Shown piece by piece: positions 1 through 64,000 of a stretch of 64,000 bases of DNA (the stretch's first letter is position 1; each line of letters starts with the position of its first letter). The stretch is taken from positions 36,542,001-36,606,000 of the forward strand of contig NC_088933.1 of the NCBI RefSeq assembly GCF_038396675.1. Reading direction: 5' to 3'. Below the pieces are notes generated by a model that saw nothing but the letters and a program-made list of their open reading frames with translations, searched no databases and had not been told where the DNA came from. Both the position numbers and the translations under genes were made by a program. The stretch comes from Hydra vulgaris. Its lineage: Eukaryota > Cnidaria > Hydrozoa > Anthoathecata > Hydridae.

Positions 1-520
1 ATTTTGGGGACTGAATAAGCACGAATTTCATAAGTGCAAATTGTAATAAGTGTGCTAAAAGAATTTGCAAATATTGGCATAAGTGCAAACTAGCATAAGT
101 GCAAACTGGCATAAGTACAAAGCAGTTGCAAAAACTGGCACAAGTGTGGTTTGGCATAAGTGCAAATTAGCATAAATGCGCAGAACAAATTTGCAAACAT
201 TGGCATAAGTGCGAATTGGTATAAGTGAGAACTGTCATAAGTACAAAACAATTACAAAAACTGGCATAAGAGCGAATTGATATAGATGCACTAAATAAAT
301 TTGCAAATATTAATATAAGTGCAAATTGATTTTTCACACTTATGCCAATTTGCACTTATGCCCGTTTGCACTTAAGCCAATGTTTTCAAATTTATTCGAC
401 GCACTTATGCCTAGCAACTGCTTGGCACTTATACCAGTTTGCACTTATGCCAATGTTTGTAAATTCTTTTGGCACACTTATGTCAGTTCGCATTTATGCC
501 AGTTTGCACTCGTAGTTTAT
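1..520. repeat. GCATAAGTGCAAA-type foldback repeat
   Basis: Bases 1-335 contain many imperfect copies of a word like GCATAAGTGCAAAYTGG. Bases 338-510 contain the reverse complement (CAATTTGCACTTATGCC) several times. The switch near 336 makes the block a large imperfect hairpin of tandem words. It lies in the POC1 intron upstream of the first visible exon. It could be a foldback MITE or an inverted satellite; no terminal inverted repeat or target duplication can be judged because the left side is cut by the window edge. The short ORFs across it are read from the repeat and are not genes. Confidence 0.75.
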
Positions 521-725
521 ATCATAGAAGTAGTTTTTCAGTTCTCCAGTTAGTATCTCAATATATGTTCCTAATTTATTTAAATTTCTTTAGCAAGCAA
601 TTGTTGACTTTTAATTTCAGTAGGGTGTTTTCTGTTTTTGTTTATCACTGTTGTACACTGTTTTTTGCTTCAAAAACAGTATTTCTAGTACAACTTTTTT
701 AATGTTATTTCTAAAATGTTTTTAG

Positions 726-24062
<23,337 letters not shown>

Positions 24063-24169
24063 TAAACACTTTTATTATTTTTTTTTTTTGTTTAAGAATC
24101 CAAGTTTAAATTTCGGCAACCAATTTACATAACTATAAAAAGAAAATGTTAAATAATAAGACTTACAAA

Positions 24170-24273
24170 AATAAAACTTTTTTCTTAAGTTTATATATTA
24201 ATTTAACGTTTATTGTATAATTTATATGTTGTATTTACATTTCTTATATTACTTGTAATTATAAAATAATAAA
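24170..24273 (+). promoter_or_regulatory. Candidate POC1 polyadenylation signals
   Basis: AATAAA occurs at 24170-24175 and 24268-24273, 108 and 206 bases after the POC1 stop. Either could end the transcript. In such AT-rich DNA the hexamer is common by chance. Confidence 0.5.
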
Positions 24274-24279
24274 GATGAA

Positions 24280-25620
24280 ATATTTTTAACAAAAAATAAC
24301 CTGTCTTAGCAAAATGTCACCTTTAGCTATTAGCTATGGAAAAGATTAACTAATAATAAATAATAGATAGAATTAAAAAAATAGTGCAGCTATGTCAAGA
24401 AGGGATCGCTAAAAAAAATTATTTAATTATTAAAGGTCCCGTGGAAACGCTTTTTTATTGGTTTTTTGAACGCCTATATGAAACGGTGGCCGAACGTTTT
24501 TCTAAAGACCTTTTTTTAAGGGTTTCACAAAAACATTTTTTATTAATTTTTATTATGCCAAATGATACACTTTTACGTTTTGTAAAATCGTCCCATGAAC
24601 GTTTTTTTTTTTAATTTATAAGTTAACTTGAGTAAATAACTTATGTTATACAGGGAAAAAAATCTTTCACAAATGCATATTTATGTGTAACAACAAAGAT
24701 CCGGTGGAGACTTTTCTAAAGTTTTGATTTATTTATATAATTTTGTATTTATAATGTAAGCATACAAAAGTGTATATACATACGCAACGTGAGCGTACTC
24801 TTCGAATGATAGCCTATCAACTTATCGACCAAATCGAATTTTGTTGTTTGTGACACTAATGTTTCTTAAAAAAAAATTAACATAGAAATCTTTAATGTTT
24901 TTCGCTAATACATATGTAGGTGTTACATAAACACATTTTTACTTAGGGTAAATTCTAAACATTACGTTTAGTTTATTTAACATATATATATATATATACA
25001 TTCCAAAGGTGGGCGAAAAAACGGATGAGTGGAAACTCGCCTAAGTACAAATTTTTTTTACAAAAAAGTAGTTTATCTTGAAAATAGTACTTTTCGAAAA
25101 CGATACTTTCTAAACAATGGCAATTGCTTGGTTTGCGAAAAAATGCACATGCGTGGTTTGTTCTTAATTATAACTTTTTTTTAGGTCTGCTCTCATCCTC
25201 TAAATGCGTTTTATGTAATAAAATAAAACTAGAATTTAAAAATTTTCGAAAAAAAATATTTTTAGGGGTATCCCAAGACCCTTTAGCATCAGAAGGGTCC
25301 CTATAACTATCAAAAAAATAGTTCTTTCAAAGTATATCATGTTGGCTCTCAAAAGAAGCGAAATTATATAAAACCATCAAAAATAATCATCATTTTATAA
25401 AAAACATTGAGAAAAAAAAAATTATAACAAAATTTTTTTTTTAAATGCATATTTTTAGTTTAAAAATGTCATTTTCATTCAAATCTAAAATAATTATTTT
25501 TTTATAAAATGATTTTCATTTAACACTTTCATCAATAAAGACTCATAAGAAATTGCTTTGTTCTTATAAGAACATTGAGCGCTTTATTTTGTAGGATACA
25601 TTTTAAAATTGTTTATATAT
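24280..25620. other. Intergenic, nothing recognised
   Basis: Short ORFs at 24384-24614 and 25124-25306 show no motif. GGGTATCCCAAGACCCTTTA (25266) followed by AGAAGGGTCCCTATA is a weak imperfect inverted repeat. No transposon protein was identified. Confidence 0.5.
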
Positions 25621-25621
25621 A

Positions 25622-25715
<94 letters not shown>
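25621..25715. repeat. (TA)n microsatellite at hAT left border
   Basis: TGTGTG then about 87 bases of TA, ending exactly at the CAGTGCTCGAA terminal repeat of the hAT. Confidence 0.97.
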
Positions 25716-25718
<3 letters not shown>

Positions 25719-26054
25719 TGCTCGAAATGGGAAAAAAAAAGTAGCGGGATGGTTTTTAATATTTTCTAATCACCATCCCACCTTATCCTGAAATTATAGA
25801 TTTCGTATTTTGTGTAGATTAAATAAAGGAATTATAAATCCCTAGAGTATCCCTATAGTAAAAAACCTATATTAAAAAAACAACTTGAGGTCCGTTATAT
25901 TCTTAAGAGACTGTCACCGTAAATTATTGAGTTGAGTATCACATTAAACGTCATTAAGCAATCAAAAAACAATGGTATATTTAAACATTTTGTTTTTAAA
26001 CAAGTCTAATTTTTTTGTATTTACCAATTTTTAAATAATTGAAAAAAAATTCGG

Positions 26055-27235
26055 TCAGAATATCTTCCAAAATATTTCACTTTCATTTATAGACTTTAAT
26101 GCCGGCGCGTCACAATTCCTAAAATTAGCATCACGATATCCTTTTCCAAACCACTTAATGACATAATCCTTTGGATCGAAATGCGTAATTGGTGGACCTA
26201 CTAAAGAAATGAACATTAAACTCGACACAGTTTTTATTAATAAAGAGTTTCGCAAGGAAGATAAGATTATATTCATAGTAGAAAAAGAACGCTCACATTC
26301 AGCTGTTGAAACAATCAAGGTATTTATAGCAGTTCTCAGAGGCTGAAGATCATTAGGGGTTTTATTACAGTCACCAGTGGAAATGTATTCACGAAACCCT
26401 TGGACTGTCGTAATTTCACAAATATTTAAAGTTTTTGCTAATTGTCTAATATCGTTATCTCCAAAGCATGGATCTTGATCTGCAAACCATTGTAGCTTAT
26501 CAAAAATTTGTAAATTTTTTATTAAATTATCGTATTTTTCTTTGTTTGGATCATTTTCTTTGTCTTGTAAAGATTTATGCGCAGCTCTAGTTGTAAACAT
26601 TCTAGAATCAAGATTTTCACTTAGTTTACTAAAAAATTCATTTTGATTAATTTTAGAAACTTTTCCGATCTGTAGTTTGACGCCTTTAAATTCAAACTTT
26701 TCTGCTGCAAGCTGCGTTTGCGAATAATATTCACCTGAATTATTTCTCATTGATTGAAATATATGGTATTTTAAGGTGATAAGCCGATGTGCATCAGGTA
26801 AAGAAGCCTGCCTATCTTGTAATTTTTTAGAAAGATGTTCTAGTTCTATTAAAGCATCTAGCATTAGTCCCATGTTGAGTATGAAATTGATATCACACAA
26901 TTCATTTTTAAGACCTGCATAATGGGCTCTATCTCCTCCATTACGCCTTATATCCAATGAAGATTCATGAAAGCGTTGATACAATGCAGCATAATTATTC
27001 CAAACAGCCATCACAGATCGAACGCTAGACGACACCCATTTAGTGCCTAGAATTCGCCCAATGGAATTTAGTTTTACACTTAAAGCCATAGCAACAGTTT
27101 CCAGCTCTTTTTTGTTTTTAGGAGATGCACTGTAAATGGAATATAATTTATCAAAAAAGCTTTTCATGTGACAAATTGGTAAGATATCGCGCACTACATC
27201 ATTTACTGCTAACTCTAGTGGATGCTTGGCAACGT
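26055..27235 (-). pseudogene. hAT transposase, C-terminal part (KIAA1586-like)
   Basis: Reading down from about 27235 the frame starts LELAVNDVVRDILPICHMKS and runs through TKWVSSSVRSVMAVWNNYAA to the hAT dimerisation block IVSTAECERSFSTMNIILSS and the tail FDPKDYVIKWFGKGYRDA. This resembles hAT transposases related to the domesticated E3 SUMO-ligase KIAA1586. It is open for nearly 400 codons. The upstream amino acids in the 405-codon ORF (LFFFFYFAILLNVAK) come from across the inversion junction and are not native. Confidence 0.85.
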
Positions 27236-27960
27236 TAAGGAGTATGGCGAAATAAAAGAAAAAAAACAACAATCAATGAGGAAAAAGCTTTCAAGCCATA
27301 AACTAACAGTTGCACACGAAAAGGCTTGTAAAATTATTCCTCAGTCCAAAAAAAACACCATAGAGCTGTTTAGTTCAAAAATGCAGATCAATCAGCACGA
27401 AACTACCTACCTCATATTTCGCACTGTTTATCACATTGCAAAAATGAATCGTCCATTTTCTGATTTGAAAGAACTAATATTATTACAGGTAGAAAATGGT
27501 TTAGACATGGGACGTATTTTACAATCTAATCACGCATGCGCTGATATTGTTTATCACATTTCAAATGAAATGCGCACTAAGCTTGTAAAATATATTCTTC
27601 ATAACGGTAATAAAGTAGGGTTTATGATAGACGAATCTACCACGATGAGCAAAAAGTCTGCTCTGTCAATCTGCTTGAGAGTGAACATTCCAGAAATAAA
27701 TATTGTCAATAGTATTTATTTTGATCTTCTCGAATTAACAAATAGAGAAGCCTCGTCTATTGCAAACTCTTTTATATGTGCTTTACACGATTTTGGTTTT
27801 GACAACAATTTTTGTTAAAACCAAAATCGTGTAAAGCACATATAAATTGGGTGTCTTTTGCATGTGATGGTGCTTCTAATATGCTTGGCAAAAAGGCAGG
27901 CGTGGCCCAGTTACTTTTGAATCAGTTTCCTAATTTGATTTTATGGCATTGTAGCAGTCA
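27226..27960 (+). pseudogene. hAT transposase, middle part, inverted
   Basis: The plus strand reads KEYGEIKEKKQQSMRKKLSS, then FMIDESTTMSKKSALSICLR (first catalytic Asp region), a break at the foldback 27771-27846, and then NWVSFACDGASNMLGKKAGV (second Asp region) and NLILWHCSSHR. These are exactly the segments missing between the two minus-strand parts. Inverting about 27236-27965 would place HCSSHR directly before LELAVND, a standard hAT junction. Confidence 0.85.
27771..27846. repeat. 30-bp foldback inside hAT gene
   Basis: 27771-27800 and 27817-27846 are perfect inverted 30-bp arms with a 16-base spacer. The left arm is coding (FICALHDFGF); the right arm is its inverted copy and destroys the frame. 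Confidence 0.95.
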
Positions 27961-27961
27961 C

Positions 27962-28267
27962 CGATTCGCTAGCCAATTTTATTCCTTGAGATTTTTCGGC
28001 ACCTAAATTATTTGCTGACTTACAAACAGAACAACCAAGACTTGTTAATGAAACTGTCAACCAGTCAAATGTTTTTAATTTCTCCTTTGACTGTAAATCA
28101 GACCAGTAATCTGGAAAAATACCATCACATTGAGGAAAGGATTGACAAGTTTCAATACTCGAAAAATCTGTCACTTCTTTATTTATTTCAGTGTCATTTT
28201 CCAAATTACTTTTAGAACTATCACTGCTTAATTTTCTTTTCCTTCCGCTTGCTAGCCATTTATCCAT
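27962..28267 (-). pseudogene. hAT transposase, N-terminal part
   Basis: ATG at 28267. MDKWLASGRKRKLSS is followed by an acidic stretch, then DYWSDLQSKEKLKTFDWLTV and LGCSVCKSANNLGAEKSQGI, a TTF/BED-type zinc-finger start. The frame loses similarity after KLASE, at the inversion breakpoint near 27965. Confidence 0.8.
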
Positions 28268-28709
28268 ATTTATAATAAGTAAATTGTTTTTAAATCATAA
28301 CATTTAATGTTAAGTAAATCTACTGTGTACTATATTTTATTTCACCAAAGAAAAACTCTAATGATAATTTAACGGAAAAAAAAACCAACGTCGCTTTTTG
28401 TTGCTTGGTAACTTTTTATTTAAAATACAAAAGAAAAGTTTTATAATTATCGATTTAGTTTTTGAACTTTCTACCGCAAATTTTTAAATAACAGCTAAGA
28501 CTTTAGTTCGTTTAAATTCGCATATTGTCGCAAACTTTAAAATTGTTTTTACAAGTTTATTTATAGGAGGAAAATAAAATAAAATTTCCATTAATTTATT
28601 ATGCACCGGGATGGCATCCCACCCCAAAATATGCATTAAAAAAGGAGTGGGATGGTTTTAAAAATTTAAAAAGGTAACGGGATGGCATCCCGCCTCACTT
28701 CGAGCACTG

Positions 28710-29400
28710 TATATACATATATATTTGGTTTTTGCAGGAGCAAATAAATGCACGAGCTATGAACTGCCAGGTCTATTTTAGTCTGTCTAAAATAGACTTG
28801 GCAGGCTACGCGATATGCGCAATCTGATTGGCTAATTTTAAAAGAGAGGCTTTAGCGCCTATGTCAAAATCAAAACAAATGTCAAAAAGCTTAAAATGGA
28901 ATTGAATAATCGCTTAAAAAATCAAATAATAATAACCAAAAATGTATGACTTTTTTATCAAATTTTGAACAATGTAGTACTTATACTTTTACAAAACTTT
29001 GCAACTCAAAACATCTGTGATTTTTATAATATCTATTTAAGAACAAATCAATCAATCATTTTATTTCACTTTATAAAGTAAATACAAAGTTAGGATCAGT
29101 CACAGTTATATAACTGACAAAAACGCGACGACCTACAAATATTCATTGTAAATTTGACAAAATGTATAACATATTACTAGTACAGGAATATTATCAGGTA
29201 ATATAATAATAATATTATAATAATAAAAAACAAAAACACTAAAAATAATTTAAAAAAAAAAAGCTAAAAATAATAAATAACGGGCTTATAAATAGAACGA
29301 TAATAATACAGTAACAAGATATAGCAATAGCATGTTATTTAAGAAAAGAGGCAAAAACAACTTGAATTTTACAGGTACAAAGGATAAGGTCAAAGCGACA
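28710..29400. other. Spacer with one foldback
   Basis: 28764-28804 is an inverted repeat (CTGCCAGGTCTATTTTA / TAAAATAGACTTGGCAG). The rest is AT-rich and unrecognised. Confidence 0.6.
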
Positions 29401-29527
29401 TGAAAATCAATTATTGAGATAAATAACACAGCTTCACTTATTATTTTTGTCTTGGATAAATTCCTTGACTTTGTTGATGAAGAGAGCTCTAACTACTTTT
29501 TTTAGATACGTTGTCTTCAAATTATCA

Positions 29528-29930
29528 TTAAATCATGGAGCTATCTTCAGAGGGAAGATAATTCCATGATCTAATGACATTAATGCCATACTTAAGTGTT
29601 TGTTTTAATGGTATTACAAGATTGTTACATGATGCTGATCTAAGATTATGGCAATGACTTTTATTAACAAATTTATAATAACTATTGAAGCTTATTGGTA
29701 AGTTATTATGCAAACTGTCCCATACAAGTGTGCAATTCAGTAGGAATAATAGATCTTTAAGATACATAGTTTTAATAGATTTTAGAGTCAAATCTATTAG
29801 ATTGGAAATGTCTTCTGTTTTGAAGGCTTTTTATGCTCTTTGTATGCTTTGACTGATTTTGCCCCCAAATCTGACAACGATAAAGCAAATAAGAGTTAAT
29901 TATAGCATACCATATATTTATGAGAGTCAA
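29528..29930 (-). pseudogene. LINE ORF2 C-terminal remnant
   Basis: Near 29920-29800 the minus strand reads IINSYLLYRCQIWGQNQSKH, like the ..SHLSYGCQVWGQ.. block after the RT domain of CR1/RTE-like LINEs. ORF 29791-29528 continues with YYKFVNKSHCHNLRSASCNN and SWNYLP, matching the common LINE end (..YNTRS....SLP). Stops separate the two. RT motifs are absent. Confidence 0.72.
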
Positions 29931-30370
29931 AGATTTAAAAAAGTAGTTTGTTTTGCTAATGGTTTTTATAATTACAAGACAAAAAAGACAACCATTGTAA
30001 CAAAATATAAACCAGATAGTGAAACTTGACTATAATGTGATTCTCATACGATAGGTTTTTATAACTATTTTTTCATAACAGCTACATAATTTACCAGGTA
30101 ATATCAATATAATATTAATAACTTAGTATGATTTATTTCACATATATCCAATCATTCAGCGAAAAAAATATTTTTAAAAACTCCCTGATTTTTTTTTCAG
30201 AACTTTAAACTAATTACTCCCAATTTAAGTTTGAAAATATTGCTTATTGGTTGTTATAGCTAGCCCAAGCAATTAGCAATACTCTCAAATTAAAAGCAAC
30301 TGTAAGCAAGAACTGATTTGGATTATTTTAATCTTTGGTAATTTAGTAATAAAAGATAAGAAAACATTGT

Positions 30371-30374
<4 letters not shown>

Positions 30375-30462
<88 letters not shown>
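30375..30462. repeat. (TA)n microsatellite at Tc1/mariner left border
   Basis: About 88 bases of TA directly followed by ACGGGTGATGCGGAAG, the left end of the Tc1/mariner element. Confidence 0.97.
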
Positions 30463-30463
<1 letters not shown>

Positions 30464-31660
30464 CGGGTGATGCGGAAGTTATCGGACAAATCATATTTTC
30501 ATTATTTGAGCATAATAATTAGTTTTTGTGGTTTTATGCATAAACATAAACGTTCTATAAAACATAAACTTTATTATTTGAAACACAATTATTTAAAATG
30601 AGGTTAAATGCAGCTGAACGAGAATCTTTTCGAAAGCGACTAAAAATGTTTTTCGTAAACAAACCTAATATAAAAAAAAAAAATCGTAAATCATTTTGAA
30701 AAGGAAGGATTTGCTCGAAGTACAATATATGATAACCTAAAAAGACTTAAAACTGTTCAATTGTTTTCTGATAGAAAGCACCCTGGTTGTCCGACATCCT
30801 GGACTAGAGAAAAGAAAGCCGAATTAACGAGACTTGTCAACAATCGAAAAGGGGTCAGTCAGAGAAAAATAGCTATTAAATTCGGTGTAAATCAATCGAC
30901 AATTGGTCGTCAGTTAAAAAAAATGAATATTAAATATAGAAAACGTGAAAAGACTCCAAAATACACTGTAGAACAACAAGTAAAGGCAAAGAAAAGAATC
31001 AGGAAACTAGTTAACCAACTCTATAACACAAAATTGCTTCTAGTCATCGATGGCGAAAAATAGTTTTGTTTTGCAAGGGACAACATGCCTGGAAATTCTG
31101 GATACTAAACAAATAACAAAAAGACATGCCCAGAAAGTGTTCGTTTTATAGAAAAAGAGAAATTTCCAAAAAAATTATTAACGTGGATAGCCATATCTGA
31201 CCGTGGTATGTCCGAGCCATTGTTTCGCACTTCCAAGGCTGTAGCGATCAATTCATCAATCTATATTAATGAATGTTTAGAAAAACGACTTCTTCCATTT
31301 ATTCACAAGTATCATGGAGACTTTAAATATTTATTTTGGCCAGATTTAGCAAGTTCTCATTATTCTAAAGATTCTCTAAATTGGATGGACCAATATGTCT
31401 ATTACGTTGATAAAGAATCCAATCCCCCAAATGTGCCTCAAGCACGACCAATCGAAAATTTTTGGGGACATTTGGCACAGAAGGTTTACGAGGGAGATTG
31501 GCAAGCTTCAACAGAGCAAGTTTTGATTGATCGCATTAAACTAAAACTACAAGAAATTGATTTAAACTTTTTACAGTCGCATATGAAAGGCGTCAGAGCA
31601 AAATTGAGATCAATTGCAGATGGTGGTGTTTTTTCATATAAAAAATAATATTTTTTTATC
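30463..31660 (+). pseudogene. Tc1/mariner transposase, broken
   Basis: The likely left end is ACGGGTGATGCGGAAGTTAT after a TA tract, the TA target of this superfamily; no matching right terminal repeat was found nearby. Translation starts at ATG 30598 (MRLNAAERESFRKRLKMFFV). A 12-A run near 30670-30682 shifts the frame. The following frame has a helix-turn-helix (SQRKIAIKFGVNQSTIGRQL) and the first catalytic block LLLVIDGEK, then TAG at 31061. ORF 31208-31648 has LFWPDLASSHYSKDSLNWMD and NVPQARPIENFWGHL. Between the second D (..WPD) and E (..PIE) I count 36 residues, so a DD36E-type catalytic triad is suggested. Confidence 0.85.
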
Positions 31661-31749
31661 AAAAGATAAATGCTTTATTAAAAAAAAAAAATAGTAGTTT
31701 GTTTTTTTATCTATAGTATAAGTATAAGCAAAAGTCTATGATGTCTGCA

Positions 31750-33760
31750 AGTGTGTTTTGAGATAGTGATTTGATTGCCAAAAAGAATAACTCTTACTTG
31801 TCACATCTTTATGAAGAACTAAGTGTAATAAGGTAGAAACAAGAAAAATTAAAAACATACAAATTCATGTTATAGTTTATTTTAATTTCAAGAATCAATA
31901 CATATAAAACACATGTTTGTTGATATATGGCTGTTTACCTGAACAAAAATTGGTTATTGTATTCTCTATTTGGTACAAAAACGTTTACCCGCTAATAGTA
32001 ACTGATGGTAAATAATATCAAATTAAGCAACAAATTTTGATAAATTTTATGCTTATTATTCTATCAATTTATTTTACATAAGGTACTCCTGAAAGAAAAA
32101 AAAGATCTAGAAAAATCAAAAAAAAATTAAAAATGTATTCTGTATTTTCAAATTATATGAATAATTTTGTTATGTAATTTTTGGTATAACTAATAAAATC
32201 AAGTGTACTTTTTTTGATTTTTTGTGAATATCTCTTGTTTAAAGATATAAAAATTTGATACTCGTTGCTAGCTTGTAATATTAAAGCTTATATGTAACTG
32301 TACTAAAGAACTGTTCAGTAGAAAAACAAATAAATATTACTTCTTTTGTTAAAATTTCAAATAGATTTTTAATATCCAATTGTCATCCTGTTATCAAATA
32401 ATATTGACCTATTTTCAAATAGATTATTAAATCCAATTGTCATCCAGTTATAAAACTTAATATAAGTTAAAACATCCTGCCAAACATTTTTAAAATTTTC
32501 GCAAAGTGGTTAAAGGATGTTTTATCAGAGATAAGTAATGAAAAATTTATATGTACTCTTAATCAGCCTTAAAATTCAGGTTAAAAAGTAACATCTTCAG
32601 AACTCATAGAATTACATGAAACATGTTAGCTAGTTCTGTAAAACAGCTCTGCCTTTAAGCTAAACCTTTACAATTAACAAATTGGTATAAGATGCAGTTA
32701 CGAGATTAGAACAACCTCTGCTCCAGCCTAAAATTTACATTTGCATACTTTAAGTACTTTACTAGTAGTCTGGTACAACTGCATATAAACTTTGTATTGA
32801 GTATGTCTCTAAGAACAGGGACATTACATTTGACGAGAAACACATTTAGAAATCTTTTCACATTTACAATTTAGCTTATACATATTTGTTTTGATATAGT
32901 TAATTTATTACCTGATGGACTAACTCTTAACGTACCACATCTTAATGGAGAACCAAGAGTAGAAATAAGAAAAATTGCACACATGCAAATTTACATTGAG
33001 TACTTCAACAGTTTATATATACAAAACACATTTTATAATAACAAAAACACATAGCATGGCAAATGACTTTGTTCTTTTTTCCAAAAATTTTCTTTTTTTT
33101 TCTTCATAACTCTTTTTCCATTAAAATGTTTAACTTTTACCACTTAATTTGATTTTTTTAAACCATTTTTTTTTTCAAATATTACCAAAAAAAATTTATT
33201 TAACTTCAATACTTTTTTTTGCTTTTAATTTCAGAGTTTATATGTAACAGTACAAAAAATTACTGTTTAGACAAACATATAAATTTTACTTCTTTTGTTA
33301 AATTTTCAAATAGAGTATTAATATCCAATTGTCATTTTTTACATATAAGTTAATGTAGCCTGCAAAAGTTTTTCTAAACCTTCAAAAAGTGTTAAATGGT
33401 TAAGGACAAGGTTTTATTAAAGTTATGTAATAAAAAAAAAAAACATATCAGTCTCCTCAAAACTAAGGTTGAAACAAAACATGAAAACAAAATCTCCTTA
33501 GAGTTCATATATTGATATGGAACAAATAAGTTAGTTTTGCAATAAGTATAAATTTACTTCTTTAAAAAACTCTAATGTTCAACTCTTTATAATTAGCATA
33601 TACATCAATTTATAAGTAAAGTTTTTCACCAGTAGCCAGGTAAAACTGCATGTAACCTTTGTATGCAAAAGTACTCCACCAGTAGTCTCATACAACTGCA
33701 TATTAACTACATATAAACTTTATATTCGAGTATGCTTTAAATTTATCGATCTTTTCGAAT
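31750..33760. repeat. Diverged ~1 kb direct duplication
   Basis: Words recur in the same order about 0.95-1.1 kb apart: ATATGTAACTGTAC (32289) and ATATGTAACAGTAC (33240); TAATATCCAATTGTCAT (32369 and 33319); TAGTCTGGTACAACTGCATA (32766) and TAGTCTCATACAACTGCATA (33683). No protein is encoded. It is an old tandem duplication of noncoding DNA or two units of a long satellite. Confidence 0.75.
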
Positions 33761-33769
33761 TCACATTAA

Positions 33770-34375
33770 CACATTCTTTTTTTTAGTTTTCTTTGAATTA
33801 ACAACAGATAAAATCCCCATCGCCTAGATAAACTTTATTGAAACTTTGAAATTTTTACAAGTGAAAATTATCTTGTACAAATAGATTTTGATTAAATTCT
33901 CTGAAGAGAACTAAAATAAAATTAATAAAATAAGACTTGCATTGATAAACTTAGTTGATTACTTTGAAAGTTATTTGCCTGTTTTGATTTTCATATTTTT
34001 CAACAAAAGCGCACTTGCCTCTCTTTCAAAATCAGCGAATCAGAATGCTCTGAATCTGCTTATCAGATTGCTCTAAATCTGCCTATTCTGAGCCTGTATG
34101 GGGTTTCAAAATATGATAAAAAGGCAGTAAAACAGACTTGCATTTCAAAAAATTTCTTTATTTCATTCTGACGTTTTTTTTATTGATTTTTATATCACTT
34201 TTATATTTTTATTATAGTTTAGCTATTAAATAAATAAATAATAACATAAAATTGGTAAAGTATAATCAATCTATTTAATAAAACAACAATATAAAAAAAC
34301 TGTTATACAATATATCGTTGTTTTATAAAAACTATTGTATCAATATAAACATTTTGACAATCCACATAATAACTA
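33770..34375. other. Spacer, nothing recognised
   Basis: AT-rich; an imperfect short duplication near 34030-34090 (AATCAGAATGCTCTGAATCTG). No coding sequence. Confidence 0.55.
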
Positions 34376-34600
34376 CACTGTAAAAAATGTCATGCTAAAT
34401 TCTTAAATGTCCCAGCAAAATGTTTTAATTTCACGCCACTTTTAAATCTTTACACATAAATGATCTAAGTCGCGCGACTATTTACAGTTTACAAGCTATT
34501 ATAAATGTCACGGAGAGTATAATTGTTTAAATGTCACGCCATACTAATAAATTTCGCGCCACGCGCTAAATGTCGCGTGACTAATAAAACATGAGTGCCC
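34376..34600. repeat. Left subterminal GTCACG/GTCGCG repeats
   Basis: Several copies of TGTCACGCCA, GTCGCGCGAC and GTCGCGTGAC-like words in direct and inverted order within 220 bases of the left end. Such clusters are usual transposase-binding regions in CACTA-like elements; binding is inference. Confidence 0.7.
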
Positions 34601-34998
34601 GCAGCGAAAAAAAGAAATATCACATTTATTAATTTTATCGTGGTTATTCTGTAACTATAATGTCTAAAATAATTAAAATTTCCTACTTACTAAAATTTAT
34701 GCAAGTGGTTTTGGCTGTAGATGATAATTTGTTCACGCTTAAATCTAAAGGTAAATATTTCTTTGCAACGAGTTTTACTTTTTATTACATTACCATTAAA
34801 GTTTAAAATATTAGTTAAAAAAACACTCTACATAAATTGTCATAACTTATGACAGTAAAATAAGTTAATAATAGATCTGAGATAAGTATTTTCAATGATA
34901 TATTAGGAATACCTATTCTTAATTTATAATTGTTATTCTTAATACATCGTTGAGTATTTCAAGCTCGTTTTACAATGTTATACACTATGTCATAGTGT

Positions 34999-35101
34999 AT
35001 TAATAGCAATGTACACAATGGCATTGTGTAAAGATAATCATTATCATAGTCTATGATAATGATTATCTTTACACAATGCCATTGTGTACATTGCTATTAA
35101 T
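34999..35101. repeat. Perfect 50-bp palindrome, 3-base loop
   Basis: 34999-35048 and 35052-35101 are perfect reverse complements separated by GTC. It lies in noncoding DNA of the CACTG element. Confidence 0.97.
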
Positions 35102-35109
35102 CGCAATTG

Positions 35110-36040
35110 GACTGCAAATCGATTATTTACAATTATTATTGATTAAAAAAAATTTTATTAGGCTATTTGTGTCACAGTTTCTGTGTGACCTGGCGTCAGT
35201 AGCTTTTTTTAAAAAAATTGAACTTTTAATAATAGTGGTTCAAAAAACAAACAAATACGGAATTAATACACATTAATTGTTATGTCATATAAATTTTATT
35301 TATCTATTGGTATAATTTTGATATCACCTAAGTCCTGCTTTTTTGTTTTTTGCTGCACTAAAATATTTACTTTTATTGCACTAAAAGTAAATGGTTTATT
35401 GCAGTAAAACCTGAAAAGTTAAATTTCGATTTAAATTATTCTAGAATTTGTTCTGATAATTTTATTACAGGTTTAGTTTTTAATTTTTATTTTTGTTTAA
35501 GATTATCTAAGCTATTAAACTGTAGAGTTTACATAATTTAACATTTACATTTGGCAGAAATGAATTGGTTGAAAACCCAGCTGCATTTTAAATCAATCAT
35601 TGAATCCATTTTTTTCTGTTAAATGTTTTTACAGACAAGGTTATTCACAAATTATATAAACTAATCAAGATACATGCGTATCTATTGTAATTATTACTAT
35701 TGTGTGTTGACTTGATTATTAATTATTACTAATACCTTTAGGTATACATAGTTACAGTTAAGAACATGTTTTTTCAATTTTAAGATAATAATTTTACTTT
35801 CAGTATACATTTTCCAAATTTGTGACAATAGTATTATCAAAGCAAAATTAGAAAATAAGCTTAAAGTACAATTTGTAAAATAATATCTATTAGATAATCT
35901 AATTGCTATTTTTATACTAGTATTGTATTCTATGCCTAAAGATATTACTATCTAATGTTGTTTAGTTAAACTTTGTTTGTAATAGAATTGTCATAGTTTT
36001 ACCCAATTTATGCATAAAATATACGAAAATAATATTTTGT
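35110..36040. other. Intron-like spacer inside transposon
   Basis: AT-rich; no motifs. ORF 35076-35276 overlaps the palindrome and looks random. Confidence 0.5.
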
Positions 36041-36525
36041 TGTAGTGTCCTCAAAGATCAATGTATTGCCAGATGACTTTGATTTGATGTTTTCTGACAT
36101 GGTCTTAAAGATGAGATGATAGTTGCTCTTCCTAATCCATGTGAAATCGTTGTCAAGGTTATTGGTAAAAATATACTATAAATTAGTCTAAAATCATTAT
36201 GTCAGGTTTTTTCTTATTATTTTAAAAGTTTGTTTTAAACTAATAATATAATTATTTCCTTATGCTTATCTTATGTTTAATATGTGATAATTATATTTCA
36301 TGTTTTCCAGAATCAGACCCATCATTCCAAAGAATATCATACGAACCGACATTTCTTCAAATGTTGAACTCTGTTCCAATTTATAGCCTAGAAAATTCTC
36401 CTGGTACAGAGAAAAGCTTGCCACAATCATCGTTTATTCTGCAGCCACAAAATATGAATGCCCAAGCTACTGTCTAGTCTCCACTTTCTCTAGGGATTGG
36501 AGTTAAGGTATGTTGCTGTGGATTT

Positions 36526-38269
36526 ATGTCGGAAAATAATGCACGTATGGACAGACATTTAGGTATGAGTTCAATATGTAAAATTGTTTGTAAAATTTGT
36601 AATGCCTCATTTAAATCAACAAGAGGAGTATCAAGGCACATTTGCAAAAAAAATGAAAAAGTAGTTTTACCTTTTCCAAAGATAAAAATAGACTCGCAAA
36701 CAACATTAGCAATTAAACTATGTGGTCAGTTGAGAGTGCCTTCAACGACTGTCAATACAATATTTAGCATTTCCGCCAATATGTTACTTAATATTCGGAA
36801 GTTAATAAAAGAAAAGCATTTTCATACTTTTGACAAGTATTCTTTACAAGTGAATATCCTTAGTAATAAATATCAAAGAGAAAAATTGTTAAATGATTTG
36901 TTTGGCATTTTGAAAATAAATGAAGTTTTGTTTGCTGGTGGCAAAGGTTATAATTTTTTACTATTTGACATTATTAATTTCCTTTTGCAAATTGATGAGT
37001 TTGTACAGCTTTTAAGTAGGAAAGATGCTAAAGCAAATTATCGTACAGATTTCTCTACCCACAAGCCATTAGAATTTTCTCTTTGCTTATATTGTGATGA
37101 TATAATTAGCTAACCCTATTGGCAAACATAGAAAACTTTATAAACTAACTATTTTCTATGTTCAATTTCATTCCTTGCCATCATATATGCGTTCTACGTT
37201 AATATCAGTTTTTCCACTTGCAGTTGTGCCTGTAAAATTATTCTAAAAATAAATTATTTTAAGTCTAATAAAAAAGGGGCTTATTTTCAGTACTTAGAAG
37301 ATTTTATTACTTCCTGTAATCTTTTGAATAACGGTGTTACTTTTAATTCAACGATTGGTTGTGTAAAACTATTTTTAAAATTTGTTATATATTTGGGAGA
37401 TACATTAGCTTCAAATCACATTTGTGGATTTAAAACCAGCTTTGCACCAAATGTATTTAGATGCTGTCGTACATGTCTTACCACAAATATACAAATGACA
37501 TCAATTTACAGAGAAGATATGTGTATATTACGTACTCAAGCAAACCACCAGCAACATATCTTAGATCTCAAGAGTGTGACAAGTAAAAAATCTTAACTCT
37601 ATTGGTCAAGATTTTATGGCATAAATTATGAGTGCACTTTTATTATTCACCGCTTTTCATATTATTGAAAACGCACCACACAATCCCATGCACATTTAGC
37701 TTGAAGAACTAGTGTCCCATGAACTATGTCTTCTGCTGCAATTGCTTATTTGTGAAAAATGTATATACTCATTAGCTGCACTTAATAGTTTTATTATCCA
37801 GTTTCCTTATTCATACTCTGAAGACAGAGATAAGCCCAATATTTGTCCAACTACCTTTGATATTTCAGGGTCTCAAACATCTGCTCAAATTTTGATTCTT
37901 GCTCATATCATTCCACTTTTTATTGGACAAAACAACGATTCCAATGATCCTCATTATGTTAATTTTCTTAGTCTTTTACAAATTCTTCAACTTACTTTGT
38001 CACTGATAACTACATATAGAACTATTTTTGATTTAGAAACTCTTATTGAAAAGCATTACAAATCATTTTCTTTATTGTGGCCAAATAATCTGATACCAAA
38101 ACATCATTTTATACTTCATTTTGTCGGACAAATTCATCGATTTGGTCCACTAAAAAATCAATTTTGTATGACTTTTGAAGCAAAGCACAATAAAATAAAA
38201 AGTGTACATTGGCATAATATCTTCAATGGAACACAATTTCAAACTTCCTTGATGATAATGGTCAACTGA
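36526..38269 (+). pseudogene. Transposase-like gene of CACTG element, broken
   Basis: 36526-37113 (195 codons) starts with a C2H2-type finger (VCKICNASFKSTRGVSRHIC) and ends with KPLEFSLCLYCDDIIS and a stop. The next frame continues NPIGKHRKLYKLTIFYVQFH and RSTLISVFPLAVVPVK; 37324-37596 adds GVTFNSTIGCVKLF, YLGDTLASNHICGFK, FRCCRTC; 37712-38269 adds IPKHHFILHFVGQIHRFGPL and CMTFEAKHN. The blocks ..YxDD..NPLG..HKL.., ..DTLASH..GGFK.., C..C, and PKHHFxxH....FGPL...M.FEAKH occur together in a family of large uncharacterised animal proteins linked to transposons. Stops and shifts break it at least three times. Confidence 0.7.
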
Positions 38270-38776
38270 TACCTTATGCTTTTACGGCAAACATTTTAAA
38301 AAAAGAAATGTAATTGGTTCAATTGTATACCAAGTTGGTGATATTATTTCGACAATTGATAATTCTTATCAACTTTATAAGATCACTGACCTTCAACCTA
38401 ATTGCATAAAAGTTTGCATCATGACAATGACATCTACATACCTCATAAACTGGCTTTTCATGTTAGAAGTACTAATACGTTTAAATAAATTATTTTAGAA
38501 AATCTGCAAATTCCATAGCAATTGACAAAATTTACTGTAGATGGCACAATAATAGTTGTGCCTAGGTCAAAACATTGTCTCATAGTTTCATAATTACAAT
38601 AAATATTTTGAGTATGAATATATTTTGTATATTTGTTGCTGTTTTTTAAGTTTTTTAATTACTTTAGACTTTCGTCCGATATTTGCGTGTTATCAGAAAT
38701 CAAAAACCATTAATTTAATTACAAATTAATCGTTTTTTAAAAAACCTGCAAAAACGCAAATTTAATTGACCAGAAG

Positions 38777-38945
38777 GTTTTTAAAAACATTCCGAATGTT
38801 TTTAAAACATTCTGAATGTTCTTAAAACATTCTGAATGTTTTTAAAACATTCTGAATGTTTTTAAAACATTCTGAATGTTTTTAAAACATTCTGAATGTT
38901 TTTAAAACATTCTGAATGTTTTTAAAACATTCTGAATGTTTTTTA
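38777..38945. repeat. 20-bp palindromic tandem repeat, about 8 copies
   Basis: The unit AATGTTTTTAAAACATTCTG repeats nearly perfectly. Each unit holds self-complementary parts (AACATTCTGAATGTT, TTTTTAAAAA-like), so the array can fold as many small hairpins. Confidence 0.95.
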
Positions 38946-38999
38946 ACAATATAAACAATGTTGTTATTTTTTTTAATAAAATGTTTTTATTTTTATTTT

Positions 39000-39149
39000 T
39001 TTTACTGTAAATCATGCGCGGAGTGTTGCTACATCGACTATCTTATAGCCTGACTCGCAACAAACTGCTGCTACATCGACTGACAAATAGCCTGACTTGC
39101 AACGGAGTGCTGCTATATATATATATATATATGTAAAACTCTTAACTGG

Positions 39150-39240
<91 letters not shown>

Positions 39241-39373
39241 TATAAATTAGTAAAAAACACTTATCTAACTTTTATCTTCGACTTGAAGTCCTGATGAACT
39301 CTTCCTGATGATCCAGCAATGGTGAAACTTCAAGTTGAAGATAAAAGTTAGATAAGTGTTTTTTACTAATTTA
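39000..39373. repeat. GCTGCTACATCGACT repeats, (TA)n and 47-bp foldback
   Basis: 39024-39110 has two or three copies of a TGCTACATCGACTnnnnnnATAGCC word. 39114-39131 and 39152-39240 are (TA)n. 39243-39289 and 39327-39373 are 47-bp inverted arms with one mismatch and a 37-base spacer. Confidence 0.88.
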
Positions 39374-39470
39374 TTATTGCTCTGTTCTTTAAGAACATTG
39401 AGCACTCTATTTGTAAAAAACACTAACATAATTTATATATATATATATATTATATATACCTATCTTTTCA

Positions 39471-40388
39471 ATGGAGTGCACCAAATATTTAAATGGTTTG
39501 GTGCCTTGCCGTAAGCATACTTTAAAAGATGTTTGTAGTGAATTGGCGCATCACCTCGAAGAGTGTCTTCCCGAGGGAAACCGTTCAATAAGAAAAAAGT
39601 TCTATCATTGTGTAATTGTCCTTTTGAAACAATCATACTCAAACTGTACTTTTGGAGAAGAGGGTGCAGTAAGTTTGAACTTTAATGTTTTTAAATTATC
39701 AAAAAAACAGTGAAATATTACCCAAAAATAAATTATATACCCAAAAATAAATTATAAAAACCAATATATAGTTCATAACATTAATTTTATATGATATTTA
39801 ATTAAACAGAACATAAGTTATGGATAATTACTCCAAATAAGGGTAAAATTAAATTCAAATAGATATAGATTCAGGTTTTTTTTAATGTTCATATGTTTTA
39901 TGCATGTTTTGTGTAACACACTCATGTGTTACACAAGACTAGACATTTAAATGATAAATTTTGTTTTTTAGGTTGGAATTGTAAAGCGCGTTTGTAATGT
40001 AATTCGGAAGCGACGCGAGCGTCGTTTAAAAAGTTTGCTTGAGGTAAAATATGCAAACAGAATGCTAAACATCTCTGGAATAAACGATAGCTCATTTGAT
40101 AAAGATATACAGGTGATACCCTATTTTTAAAAAGCCTATTTTTAAAAGAAATATTTTTAATCAGTATATTTAAAAAAAAAATTATTATTACTGGAAGATA
40201 TGTACAGGAAAAATTTAATAAGGTTTACTTTAGAGTTAATGCAATTTCTTTTTTAGTTTGCTTTGGTACAAAGAGTTCCTGATATTGATCATATTCGTTG
40301 TTTGGTTAGGAATATGCAGTGTTCTTTGCCATATTCAGAACACAAAGAGCACCTGTTCCATCCAGAAATTGTAAGCAAATAATACTTA

Positions 40389-40475
<87 letters not shown>

Positions 40476-41289
40476 TTATATATATATATGCGGTCCTTTA
40501 TATGTGATCCCTTATTGGAAGGGGAGAGATCACATTTAACTTTTATGATTAGTTTTTTGTTATTTATTTAATGAATTTGTATTTTGCGCATTTTTAACAA
40601 GTTATTCATATGACTTAAAATTTTATAGATCATGGACGAATTTGAAAGAATGAGCATAGTTACCAAAGAATTAGGCTATTGCAAGTTGTTGAAAAGTTGT
40701 ATCCCGGTTTAGATATTCTATCTGCCCTAATACAATTTCATAAGAACACTACCAGAAAAGGAGTGTTGTGTCCAATTGTTATTGCTAGTGTAAGTTTAAC
40801 GTATAGTTGTTTCTTTTTTGATTTTATAATTTGTTATTTATTTTTGTAATATATTATTAAGATAGATTAACTTAGCTTCACTTTTTAACAAATTTTTAGT
40901 CTGAAGATAATATCTCTTCTCCTGGGTCGCAACTTATTTTAGGAGAGAACATAACAATTGTTGACAAAAGGAAAGTAATTGCGATTGGTCATCGACATAA
41001 TGATTCCCTACATATGCTTCAACTTATCGCTTATTATTATATTATCGACTTGTCGTACCCAAGATCGTTTGGAGGAATTTTAGGGCTGTTGCAGCATTAC
41101 GTCTTGCAAATACCATTTGCTTGTACCAATAAGCTTTGGCTAAAAAAAATGCAAAGTCTTGTAAAAGGTTTTGTTGTATCTTTGTATTTTGAAACTGTTC
41201 AACTCTTTGCTTCGAATAAAAACATTGAGACAATTCAAAATTTAATATTTATATTTGATGATGGTTTCTTTTTAAAGGAAAAAATATAA
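39471..41289 (+). pseudogene. C-terminal exons of second transposon gene (SAMD3-like?)
   Basis: Exons with good AG/GT borders: about 39470-39668, 39972-40112, 40257-40370, 40629-40789 and 40900-41289. The frame joins as ..CTFGEEGA/VGIVKRVCNVIRKRRERR../[17 protein letters not shown]../IMDEFERMSIVTKELG... A 1-base shift near 40676 breaks exon four. Exon five encodes SPGSQLILGENITIVDKRKV and IAYYYIIDLSYPRSFGGILG, resembling the C-terminal block (..FDxSYP..) of SAMD3-like proteins. The preserved splice sites indicate a genuine multi-exon gene, now damaged. The name is tentative. Confidence 0.55.
40393..40490. repeat. (TA)n microsatellite in intron
   Basis: About 98 bases of TA with TATTTATA interruptions, in the intron 40371-40628. 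Confidence 0.96.
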
Positions 41290-41379
41290 TTTTTATTATT
41301 TCTTTGGTCTTTTTGTTAATTTCATTTAAGTAAAGTGTGACATTTAATCATTTAATTTATCAAATGATTAAATGTGACA

Positions 41380-41775
41380 TTTGTTATTAAATTAGTCACG
41401 CAATTTTTAGATATTTCGTACGGTGTGACATTTATATTTTTTATTTGTCACGGAACATCTAAAACACTATCGTGTCGCATGTGACCAAGTCCGATTTAAC
41501 GCGCCATATTTAATTTCTCTAAATGAGGCGTGAAAAATTGGGCCTGGTGACATGCGACACGATAGTGTTTTAGATGTGCCGTGACAAATAAAAAATTTAA
41601 ATGTCACGCCATACTTAATTGATAAAAGTCGTGTGACTACTTTAATTATAAATGTCACGCCAAACTTATTATCCTAATGTCGCGTGACGATTTTCGTTTT
41701 TGATGTCGCGTGTTAAATCGGGCTTCGTGACATGGCAATTTTATTAGAGAATTTGGCGTGACATTTTTTACAGTG
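41380..41775. repeat. Right subterminal GTCACG/GTCGCG repeats with foldback
   Basis: Repeated TGTCACGCCA, GTGTGACAT and GTCGCGTGA words up to the right terminal repeat. 41458-41485 and 41548-41577 form a ~28-bp inverted pair (CATCTAAAACACTATCGTGT). Confidence 0.82.
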
Positions 41776-42198
41776 TAGTGGGAAAGCGAAAAATAGTTTA
41801 GTAAATAGTTTGTCGCTCGGAGCCATTTGTATGCGATTCGCTTTATCTTTACTTTTGTTTTACTATGTTTTTGCTTTAATTTGTTTCTTTACTCTTAACT
41901 AAACCTTATTCATTTTTATGTTCGTTTTTTTGTTGTCTTTATTCCATATGAAGTCAAACTAATAACTTGCAAACAGGCAGAAAAACAACCCTCGGGTTTC
42001 TATGGTTTCAATTAGCTAGACATTTTGTTACGATCTTCGACATCTTACGATCTAGACATTTTGTTACGATCTTACGATTCTACATTTGTGAATGATATAA
42101 GTCTTTAATGATCTATTTTGTTTTTTCTTTCCTTCTCTTAGAGATACATGTCTTTTTAAAAATATATATATTTTTTTTAATACATGTATTATCTATCA
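41776..42198. other. Spacer between two transposons
   Basis: A 36-bp near-tandem duplication (TCTAGACATTTTGTTACGAT at 42014 and 42050). Otherwise nothing recognised. Confidence 0.6.
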
Positions 42199-43745
42199 TA
42201 GGCGCTGGAAGTGTTTAAAGACTGGGGGAGGGGCAGAAATGGGTGGGGCTTGGGGAGGTGTACCCCTCCCTGAATGGGTGTTTGGGGGCGTTATCCCACT
42301 GAAATTTTTTTAGGCATAATTAACCCTGCTAAATGCAGATTTGCAAGCTTTTTTAAATCATTTTATTTAAATATTTGGTACAAAACAAAATCTACCAAAA
42401 ACAATTACAGTTACTGTAAAAAATGCCCAAATACGGATGAACGTTCGCGGATTTTAGCCACAAACTCCTCCATGAGTGCTGTAATGTCAACCTTGTCTAG
42501 GTAATCTTTGTTAATGTGCATTAAAGCGAGGTCAGTGAGGCGACTCTGTGACATTGTTGACCGCAGCCAAGTATTAGGCCGTCTCGATGTACTGAAGGAC
42601 CTTTCAGAACCAGTTACGGATATTGAAACAGATAAACACAACACAACTACCTGTTACACCATGTCAAATAACCTGAGGGTACTTGGTTCAAGGTTCTTTA
42701 AAGCTGCTGCTAGCTGGTGTAAACCTTTAGGCAGTGCTTGTCCTTAAACAATTGTGGAAGCAGTTGCAGCTGTAACTGCAACATAGGAACATCGACATTA
42801 TTTGGCAAACTTTGCAGTAGCATGGTGGCTAGTGTGGCTGCATTACTTGTGGATGTGCATGAACCTATCAAAATAGCTTTTGTGCTTGCAATTTTATGCA
42901 ATCCTTCTTAGTTAAAACGACGCTGCAGTTCTGCAACTGAGTGGTCAATGGTTTCGAAGAGACTTTTCTTCCAGATAACATCTGTAGTTAATTGTTTTAC
43001 ATTACGGCTTTGAGCCCCATGCGAGAAATGGAGCAGGAGCATTAATTGTGGAACTACGTTGTGCCTTAGGCAGCTCGAGATTCAGCGTGGTAGCTTTCTC
43101 GATGGCATTCCTGTGTAACTCTGAAGCAAATTCATCATTACGCAAGATTAAACATTAAAACAAATTTTGCTTTTTTAAATTTTATTTCATTTTCATGGAA
43201 TCTGTACTCTATACTCTGTACAATGAAATTTTTTTACTAATCGAATTCTATTGAAAAATTCTTAATTTAGTTCTCTTTTTTGTCATGGACTTTGAAACAA
43301 TAGACTTTCAAAAGTTGCGTTTTGACGTTTTCAAAACTGAAAATATTTTTTTGCGACTGATTTATATGAGGGCGATATTTTCTTTTATAACAGAAAAGTA
43401 TTTGACTCTACATATTTTGTTGTTAAAACTTTTAAAGCTGAACTCCAAACTAACATAGGAAAGTTCACGGTAATACCCATCAAAATCAGGAACTTAAATA
43501 CAAATATCGATAAGCTAAAATACTTTCTTATCGAATACAAAAGTTCTTTTAAAAAAAAAGAACTTTTGCATTCTTTTGAATGCAAAAGCTTTTTTTCTTC
43601 GGAGTGCATAAAATTATTGCTGTTTTGAATCGCGGATAGTGACATTTTTGATGGGGGATAAGAGAGGCAGAAGATATCCTCTGCCCCCGGTGCAGAAATG
43701 TTGGGTGAGCAGTTGCCCATCCTGCACCCTATGTTCCAGCGCCTA
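42199..43745 (-). mobile_element. Internally deleted hAT relic (ZMYM1/P52-repressor-like group)
   Basis: Ends are 12-bp inverted repeats TAGGCGCTGGAA (42199-42210 and 43734-43745). TGTATTATC occurs just outside both ends but at different offsets, so the target duplication is unclear. The interior carries hAT transposase fragments on the minus strand. Confidence 0.72.
42411..43060 (-). pseudogene. hAT transposase fragments
   Basis: ORF 42644-42411 reads ISVTGSERSFSTSRRPNTWL and STMSQSRLTDLALMHINKDY, the hAT dimerisation region of the ZMYM1/P52-repressor-like group (..TSCEAERSFS.LRRLKTWLRSTM..). Near 43040-42910 another frame reads HGAQSRNVKQLTTDVIW, also typical. The catalytic Asp blocks were not found. 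Confidence 0.78.
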
Positions 43746-43890
43746 CGTGTATTATCAAAGCTTCCCTCTGAAAAGTTTTTAAATTTTAATAAAATTTCAT
43801 TGGGTTGAGAACTGATCTTCCCGTCCGGGCATTTGTTTCAGTTATGCTTGGAGAACTTTTGCTCCTAATCTATGACTCAAGCAAACATCT

Positions 43891-43993
43891 CAGTTAAAAG
43901 TAGACAAAGATCTGATATGCGTTTATAGTAATTCAATCCAGAATGAAATCACAGTTAAAAGTAGACAAAGATCTGATATGCGTTTATAGTAAT
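43891..43993. repeat. 61-bp tandem duplication
   Basis: CAGTTAAAAGTAGACAAAGA through TATGCGTTTATAGTAAT occurs at 43891-43932 and 43952-43993. Confidence 0.93.
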
Positions 43994-44107
43994 CCAGTCC
44001 AAATTTTTAGCAGCCAATATTTCCTTTTGTTAAAGAGAGCTCGCTTCGCGAGCAGGGACGCTACACCCTGAGGTGGGATCTTCTATCCACCAGCTACTCG
44101 CACAGCT

Positions 44108-44205
44108 AAATAAGTGATCTGCAAACAGTCAGCTTTTTGTCATCAACTGACTTTTGCAAATATCAGTTAATGACAACTTAGCTGACTGTTTCAGATCACT
44201 TATTT
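44108..44205. repeat. Inverted repeat, ~26-bp arms
   Basis: AAATAAGTGATCTGCAAACA-type arm (44108-44134) is inverted at 44180-44205; inner words TGTCATCAACTGA / TCAGTTAATGACA also pair. It may be a tiny hairpin MITE. Confidence 0.85.
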
Positions 44206-44817
44206 GGATCCACGTAGCTTGAGAAATTGTTTAAGTTTAGTATGAGTTATAGTTTCAAATTTTACTTTGCTTGTGGTTAGATAAAGTTAATGTTTTTTTT
44301 AAATAATGCTTTTATGTTTATGTTGTTTAAAATGTTTAAAACGCTTAAAATGCTTAAAATACTTTTAAAAGTTTAAAATAATATAACGTCATTCATCGTC
44401 ATTTGTCATAAAGCCATAATTTTGTCATAAAGTTCTTTCACTTAACTTTCAACATTCAGATCTCAGGAAATAAAAAAAAAACTTTTTTAATTTGTATTTA
44501 AAAAAAAAATGAAAAAAATGAAAATAATATACCATATTTGATTTAAATCGAGAATATTATATTTGACAAATTATCAATACCATCTCAAGTTCGATCGCTT
44601 TACAAAATAGTTTTTCTTTTAAGAAAAAAAATGAACTTTTAGACGAAACCACTAGTCAAATGTAATTCGTGGAGATTAAAAGTTTTACTACTTTACAACT
44701 TTTATTACATGATATTTAAGACTAATAAACATGTGATCTAAAAACGATGGAAAAAAACACATACTGAAACTTTTTAGTCCCTGTGTTTATCCTATTGCAG
44801 TCATTAGGTTAACCTAA
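44206..44817. other. Spacer, nothing recognised
   Basis: AT-rich, with short TTTAAAATGCTTAAAA words near 44325-44365. Confidence 0.5.
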
Positions 44818-45470
44818 TTTCAGCATGATTTCCAGCCATTGCACAATCTAACATCATGTGCAATCCTGTCCGCTTTCTCTATGCTATCTTTCTACCGCGA
44901 TTTCTTCTATCTTTTGCTCTAACATATCTTCGTTCTTCCAAAACTCACTTTACTCTTGGCCGTAGAGCGGTAATGACGCTCCCCTACTAGGGGCTGAACA
45001 CGTCTCTGCGTGCCATGGTATGGTGGTCTCCGTATGGCAATTAGCTGGAGGAGAATAAACCACAATACCAACATGTGATCTAAGTATCATCTATAAACAG
45101 TAAATATATAAAATTAAAAAAATAAGAATCACAATACAAAAAAACAAAAAAAAAAAACAGACGATCTAAGTATAAAAAAACGTCATCAGCAATGTTGACT
45201 ACATTTATACAAATACATTAGTTAGATAACCTAATTAATAGTACAAATTGCATATTCTAACATCTAGTGCAATATCTGTCCGCTTTCTCCATGCTATCTT
45301 TTTAAATCGATTTCTTCTGACTTTCACTCTAAATCCTTCGTTCTTCTCAAAACGGTCTGCGAAGCGGGTTATGATGCTCTTTAGTGAGTTGAACACGTCT
45401 TTGCGGGCCTTGGTAATGTTGCCTCTGTATGGCAACTAGCCGAAGGAGAATAACCACAATACCAACAGAT
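44818..45470. repeat. Two diverged copies of a ~230-bp dispersed repeat
   Basis: 44830-45070 and 45245-45470 share TGTCCGCTTTCTCYATGCTA, CGATTTCTTCT, GAACACGTCTYTGCG, TATGGCAAYTAGC and GAGAATAAMCCACAATACCA in order. The sequence is GC-richer than its surroundings, as SINE bodies often are. No tRNA head was found. The minus ORF 45435-45235 (MPYRGNITKARKDVFNSLKS) matches nothing I know and may be chance. Confidence 0.78.
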
Positions 45471-46266
45471 TGATCAATGAAAAAAAAGAATTGTTTGGTG
45501 CACTGTCGTCCAGAGTGACCGCCAGGGGTAAGTTGTTCCCCAGGTCTGATTTTTCTTTTCCAATAGTTAGATATACATTAGGAAATAGTCTTATCACGGT
45601 ACTTAATACTTCGGTACCAACACGGTTCTTTATTAAAAAAGTAGTTACGGTAAAAGTCTTTCAAAGTATTGAGTAAATCGGTAAAAACAATAGTACCAAG
45701 CAATTTTAATATTAGAATAGTGCTATTTATAAAGCTCGTTCTTTTTTTCTTTTTTTCTTTTTTTTTTATTAGCGTAAGAAGCTACGGCTTCTTCATTCAA
45801 GTATTTTTTAGAATTACCGTGTATGTATATGTATAATAGGGTGTCTCAAAAAAAAAAAATTTTTTTGAGGTCAATTTCAGCTATATGTAAAATCTGAATT
45901 TCTACATTTATATTTAAAATCTGACATTTTTTTTTATAGAAGGTTCATTGAAGCCTGATTCACAGAAAATGTTGATAATAATGACTACTTAAACAACCTT
46001 TGTGTTTTCTGTATACTGTTTTGTTTTAACTGGTTTTTGTTTATTATTTTGATTTTAACAGCTTATAGTAATAACTAGAAACTTATTTTACTGAAATAAG
46101 AACTAATTTTTTCATATATAATTATGTAATAGTTATGAATATCTTCAATATACATATATTTACTTGAAAATTGTATCATAAAATGTAATTTTTTTAGGGG
46201 GAAATTAGAATTAAATTTTTTTGATATTGTTTTAGGATTAACTAATAATAAAATTAATAACTTAAA

Positions 46267-46796
46267 TGGGTCGTACTCAAAAAAACAAAAAAAGAAGAGT
46301 GAGAAGAGAAAATACAGCCTGTCAACAAATCCAAGGAGGCTACTTTTTCTCTTATAGTACACAATCAATGGGCTTCCAATAAACCAGCTGGCAACCATTG
46401 GAAATATTCTTAGATACATCCAGTTTCTAAAATCTTCCAGGTAAAACAAATAATTATTATTGTTATATAAATATACTATAAAACAATGATAAAATTTTTT
46501 AATGGTCTATTTTATGCAATACAGATTTAATCTAATATCACCCCCTCCCCTACAAGTGTTAAAAATGAGACACAATAAGGCAAAAAATTACGTAAGAAAA
46601 AAAAATAACTTAATGATTAATACTTGTCTATTTTTATTTTAGATCTATAAGATTTTAATCTACTAAGTTGATAGTAGCCTGCCCTCAAAAAAATGAGAAC
46701 AGGGATCTGATCTGTAAAGATCTTCTGCAAAAAGTTTCTGCAAGAATTCTGAACAAAGATGTGTTGCCTCCGCTGTAATAGACACTTGGAATAAAA
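46267..46796 (+). pseudogene. 5' part of unnamed transposase-like gene
   Basis: One frame reads YSLSTNPRRLLFLL, a stop, then TINGLPINQLATIGNILRYI and QFLKSS up to a possible donor GTAAAA at 46441. About 46690-46796 reads RDLICKDLLQKVSARILNKD and VLPPL, then TLGIK. The sentence TLGIK/QSFKILSSVDPVSGIRY continues beyond the hAT at 56071, which shows that the hAT interrupted this gene. Start codon not certain. Confidence 0.45.
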
Positions 46797-46816
46797 TAGG
46801 GGTGGGAGTTAAGGTT

Positions 46817-47256
46817 AGTTTTAGTCTAACTAAATTTAGTCGACTAACTTTTTAGTCTAACTAAAATTAGTCGACTAACTTTTTAGTCTAACTGAATTTA
46901 GTCGACTAACTTTTTAGTCTAACTAAATTTAGTCGACTAACTTTTTAGCGTAACTAAATTTAGTCGACTAACTTTTTAGTCTAACAAAATTTAGTCGACT
47001 AACTTTTTAGCGTAACTAAAATTAGTCGACTAACTTTTTAGCGTAACTAAAATTAGTCGACCAACATTTTAGCGTAAATAAATTAGTCGACTAACTTTTT
47101 AGTCTAACTAAGTTTAGTCGACTAATTTTTTAGTCTAACTAAATTTAGTCGACTAACTTTTTAGTCTAACTAAATTTAGTCGACTGACTTTTTAGCGTAA
47201 CTAAAATTAGTCGACTAACTTTTTAGTTTGACTAAATTTAGTCGACTAAGTTTTTA
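46817..47256. repeat. Left subterminal 31-bp array (TTTAGTCGACTAAC)
   Basis: About 14 units of TTTTTAGTCTAACTAAATTT-AGTCGACTAAC, with a GCGTAAC variant in some units. Each unit has the palindrome AGTCGACT and a near-palindrome TTAGTCTAACTAA. Confidence 0.95.
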
Positions 47257-48310
47257 ATTTGCGAAAAATATATTGTTACTTTTACCCAAAAAATACTTTT
47301 TTTAAATCTTGTTAAGTGTTAGTTGTGAAGTGGTTTGAGCGCCATTTTTTTAATAACAAGTTGCTGTAAGTTACAATTTAGATCTCCATGGCATCTTTTT
47401 CAAAGTTGATTTTCAGAGTTTTCCAAGTTTTTGTAGCAGACTTTTTTTTCTCAAGTTTGCGAGATATACACTTGGAGTTTTGTAATAGTAAAAAAACTGT
47501 ATCCAATTACTCCCCCCTTATTACTAAGTACTTGTTTTAACTTTCAATGAAAAGCGGTTTAAATCTGGATTTTTTCAATTTCTAATTAAAATGAACCATA
47601 AACTATTAGAAAAAAAAATGGTGCCATATTTTTGAAATGTGTTGTATGCAGAAGCTTTTTCGGATTTCTTTTATATAATACCAGCAATCATTTTTTGAGG
47701 TAATAATACCTAATTTATTTTGTTCTACACTCATAAAACGCAGTTTTTACAGTGACGACAATATGATTGTAGTTGTTAGTAACAATTACACAATATAGAA
47801 ATAATAAAAAACATTAATTGCGTAACAATTTGTTACGCAATTAATGTTATTATTATTTCTATATTGTGTAATTGAATATGTATCTTGTTCAACTCTCAAT
47901 TTTTATTTTTTTTTAATTATTATTAAAATGCTAATAACTAATTATGTATTCGGTATAAAATATCAGGTGTTTTTGGCGGAGTTGTTCTACTAACAAACCA
48001 ATTTTTATTTAATTCAATGAAAGAAAATGTGGGGCAATACTAGGTACAAACAAAACATTTTTATTACCTAATTGTCGCAAATTATATTACGTATTTTAAA
48101 TTTCTTAAAAACAATAAATTTTAATGAATGTCTTTAAGTTGATTTATTTGTCTTAATTCATATTATGTTCATGTAATTTCTCAACACAAGAAAATTTAAG
48201 GAATGTCTTAACTGACACCTCAAAGTAATGGTTTCCCGCTATATATTAGATAAACCGTTATTCTCAAATATATATTTTAATTTACTTTAAGAAATTGCAT
48301 TTTTTAAACT
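47257..48310. other. hAT 5' noncoding region with foldback
   Basis: 47784-47827 and 47831-47872 form a near-perfect ~43-bp inverted repeat with a 3-base loop (..GCGTAACA-ATT-TGTTACGC..). Nothing else was recognised before the transposase start. Confidence 0.75.
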
Positions 48311-50294
48311 ATGTCGAAAAATAATACGTTTTCTCCAATTGAATATGCTGCTCCAATATCTGATTTGATGAATCTGACGAAGAAAAGATTGGATAAAAGA
48401 AAGACTATAGATGAACAAAACCCTGCAGATCATAACGATAGCGAAACAAGTTCAAGTTTTTCATCCGGTCAAACAGAAATTGAAGTTGATGCTCAGTCCA
48501 TTGAAGAAGCCGCTAAAACTACATACGAATATTACTCAATCGAGGAGGAAACATCAAAATGGATATGCAATCAATGTAATAGTAACAGACCTAAAAAGTA
48601 CTCTTGTAAAACATCAAAGAGTATATTAGATTACCATCTTGAACATAATCACAAAATAATAACGCCGAAAAAAAAACGAACTATGAGTGGCTTGTCAAAA
48701 GAAGTTAGCGATAAGATTGACAGAGCTCTTTTAATTTTCATTATTGCCTGTTGTCTTCCATTTATGTTGGTAGAAAGTAGTGCATTTAAAGAATTTGTTT
48801 TGTGTTTAAATCCAAAGTATAAAGTGCCTTGCCGAAAAAAGATCTCTTTTAACTGATTTATATCGAGAAAAAGTTGAACTTTTGAAATCAAAATTATTAT
48901 CAATTAAAGTTTTATCTATTACTACTGACGGATGGACGTCCTGTCAAAACTATAGTTATATATCTGCAACTGCACATTTCATTTCTGACAAAACAAATTT
49001 CATCAATTTTTGTTTGGGCTTTGCATACCTTAATGGCCGCCATGATGCAGATAATTTAAAAGAGGCTTTGCTAAAAATCGTAGGAAAGTTTAAAGTAGAT
49101 GATAAAATAATGAGTATAGTATCAGACAACGCCAGTAACGTACGCAACTGTCTAAATTCTTTAAAAGTTTGTTTAAACATTCAACCAATAAGATGCATGG
49201 GACATGTTTTGCAATTAGTTGTTAAAAATGTCATAGATTTAGTTGAAGAAGGTGAAAAAGATAGTTCGTCTAAATTCTTTTTCATTGCAAGAACATTAAC
49301 TAAGTGCAGGAAAATTGTTACATCTTTCAATCATTCTTCTCAACTTAATGATTTATTAGAGGAAAGTCAAACACGACAAGGTGTCGAAAAAAATCACATA
49401 CTTCGTTTGATTCAAGATGTGAAAACTCGTTGGCACTCTACGTTTCTCATGGCAGAGCGAATGCTTAAGCTTCACTCCTACGTAAAAGATATCTTTAATT
49501 CGAAACAACAATACAAAGATATGAGAAAATATTTACTCGATGAAGATGAAATGTTTAACTTAAAAGAAACGGTAAATGCTTTATTAAGCTTTAATCAAGT
49601 AAGTGTTTTACTATCTGGCGATAGGTATGCAACGTGTTCTTTAATTATTCCAAGTATAAAGTACCTTGAGAAGCAGCTGAGTAAGAATAAAAGTGAAACT
49701 CCTCCTTTAATTGTAATATTGAAATCACATTTGTTAGAATCTTTACAAACTTACAAAGATTCATATGAATTAGAGAATAATTCCTTTTTATTGTGTGTCA
49801 CTTTTTTGGATCCAAATTATAAAAGTTTTCAATTCTTTGAAAAGTACGAAAAAAAGAAATATTTAAAAGTTGTGAAAGAATTTTTGTCAGATTTTTATCT
49901 CTCAAAAAGAGTTGGTGAAATAATTCCAATTAAAAAGGTGACAAAGGAATCTAAAAAATTTAAGTTGTCATTTGAGGATGAAGAAGATAATTCCGGAAGT
50001 GATAGTGACAAAAATGTAACCTTAGATTTAAAAAAAGAAATCAGTGAATATATAAGATTGTCAGTGCAAGAACAAAATGTTTTAGAGTTTTAGCATCAAA
50101 ATCAATATATTTTTCCAATATTGTATTGCATTTCAACGATGATTTTATGTACACCTGCTACCAGTGCACCAAGTGAGCGCCTTTTTTCTGATGCATTAAA
50201 CAATTTGTATGCTAAGCGAAACAAGATGACGGCTGAATGTTTTCAAATGTTGATGTTTTTGTACGAAAATTTGGAGTTTTTTAATTTGGTTTAA
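48311..50294 (+). pseudogene. hAT transposase (ZBED-type), one frameshift and one stop
   Basis: ATG 48311. Residues 84-114 form a BED finger (WICNQCNSNRPKKY.. with C86, C89, H109, H114). A six-A run at 48835-48840 has a 1-base shift, after which the second frame runs from about 48842 with LSITTDGWTSCQNYSYISAT (first Asp), MSIVSDNASNVRNC (second Asp), RCMGHVLQLVVKN and VKTRWHSTFLMAERML. TAG at 50091-50093 is followed in the same frame by PATSAPSERLFSDALNNLYA, the C-terminal dimerisation block, to TAA at 50292. With only two lesions over about 660 codons it is the best preserved transposase here. Confidence 0.9.
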
Positions 50295-51796
50295 AATTGG
50301 TGCAATTTAATCAATGTAATACGGAAATATCTTGTTGTAATAATTATTTTTGAATTTATTTTATTGTTCTTAAATAAAAACTCTTAAATTTAGAACTTGA
50401 ACTGTTTTGTTTTAAAAACAATCAAACAAGATTGCAACATGTTTAAAAAATGATTTTATAAAGTTGTTGCTCTCATGTTTGGGACAGGGGGGATCCCAGA
50501 AACTTGAGGGCTTTTATGTTTCCAGGCTACAATTATCGCAAATTTTTGCAAAGTGTCATTATCCGATTTTCAATTTTTTTTTTAGAAAAACCAATTGCTT
50601 AATTAGACTATAAAACTAAGTGCAAAATATGAACGTTGCAAGTCTTCCCGATTCCATGTTATTTAAATTTAAGTTTTTTTACATTTGTAAATGTCTTTCA
50701 CATTTTCATGTATTAATTAAAACCCACCCAAGTTTATATTTCATAATGAATGATTTCATTAACCTTACCTTTTCTTTATAATTCTACAAAAAATGGCGTC
50801 TTAAATGCGGTTCATTTAAGTTGATATTTCAAACTTACTTTTTAAATGAGATTGCTTCTAGTTAACTTTAGATCTTACTTTTCACGCTAAAACTCTTATT
50901 TTCTAACAAGCTATCTACTCCAGCTTGAAGCAATTTAAAGCCAAAAATTGCTGCTGCCTAGTATACAGCCATATTTAATATAATTAAATGAGTTTATATA
51001 CGACTAAAAATTAAATTTTTGATACCAAAAAAAAAACATTATTTTGGGAAAAATATATCGTAACTTAATTTTTTTTTAACAAAAAGTGAAAATGTACTTT
51101 AAAATGATAGATATTCTGCATTTTTTAAGTAATTAAAAAGTGATAAGAAATTTTTTGGTTTGATAAAGCGACCGCTGCCATTTAACAGAATGTTTATCTT
51201 ATTTTACAGTTTTACACGATTTAATTGCGGAGGTTGCATTTTTAAATGCGGACGATAAGCCTCTCGGTAAATGCTATTAAATGTTTTGCATTTTAAAAAC
51301 TCTATTAATACGTTTAACATTTGGTATGCATTTTAGAATAAATAAATTGCCGAAGCTTAAATGTACTTAAATTGTAACAAATATAACCTAAATACGCTAA
51401 CCAATTTAAGCGCAATTCCGTGCTTATTTGTCCGTACGTTGAAAAAATGAGAAAATGATAAAGTTTTAATTATGAATGTAATGATAACGTTGCATATATA
51501 AGCTTTTGCATTAAATGTCAAGCTTGTTGAGAAAAATGATGGAAGTTAGCGTTAATAAATTGGTACTTCTTATCGCTTATATGAAATTAAATATTTAGAG
51601 ACTAAGTATATTCGCTAGTATACGGGGGAGGGGGGTGGGAGGTGGTAAGTTGAAAACTGCCGTAAGAATAATTGCCGATTAAAAATTATACTTGCTGAGT
51701 ATAAGAATATATATATCGATTGCTGAGATTTGCTAATAATTAAAATAATATCTTAATTTGCCGAATGATCAAACTAAATATCGGTAATAGCATGGC
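50295..51796. other. hAT interior, noncoding
   Basis: AT-rich. GGGGGAGGGGGGTGGGAGG at 51624 is a local G-run resembling a G-quadruplex motif. No ORF with motifs. Confidence 0.5.
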
Positions 51797-52539
51797 CTAT
51801 AAGAGATGGACGTGCAACCTATTTTTTTTTTTTTTGCGAACCATGCTCATTGCGCATTGTTACAAATCTTTTGTTTTAAACAATAGAAATTAAATTATAA
51901 AGTCTGTCGGATTCGTCGAAAACTTTTGGTCTCGTCTAACCAGTTACATCAACTTCCTTTTAGTTATTCAAGATAACAGCAATAGATAGCGATTCCACGG
52001 CTCAACGAAAAACATTTGATGTTTGAAAAAAAAAACGTAACTTTCATGAACTTTACTCTCTTATATCTTTTTGTATGCTTAAGCAAACACCTTATGGTTT
52101 TTTGCATCAATTAGTGTTACTCAACGTCTTTCCAGTCATATATAGAAAGTACTATGGTTTAAATGGCTTCATTTAAATTTTATCCATATCTTAAGACCAC
52201 TTTTAAAAAAAAAGCTCGAAGCGGGAACATTTTTTTAAAACAAAGTTTTTAAAGGTTAGGATTCCTTAGTACCAAAACACATCCAATTTTTATAAAACTT
52301 TCCGTATACATTCAAAAAGGGATGACGAATCAAATGGAATGTGCACACTTTTTAACTTTTATACATAAATTTTTAGTTCTTAGCGTTTCAAAACTTCAAG
52401 GTTTATTTTTATAGAAAAAAAAAAGTGTTTTTTAAAAGTGCCCAGGTGGAAATTGCAAGTTTACTCTTTCCTATTTTTATAACAAGTATTTATTTACGTT
52501 TTCTTGAAGAATAGGTTCTAATGATTTCTATATAGAAAT

Positions 52540-52618
<79 letters not shown>

Positions 52619-54138
52619 CTATCTTCCTTCGCATATTTTATGACGTTTTTTGTTTTGATTTTGCGTGACATAATGCAAATTTTCGGTGCCATAACAATGC
52701 AAATTTTCCATACTCAAGCCCTATACCTTTCGTCAAAAAATCATCAATTATTGCACTACAGAAAATTCAATAACTTTAGATCCGCTTAACTTCAAAGGCC
52801 GAATGACCCCTCATTTTTTAAGTCAAGTCAAGCTCTATACAATGATATAAGTTACATATGTTTAATTGAATAATAAAAAAATCGTCAAGAATGGCTACAA
52901 TAGAATCAGATTTTAAGTTTAATTTTATATAGCTAGATATTCCTTATATTTTAAGAAATAACACTGATAATAATATAGAAATTGAGATCATTTACTTAAC
53001 TACTTTAGTACATGTATAACTATTGATATAACAAATAATACAAAATATCAACTAGTTTTGTAGCTACTTAGAGAATATTGGTTTCATGTCCAGGGAACTA
53101 CACCATCTACTATATTGCTGTAGACTTATTGTTTATGAATATTATAGAATTTTTTATTTTTATGTTTAACAACAGAAATATATACAGTTAAGGATAAATA
53201 ACTCATACATAAAATGAATATAAATACAATAAAGAAAAAAATAATTTGTCACAGTTTTAAAGAATTTAGCAAAGCCAATTTATGGCAAACCGCAAGAATA
53301 ACTAAGTATTTAATATTAACATAGCATGATTTACCAGCTATATATAAACTAATTTTTATTTGACAAAAACAAATGGGTTATTATGTGCCTTTTATGACAA
53401 GTGAAATAGTATATAAAATATGAAATACGAAAACATGAAATATCTGGCTACATTTTGCAAGATGATTATAAACTTGAATAACTTTTTAAAAGGTTTTGCA
53501 TTATCAAACGAGTTATAAAAAAGCCCATTAGAAAATACACCTACTAAAAAACAATGCTCAGTGGAATATATATTATGGAGCTTATAGAGTAGTCGAGGCA
53601 AAAAATGGCGACATATCGGAAATAATACTCAAAAAATACACAAAACTAAGGCTCGTGAATGAAGGACCAAGGAGTTGCATGAAACCAGACCTTGACTAAA
53701 AATTTTATTTAAGCATTTTTTACTTTTCGCTTTACTTTTCTTAGTCATTTTAAAATTATCTTTACAGATCTATTTTATTATTGATGGAACTTTTTTTACA
53801 CGAAAAATGTTCCCAAATTTACAAATGTTTATCTTGGAAAAATGATGAAAATCTGTTTGTGCCAACAACTGATTTCCTTTTCCCTGGTGTAATTTGTTTA
53901 GTAATTTGTCAACACGTGAAGTAGTTACTTATCCTGAACAGTCTTATTAAACAAATGCTATAAAATTTAAACTAATACCACGTGATCAGAGTTTATGTTT
54001 AAAAACTAAGGGCAGCCATTTTAACAGATTTTTTTGTTGACGGGTGAAAATTTAGAGTTTGTCGGAAACTCGCATGGCTCGCTGATTTCTGCGGCCTCTT
54101 TGATGTAAAACAATAGGTTGCACGTCCATCTCTTATAG
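51797..54138. mobile_element. 2.3-kb inverted-repeat insertion inside the hAT
   Basis: CTATAAGAGATGGACGTGCA at 51797 is inverted at 54138 (the match continues through ACCTATT, 27 bp). CATGG occurs just outside both ends, but no clean target duplication is visible. The interior has a (TA)n tract (52543-52617) and no recognised protein, so it is a non-autonomous element. Confidence 0.78.
52543..52617. repeat. (TA)n microsatellite
   Basis: About 75 bases of TA with one TACATA. Confidence 0.96.
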
Positions 54139-55496
54139 TTCCATGGTAATAGATAGTGAGTGTCATACCCCCAACACCACCTTCCCTTCTCGCTGGCTCC
54201 AATACTATATATCACTAATATGAAAATGAAAATTTATAGGCAATGTATAATAAAATCCAATTTTAGGAATGTTACTTATCTGGGATAATTTTTCCTATGT
54301 TGCTATTTTAAGCCTTTGAAATAGGGTTGTTAACCATAAGGTTTCAAAGATTTCTGTAAAAAAATCTTTCAAAAGGGTATATACAATTAGTATTTATTTT
54401 TATTCGCAACGAATATATAGAAGCATTAAAATTTGTCAAAGTAACTTCTGAAAATTAGACTTTCGTAAGTTGCTATTTCAAATAATGCTCTTCCAAAACT
54501 TCCAAAAGTTTCACTTTCGGAAGTAGCACTTGAGAAATGAGCGCTTTTAATAACTACGTTTCGAAATCTATAAAGGAAGTTTATTCGCCTAACTGCAAGA
54601 AATGTGAAAATAAAATATCTGTATATATCAAACTGTTTGTAATGAAACTTTATCTTCAGTATAGCAACATATTAAATTTTTACTAGTTTGTTTTTTCAAA
54701 TAATGATCAAAAAATTTATTTCGAAAGGAAAATTTTCGATAAATCCACTTGAAGAACGGTCACTTACGGAAGAAAACTTGAAATTCGTCATAAAAACAAG
54801 ATTGAAATGTTCCATTTAAAAAAATCCGTTCAATGAACTAAGTAATTAAGTGCTCATTACTCATAAGTGTCAATTATCGCGCATGCAAATTTTTATGAAG
54901 TAAAAAACTGATATTACTTTTTAACTGAGTCCTTTCGGTAGGTTTCAAAAATCTTCTTTCGAAATGAATCGATTAGCAAGTTTCTTTTCGCTTGTGATTC
55001 TTGCGAAAATTTTATTTTTCGTATATTGCTTTACCAGCGGCGTGGGCAGGATTTTTTTGATGTTTCAGATATGACACTTTTAGGCATCGTGCGAACTCAT
55101 AACTCAAGAATGTTGTTAAGTCAAATGAAAATGTTTCTCAAAAAAATTGCGGTGATTGGAGCGTGAGAACAAAAATACCTCCAACAAGTTGGCTTTCCCA
55201 ACCCCGAATTAGACGTTAAATTAAACTGCAGAATGTTAATTAAACGTTCAAAGGGTGCCTTTTTTAGATTCCGTGCCCATTGGGTGTTTATAAACAGTTG
55301 CAACAACCGCATTGGTAGTTGTCTCAGAGCTGGGACAAAATTCTAATAATCAAAGTTGATTTAATACGTTACGAATTTGATTTGACGTGCCCCTATGAAC
55401 CATATTTGGGACATTCAACCGCCACAATAATGTGCCATCGTGTGTGAAAATTTCATGGCTTCATAGGTTATTCAGTTTTTAGTACTGAAGCTTGTT
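54139..55496. other. hAT interior, noncoding
   Basis: No motif in the short ORFs (for example minus 55312-55121). TTTCGAAA and CTTTCGGAAG-like words recur near 54440-54780 without a clear unit. Confidence 0.5.
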
Positions 55497-56030
55497 TTAA
55501 TCGACTAATTTTAGTTACGCTAAAAAGTTAGTCGACTAAATTTAGTTACGCTAAAAAGTTAGTCGACTAAATTTAGTTAGACTAAAAAGTTAGTCGACTA
55601 AATTTAGTTACGCTAAAAAGTTAGTCGACTAATTTATTTACGCTAAAAAGTTAGTCGACTAATTTTAGTTAGACTAAAAAGTTAGTCGACTAATTTATTT
55701 ACGCTAAAAAGTTAGCCGACTAGTTTTAGTTAGACTAAAAAGTTAGTCGACTAAATTTTGTTAGACTAAAAAGTTAGTCGACTAAATTTAGTTACGCTAA
55801 AAAGTTAGTCGACTAAATTTTGTTAGACTAAAAAGTTAGTCGACTAAATTTAGTTACGCTAAAAAGTTAGTCGACGAAATTTTGTTAGACTAAAAAGTTA
55901 GTCGACTAATTTTAGTTAGACTAAAAAGTTAGTCGACTAAATTTAGTTAGACTAAAAAGTTAGTCGACTAATTTTAGTTAGACTAAAAAGTTAGTTGGGT
56001 AATTTTAGTTACGGTTTTTTTAGTTAAGTT
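55497..56030. repeat. Right subterminal 31-bp array, inverted relative to the left
   Basis: About 17 units of the reverse complement of the left array unit (AAAAAGTTAGTCGACTAAATTTAGTTAGACT), with GTTACGC variants. It ends about 30 bases inside the element end. Confidence 0.95.
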
Positions 56031-56070
56031 AGTTACAATTTTTAGTTTTGGTCACAACACTAGAATAAAA

Positions 56071-58320
56071 CAAAGTTTCAAGATTTTATCATCAGTGGAT
56101 CCAGTGTCAGGGATAAGATACTGAAGCTCCATAATAAGTACATAAATTTTTATCATCTCAAATCATTGAACTGGAACTCTAGTGATGGCAACTTCTCTAA
56201 AATACAGACAGAGTTTTTAGAGGAGAGTAATACACTCTTTGATATTTCATTTGCAAATTTTGAACAAAAAGTAAATAAGGATCGTTTTCGTTCTGAGAAT
56301 GCTGAAGATGAGGATATTCCGTTCTATCTAGATCAAAAAGGGAGCGAAACAAGTATATTACAAAAGAAATTGATGAAGTATTTCAAAATTCAGTTGAAAA
56401 TAAAATATTAGGCTCAAGAGGATGGAGGAGGCAACAGGTAAAGGTAGAATCACAATGAATGCAGTAAAATCCAATGACCTTGAGGTTTCTTTGCATTTAT
56501 CTGAAAATGAATCTGAATTGGAACCAAGCTTAGATTCTTTAGATGATGAAGATTTACCTAATTGACTCAGTCATTCTACTAAATCTAAGATAATGATAAG
56601 TATAAGTGCTGAAGATCTGGTTGACTGTACTGCTGCAGTTTCCGCCCGATACAGAGTATGTATACGACTACAAACTTCTATAGTAGCTGCTAGTTGCAAT
56701 AAAGCTGGTGTGAATCTAGAAGATATTATTCTATCAAGAAGTACAGTTCATAGAAAAAGATTCCAAAAAATAGAGGCAGTAGAAGATAAACTCAGGCAAG
56801 AAATTATAACTACTCTGAAGGGAAAAAGCTATGTGTTCATTTTGATAGAAAACGGGTGAAACAGATTGAAGAAGATCTGAAAATAACTGTTTCTGTAGAA
56901 AGAATAGCGGTGAGTGTTACATCCCCTGATAGGGATGACACAGATGACGTACTGCTAGGTGTTGTTCAGACAGCAAGTTCCAAAAATAGTGACAAGGCTG
57001 TAGCAATTTTGAATCTGCTAAAATACTTTAACATTGTTGATCAAATATTTGCTGTTTGCTGCGACACTACGGCATCTAATACTAGAATACACTCAGGAGC
57101 TGTTGTTATCCTTAGCTCCATCCTTAAAACTCCACTTTTATGGTTTCTCTGTAGAAGACATATGCTAAAAATATACATCTCACACTTTATGGAGGCTTTG
57201 GACTGGGCCCAAGAAAAGGGCTTTATGTCAAACTCCAGAAAAATGGTATTCAGTCAAGAAAGAGGTGGACAAGATGCTAGACCTAGTTAGGTTTGATTGG
57301 ATTCAGCTTCAGACTGGGTCACCCCTTTATGAAATTGTTAAGAAAGCTCTGAAGTTTGGAAAAGAAGCCCTTGCCTCAAAAACATTTGTCAGGAGTGATT
57401 AGGAAACTATGTGAGCTTTTTGTTTTCTATTTGGGAGGAGAAGTACCTGGATTTTGTTTCCATCAACCTGGAGCCTGCCATGAAGCCAGGTAAAGTATGT
57501 TGAAAAAATAAAACCTTATGGATAAATTATAAAATTTGTGTAAGTATTATAAATAACATATAAATAAAAAATATGATAAATATTAATGGTAACAAAATTT
57601 TAATCTTTAGGTTTATGGCTGATGCTTTATACATTCTTACCTTGAGAATAACAGATAAGATCACCATGATTATGAGCGAAAAGGAAAGAAATATGATAGA
57701 GACAGCGGCATTCTTCACAACTGTCTGGTATGCACCTTGGTTTCTAAAGTCGTACTTGGTTGCAAAATCACCCTCAAATGATCTTGCCGCTTTCAAAAAT
57801 GCATTTAGCATCAAAGATAAATATCCCAATCTTGGTTCAGCATTGGTTGCTAGTATGCAAAGACACAACTGGTACTTGACTGAGCAGTTGGTGCTGCTAT
57901 CTCTGGCTGATAAAGATGTAGAGCAGGAAGTAAAGAAAAAGATGTTGGACAGATTAGTTCAGTATGACGTTCCTGACAAGTTCAAAACTGGAAAACCGTC
58001 ACCCGTCATATCAGTCCGTTGAGCTTTGGGAATCGGTAGGTCCGGAAAGTTTGCTTCTGTTGAAAATTGCTGAAGTAGAACTGCGGAGGAAGGAAAAAGC
58101 CTTGAAGTCATTAGATTTTTTACAAAAATTTGTTAAAAATTTGACTTGCGTTAACGATTGTGCAGAAAGGAATATACGCCTTATTCAGGACTTTGTAGGT
58201 GGATACAAATCTGATATTGTGCAAGAAAATTTAATGCTGGTGGCAAGGGACAATAGAAAGAAGCTTAAAAAGGTTCTTTCTAAATCCCAGTTAAAAATAT
58301 ATATAGTCTATTATTCCTAA
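56071..58320 (+). pseudogene. 3' part of unnamed transposase-like gene
   Basis: Ordered pieces: 56166-56411 (acidic, 81 codons); 56593-56859 with DCTAAVSARYRVCIRLQTSI and DIILSRSTVHRKRFQKI; 56856-57290 with SVTSPDRDDTDDVLLGVVQT, QIFAVCCDTTASNTRIHSGA and LLWFLCRRHMLKIY; 57573-58022 with FMADALYILTLRITDKITMI and TAAFFTTVWYAPWFLKSYLV; 57964-58320 with VNDCAERNIRLIQDFVGGYK. The order of D-rich strand, CDTT-x2-N, C-x2-H and CAERN blocks is like an RNase-H-fold transposase and similar uncharacterised proteins exist in arthropods and cnidarians. I cannot name the family. Small indels and stops make it inactive. Confidence 0.65.
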
Positions 58321-58524
58321 AATACATATTTTTTAAAACATTTTCGTATTTTTATTAAGAAAATGTGTAAAATTTAGGTTTTTTACAAAAAATGGAATTT
58401 TACATAAAGCTAAAATTGATTTCCGAAAATGTTTTTTATATATATTTACTATCAGGGGACTTAAGAGAATAGGAAAAAACTGCGTGCACATTGAAATTTA
58501 AAAAGTGAAAATTTGGGACGCCCT

Positions 58525-60120
58525 AATGTTTTAGCATGTGATTTATAAGTTATACATTTATACAATAAACTTTTTTAAGTTTTTACAATATATAATGTAC
58601 TTAACTGTACATTTAAGTGTGACGAGATTATATAGAATGAATTTATGGATTTATGTATCCAGTTTTAACTTAGCTGATACCAAACAGAATGAAATTATAA
58701 CAGCTCTCAAGATAAGCTGGAAAAATAAAATTTTAAATAAAGAACAAAAATATAATTTTAAAACAACGCATTTTTGTATAGCCAAGCATAAAGAAAAATA
58801 TGCTTACAAAAGACTTGCAGTTTTAACAAATTAAAAGCGCAGGCAACGGAATGTTTGACAATATTTTATTAGAAACTCCTGTGTTAAAAACTAGTTTTAA
58901 TAAAATGTAAAGTTATTTTGCAATGAAATCTTTTAATGTAAAATGAGAGAATTTCAATGTAATTTATGCGGTTGCTTATAAGCGAAAGACTACTAACCAT
59001 AAATACAAAGATATCAAATACAAAGATGAAATTAAAAAATTTTAAAAAAAGAAGTTTAAAACAGTCACGGATTTACGCAATTGTTTTTAGCTAGCCGCAA
59101 GGCTACTTTAAAAACAGCTGTAAAGTTGAATGGCGTAAGATTGTCGGCTCTGGCTTAACTTTATGTGTTGTCTTACGTTAAAAATAATTTATTTAGTTTC
59201 AATAATAGAATTTTAATCATTAACTAAAAACCTAGAAACAAATTAAATAAAATTTGGATTTCATAAATTTCTTTTTTCTTTTTTACTGTCAGAGGGGGAA
59301 AATAGTATTTTTCTTTAAAAAAAGGTACTTTTTTCGCGCTGACATAAAAAAATGGTTTTTTATGATTTTTTTTTTAGTCTCATTTAAAACGTTTTTTAAA
59401 AATTCATTTAAAAATAAACTTTTTTCATTTAGGTTGTAGAAGGTAGGAGAGGGTTGAATAAACGCGTATATAGCATTTTAAAAATTCAAAAAAAAAAGAT
59501 TTTTAAATGAAATTTACTAAATTTACTAAAATCGTTTTTAAATTTTAAGAGTCTAGTAAAAATGTTTTTTTTAAGTTTGATCATCTATTTCTACATTTAT
59601 TCGAAAACCAGTCCCAAATGTTAGATATTTTTAGAAGCTGCAAACTTTCAACTTTTGAATGATATATTCAGTTGTGTATTTTATATATTTTAAGAATCAT
59701 CAGAAAAATCTTCGAAATCTTTCTTTATAACATCATAAATCCATATATGAAGTTTTCCTTTAGGATTGTAATTTTCAACTTCTTTGTCGTGATTCTCCAA
59801 ATTAACCAACTATTTAATCCTCTAGAACATGTTATATGATGACAATTGTGGAACTCATTTCTAACAAACAAAATAAAAACGATAAACTTATTCCAACATT
59901 TTAAATGCGTTGTAAAACAACAGCTACAAGACCTCAACATTAATGAAACAATCTCTTATTTTTAAAATTTTTTCTTATCTTTAAAATTTTTCCTTTTTCA
60001 ATTTAAATCATCACTTTTTCTTGAAATTCTATTATATTACTTGCTTGGTTATTTAATGATGTTCATTGTAAAAGAAGTAAAAAAAAAAATATATATATAT
60101 ATATATATATGCATTATAAA
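58525..60120. other. Spacer, nothing recognised
   Basis: ORFs 58538-58834 and 59254-59439 are low-complexity and lack motifs. T- and A-rich sequence. A short (TA)n at 60089-60110. Confidence 0.5.
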
Positions 60121-60630
60121 TATTTTATTATATTTGTATTTGATCACGGTCGTTTAGACTTTAGAAATAAGTGGAAAGTTATTATACGCAAGCGCAGTAG
60201 AGTTAAAAATAATTTAGAATTTTAATAATGGCTACGGATGCGAAATTTTTTTAAAAACTTATCATTGACAACGAGTAACTTTAATTTTAGATAATTAAAT
60301 AGATTTTTAACTATTTTTTTAAATGAAATTATTGAGAAAATAACTTGCAGCTGTACTAAGTAATGTTTTAAATAAAATACAAGACAACTGAATGTGAATA
60401 AAATCTACTTTCAGCTAAAGCTACTTTTACTTTTTTTGTTTATAATCTTTAAACCTTTTTTAAAAAAATTTTGAGCGTAGAAATTTTAAGATTTTTATTT
60501 ATTCAGCAAGATGAACCTCTTATCTTTTTTGTATTTTTTGTTTATATGAGGATTCAATTTTTTTTGCAGGGTTAAAATAAAATCTTAATCGTTAACTTTT
60601 TGTAACCTGTTGCTACGGTACTCCTTTCCG

Positions 60631-61052
<422 letters not shown>

Positions 61053-61122
<70 letters not shown>

Positions 61123-61148
61123 TACACACACACATATATATATATATA
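61053..61148. repeat. (TA)n with (CA)n core
   Basis: TA repeats, a short ACACACACA run near 61125-61134, then TA again. Confidence 0.95.
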
Positions 61149-61293
61149 AAGAAATAGAGAAAGATATCTCGAAAAGAGAATAAATAAATAGGAATTGGTT
61201 GATAAATATGTATGAATTACAAGGATTTGTAAAAAATAAATTTGTTTATAATTATATATATACAATTTTTTATATAGTCTAATATTAAATAAA

Positions 61294-62046
61294 ATGGAAC
61301 TTCACAACAAAAATATTAAACTCATTTGCTGAGTTTGTGGACAGTTACTTGGTAAAAAGCATTATTTTATAGTAGAAATTCTTAAAGTAAAATTAGAAAA
61401 GCTGTTTTATGTTGAAATGACAGATTTGGAAATTGTCCATGCTCCAAAAATGTGTAAAAAATGTTATTGTACAATGAACAATGTGCTTTCAAGAAAAACA
61501 TCAACTGCCCTTGGTCTCTGTACTAAGTGGAAACCACACTGTGATGACTGTTTTACTTGCCAATCAGTAAAAAAGCTTAGAAAAGGTTTAGTAGTTTCTA
61601 AACAACAATCTAGAAATAAAGCAAGATGTAGTGGCCGCGAAAAAAATGATTCAAAGATGTGGACATTTGCAATGTTCACTACCATAAAAGAAGCAATAAC
61701 CATAATACAAGATGAAGATATAGATATATCAGAGCTAAATAATGAGTTAAATCCACATTTGCAACATTGCTTATGTAATATATGCGGTAAAATTCCAAAG
61801 CAACCTGTAACTTTAAAAAAATGCGAGCATCTTTTCTGCTTTTTTTGTATTGTAGAAAATATTAAGTTTAAGCCAATGAGTAAAGCAATATGTCCTCAAT
61901 GCCAAGAATATTTATTATATGAAGATTCATTAGCAAGTAACAAAACAAATTCTCTCATAAAAATGTTGACTGTTGCATGTATTTCAACACAAAATAAAAG
62001 ATCAAAATATAATTCAAATAAAAATATAAATATCTTTCATGCATAA
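61294..62046 (+). pseudogene. RAG1 N-terminal-region-like protein (zinc/RING), one in-frame TGA
   Basis: ATG 61294 to TAA 62046 is one frame of 250 codons, with a TGA at codon 13 (61330-61332); a downstream ATG at 61417 leaves 209 codons open. In full-frame numbering: C12-x2-C15; H49-x4-C54-x2-C57 (HAPKMCKKCY); W79-x-P-H82-x3-C86-x2-C89 (KWKPHCDDCFTC) with basic VKKLRKG after it; and a C3HC4 RING with C161-x2-C164-x12-C177-x-H179-x2-C182-x2-C185-x14-C200-x2-C203 (HCLCNICGKIPKQPVTLKKC). Vertebrate RAG1 has the same series, CRIC.., HP..FC.NC, W.PH...C..C and SCQIC..DPV...C.H.FC..C, in the N-terminal region, where the RING is a ubiquitin ligase. No DDE core or nonamer-binding domain follows. The TGA is one C-to-T change from CGA. 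It could be a decayed gene, or expressed from the second ATG. Confidence 0.82.
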
Positions 62047-63508
<1,462 letters not shown>

Positions 63509-64000
63509 CCACATCGGAAAAGAGTACCATAGCAACAGGTTACAAAAGTTTAATGATTAAGATTTTCTTTTAACCCTGCAAAAAAAAATTGAATCCTCAT
63601 ATAAGAAAAAAAGATAAAAGGTTCATCTTGCTGAATAAATTTAAATTAAAAAATTTCTACGCTCAAAAATATTTTAAAAAAGGTTTAAATATTGTAAACA
63701 AAAACACTAAAGTTGCTTTAGCTGAAAGTAGATATTATTCACAATCAGAGGTCTTGTATTTTATTTGAAAAATTTCTTCGTACAGCTACAAGTTATTTTC
63801 AAAATAATTTCATGAAAAAACTAGTTAAAACCTGTTTAATTATCTAAAATTGAACAAACTACGCGTTGTCAATGATTAGTTTTTATAACGCTGTTACCGT
63901 AGCCATTTTAAAAAATCTTCAATAAATGTAATTCCACTGCGCATGCGTATAATAACTTTCCTCCTGCAAACGACCGTGTGGTTTATATTTTGTTATATTT

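Follow-up and report, generated by a model that had tools for sequence, protein, structure and literature searches.

How a region resembling the N-terminal part of RAG1 came to stand alone in the genome of Hydra vulgaris is the question raised by a 250-codon frame in the window analyzed here, that is, in the whole stretch of 64,000 nucleotides. The original prediction took this frame for an intronless gene representing an N-terminal module that travels without the transposase core, and regarded its form as relevant to how RAG1 was assembled. The analyses described below indicate that the locus is very probably a dead copy of a non-autonomous, core-deleted family of Chapaev-type transposons of H. 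vulgaris, which carries the RAG1-N/RING frame as a passenger, and that the module looks to travel without the core through secondary loss and not as an ancestor of RAG1.

Re-reading of the frame confirmed its coordinates, its strand and the absence of introns; it is not open as had been claimed, since codon 13 is TGA. The following features were located in it:

61294..62046, + strand: truncated RAG1-N/RING frame, read as the Chapa and RING part of a Chapaev-type transposase, with one internal stop
61330..61332, + strand: in-frame TGA, codon 13, within the first CxxC
61327..61560, + strand: three RAG1-N-type zinc modules (CxxCG, H[PA]xxxCxxC, WxPHxxxCxxC), residues 12-89
61774..61902, + strand: C3HC4 RING, residues 161-203, with KQPVTLKKCEHLFC (Pfam PF00097)
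61996..62046, + strand: abnormal tail of the ORF; likeness to core-bearing relatives ends at about residue 235

At the family level, CRxCG, HPxxxCxxC, WxPHxxxCxxC and the C3HC4 RING follow one another in that order, from which the window copy deviates by the stop in its first CxxC and by HA in place of the usual HP in its second zinc module. The predicted W-x-P-H block with its CxxC is present (W79-x-P-H82 and C86xxC89), and the RING, described as perfect, is indeed complete (Pfam zf-C3HC4, E 9.8e-08, 32.2 bits against a cut-off of 21, with the stop read as X). The codon-13 TGA recurs in one (L009) of the 15 other near copies found in the genome, and the ATG-started open part after it comprises 209 amino acids (61417-62046). 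The zinc-binding segment that directly follows the RING in RAG1 and in the core-bearing relatives is absent from the window copy and from the 15 near copies aligned with it, and the odd tail into which the frame diverges is the same in all 16 of these core-less copies.

Profile searches against the RAG1 N-terminal region and RING bore out the predicted order of modules. The family profile aligned in order to residues 151-376 of mouse RAG1 (E 2e-14), and a profile of the non-RING part alone (A7), made from relatives with the window copy not in it, also matched mouse RAG1 (E 8.7e-14), rather than pointing to TRIM or another RING family with no RAG1 likeness outside the RING; at E 0.1, Pfam detected neither a B-box nor a TRIM domain in the window frame and nine relatives. 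The Pfam family RAG1_imp_bd scored 20.3 bits on the window frame, under its cut-off of 23.3, which was passed by three of the ten proteins scanned (P0013 with 48.6 bits, P0003 with 36.9 and P0007 with 25.7), P0003 being 91% identical to the window frame. On sequence grounds, the zinc and RING residue blocks exceed chance at the family level, and the resemblance to the RAG1 N-terminal region, also outside the RING, is real. In Foldseek searches with a model of the relative P0004, the RAG1 dimerization domain (1rmd) was the best match, as it was for the RING with the region after it; the RING alone matches BRCA1, RING2 and TRAF6 about equally well as RAG1. The homologous proteins found number 12, nine from H. 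vulgaris and three from metagenomes, the two closest showing 96% and 91% identity across 75% of the query, and eight of the 12 are annotated as V(D)J recombination-activating protein 1 or 1-like. No relatives were confirmed in viral contigs, where the arm pattern of the element described below was also searched and none was confirmed, or in bacterial or archaeal genomes, results that have no bearing on animals. Among the 50 matches listed from a viral structure library, RING- and TRAF-type proteins from large DNA viruses predominated.

A separate observation concerns the first zinc module (61294-61500; relatives P0004 and P0038-P0042), which resembles the ZAD (zf-AD) of insect zinc-finger proteins. 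The Foldseek search with the P0004 model returned the ZAD of M1BP (7po9_A) at rank 40, with 65 columns, an rmsd of 1.5 Å and E 1.3e-02. With profile A7, RAG1 was followed by 7po9 (E 0.031, profile positions 6-65) and then by Grauzone 1pzw (E 0.43), also a ZAD, and Pfam zf-AD was detected in two of 40 members (best E 0.0086). These matches are suggestive of a relationship between the first RAG1-N/Chapa zinc module and the ZAD; among the papers accessible, none combined ZAD, RAG1 and zinc finger.

The prediction of a transposon-rich locus was borne out as well, and the ORF itself lies inside an element bounded by terminal inverted repeats (TIRs), with the following parts:

60145..63978, + strand: copy of a non-autonomous, probably Chapaev-type transposon, 3834 bp, with termini CACGGTCGTTT ... 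AAACGACCGTG and with arms and interior as in the dispersed copies
60145..60634, + strand: left terminal inverted repeat, 490 bp, beginning CACGGTCGTTT
63509..63978, - strand: right terminal inverted repeat, 470 bp, ending AAACGACCGTG
60141..60144, no strand: left flank TGAT
63979..63982, no strand: right flank TGGT
62047..62536, no strand: non-coding interior common to the family (94.7-98.0% in all 15 other near copies)
60796..61056, no strand: later MITE-like inverted-repeat insertion of about 260 bp in a (TA)n run

The left and right arms of this element share 407 identities over 463 aligned columns. The 260-bp insertion had no blast match in 19 other loci and was seen only in the window copy, and some 620 bp of (TA)n repeat (62888-63507) lie directly inside the right arm. 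Elsewhere in the window there are remnants of other mobile elements at 6812-7432, 26055-27272 and 36526-37113, comprising a reverse transcriptase (E 5.3e-15), a weak hAT dimerisation match (21.2 bits, cut-off 21.4) and a weak Mutator-like match (22.4 bits, cut-off 26.5). The broken, adjoining frames at 56856-58320 look by eye like a DNA-transposon gene; two pieces of them gave no match in Pfam at E 0.001.

The element belongs to a dispersed family. The window itself lies at G000:C14:36542001-36606000 of the assembly searched. A search of the 911.5-Mb, 15-contig assembly, in which 150 of 547 candidates were scored and 151 matches obtained, so that counts are lower bounds, placed the family at at least 47 loci with at least 80% amino-acid identity, on 13 of the 15 contigs (counted by hand, with neighbouring pieces joined). 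Twenty loci were fetched, of which 16, window included, are near copies, and L029 and L030 were added later. The truncated ORF is common to all 15 other near copies (94.9-98.0% DNA identity), 13 of which have the left arm (92.5-97% identity), 14 the right arm (89-97%) and 12 both; L030 carries the ORF, the interior and the right arm, and L029 the ORF and pieces of arms without the interior. The copies with both termini, 11 in number, span 3.8 to 5.8 kb. When 16 copies were examined for target-site duplications, taking the pair that brackets the element where several pairings were possible, perfect 4-bp duplications were found at nine of these 11 (L010-L014, L019 and L021-L023); the duplication of the window copy is imperfect, with TGAT and TGGT agreeing at three of four positions, and the flanks of L028 are likewise alike at three of four, while in L009 and L015-L018 one terminus is missing or unrecognised. 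Chapaev elements make 4-bp duplications. The CACGGTCGTTT ends together with the perfect 4-bp duplications show a CMC-type trait, whereas 5-bp duplications, which the accessible accounts report for Transib and RAGL elements, were not found in the core-less family. For the CMCT clade, the available part of one source gives 5'-CA..TG-3' termini and short target duplications of 2-5 bp (PMC12730594); a literature search on Chapaev, 4-bp TSD and RAG1 listed one paper, on another superfamily.

No transposase core was detected by tblastn in the window copy or in 17 near copies (E 1e-6 for the first set and 1e-4 for the later set). A core further along the window was rejected, since tblastn of 52 proteins against all 64 kb at E 0.01 matched only the ORF, and among the best 12 matches of a looser scan of 62030-63000 and 60640-61300 none was convincing, the lowest E being 0.011, for a fragment of P0005. 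An origin of the arms from an unrelated element was also rejected, because arms, ORF and interior are common to the near copies and the left end matches those of two core-bearing relatives. The travel of the module without the core, as originally proposed, is upheld, inside a repeated TIR element.

Fusion to a core does occur in full-length relatives, some of them in the same genome; the partner is a RAG1-fold DUF1280 core. At four Hydra loci (L024-L027), the full layout is present as a multi-piece gene, whose first piece holds RAG1-N and RING and whose subsequent pieces hold the core; the protein P0018 aligns to L024 in six pieces. The core-bearing relatives are modelled with a RAG1/Transib fold, a likeness to Transib and RAG-like elements (RAGL, ProtoRAG), from which they differ in that no RAG1-core Pfam family was listed for the nine full-length relatives scanned and DUF1280 was matched instead. 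DNA similarity between the window ORF and L024/L025 ends at base 690 of 753. The left end of the window element aligns clearly with those of L027 (CACGGTCGTTC; score 67 against a maximum of 28 in 500 shuffles) and L024 (CACGGTCATTC; 64 against a maximum of 34 in 500 shuffles), weakly with that of L025 (E 1.7e-04) and not with that of L026; the right end of L027 was not found within the stretch of DNA searched. In a midpoint-rooted tree of 18 N-terminal parts (supports 55-100), the core-less family with the gene models P0004 and P0005 stands beside a clade holding core-bearing Hydra proteins, and further core-bearing proteins fall outside both. P0005, which is close to the window family, runs on into a linker that in P0016 leads towards the core, and the match of P0016 residues 3-48 to the tail of P0005 is the sole sign of a core-bearing copy in the close subfamily of the window, for which none was found at the DNA level. 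Stop-free RAG1-N frames of 347 amino acids are present at G000:C15:7610629 (L024), C15:51064423, C4:24082297 and C10:49437709; three of these loci score identically and a fourth almost so, and the first, L024, carries the core. These loci suggest that a core-bearing Chapaev-type family has recently been active.

The leftover frame itself evolves near-neutrally. Over the 120 pairs among 16 core-less copies, mean pN/pS is 0.97, and divergence is equal in the ORF and in the neighbouring non-coding DNA (0.0309 each), third codon positions diverging least (0.0246), the opposite of the pattern that protein selection produces; over all pairs there is no sign of selection at the protein level. An open frame free of indels is retained in two copies (L013 and L014), and the other 14 are broken: the codon-13 stop interrupts the frame of the window copy and of L009, and the remaining 12 carry different stops or indels. 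A 10-bp deletion is common to five of the 12, which form one clade (support 0.973), so a frame-broken form has multiplied. Given the codon-13 stop and the near-neutral divergence, an intact stand-alone gene was rejected. For the 15 pairs involving the window copy, pN/pS ranges from 0.35 to 1.01, with 14 below 1 and few changes in each, and since two frames are also open, individual lineages may in the past have been under some weak constraint.

In other DNA transposons, truncated transposases can act as repressors or dimer partners, and the truncated RAG1-N/RING protein might likewise be made and act upon the full transposase. Such an activity would agree with the two open frames and the low ratios of the window pairs, with the RAG1 or RAG1-like annotation of eight of the 12 homologous proteins, in Hydra, and with the resemblance of the RING and following region to the RAG1 dimerization domain. 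It is nonetheless quite improbable for an ORF whose mean pN/pS is close to unity, which diverges no more slowly than non-coding DNA, and of which 14 of 16 copies are broken, a broken clade having multiplied; we infer that no protein is used from it. The capture of a TRIM-type or other host RING gene between unrelated inverted repeats would account for the RING alone matching BRCA1, RING2 and TRAF6 about as well as RAG1, but this is refuted by the RAG1 match of the non-RING part and by the arms and ORF moving together in many copies, to which the lack of a B-box or TRIM domain adds, and its probability is negligible.

The locus could also be an ancient stand-alone RAG1-N module, of the type that donated the RAG1 N-terminus, existing as a transposon of its own before fusion to a core. 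In its favour are the core-less element with arms and target duplications and the fact that N-RAG-TP of Aplysia is read so in the available portions of reviews. Four observations speak against it and render it very improbable, namely that core-bearing forms occupy the sister group and more distant groups in the midpoint-rooted tree, that the ORF breaks off in an odd tail where its relatives continue, that the left end is like those of two core-bearing elements, and that the family is young, with about 3% divergence between copies.

Under the preferred reading, a core-deleted Chapaev-type family, the starting point would be a Chapaev-type transposase gene whose first exon encoded the RAG1-N-like zinc modules (Chapa domain) and the RING and whose later exons encoded a RAG1-fold DDE core. 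A deletion would then have cut the gene shortly past the RING, removing the core and keeping the termini. The family is without a core and could not move by itself; for the element, with long arms ending 5'-CACGGTCGTTT, mobilisation in trans would presumably have come from a transposase encoded by core-bearing relatives, among which the mobilising autonomous lineage probably lies. Each insertion would have made a target duplication of 4 bp, and the RAG1-N/RING frame left behind would have been carried along as a drifting passenger. Such mobilisation in trans is suggested by the ends, by the duplications and by the missing core.

Among known systems, the Chapaev transposons with Chapa and RING described in the accessible text of Kapitonov and Koonin (2015; PMC4411706) have the same N-terminal order, Chapa (RAG1-N) and then RING, a DUF1280 core as in the core-bearing Hydra relatives, and CAC..GTG ends alike, whereas the window family is without the core. 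N-RAG-TP of Aplysia californica, likened here by description only and from partial accounts, is a mobile element with a RAG1-N-like coding sequence and no core, as is the Hydra family between its TIRs. Vertebrate RAG1 (PDB 6oem, 21wb, 1rmd) agrees in the order of its zinc modules and RING but keeps its core, whereas the window frame is broken. RAGL elements with N-terminal zinc motifs are described from other animals, and RAGL elements also from cnidarians, in the part of the source available (PMC7204232).

Reviews of 2021 and 2026, in the portions accessible, derive the N-terminal part of RAG1 from the stand-alone N-RAG-TP transposon. In the Hydra family, this arrangement is most simply explained if a transposase that already possessed the layout of RAG1-N, RING and RAG1-fold core lost its core, with little or no selection on the frame left behind; a stand-alone copy is therefore weak evidence for an ancestral stand-alone module. 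The claim that the Hydra form bears on how RAG1 was assembled was not supported, as the relatives are fused, the core-less form lies among them in the midpoint-rooted tree and no selection is seen over all pairs. Core-less RAG1-N transposons (N-RAG-TP, from the partial accounts) and Chapaev elements with Chapa and RING were already known in principle; what is new is this well-documented H. vulgaris family, whose value lies in the direction of change, a recent core loss with the fused form persisting in the same genome. Since Kapitonov and Koonin, in the text available, had in 2015 already placed the joining of Chapa and RING to the core in a common ancestor (PMC4411706), the Hydra result provides a concrete test case for an idea that is not itself new. 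Hydra genes annotated as "V(D)J recombination-activating protein 1-like" can be pieces of Chapaev-type transposons. Whether stand-alone RAG1-N elements in general, Aplysia N-RAG-TP included, are secondarily core-deleted Chapaev-type transposons, with RAG1 having inherited its zinc region and RING together with the core from a Chapaev/Transib-like ancestor, we consider evenly balanced. If so, RAG1 would not have gained its N-terminal zinc region and RING by fusing with an N-RAG-TP-like element, and in the Hydra family one could follow, as a worked example, how a core-less form arises, spreads and decays.
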